Shown here one piece after another: positions 1-21,720 of a stretch of DNA of 21,720 nt. The position numbers and the translations under genes were made by a program. Under the pieces are notes generated by a model. That model did no database searches. It worked only from the letters and a program-made list of their open reading frames with translations, and was not told where the DNA came from. Positions within the stretch are counted from its first letter, which is position 1; every line of letters starts with the position of its first letter. Origin of the DNA: Polyrhizophydium stewartii (lineage: Eukaryota; Chytridiomycota; Chytridiomycetes; Rhizophydiales); contig JADGIZ010000169.1 in assembly GCA_027604665.1 (NCBI GenBank), positions 1 to 21,720 on the forward strand. The letters are read 5' to 3'.

Positions 1-238
1 TTCTCTTCCTTGGACGACGCCGTGCCGCCGGCCGTGTCGCGCGGCTGCATCTCGAGGATGGTCTTGAACAGCTTGTCGGCCATCTTGGTCAGCACGCCGA
101 TCTCGGCATTTGGATGCAGGCCGTAGAGGTACGGCAACTCTGGTGGCAGGTTGTCGTCGATGTATCTGTGGTACTCTTTGTAGTCGGACGTGGGCGGGCT
201 GCTGAAGCCTGGCGCAAGCTCAAAGTTGCCGTCGAGCA
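1..238. repeat. Left arm of a window-terminal inverted repeat
   Basis: This segment is the reverse complement of 21483-21720. Base i pairs with base 21721-i, with mismatches only at 78, 136 and 203 (about 98.7% identity by eye). Homology stops sharply at 238/239. The outer limit is unknown because it runs off the window. It could be a genuine inverted segmental duplication of the dynein 3' region, or an assembly or amplification artefact at contig ends. Confidence 0.93.
1..238 (-). pseudogene. 5'-truncated copy of dynein heavy chain C-terminal (AAA6/C-terminal region) coding sequence, partial
   Basis: Read on the minus strand from 238 to 1, this gives an open frame nearly identical to residues near the end of the dynein in this window ([12 protein letters not shown]..., then [15 protein letters not shown], ending TASSKEE at the edge). 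The three differences from the main gene are one silent change (Ala), Ser to Leu at 136 (PESPYLYG becomes PELPYLYG) and Gly to Ser at 203. The sequence upstream (239 to 320) stays open on the minus strand but has no dynein similarity, no obvious start codon and no convincing splice acceptor at the junction. It is therefore most likely a truncated duplicate and not a complete paralogue. It continues beyond base 1, so I cannot say whether it is expressed or broken further on. Confidence 0.7.
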
Positions 239-400
239 CCGCAATGTGCCGGAGACGGCTATTTATGATAACCGCTTCGGTCTTGGCGCGAGTGCTCAAT
301 CGTAGCTTTTCCGCACCGATTCATTTCAAATGCTTACCGCTGTTGACCACATCGCTTTCCAGGTCTCGAGCAACGACTCCGAGCTTTTGGCGCAGAAATA
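239..400. promoter_or_regulatory. Upstream region of the first stomatin gene
   Basis: This 162-base stretch lies between the dynein fragment and the stomatin start codon. It has no gene. A TATA-like AT-rich word lies near 259-268. TTGAC followed by a pyrimidine-rich tract and CAG at 353-362 resembles a branch site plus 3' splice site, so a 5'-UTR intron may end here. Both are weak signals seen only by eye. Confidence 0.25.
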
Positions 401-2132
401 ATGCAGCAGTCCTTGCCTGGTCAACCACTCTCCGAGGATATCTTTGCTGCGCCAGCACCAGCTCCTCGCACAACCACTCAGGGCTCTCAGCAGCGCTTCT
501 TGGACACATCTAATTTGCCTTCGCCACTTGACCAATCCTCCAGCAACTCGAGCATGCAGCCTCTCGGAGCCTCGGATCAGCTGCTCATTGGGGGCCGCGA
601 CTCAGCCAAAGTATATGCCATGCAACCGCAGGCCGTACCACCTCCAACGACGCAACAGCAGTCGTTCGCCCGCGAGGTGCCGCTGCCGCCGTCGGAGCAT
701 CCCGCATACGAGGTCGTCATGCGTCTTCTCGGCGCCGTCATGGGCGGCCTCGGCAGCGTGCCTTGCCTTCCCTTCTGCTGCTGGAAGTGCGTGCCTGACG
801 CTGCATGGATGCTCGCCGCGAATGTGCCTCAGACTCTTGCCCGTCGCCGCGGCACGCTGCGGCCTGAGCGTGCCTGTCGCGCATGTTGTCTGTCGCGCGA
901 CGATGTCTTGGATTGACGCGTTGTTGTCGCTGCCGTTCCTGCCTCGCCTGATCTCGATCCCAACTCGCCATGCCGATCGACAACCGCGTGATATCGCTCA
1001 TGCGGCGCTGGCGGTTGGTCGCTGCATCTGCCCACGGGTGACTGCGGCGTCCCGGCTCGATTGGCCTCACTCGTGCCGCCGACGCAGCCCATACCGCATC
1101 GTGCCGCAAGGCAACGTCGGGTTGCTGTCACGCTTCGGCAAGTTCTATCGGTCTGTGGACCCAGGACTGTACTTTGTCAACGTGTGCTCAGAAGATCTGC
1201 GCTCGGTCGACATCAAGATCCAGATTGGTGCGTGTGCCTGCTGCAGAGGTTTGGCTGCCGCATTGGCTCGACATCGCGTGGCCGTGGCTGCCAAGTCGAT
1301 CCAACTGCGCGCCGACTCTCGCTCACACATGCGTTGACACTCGTTGCGACAGAGGACGTGCCGCGCCAGCAGATCATGACCAAGGACAATGTCAGCGTTG
1401 ATCTCGACTCTGTGCTGTACTGGCATGCCGTGGATCCCTACATCGCCACGTACCTCGTGCAGGACGTGCGCCGCGCGCTGATCGAGCGCACAATGACGAC
1501 GATGCGCATGATTCTCGGTGCGCGCACGCTGCAAGACAGCATCGAGCACCGCGAGTCGATTGCAAACGAGATCCAGGCAATCATCTCGCCGGCCGCGCAG
1601 TCGTGGGGTGTCAAGATCGAGAGTATCCTGATCAAGGATCTGCAGTTCACGCGCGAGCTGCAAGAGTCGCTGTCGGCGGCGGCCAAGCAGAAGCGCATTG
1701 GCGAGTCCAAGGTCATTGCGGCGCAGGCTGAGGGTGCGTTGGTGGTCTGCGATGGGGCATGGAGCTCGATTCAGGCAATCGAGTGTCGAGCACATGCTGA
1801 CAGCCTCCGTCTCTACGCTGCACAGTCGACGCGGCCAAGCTGATGCGCGAGGCATCGGACATCCTGAACACGTGAGTTTTGTGTTCCGTGTGTGATGTTC
1901 GCTGCTCGGAGTCCCGAGTGGGCGACAGACTGTGTGAAGGCAAAGCGGTGTCTGACAAGCGAGAACGTGCAGTCCTGCGGCGATGCAGATCCGATATCTC
2001 GAGACGCTTCTTGCCATGGCGAAAACGGCTGAGAGCAAGGTCATCTTCATGCCGCCGTCAGAGTCGGGCACGATTTCAAAAGGCAAGGGTGCAATGACAG
2101 CTAAAGAGGCAGCCCTCCTTGACTCCATGTAA
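401..2132 (+). CDS. Stomatin/slipin-family SPFH membrane protein, copy A (5 exons, 370 aa)
   Basis: Exons inferred: 401-786, 1088-1227, 1353-1733, 1826-1871 and 1973-2132; their sum is 1113 bases. Stomatins are monotopic membrane proteins that oligomerise through the SPFH domain at the inner face of membranes and organise lipid domains and channels. The first ~105 residues are Gln/Ser/Pro-rich. Residues ~108-128 form a hydrophobic, Cys- and Pro-containing stretch (GAVMGGLGSVPCLPFCCW) that fits the stomatin membrane hairpin, with likely palmitoylated cysteines. The SPFH core follows from N129 (PYRIVPQGNVGLLSRFGK, then MTKDNVSVDLDSVLYWHAV and KIESILIKDLQFTRELQESL) and ends in a KRIGESKVIAAQAE helix and an IRYLETLLAMAK tail. 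The C-terminus ends AALLDSM. The start ATG has A at -3. The core is nearly identical to copy B, 115 bases downstream. I see no frame break. Family assignment is firm; subfamily and partner are unknown. Confidence 0.9.
641..2066 (+). repeat. Tandem duplication unit A, stomatin core
   Basis: This unit matches 2350-3776 at an offset of 1709 bases, becoming 1710 after a one-base indel in the last intron. Introns 1 to 4 are as well conserved as the exons: I count only a few tens of differences over ~1.42 kb, about 97% identity. Similarity falls abruptly just upstream of 641. It is patchy after about 2010, where the last exons differ, and ends at 2066. Confidence 0.93.
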
Positions 2133-2247
2133 TCTGGCTCCCCTGAGGGTCATCGAAGATCGCATCCATCCAATAATAGACGTGTAATCTTTTCCCCCCT
2201 CTTCCAAAGAAGCTTTGTCAAAGACGAACCAAGGGCAGGTTGGGGAC
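2133..2247 (+). promoter_or_regulatory. Intergenic spacer between the stomatin copies, with pyrimidine tract
   Basis: This 115-base spacer holds the 3' end of copy A and the leader of copy B, and has no gene. GTAAT is followed by an 18-base pyrimidine run (2188-2205) and then AAAG (2206-2209), which resembles a 3' splice site. It could be an acceptor for a 5'-UTR intron or a trans-spliced leader, or an initiator-type promoter element. The sequence cannot decide between these. Confidence 0.3.
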
Positions 2248-3812
2248 ATGTACAACAACGGCATGGCGTCAAGCAGCGCCATGCCGTACAGCTCCCCACC
2301 ATACCCACCCCAGCAGGGATATGTCATGTCCCAACCGCAGCAAATGCCTCCTCCAACGACGCAACAGCAGTCGTTTGCCCGCGAGGTGCCGCTGCCGCCG
2401 TCGGAGCATCCCGCATACGAGGTCGTCATGCGTCTTCTCGGCGCCGTCATGGGCGGCCTCGGCAGCGTGCCTTGCCTTCCCTTCTGCTGCTGGAAGTGCG
2501 TGCCTGACGTTGCATGGATGCTCGCCGCGCGTGTGCCTCGCACTCTTGCTCGTCGCCGCGGCACGCTGCGGCCTGAGCGTGTCTGTCGCGCATGTTGTCT
2601 GTCGCGCGACGATGTCTTGGATTGACGCGTTGTTGTCGCTGCCGCTCCTGCCTCGCCTGATCTCGATCCCAACTCGCCATGCCGATCGACAACCGCGTGA
2701 TATCGCTCATGCGGCGCTGGCGGTTGGTCGCTGCATCTGCCCACGGGTGACTGCGGCGTCCCGGCTCGATTGGTCTCACTCGCGCCGCCAACGCAGCCCA
2801 TACCGCATCGTGCCGCAAGGCAACGTCGGGCTGCTGTCACGCTTCGGCAAGTTCTATCGGTCTGTGGACCCAGGACTGTACTTTGTCAACGTGTGCTCAG
2901 AAGATCTGCGTTCGGTCGACATCAAGATCCAGATTGGTGCGTGTGCTTGCTGCAGAGGTTTGGCTGCCGCATTGGCTCGACATCGCGTGGCCGTGGCTGC
3001 CAAGTCGATCCAACTGCGCGCCGACTCTCGCTCACACATGCGTTGACACTCGTTGCGACAGAGGACGTGCCGCGCCAGCAGATCATGACCAAGGACAATG
3101 TCAGCGTCGATCTCGACTCTGTGCTGTACTGGCATGTCGTGGATCCCTACATCGCCACGTACCTCGTGCAGGACGTGCGCCGCGCGCTGATCGAGCGCAC
3201 CATGACGACGATGCGCATGATTCTCGGTGCGCGCACGCTGCAAGACAGCATCGAGCACCGCGAGTCGATTGCAAACGAGATCCAGGCAATCATCTCGCCG
3301 GCCGCGCAGTCGTGGGGCGTCAAGATCGAGAGCATCCTGATCAAGGATCTGCAGTTCACGCGCGAGCTGCAAGAGTCGCTGTCGGCGGCGGCCAAGCAGA
3401 AGCGCATTGGAGAGTCCAAGGTCATTGCGGCGCAGGCTGAAGGTGCGTCGGTGGTCTGAGATGGGCCATGGTGCCCGATGCAGGTAATCGAGTGTCGAGC
3501 ACACGCTGACAGCCTCCGTCTCTTCACTGCACAGTCGACGCGGCCAGGCTGATGCGCGAGGCATCGGACATCCTGAACACGTGAGTTTTGTGTTCCGTGT
3601 GTGGTGTTCGCTGCTCTGAGTCCCGAGTGGGCGAACAGGCTGTGTGAGGGCAAAGCGGTGTCTGACAAGCGAGAACGTGCAGTCCTGCGGCGATGCAGAT
3701 CCGATATCTCGAGACGCTGCTCTCAATGGCGAAGACATCCGGAAGCAAGGTCATCTTCATGCCGCCGTCAGAGTCGAACGGTGCCAGCGTCACTCTCAAG
3801 CCTCCGCACTGA
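2248..3812 (+). CDS. Stomatin/slipin-family SPFH membrane protein, copy B (5 exons, 314 aa)
   Basis: Exons inferred: 2248-2495, 2797-2936, 3062-3442, 3535-3580 and 3683-3812; their sum is 945 bases. The architecture matches copy A: a short Tyr/Pro/Gln-rich N-terminus (MYNNGMASSSAMPYSSPP), a hydrophobic Cys-rich hairpin at ~62-82, the SPFH core from N83, and the GESKVIAAQAE helix. In the core I see one clear substitution (YWHAVDPY in A, YWHVVDPY here), then Lys to Arg in the small exon. The N-terminal ~35 residues differ from A, and so does the C-terminus (SNGASVTLKPPH). The first ATG of the open frame is at 2248 with G at -3; a TTG at 2215 is in frame but is not a plausible eukaryotic start. 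The two copies may have different targeting through their termini while forming mixed oligomers through identical cores; that is inference. Confidence 0.9.
2350..3776 (+). repeat. Tandem duplication unit B, stomatin core
   Basis: This is the second copy of the unit at 641-2066, in the same orientation. It spans from late exon 1 to the middle of exon 5, with all four introns at identical positions and phases. The near identity extends through non-coding intron DNA, which points to recent duplication or recent gene conversion and not to selection on the protein alone. Confidence 0.93.
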
Positions 3813-4060
3813 TGACCATGCCACATTCAAAACCGCTTGCTCTCCTCCGAAGCACATCGACTGCGAATCTCAGAATGAGTACGCGGCCCATAAAACAATC
3901 ATTTCAGTCGCTAGAAAAAAAGCTCGAATGTTTAGTAGTCGATCGCCATTTCAAAAGGTCACACGAGGACAAACGGGGAGATTCCGCACAAAACAAAGGG
4001 CACAAAGTCGTCAGCGCGATCAGCTGGATAAGAGCCATTGTGGCCATGCCGATTCGCGCA
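3813..4060. other. Convergent 3' intergenic region between stomatin B and PARN
   Basis: This 248-base region separates two genes that end toward each other. It is more AT-rich than the coding parts. An ATAAA-type word sits at about 3889-3894 on the plus strand and could serve stomatin B polyadenylation. I see no gene and no clear poly(A) signal for PARN on the minus strand. Confidence 0.4.
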
Positions 4061-6655
4061 TCACATTAGGCTGCAAGACGGGTTATCCTCCTTCTTGGGC
4101 TTTGGCACAAGGCGTCTCCAAGTATCTCGCTGCTTGGGCTTGCGCGCGGTCTCGGCTCCACGGCGGACTTTCGCGGGGCGCTGAGTAACCACCTCAAACG
4201 TTGCACGGCGACGCTTTGCAGGCATCCTGGACTGAGCCACGTCAGCATCAAAGTTGTGGTCCATGGCGCCAGGTTCGTGCTCGGCGCTTTCGTCGGTGTC
4301 GACCGTCTCCTCATAGTCGCCGTCCACTGCCGAGCGCTGAGCGTCAGCAGGGCGTCGCAAGAAACGGAAATACTCGATATGTGACAGACCATTTGCGCAG
4401 TACTCCAGCGGCGACGAATCATAGACGGTCTGAGTGACTCGGCTCACAACCCGCACAGGAGCCTGTGCAGGCTTTTGGGCTGTGCTTGCGGTTGTGCCCG
4501 ACGGCCCTGCCGCCGCTTGGAATTCGACATCGCTGCCAGTCCACGGCACAAGCTTGAAGTCCAGCTTGGTGCGGCCCGCGTACTTTGATGCAAGCGTCAC
4601 CATCTTGAAGTCCCGCAGGATGAGGAGGCACGACGTGCTGTTGATCCACTTGATCGTCATCGATCCAAGATCCTTGAAGCGCGCTAGAATGTCCGATGAT
4701 CTCCACTTTGACGGGAAGTCGGTCAGCAAGAAGACGTTGGAGCGGTCGGGCAGTTCTGCGTTCATACTCGCTCATTAGCAAATCAAGGGCAGCGCGATAG
4801 AATCCCACATAAGCACAAACGCACTGTCTTCCCCAGCCAGATCGAAAAACTCATAGTCGGAGCGCATGGCGTTGATCTTGTTGGCGCAGCGACTGACGAA
4901 TGCATCGGACCAGTTGATCGGCCCCGCCAGCGGCTTTTCGGCGACAAAGGAGATCATTCGCAGGAACGAGATTCCGGTGATGTATGCATCGTATCCGGCC
5001 TCGTGCAGCTGCACTCCGGTGCCATCGTAGCGCTCGTATCCTGGCGCAAGGCCTGTGTCGAATTGTGTCAGATGCTTGCGCGCAGGTGGACGTGTTTCAA
5101 CGAGAAAGCGTATGCGACTCACGGATGACAGGGTGCTTGAAGGGTTCCTGCGTCACGGTTGTGTGCATTTCGCCCAGCAGCGTGCTGGGGATTTTGCTCT
5201 ATACAGGTGTCAGAAGCAAGATCGGTTGCAGCCAAGCGGCTGCTATGACCAGACATACCGTGAGATCAGTGTGCGCCGCAGCGACATATTTTGTGTCGAA
5301 GATGCTGCACATGTCGTGGTTTCAGCACACTGGAATTAACAAGCACCCGAAGCTGCACCACTCACGTCGGGAAGTTGCTGAGCAAGCTGCTCTTGAAGTC
5401 TGCAAACGACTCGGGGAGGGGCTTGAAAAAGCGGTTGAAAACATGGCACAGATCTGCGCGGCCAGGCGTCAGTGGCAATTATCATCAGGAGAGATTTGAG
5501 CGCGAGCGTGCCTAGGAACATATTGTGGCCAACAATAGGCTTCTTGGCATCAGCGAGGATGTCCATGACCCTGCGGAAGCCGATCATGGACTCGAGCTCG
5601 ACCTGGGCCGACACGGCAAACTGTCAGCAGCGCGAACGCAGTTGGCGAGATGCTCGAGCGGCACGGCGCACCAGCATGATTGCGCTGCGGCTCTCCTTCT
5701 TTTCCTTTTCTTCGGTGGTCATACGGCGAACGTCGACAGAGGTGCGGGTGCTCTCGGTCGATAGGAAGCCGTTGAATCTGGAAAGAACACGAGGTGAGCA
5801 GACTGGCGGAACATCGAAAGATTTCCTGACATTCCGACCAACGCACTGCTTTTTGACCTCCTGGTGGATCAAACGCTTGTGGTAGCTCGTCGGCGTCGAG
5901 ACTGAAAGCATCTCGGACGACGAGTTCTGCAGCCACTCCTTGACGCCGGCTCTGAAAGACGCGGGCACAGGTCAGCTCGGCGCCAACCTGGCAGCTGACG
6001 CAAGCCAGAACGCACATGGCAGAATCCACAAAGGGCTGGTTGCGCTCGTCAATGACGATGTCGGAGTCGTCCATTGCCTCAATGCGCTTCCTGATGGCCG
6101 ACGCATCGGCTTGGCTGACAAAGGGGACGCCTGCGACAGTGGGGGCTTGAGCACACGGCCCAGGCGGCGGACGCGGGACGAGGCGCATGCAGCGGCACGC
6201 CAGCACGACAGACGCACCATGCACGACCCAGCGGTTGAAGTCAAAGTTGTTCGAGGCCAGGAACTCGAGCGACGAGGCCTGCACTGTGAAGGTGCGCTCG
6301 AGGCCAAGGGCCTTGCTGCCAGTGCGCGGGAACACAAAGAAGTTGAATGGGCGTGCGACGAACAGCTCGACCTCGTCGTCCCACTGGAAGGCGCATATGC
6401 CAACCTGGATGGGCTGGAACTGGAGCGCCGAGCAGCGCCGCTTGGCGTACCGCTCCTGCGCCGTGTCGAGCAGGTCGAGTTGTTCGCCGTCCGTGATGCC
6501 AAGGCCTGTGGGGCGTCAGCGGAGCGTGCTGGGGGCGAGGCGGCAGAGCGGCCCGCACCGGTGAACTCGGTATCAAAGGCAACAAAGTCAGCCGCCTGGA
6601 TGGCCTCGCGCACGGTGCCCAGCAGCTGCTCGAAGTTGCCGCGCGTGACGTCCAT
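4061..6655 (-). CDS. PARN: Poly(A)-specific ribonuclease PARN, DEDD-family deadenylase (11 exons, 644 aa)
   Basis: Exons in transcription order: 6655-6559, 6505-6218, 6130-6016, 5951-5847, 5777-5672, 5602-5512, 5453-5366, 5304-5259, 5198-5123, 5052-4825 and 4755-4061; the total is 1935 bases with the stop. PARN is a Mg-dependent 3'-5' exonuclease that removes poly(A) from mRNAs and small non-coding RNAs. All four acidic catalytic residues are present: D28 and E30 (FDTEF), D268 (GHNMFLD) and D359 in HEAGYDAY, with H354 as the DEDDh histidine. The R3H-like segment lies around residues 140-230. An RRM starts near 418 (RSNVFLLTDFP), and W450 aligns with the cap-contacting Trp of human PARN. The tail is basic, with a likely nuclear localisation signal (MPAKRRR...AKVRR), and ends in CSLM, a CaaX-like motif. 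Length is close to the human enzyme. The start ATG (GCCATGG context) gives D28/E30 the same numbers as in human PARN. The exon 5-6 junction is the least certain. Confidence 0.93.
5454..5511 (-). other. PARN: GC-AG intron of PARN splitting the codon of catalytic Asp268
   Basis: On the minus strand the exon ends ATGTTCCTAG and the intron begins GCACGC; it ends GCGCAG before ATCTGTGCC. Joining them restores GHNMFLD with Asp split G/AT, and the downstream frame then matches PARN. No GT donor nearby preserves the frame. All other PARN introns proposed here are GT-AG. Confidence 0.8.
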
Positions 6656-6814
6656 GGCCGGGGTGGGGGGTCGGCTGGTCGCTGTCGGCGAGGGCATTCG
6701 GCCGTCCTCAGGACGCGCGCTTTCTCGGCGGGCGGGCGGGCATCTCGCGTCGCACCACCCGCCCGCACCCGCGCGCGACGCAGCCGCCGACACCGCGCAA
6801 GCAAGCACTCCGCC
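6656..6814. promoter_or_regulatory. Divergent promoter region between PARN and dynein
   Basis: Only 159 bases separate the PARN ATG (minus strand, 6655) from the dynein ATG (plus strand, 6815), so both 5' leaders and promoters must fit here or overlap the genes. The region is very GC-rich and has no TATA box that I can see. GCGGGCGGG at 6732-6740 faces its reverse complement at 6758-6766, which could be paired GC boxes or a hairpin. Whether the two genes are co-regulated is unknown. Confidence 0.6.
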
Positions 6815-9800
6815 ATGCCCGAGGACAAGAAGGACGACGAGCCCAAGAAGGGCAAGAAGGACAAGGAGGGCGACGGCGACGACGGCGCGCCCGCCGTTGT
6901 GCCGGTCGATGCGCGCGTCCAGTGGTTCGAGGAGCGGGTCTGCAGCAGCCTCAAGATCAAGAACGACAAGTGGAAGAAGCTCATCTCGGTCGGCGAGAAC
7001 GTGTGAGTGGCGAGCGCCTTTGTGTTCTGCATGCGCGGCGGTGGTGGCCTCGTGTGCGGCGGTGCGCGTGTTGGTTAGGGGCGGCGTTGGCGACCTCCTC
7101 GCCCGCCCCGATGCCGGGTCGCATGCTGGTCCGTCTGGCGGCCGAGGCGATCCAGACAACAACGCGATGCGCGCGATGCCATCGTGTCCGCCGGCCGCGC
7201 ATTGTCGCAAATGCAGAGTCGACCGCGCTCGGCCACGCTGGCCACGTCACCAGACACCGACTGACGACTGTCCGCACCGCCGACTGCAGCGAGATCATCT
7301 ACCAGTTCCTCGACAAGGACTTCACCACGATCCTCTTCTACCTCACGCAGAAGGAGGAGCTACTGCCCGCAGTTAATTTCCCGTCGCAGCTCAAGCGCAA
7401 GGCCATCTACTTCACCAAGAAACGCCCCGGCGCGCAAATCACCGAGAAGCTCGACCAGGAGCTCATCCTTGGCGACTTGTCCGCGAACCCACTCGAGTTC
7501 CTCTCCACCGTACTGGAGGAGGTCTACCTGCCGCTGCTCACCAACCCAAAGAACCTCGAGTCCTGGCCCGAGGTTGTCGCCAGCGACGTGCTGCGCCACT
7601 TCCACCAGCTCAACGGTGCCGTCTATGTGATCTCGGGCAAATCCAAGGTGCGTGTCCCTGGTCGTGCGGACTGCGCTGACCTCTGCTGACTCCCGACTCC
7701 GGCTTGCTCGACTGCAGGGCAAGACAATGCTGCCTCTGCCGCACGGCGCGCGTGTCCTGACCGAGAGCGACAAGAGCATCCTGCATACCCTCGAGTCGGC
7801 CGTCATTGACTGGACGCACCAGATCAAGGAGGTCATTAAGAGCAGCTCATCCGCGCCGCTTGACGAGGGCCTCAACCCGGGTCCCATCGTCGAGATTGAC
7901 TTTTGGGCCGCCAAGGCTGCCAATCTCAAGTCGATCCACCAGCAGCTCACCGACGAAAAGATCCAGAAGATCGCCAAGGTGCTCCAAGCGAGCAAGAGCA
8001 CGTATTACCCGGCGTTCCAGCTCATTTTTGATGAGGTCGTTTTCGGTGCGCATTCGACCTACTCTCCACGCTTTGCCCACCGTCTGTGTTTAAACTGCTG
8101 ACGCATGCTCCGCACGTGCTCGCATTGATTGGGGAACAGCCCTCGAGGAGGCGAGCGACATCAACACATACCTCAAGGCCCTTCGGCCGCAAGTCGAGCG
8201 TCTTGCCGGCGCGAGCGAGCTAGCGGAGCTCTCGCAGATCTTCCCGGGGCTGATGCACACGCTGCTCATGATCTGGAAGTCGTCCAAGCACTACAACACG
8301 CCCAACCGCCTCACCGTCGTCATCCAGGAGATCTGCAACGACATCATCGACCAAGCTCGCACCTTTATACAGCCCGCCGAGATCTTCGCCGCTGAGCCCG
8401 AGGAGGCCGCAGAGCGCCTGCGACTTGTGCTTCGCATCTGCGACTCATTCAAGACAACGTACTTTGAATACAAGACCTCGACGGCAGAGTCCTCTCGGCC
8501 GTGGAACTTTGACTCGCGGATGATTTTTGGCCGTCTCGACAAGTTCCTCGTCCGGGTGCAACAGATCCTCGAGCTCTTTGAAATCATCATCGAGTTCAAC
8601 CGCCTCGAGAAGATCGAAATTGGTGGCACCAAGGTTCGGGCATTCTTGGTTCTCCTTTCGTTTGCTCATGTCCCCAGCTGACCCACTGCAATCTGCCCTC
8701 GGCTGTCCAACCGAACAGGGCAAGATCCTCAGCTCGCAGGTGGCGCAGATCTTCACCGAGTTTGTCGCGGCGCTGAGCGTCTTTGGCAAGCTCAAGTACG
8801 ACGTTTTGGACATTGCACTGCCCGACTTCAATGTGGACCGCGGCAAGTTCCACGAAAAGATCACTGACCTCGATCGCCGCATTGGGTGAGCCGAGAGTGG
8901 CGATAATCCGTCGACCAAGCACGTTGCACTGACGCATCTTCATCGCAAAGCACGATTCTGTGTCAAGCGTTTGATGACTGCTCCGGCCTCTACTCGTGCT
9001 TCCGCCTCCTCGAGTCGTTCTCTGGCCTGCTCAACCGCAGCAACATCCAAAAGGACTTTGAGCAAAAGTACTTTGAGCTGCTCTCGATGTACTCGCAAGA
9101 CCTCGATGATGTATCCGTCATATTTCTGCGCTACAAGGATGCGCCGCCGATCCACTACAACATGGCGCCAGTCACAGGCGCCGTCGCTTGGATCCACGAG
9201 CTCAAGGACCGCATCACCAAGGCCATGGAGAAACTCAAGACGGTGCGTCTAGTGGTCTGGCGCGGGGAACTGTGCTGGCCGAGCCTGCGTCATGCTGACA
9301 GCTTGTGCTGTATCATCTTGCAGCTCAATCACTCGGTCATGAACACGGACGAGGCGAGCACGGTCAAGAACAAGTACAACGAGCTCTTGGCCGCTCTCGA
9401 CGCCTACGAGCAGGGCATCTTCAACAAGTGGAAAGACAACATCATCGACGAGTCAGAGGCCAACCTGAACAAGCCTGTGCTGATCCGCGAAGCGAACCTG
9501 CTCAAGGTCAACTTTGACCCCAAGGTCGTCGCACTCCTGCGCGAAGTCAAGTACTTTGGTGCGCTCAGCGTGCAGCCGCCGCCTGCCGCCGTCGACATCT
9601 ACGCCAAGGCCGAAACCTTCCGCAAGTACATATTCTCGCTCGAGAACATTGCCAACATGTACAACGGCATCCGCACGGGCGTTCTCGACGTCGAGCGGCC
9701 GCTCATTGAGGACAAGATTCAGCAGATCGACGCACAGATCGAGCAGGGCGTGACATCCCTCAACTGGAAGTCCGAGAGCATCGACACGTACATCGCCGAG

Positions 9801-12800
9801 ATCTCTGGCACGGTCGGAAACCTTTCGTCTGTCCTGCAAATCATGAAGAACAACCTCAACCAGATCACAAAGATCCTCAAACAGTGGTCGGCCAACCCGC
9901 TGATCGAGCGCAAGGACGGCAAGAAGCTCCTCAACCTCGAAGAGAAGGAGGCAAAGCTCAACACCGCCAACGAGGTCATCCGCAAGGACGGACAGACAAT
10001 CCTCAACCTCGTCGAGCAGACACGTCAGCTGGTCGAGGCGGCGCCCGAGACCGAGCAGTGGTCGCGATACCGCAAGCATGTCGACATGATTGTACAAAAG
10101 GGCTTCTGGACCACTGTCAAGTCGAGCATGGAGTACATTTTGCAGAACATGGAGAGCGACCGCGCTGCCGAGATCGGCCCGCTGCTCGAGGCCAAACTCG
10201 AGCTCGAAAACGAGATGCTCGTGTTCACGCCGAGCATGGATGAAGGTGCGTGGCGCTGGCACTCAGCTGGAAGAAGCGTAAATGTTAACGTGTCCACTGC
10301 TACTCTCTTTCTTGGCTCAGACTCGCCCGAAGGCCTCATGTCGATCATCGAGTCGTTGATTGAGGATATCTACGACGTGTCGTCGCTCATGCCGCGTGTC
10401 GCGCCGGTCGAGAAGCCGCCGACGCCTGCTGCCCCCGCAAAGGTCGAGGGCGACGCTGCGGCCACAACAGCCGCGGGAGAAGAGTCCGGCGAGCTCCTCG
10501 AAGGCGCCAGCGAGTCCGGCAAGGCGCTAGGCCTCCTGAGCACCGAAAACGACACCTATCTGGGCGAGATGCGCCAAGACGAGACGCTCGACAACATGCG
10601 TGTTTCAATCATCGAGCACGTGCGCAACATCATCGAGAGCTGCGCGCAGTACAAGGAGGGCTATGACCAGTACACGTACCTGTGGACCGAGAACCGCCAA
10701 GAGTACATGAAGCAATTCCTGCAGCCCGCCGAGACGACCGATGCTGAGGGCGACGCCGCCGCGCAGGCCGAGGAGGAGCAGCCCATCCAGCTCGAGAAGT
10801 TTGAGACCGAGATCCGCAAGTTCGAGGGCATCCACAAGACCGTCATGGCACTCGACCCCGAGGTCATATTCGAGGGCTGGTTCCGCATCGACGCGCGGCC
10901 GCTCAAGCAGTCGCTCAACGTCGTCGTCAAGAAGTGGAGCTACACACTCACCAAGCACCTCTCTGACGACACGGTCAACATGCTCAACGAGCTCAACCGA
11001 TTCGTCAAGCTCAACAAAAAGGGCCTGCAGGGCAAGATCGAGGAGGGCGACTACGACGGTCTCGTCGCGGCCATGGGTCTTTTGCACGCGATCAAGCACC
11101 GCACGGCAAGCATCGACAAGATGTTCGAGCCGCTGCGCAAGACCGTCAATCTGCTCCGCCAGTTTGGCGTCGAGCTCCCCGAGGAGATCCACAAGCTGCT
11201 CAACGATCTGCCCGAAGAGTGGTCCGAGGTCAAGAAGCTGTCTGTTTCGATCAAGGACCACGTTGCGCCGCTGCAGGCCAAGGAGGTCGATGTCCTGCAG
11301 CAAAAGTGCAACCGATTCGAGATGAAGAACCACAACTTCCGCGAGGAGTTCCGCAAGAAGGCCCCCTTCAAGTTCGAGATTGGGCCAAACCGCGCATACG
11401 AGCTCATTGACGCCGCGCACTTTGACGTGCTGGCCATGGAGACCGAGGCCACCTCGCTCAAGAAGTCGTGCGAGCTCTTTGAGCTCAACGTTCCCACGTA
11501 CCGCCAGCTCGCCGACTGCCGCCGCGACATTGGTATGCTCAAGAGCATCTGGGACCTCGTGTCGCTCGTGACGTATATGTTTGGCCAGTGGCGCACGACG
11601 CTCTGGACCGAGATCGACACCGACTCGATGGAGAACAGGTGCCGCGATTTGTCCAAGGAGCTGCGTAGGATGGACAAGGAGATCAAGGGCTGGGACGCGT
11701 ACGCTGGCCTCGACCAGATGGTCAAGGACATGATCACCAGCTTGCGCGCCGTCGGCGAGCTGCGCAGCAACGCAATCCGCGATCGTCACTGGAAGCAGCT
11801 CATGAAGACGACCGGCGTCACGTTTGTGCTCACCAAGGACATGAAATTTCAAGACCTGCTGAGTTTGCAGCTGCACAAATACGAGGACGACGTCAAGGTC
11901 ATTGTCGACCGCGCCACAAAGGAGCTCGCGATGGAGAAGGTCCTGAACGATCTCGACAAGACGTGGTCGGCAATGGAGTTCACGTACGAGATCCACGAGT
12001 CGACCAAGACGCCACTTCTGCGCTCGTCCGAGGAGCTCATCGAGACGCTCGAGGACAACCAGGTCATGCTTCAGAACATGATGACCTCCAAGTACGTCGC
12101 GCACTTTGAGGAGCAGATCACCAAGTGGCAGATTGCGCTCTCAACCGTCGACACAGTCATTACGCTGTGGCTCGAAGTGCAGCAGACGTGGTCGCATCTC
12201 GAAAACATCTTCCTTGGTTCCGAAGATATCCGCGCGCAGCTTCCAGAGGACTCGCGGCGCTTCGACGGCATCGACGCGAGCTACAAGGCGCTCATGAACG
12301 AGGCACAGAACACACCCAACTGCGTCAAGGCGTGCACCAAGGAGGGCCTGTTCGAGAAGCTCGAGCACCTCGAAGGCCAACTCGCACTTTGCGAGAAGTC
12401 GCTGGCAGAGTACCTGGAAACTAAGCGCCTTGCCTTCCCGCGCTTCTACTTTGTGTCTGCATCGGACTTGCTGGACATCCTGGCAAAGGGAAACATGCCA
12501 GATGCAGTCGCGATCCACCTGCCCAAGCTCTTTGACTCAATCTCGCGGCTCGAGTTCCAAAAGTCGCCGTCCGGCGAGCTCACAAAGACTGCCATCGGCA
12601 TGTACTCGCGCGAGGACGAATATGTTCCGTTTGTCGAAAAATGCCAGTGCACGGGTCCCGTCGAGACGTGGCTCAACAGGCTCGTCGACAGCATGTGCTC
12701 GACTCTCAGGCACCTGCTTGGAGAGGCCGTCGCGTCGTACGAAGAGAAGCCGCGTGAGCAGTGGATCTTTGACCATCCGGCGCAGATCACGCTCGCAGGC

Positions 12801-15800
12801 ACCCAGATCTGGTGGACGACCGAAGTCAACGTCGCGTTCAGCCGCCTCGAGGAGGGCTACGAGAACTCGCTCAAGGACTACTACAAGAAGCAAGTCAACC
12901 AGCTCACAGCGCTGATCGGGCTCATCCAAGGCGAGCTCACGCGTGGCCACCGCCAAATGATCATGACCGTCTGCACGCTCGACGTGCACGCGCGCGACAT
13001 TGTCGCCAAGCTCATTGCTGAAAAGGCCGAGAATGCCCAGTGCTTCAGTTGGCAGTCGCAGCTGCGTCTGCGCTGGGACGATGTGGATCAGAACGACTGC
13101 TTTGTCAACATCTGCGATGCTGGCTTCCGCTACAACTACGAGTACCTTGGGTGAGCATGCTCTGCGAGCCGCACAGTCAAAGTGGCTTCTGCTAATATTA
13201 CTCTGCAGAAACACTCCGCGCCTCGTGATCACTGCCCTGACTGATCGTTGCTACATCACGCTGACTCAAGCGTTGCATTTGATCATGGGTGGTGCCCCCG
13301 CCGGTCCCGCTGGTGAGCTGATGCGTCGGCTGCGTGCTTGCCAACGCTTTTGAGCTGACCACCGATCCAGGAACGGGCAAATGCTGGGGCCGCGGCACGC
13401 GGCTGGTCATGCTCGACGGCACGGCCAAGGCGGTCGAGGAGATCTGCGAGGGCGACGTGCTCATGGGACCGGACTCGCAGCCGCGCACCGTGCGGCCCGG
13501 CTCCATCACGCGCGGCACCGAGGCCATGTACCGCGTCACGGCGACCGACGATGCCCGCATCTCGTGGACCTGCAACGGCCCGCACATCCTCGTGCTGCAG
13601 CTCAACGCCAAGCCAACCGTTGTTGCCGCCGGCGGCCGCTACTTCGTCAAGACGTGGACGACGCGGCCTGGCACGAGTGCCGTCTCGCAGATCCCGTGTG
13701 CGGATCTTGTTGGCGGAGCATTCTCGACCCGCAACGATGCCGAGGCTTTCATCGACGAGCTTGTGCGCACCGAGTGGCAGCCACTCGTGTTCGAGTGCAC
13801 CGTCGTCGATTACCTTGCTATCAAGGACGAGTCGCTGCGGCAGTCGATGGCCATGTTCCAACCGCCGCTGATCGAATGGCCGTCGCCAGCCGTCTCGCTC
13901 GCTGCGAGGATCAGTGAGATGCGCGGCCCAGAGGCGTCGTTCGCCATGGTCGCCCAGATTGCATGGGCCATCGGCGCATGGCTGGCGCTGAGCACTGGTT
14001 CCGGCCGCGTCGAGATTTGCGAGCAAGTTCACTCGGAGTTTGAACGCATCGCGGCGATGCTCGGCGAGGGTGTGCCGGGGAAGTGCGGGTCGGCATTCTC
14101 GGCATTGATCGGGTCGTACTGGCTGGCCCAGGCCACGCACATCCCGCACGAGCTGATGACCGAGTGCCCGACGGTACGCCGCGCGCTGCTGGCTGGACTT
14201 GTCGACCGCAGCGGAAGCATTGGCGAGGACGGCGGCTGCACGATCACATCTGCATCGGCAGGCATCCTGACTGATGCAGCAAGCCTGGCTCGCGGCCTCG
14301 GCCTCGTCGTCGGAAAGTCGCACGAGCACGCATCCATCGCGGTTCGCGGCGCGGGCCTCACGGCTGTTGCCGAGCACATTGTGGCCGACGATAAGCGCCG
14401 CGCCGTCGCTGAGCTGGCATCGAGCGCACGCGGCGCCGACTCGTGCTTTGGCTTCACGATCGAGTGTGTTGGAGTCGACGACTACTTTGGCTTCTCGCTC
14501 GACGGCCGCGACGGCCGCTGCCTGCTCGAGGACTATACCGTGACGCACAACACCGAGACGGTCAAGGATCTGGGCAAGGCGCTTGCCATTGCCGTGTATG
14601 TGTTCAACTGCTCAGAGCAGATGGACTACAAGTCTATCGGCAACATCTTCAAGGGTCTGGCTCAGTCGGGCACATGGGGATGCTTCGACGAGTTCAACCG
14701 CATCTCAGTCGAAGTGCTTTCTGTCGTGGCCACACAGGTCAAGTCCATCCAGGACGCACTGCGTGCGCGCAAGAAGCGCTTCATCTTCCAGGGCGAGGAG
14801 ATTGGCCTCGTGCGAACCGTCGGCGAGTTCATCACCATGAACCCTGGCTATGCCGGCCGCACGGAGCTGCCCGAAAACATCAAGGCGCTCTTCCGGCCAT
14901 GCTCCATGGTCGTGCCCAACCTCGAGTTGATTTGCGAAATCATGCTCATGGCCGAGGGCTTCATCGAGGCCAGCTCGCTCGCGCGCAAGTTCAACACGCT
15001 CTACAAGCTCAACCGAGAGCTGCTGTCGAAGCAGGACCACTACGACTGGGGCTTGCGCGCCATCAAGTCTGTGCTCGTTGTCGCCGGCTCTCTGAAGCGG
15101 TCGGACCCCAACGTGCCAGAAGAGCACGTGCTCATGCGTGCGCTTCGCGACTTTAACCTGCCCAAAATCGTCACCGACGACCTGCAAGTGTTCCACGGCC
15201 TGATTGGCGATCTGTTCCCCAAGGTCGAGGTGCCCCGCAAGCGCAACGAGCGGCTCGAGGAGGAGATCCGCAAGGCGACCGTCGAGAACGGACTGCAGGC
15301 AGAAGACATCTTTGTGCTGAAGGTGGTGCAGCTCGAGGAGCTCATGGCCGTGCGCCACTGCGTCTTCATCATCGGCAACTCGGGCACCGGTAAGAGCCGT
15401 CCCCACGCAGCTGGTTTCGACGCCTCCTGCTGACCATGCTGTTTGCTGTAAATCCACTCAAACAGGCAAATCGCAGATCTGGAAGATGCTGTCCAAGACG
15501 TATGTCAACATGGGCCGCAAGTGCACGACGTCGGACCTCAACCCCAAGGCTGTCAGCACCGACGATCTCTTTGGCTGCATCAATCCGTCGACGCGCGAGT
15601 GGAAGGACGGCTTGTTCTCGTACATCATGCGCGAGATGGCCAGCGCGCCGGGAACCGACCCCAAGTGGATGATTCTCGACGGCGACATTGATCCAAACTG
15701 GATCGAGTCGCTCAACACCGTCATGGACGACAACAAGATGCTGACGCTGGCGAGTAACGAGCGCATTCCGCTCAAGAACCACATGCGTCTTGTGTTTGAG

Positions 15801-18800
15801 ATCGGCAACCTCAAGTACGCGACACCGGCAACGGTCTCGCGCGCCGGTATCCTCTATCTCAACACGACCGACCTGGGCTGGAACCCCTACGTCCAGTCGT
15901 GGCTCGAGAAGCGCGAGGACGCGGCTGAGCGATCCAACCTGTCGGTGCTGTTTGACCGCTACGTCAACCCATGTCTTGAGGCTTGCCGCTCGGGCCGCTT
16001 CAAGATGGCCAACGTCGAAGAGTTCTCGATGGTCGTGGCGCTGTGCAACATCCTCGAGGGCCTGCTGACGCCCGTCAACACGCCAAAGGGGTGCGACAAG
16101 GAGTGGTTCGAGCTCTACTTTGTGTTTGCCGCTGTCTGGGCCTTTGGCGGCTGTGTCTTCCAGGACCAGATGGCCGACTATCGCAACGAGTTCAGCAAGT
16201 GGTGGAACTCGGAGTTCAAGGTCGTCAAGTTCCCGCCCTCGGGCACAGTCTTTGACTACTTCATTGACACCGAGACGAAACGGTTCCTGCCATGGACTGA
16301 CCGCGTGCCCGTATACGAGTACGACCCCGAGATGCCGCTCCAAGCCGTGCTCGTGCATACCCAAGAAACCACGCGCGTCCGCTACTTCCTGGACCTGCTC
16401 GCTGACAACGGCAAGCCCGTGCTGCTCATCGGCAACGCCGGTTGCGGCAAGACGGTGTTGATGCAGGACAAGCTCAACTCGTACGGCGAGGACCGCTTGA
16501 TTGTCAACGTGCCCTTCAACTTCTACACTACCGCGTGGTCGCTGCAGGCTGTGCTCGAGAAGCCGCTAGAAAAGAAGGCCGGCCGCAACTACGGCCCGCC
16601 GGGCAACAAGAAGATCATCTACTTCCTCGACGATCTCAACATGCCCGAGGTCGACAAGTACGGCACGGCGAGCCCGCACACACTGTTGCGCCAGTTCCTC
16701 GACTACCGCCACTGGTACGACCGCGCGAAGCTGACGCTCAAGGAGATCCACAACTGCCAGTACGTCGCGTGCATGAACCCAACGGCCGGCTCGTTTACGA
16801 TCGACCCGCGCCTCCAGCGGCACTTTGCGTGCTTCTCGGTCAACTTCCCTGGCGTCGAGTCGCTGCAGAGCATCTACTTGCAGATCCTGAACGGGCATCT
16901 CAAGTCGTTCCCGCCGTCGATGCAGAAGCTGTCCGAGCGCATCGTCACCGCCGCGCTGCTTCTGCACAAGAAAGTGTCCACGACCTTCCTGCCAACGGCC
17001 ATCAAGTTCCACTATGTCTTCAACCTGCGCGACCTCAGCAACATCTTCCAAGGCATCCTGTTCTCGACCAAGGAGAAGGTCAAGGACGCCATCGAGCTCG
17101 TGCGGCTCTTCATCCACGAGACCTCGCGCACATATGGCGACAAGATGATTGACGAGACCGACCGCCAGAGCCTCGTCAAGCTGCAGGAGGAGATCATGAA
17201 GAAGAACTTTGAGGATATGGACCAAGCGAGCCTCAAAGCCGAGCCCAACATCTTTGCGCACTTTGCCGGCGGCATGGGCGAGCCCAAGTACGGCCAGGTC
17301 AAGGAGTGGGCCCAGCTGCGCAAGCTGCTCGACGAAGCGCAAATGCAGTACGAGGAAGTCAACGCGGCCATGAACTTGGTGCTCTTTGAGGACGCCATGA
17401 GCCACATCTGCCGCATCAACCGCATCCTCGAGTCGCCGCGCGGCAACGCGCTTCTGGTCGGTGTCGGTGGCTCGGGCAAGCAGTCTCTTTCGCGTCTCGC
17501 AGCCTTCATCTCGCAGATGGAGGTCTTCCAGATCACGCTGCGCAAGGGCTACTCGATAAACGACCTCAAGACCGACCTTGCCAGTCTGTACATCAAGACG
17601 GGCCAAAAGAAGATGCAGATCATGTTCCTGCTCACGGACTCGCAGATTGCCGACGAAAAGTTCCTGGTGCTCATCAACGACCTGCTCGCCTCGGGCAACA
17701 TCCCAGGCCTGTTCCCCGACGACGAGGTCGAGAGCATCATCAACTCCATGCGCGGCGAGGCCAAGGCGCAAGGCCTGGTCGACACGCGCGAGGTGTGCTG
17801 GGAAATCTTCATTCGCTTTGTGCGGCGGAACCTCAAGGTTGTGCTCTGCTTCTCGCCCGTGGGCAACACGCTGCGCTCTCGCTGCCGCAAGTTCCCGGCC
17901 ATAGTCAACTGCACCATGATCGACTGGTTCCAGGAGTGGCCCGAAGAAGCCCTGACGTCGGTCGCAAATCGCTTCATCTCGACATTCGATCTCGTACCAG
18001 AGCCGCTCAAGGTGCCCGTGACTAAGTTCATGTCGTTTGCGCACATGGGTGTCAACGCCGTCTCGCGCAAGTATCTGCTCAACGAGAAGCGCTACAACTA
18101 CACAACGCCAAAGTCGTTCCTGGCCCTGATTGCGCTTTACAAGGAGATGCTCGAGAAGAAGGCGCTCGAGCTTACCAAAAGCATGGACCGCCTCGAGAAC
18201 GGTCTCACAAAGCTGCAAGCGACCGCCGGCCAAGTCGACGACCTCAAGGCCAAGCTCGCAACCCAGGAAGTCGAGCTCAAGTCCAAGAATGAGGAGGCCA
18301 ACCGTCTCATTGAGCGCGTCGCCATCGACACTGAAAAGGTCAACAAAGAGAAGGCCATCGCCGCCGAGGAGGAGAAGAAGGTCGACGCAATCACAAAGGA
18401 GGTCAACGAGAAGAAGATGGCTTGCGAGAAGGATCTCAGCGCCGCCGAGCCGGCTCTCGCCGCCGCTTCCAACGCTCTCAACACTCTCAACAAAGCCAAC
18501 TTGACCGAGCTCAAGTCGTTCGGCTCTCCCTCGGAGGAAGTCAAGAACGTCGCGGCCGCGTGCATGGTGCTCCTGAGCCCGCCGGGCAAGATTGCAAAGG
18601 ACCGCTCCTGGAAGGCGTCCAAGAACATGATGGCCAAGGTCGACGCGTTCCTCGAGTCACTGATCAACTTCAACAAGGAGGCAATCGACCAGTCCAACCT
18701 CGACGCGCTGCAGCCGTACCTGCAAGACCCCAACTTCAACGAGGAGTTCATGCGCTCCAAGTCGATTGCCGCCGCCAGCTTGTGCGCCTGGGCCGTCAAC

Positions 18801-21720
18801 ATTGTCAAATACTACCACGTGTATTGCGACGTCGAACCTAAGCGCAAGGCGCTCGAGGCAGCCAACGCCGAGCTGCAGACCTCGCAGGCGCGTCTGCGCG
18901 ACATCCAAGCCAAGATTGGCGAGCTCGACCGCAATCTGGCGGACCTGCGTGCCAAGTTCGAGAAGGCGACGGCAGACAAGCTCCGCTGCGAGGAGGAGGC
19001 CAAGAGCACACAAGAGACGATCGTGCTGGCCAACCGCCTGGTCAACGGCCTAGCCTCAGAGAAGGTGCGCTGGAGCGAGGCCGTCGGCAAGTTCAAGGAG
19101 CAGGAGAAGACTTTGGCCGGCGATGTGCTCATCTCGGCCGCGTTCGTGTCATATGTCGGCTGCTTCAGCAAGCGTTATCGCGAGGAGCTGCTCAACGACA
19201 ACTGGCTCCGTTACCTGCGCGACGAGAACAACGCCTTCCGCGTGCCGCTCTCGGACGGTGTCGACCCGCTGAGCATTCTGACCAACAGCGCCGAAATCGC
19301 AAAGTGGAACAACGAGGGCCTGCCAACGGACAGAGTCTCGCTCGAAAACGCAACCATGGTCACGAGCTGCAAGCGCTGGCCGCTCATCATCGACCCGCAG
19401 CTGCAAGGCGTCACATGGATCAAGAACCGCGAAGGCGCTGGGCTCAAGGTCGTGCGGCTCGGCGCGCGCGGATATCTCGACAGCATCGAGAAGGCCGTCT
19501 CGTCGGGCGACGCGGTGCTGATCGAAGACATTGCCGAGAGCATTGACCCCGTGCTCAATCCGCTTCTTGGCCGCGAGACGATCAAGAAGGGCCGATACAT
19601 CAAGATGGGCGACAAGGAAGTCGAGTACGACGCGCGCTTCAAGCTCATTCTGCAGACGCGTCTCGCCAACCCGCACTATCCGCCTGAGATCCAGGCGCAG
19701 ACGACGCTCATCAACTTCACCGTCACCATCGCCGGTCTCGAGGACCAGCTTCTGGCCGACGTCGTCAACATCGAGCGGCCGGACCTCGAAAAGACCAAGG
19801 CTGATTTGACCAAGCAGCAGAACGAGTTCAAGATCAAGCTTACCGAGCTCGAGGACGCGCTACTGTCCCGTCTCTCTGCGGCGCAGGGCAATTTCCTTGG
19901 TGACACGGCTCTGGTCGAGAACCTCGAGATCACCAAGAGCACGGCAACAGACATTGAGCAAAAGGTTGAGGAGGCCAAGCGCACCGAGAAGAAGATCAAC
20001 GAGACGCGCGAGTTGTACCGGCCTGTTGCTGCGCGGTCGTCGCTGCTCTACTTCCTGCTCAACGACCTGTGGCAGATCCACCCCATGTACCAGTACTCGC
20101 TCAATGCGTACAAGGTCGTCTTCAAGAACGCTATCAACCGCGCTGACGCGAGCGAGGATATCAAGGAGCGTGTGCTGCTGCTCATTGACTCGATCACATA
20201 TATGGTCTTTGTCTACACCACGCGCGGTCTCTTTGAGCGCGACAAGCTCATCTTCACGGCGCAGATGACGTTCCAGATCCTGATTGCGCAGGGCGACATT
20301 GAGTACGCCGAGCTCGACTTTTTGCTGCGTGCGCCGCGCGCAATGGGCGTCAACAGCACGCTCGAGTGGCTCAGCACGCCGTCGTGGGGCATGATCAAGG
20401 CGCTCTCGAATCTCGAGATCTTCCGTACCCTCGCGTCGGACATCGAGGGCTCGTCCAAGCAGTGGAAAAAGTACTGCGAAAACGAGTGTCCCGAGAACGA
20501 GAAGCTGCCGCAGGTGCGTGACTGATCGAGCTCTGCGGTCACCTCGCTCATCGAAATGCTGACGCTGGTATGCACTGCCGAGCACAGGAGTGGAAAAACA
20601 AGACCCCGCTGCAGAAGATGTGCATCCTGCGCTGCCTGCGTCCCGACCGCATGACGTACGCGGTGCGCAACTTTGTCGGCATGAAGATGGGCCAGCGCTT
20701 CATCGAGGCCGCGCGCGTTCCACTGGCCAAGTCGTTCGAAGAGTCTGCCCCGGCGACGCCCGTGTTCTTTATCCTCTCGCCCGGTGTCGATCCCGTCAAG
20801 GACGTCGAGGCCCTGGGCCGGCAGCTGGGCGTGTCCGAAGACAACGGCAACTTCCACAACGTCTCACTCGGGCAGGGCCAGGAGGTCATTGCCGAGCAGA
20901 AGCTCGACATCGCGTACAAGAACGGCGGCTGGGTCATGCTTGAAAACATCCATCTCGTCGCCAAGTGGCTGCCAACGCTCGAGAAGAAGCTCGAGGCGCT
21001 GTCGCTCGGCGCACACCCCGACTTCCGAGTGTTCCTCTCGGCCGAGCCCGCGGGCGATCCAGCGTATCACATCATCCCGATCTCGATCCTGCAGGCGTCG
21101 ATCAAAATCACCAACGAGCCGCCGACGGGCATGCAGGCCAACATCCACCGCGCGCTCGACAACTTTTCGCAGGAGACGCTCGAGCGCTGCTCCAAGGACG
21201 CCGAGTTCAAGGCGATCCTGTTTGCGCTGTGCTACTTCCACGCCGTCGTTCTTGAGCGCAGAAAGTTTGGTACACAAGGCTGGAACAAGCCGTATCCCTT
21301 CAGCACGGGCGACTTGATGATCTCGGTCGATGTGTTGTTCAACTATCTCGAAACGTTCGCAAAGGTGCCGTGGACCGACCTGCGGTATATTTTTGGCGAG
21401 ATCATGTACGGCGGGCACATCTCCGATGACTGGGACCGTCGGCTGTGCTCTGCGTATCTTGACGTGTACTTGCGCGAGGAGATGCTCGACGGCAACTTTG
21501 AGCTTGCGCCAGGCTTCGGCAGCCCGCCCACGTCCGACTACAAAGAGTACCACAGATACATCGACGACAACCTGCCACCAGAGTCGCCGTACCTCTACGG
21601 CCTGCATCCAAATGCCGAGATCGGCGTGCTGACCAAGATGGCTGACAAGCTGTTCAAGACCATCCTCGAGATGCAGCCGCGCGACACGGCCGGCGGCACG
21701 GCGTCGTCCAAGGAAGAGAA
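6815..21720 (+). CDS. DNAH9/11/17-like: Axonemal outer-arm dynein beta-type heavy chain with intein, 3' partial (12 exons)
   Basis: Exons: 6815-7002, 7290-7647, 7718-8045, 8140-8633, 8719-8885, 8951-9242, 9324-10245, 10321-13150, 13209-13312, 13371-15389, 15466-20513, and 20588 to the window edge. All junctions keep frame, giving 4627 precursor codons, 4237 after removal of the 390-residue intein. This is the ciliary minus-end motor subunit. Order: Lys/Asp-rich start ([13 protein letters not shown]), DHC N1 tail, linker, AAA1 P-loop (GPAGTGK, split by an intron and the intein) with CFDEFNR; AAA2 P-loop GNSGTGKS (15374-15473, intron inside) and [12 protein letters not shown]3 GNAGCGKT (16431-16454) with [12 protein letters not shown]4 GVGGSGKQS (17460-17486); stalk; AAA5 ([12 protein letters not shown]); AAA6. 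The sequence around AAA1 ([18 protein letters not shown]) matches the DNAH9/11/17 beta group and not the gamma group. About 200 C-terminal residues lie beyond the window. Confidence 0.95.
13313..13370 (+). other. Intron 9 of the dynein gene, inside the AAA1 Walker A motif
   Basis: This 58-base intron has donor GTGAGC, branch-like GCTGAC and acceptor TCCAG. It splits the fourth P-loop residue (GPAG, codon G/GA) and ends 11 bases before the first intein codon. Removing it joins GPA to GTGK in frame. Confidence 0.9.
13382..14551 (+). mobile_element. Intein (390 aa) with degenerate LAGLIDADG endonuclease domain, in dynein AAA1 P-loop
   Basis: An in-frame block interrupts GTGK-TETVKD exactly after the Walker A Lys. 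Block A is [13 protein letters not shown] at residues 1-13, followed by [17 protein letters not shown]. Block B is [10 protein letters not shown] (T63, N65, H68), very like TCNATHELVV of the yeast VMA1 intein. The endonuclease region holds a first helix IGAWLALS (197-204) and a second [12 protein letters not shown] (268-279, D275). Block F is VDDYFGFSL (365-373). Block G is YTVTHN (385-390), followed by extein Thr. Cys1, His389, Asn390 and Thr+1 are the residues required for standard protein splicing, so it is predicted to excise itself and ligate the motor. The first LAGLIDADG helix lacks the catalytic Asp (L203 at the equivalent position), so cutting activity is doubtful. Codon use is GC-rich like the host gene, which suggests long residence. 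There are no stops or frameshifts. Confidence 0.96.
18130..19090 (+). other. Dynein stalk: coiled coil 1, microtubule-binding domain, coiled coil 2
   Basis: Within dynein exon 11, a heptad-rich, Lys/Glu-rich helix starts near [16 protein letters not shown] (about 18136) and runs to about 18470. The microtubule-binding domain follows ([15 protein letters not shown], later [19 protein letters not shown]). The returning helix begins near [15 protein letters not shown] (about 18832) and runs to the [14 protein letters not shown] stretch. This is the part of the motor that holds the axonemal doublet microtubule. Confidence 0.88.
21483..21720. repeat. Right arm of the window-terminal inverted repeat
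   Basis: This segment lies inside the last dynein exon. It is the reverse complement of 1-238 with three mismatches. The coding frame here is continuous with the rest of the dynein, so this arm is the parental or functional copy and the left arm is the truncated one. Confidence 0.93.

Follow-up and report, generated by a model that had tools for sequence, protein, structure and literature searches.

The question raised by this locus is what the long open block inside the ATP site of its dynein gene is, and how such a block came to be there. The window, that is the whole stretch of 21,720 nucleotides of DNA from the chytrid Polyrhizophydium stewartii (Rhizophydiales) which was analysed, had been given an initial annotation from its letters alone. 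In this annotation a 390-codon open block with Cys1, a His-Asn end and Thr+1 was placed precisely in the GTGKT of AAA1 and was read as an intein. The exact coordinates of the block, 13382-14551, were confirmed. The features of the host gene and of the block are as follows.

8907 to 13150, plus strand: open frame of the host dynein with DHC_N1 and DHC_N2 regions, from profiles; 8907 is the limit of the frame, not the 5' end of the gene
13151 to 13208, plus strand: predicted intron, from splicing into one frame
13209 to 13312, plus strand: short host exon ending with base 1 of a glycine codon of GTGK, from the spliced frame
13313 to 13370, plus strand: predicted spliceosomal-type intron of 58 nt, GT...AG, common to all eight intein sites
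13371 to 13381, plus strand: exon piece of 11 nt, GAACGGGCAAA, with most of GTGK, between intron and intein
13382 to 14551, plus strand: predicted intein of 390 residues between Lys and Thr of GTGKT (AAA1 Walker A), from the open reading frame, profiles and predicted fold
13382 to 13474, plus strand: N-terminal splicing block (Cys1 ... LMGPD), from the 34-protein alignment
13568 to 13597, plus strand: splicing block with Asn65 and His68, from the 34-protein alignment
13967 to 13999, plus strand: first LAGLIDADG motif, degenerate, with Leu203 in place of the catalytic Asp, from the alignment
14186 to 14218, plus strand: second LAGLIDADG motif, degenerate, with Ser277 in place of the catalytic Asp, from the alignment
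14480 to 14551, plus strand: C-terminal splicing blocks (DYFGFSLDG ... His-Asn), then Thr, from the alignment
14552 to 15389, plus strand: host exon, remainder of AAA1 from TETVKDLGK, from profiles and the spliced frame
15390 to 15465, plus strand: predicted intron of 76 nt within the AAA2 P-loop codons (GNSGTG, KS), from the spliced frame
15466 to 20522, plus strand: host exon with the further motor domains and the stalk; best solved relatives DNAH17 and DNAH9

The GTGK before the block becomes readable once the 58-nt intron is removed. Removal of all three predicted introns, whose ends were placed by the analyst from the sequence, gave one dynein frame of 3807 residues including the intein with 0 stops, and deletion of the block restored a textbook dynein with standard P-loop flanks, as had been proposed. 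The reading of the host as an axonemal dynein heavy chain also held, dynein domains being present and the nearest solved structures being DNAH17 (2390.6 bits) and DNAH9 (2383.4 bits), with the next at 1644.7 bits; some PDB dynein chains are mislabelled (CFAP57, malate dehydrogenase, radial spoke head) and the adjacent DNAH-named chains were used. The AAA2 P-loop of the window gene carries no intein. Introns in P-loop codons were also observed without an intein, namely in AAA2 of the window gene and in AAA1 of DNAH10 (C27). Elsewhere in the window, a Band_7/SPFH gene is duplicated in tandem (623-2066 and 2332-3776; blocks 92-95% identical, spacing 1709-1710), and CAF1 ribonuclease and RNA_bind frames on the minus strand at 4064-7246, opposite to the strand of the dynein, are probably one poly(A)-ribonuclease-like gene.

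The 390 codons of the block are free of stops; the first residue is Cys, the end reads TVTHN and the next codon is Thr. The search against intein and Hint profiles, which had been suggested as a check, gave Pfam Hom_end_hint at E 1.5e-18 and Hom_end at E 1.4e-8, both above the cut-offs, and NCBIfam returned 0 families. The PDB search matched the window intein to PI-SceI at E 9.5e-15. The predicted model showed a Hint fold, as a full intein fold with junction residues, and matched PI-SceI over its whole length at 21% identity. The alignment of 34 proteins revealed that G13 is invariant and C1 and D31 are nearly invariant in the N-terminal block, and that N65, H68, H389 and N390 are invariant in 34/34 rows; the splicing block at 13568-13597 is presumably the one named block B. 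The Hint fold, nucleophiles at 1 and +1, the block B His and the terminal His-Asn are thus found together in an in-frame insertion whose removal leaves an intact host protein. A chance origin is contradicted by the profiles, the PI-SceI match and seven further copies in the genome. Profile, predicted fold and residues agree in identifying the block as an intein of the VMA1/PI-SceI type. The designation of 13382-14551 as an intein in the AAA1 P-loop of an axonemal dynein heavy chain, with predicted self-excision, is supported.

The genome (12.86 Mb in 690 contigs) was searched with the intein and eight places were found; the Hom_end_hint profile returned the same eight. The window copy and six others have 390 codons, the six being 88-94% identical to the window copy, and the eighth has 403 codons and 43% identity to it. 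No stop codon occurs in any of the eight. Seven of the copies share one AAA1 position, each in a different axonemal dynein gene; the genes concerned are given below.

DNAH9/17-type, C169 (the window): AAA1 intein
DNAH5-type, C59: AAA1 intein and the eighth intein in the AAA2 P-loop (two inteins in one gene)
DNAH1, C246: AAA1 intein
DNAH6, C49: AAA1 intein
DNAH3/7/12 group, three genes, C74, C106 and C15: AAA1 intein in each

The AAA_7 profile found 13 dynein-like loci, a further weak match in C137 being set aside, and six of the 13 are without an intein: DNAH10 (C27), DNAH2 (C19), C123, C267, C7 and C45. By their GPAGTGKTESVKA motif, C123 and C267 are presumably cytoplasmic dyneins. C7 and C45 are divergent dynein-like motor genes. 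Inteins are therefore found in 7/9 of the axonemal dynein genes detected. Four P. stewartii proteins can already be found in nr, named simply as dyneins; the inteins of P0137, P0138 and P0139 are 390/390 identical to those of C246, C106 and C15. The public model P0140, named DNAH6, starts within its intein, and P0139 is without the residues immediately before GTGK, the exon end having been dropped. Two other inserts were observed in this genome. One in C180 (L043) was read as a Prp8 intein with an intact-looking LAGLVDSDG, and one in the RPB1 gene of C356 (L044), TLN^S...RD^TFHYAG, is intein-like with an Intein_splicing match below cut-off. Together with the dynein copies this would make about ten inteins in one nuclear genome.

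Other dyneins were compared using a protein search with the spliced dynein, and the best 120 of 2450 matches were listed. An uninterrupted GTGKTE..KD was present in 113 of these 120, including P0144 of B. dendrobatidis. Five of the 120 showed GTGKC, namely three P. stewartii proteins and P0142 and P0143, and two showed neither form (P0140 and P0181). P0142 comes from Dysnectes brevis and P0143 from Kipferlia bialata, two members of the Fornicata, and their junction is the identical GPAGTGK^C...HN^TETTKDLG. Cys1, the terminal His-Asn and Thr+1 are kept in 8/8 fungal and 2/2 fornicate copies. In the intein tree, from which the mini-intein P0007 was left out, the seven fungal AAA1 inteins form a clade (98/96) with the AAA2 copy as sister (98/95), and the fornicate copies stand apart (100/100). 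The nearest to the fungal copies are an XPB-like P-loop intein, an RNR intein and an RTEL-like intein, followed by inteins in UPF1-, FtsH-, katanin-like and RPB1 proteins, some of these host labels resting on sequence reading. Among these relatives, P0002, P0007 and P0022-P0027 are inteins in UPF1, FtsH-like, RPB1 and protein kinase fragments (Pfam) and, by sequence reading, in XPB-, katanin- and RTEL-like fragments, all from eukaryote-looking sources. In P0002, P0022 and P0025 a Val follows the His-Asn and then non-host sequence, as if a GT... intron started at the end of the intein. A viral donor was also sought and no close one was found: scanning with the window intein yielded 14 pattern stretches with 0 relatives among them. 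When the 34-row alignment served as query, there were at least 600 stretches, at least 556 of them encoding a relative; among the best 80 of 556 relatives, the best row had 29% identity over residues 1-390, and L103 had 48% over its best segment only.

The state of the endonuclease was analysed from its catalytic residues, the columns being defined by P0003. A LAGLIDADG domain is present in the window intein, as indicated by the Hom_end profile and the whole-length PI-SceI match. Both catalytic Asp positions are changed in 10/10 dynein inteins (8/8 fungal, 2/2 fornicate), the first being Leu in 7/7 AAA1 copies and the second Ser in 5/7. By these residues the dynein inteins would not be active homing endonucleases. 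Among the other inteins with the region (n=11; two mini-inteins of the alignment are without it), both Asp are present in five (P0003, P0004, P0008, P0027, P0029), one in three (P0014, P0023, P0024) and neither in three (P0002, P0022, P0025). Endonuclease loss is thus, to judge from these positions, common among the eukaryote-looking relatives. Since both Asp are lost in every dynein copy, the exchange now going on is probably ordinary recombinational repair, with homologous inserts as partners.

Evidence for such exchange came from the divergence of the copies. In 21/21 pairs of the seven, dS was lower for the intein (0.10-0.23) than for a 95-codon stretch of the host exon next to it (0.67-2.38). 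Of the 3570 pairs of informative sites among the seven, 1951 were incompatible, and incompatibility was lower at short distance (permutations as low: 0/2000 at 50 nt, P 0.0175 at 100 nt and 0.0315 at 200 nt). Host and intein identity showed no agreement over the 21 pairs (Spearman -0.35, p 0.12). The intein DNA tree is near-star; the host grouping of three DNAH7-like genes gave AU p 0.141, which leaves host-like descent of parts of the intein compatible with the data. The AAA2 copy is mosaic. Its intron is 83-97% identical to the seven and 97% to that of the window; codons 1-20 are about 98% identical to the seven and codons 21-40 are 77%, after which the 20-codon blocks fall to 62%, 60% and then 26-63%, the last two being 72% and 79%. 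Only three mismatches separate it from the window copy across -72 to +41. This pattern is most simply read as a conversion tract of about 130 nt from a window-like donor, by which the intron would have been carried into AAA2. From the mosaicism and the recombination signal, the copies in the paralogues evidently exchange sequence by ectopic gene conversion; its direction and trigger are what we infer. Selection on the seven copies was estimated as dN/dS, which was 0.29 overall, 0.19 for codons 1-75, 0.15 for codons 76-165, 0.34 for codons 166-345 and highest, 0.43, in the last 45 codons, where the splice residues are kept.

The 58-nt intron was followed with a query of 71 nt, comprising the intron 13313-13370 and the next 13 nt. 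The genome contained eight matches of 87-100% identity, one immediately upstream of each intein, and no match away from inteins was found among the best candidates scored at E up to 10. The intron was also considered as an introner, that is a genome-wide mobile intron, and this was not borne out by the same search of best candidates. Retention of the intron would give an in-frame stop in 7/7 AAA1 genes. Across the seven AAA1 loci, mean pairwise identity rose from 72% in the last 90 nt of exon ahead of the intron to 85% in the intron itself and 90-95% in four intein stretches, and then dropped to 81% in the 30 nt of exon that follow the intein and to 66% at +31 to +120. The mean intron distance of 0.180 is close to the mean intein dS of 0.171, and the mean upstream-exon distance was 1.21 for the computable pairs only, the other pairs being saturated. 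As intron and intein have similar distances and the host exons are far more diverged, a recent history common to the intron and the intein, and not to the host exons, is indicated. Position and similar ages suggest that the two moved jointly. Pair by pair (21 pairs), the intron distance did not follow whole-intein dS (Spearman 0.01, p 0.95) but did follow dS over intein codons 1-75 (Spearman 0.52, p 0.017); mean dS in these codons is 0.116, below the 0.180 of the intron. This points to conversion tracts shorter than the unit, so that the intron and the whole intein need not always move together. DNAH10 (C27), without an intein, has a 77-nt intron at the position of the shared one. Kinship of this intron with the 58-nt family was unsupported (shuffle P 0.211), and an unrelated intron at the same position means that the intron position may predate the intein.

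The best explanation, to which we give a probability of about 0.85, is that a VMA1-type intein splits the AAA1 ATP site and excises itself, and that its eight copies convert one another with the 58-nt intron as a composite unit, the endonuclease being apparently dead. Translation would yield a dynein precursor in which the intein interrupts the AAA1 ATP site, parting the Lys from the Thr of GTGKT, and the motor would be inactive before splicing. The Hint domain (Cys1, Asn65/His68, His389-Asn390, Thr+1) is predicted to excise, ligating ...GTGK to TETVK.... In such chemistry Cys1 attacks the Lys-Cys bond, Thr+1 takes the acyl group and Asn390 cyclises, yielding GTGKT. Because the motor would need splicing, the splicing part would be under selection and the intein could be lost only via exact deletion. 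The paralogue copies would act as mutual templates for ectopic conversion and would therefore stay alike, and the tract would carry the intron 11 nt upstream, rendering intron and intein one composite unit.

A possible but doubtful alternative is that an active homing endonuclease spread the seven AAA1 inteins, with the intron carried by co-conversion, and died afterwards. Homing is expected to co-convert sequence lying 11 nt away, the insertion site consists of conserved P-loop codons, and the presumed Prp8 intein with its intact-looking motif would place endonuclease-bearing inteins in the lineage. By parsimony, however, the Leu of all seven copies and the Ser of five make their common ancestor already dead, and the recent exchange seen in dS would come after the death of the endonuclease. 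It is unlikely that the intein was present in one ancestral axonemal dynein before the duplications, was kept uniform by concerted evolution and was lost from DNAH2 and DNAH10. Divergence is far greater in the host exons than in the inteins, and many losses would be needed, many of the 113 uninterrupted dyneins among the best 120 of 2450 being chytrid-named. One clade of fungal and fornicate dynein inteins was moreover disfavoured (AU p 0.02, for a group named after the tree was seen). These points stand against the identical site in seven paralogues, the DNAH10 intron at the shared position and the same-site inteins of the two fornicates, with which an ancestral intein would agree.

Quite unlikely, too, is a common post-translational gate, in which the inteins of 7/9 axonemal chains, with neither presumed cytoplasmic dynein carrying one, would activate the motors together through conditional splicing (e.g. 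redox or zoospore-stage). Conversion would then keep the switches alike, and DNAH2 and DNAH10, which pair as the two-headed inner arm I1/f, would be exempt. That the inteins have decayed and no longer splice, leaving dead motors or pseudogenes, is very improbable. The degenerate endonuclease motifs and the dN/dS of 0.43 in the last 45 codons would suit decay, but the splice residues are kept in all ten fungal and fornicate copies, selection is purifying overall and the host frame of the window is open over 3807 residues. Decay would also cost the fungus seven of nine axonemal heavy chains; relatives of P. stewartii swim as zoospores. Removal of the block from RNA as an intron is scarcely credible even with real introns flanking it and P-loop introns occurring in the genome, as it ends without GT...AG, has a length that is a multiple of three, is stop-free in eight copies, evolves at dN/dS 0.29 and has the full predicted intein fold with junction residues. 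An assembly or contamination artefact is extremely unlikely despite the 690 contigs and public nr proteins that come from the same species and are not independent, for the eight distinct loci have differing, correct dynein flanks and unrelated fornicate data show the same junction.

With the self-excising, mutually converting intein as the preferred reading, predicted protein splicing is placed in the path of flagellar assembly. The initial annotation had also proposed dynein as a new intein host. The literature search is in accordance with this, no report of a dynein intein having been found within its coverage, outside which fell largely the subscription papers and also the supplement of PMC5784728; as far as this search reaches, the intein is the first reported in a cytoskeletal motor. 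The dynein P-loop appears as a recurrent refuge of inteins, the two fornicates having probably reached the same site independently. Intein colonisation becomes directly testable in one organism, whose genome shows a gene family with eight occupied sites, an apparent intron-carrying element and a half-converted intermediate.

Several known systems come close to this case. Introner elements and other mobile spliceosomal introns are alike in having a near-identical short intron at several loci; they differ in occupying many unrelated genes, the matches of the 58-nt intron being found only beside the eight inteins. The Kipferlia and Dysnectes inteins share the dynein AAA1 junction and have likewise lost both catalytic Asp, but are 29-30% identical to the window intein and branch separately from the fungal ones in the tree, and their protein names as shown make no mention of an intein. 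The GK^ inteins P0002 and P0022-P0026 also follow the Walker A Lys and are 31-40% identical to the window intein. Their hosts differ, being UPF1 by Pfam (P0023, P0024), FtsH-like just below cut-off (P0022) and, by sequence reading, XPB-like (P0026), katanin-like (P0025) and RTEL-like (P0002). The VMA1 intein PI-SceI of Saccharomyces cerevisiae, at 21% identity, is a single copy in a vacuolar ATPase; it has its catalytic aspartates and Cys at +1, whereas the dynein intein has no such aspartates and Thr at +1. The window block was rejected as an allele of the VMA1 intein, its host being an axonemal dynein heavy chain and not the vacuolar ATPase A subunit.

According to the accessible text of Green 2018 (PMC5784728), the commonest nuclear intein hosts are Prp8, VMA1, RNA polymerase, ThrRS, GLT, CHS and eIF5B, three inteins in one fungal genome are considered remarkable and one apusozoan intein is reported. 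The nuclear fungal inteins described in the accessible text of PMC5784728 and PMC1635734 likewise lie in nuclear genes at conserved sites, and P. stewartii also has Prp8 and RPB1 candidates. The portions available of PMC7765530 and PMC8778642 have little bearing on dynein inteins. Swithers 2009 (PMC2814812), in the part accessible, states that inteins, not spliceosomal introns, are biased to conserved sites, so an intron in the same refuge as an intein would be unusual. Ectopic intein movement is held likely to be very rare in the accessible text of Goodwin 2006 (PMC1635734), and colonisation of new sites very rare because an ectopic cut lacks flanking homology. In homologous, partly paralogous polymerase subunits the same text finds inteins mostly at different sites and generally not close relatives, whereas in P. 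stewartii seven paralogues carry one intein at one and the same site.
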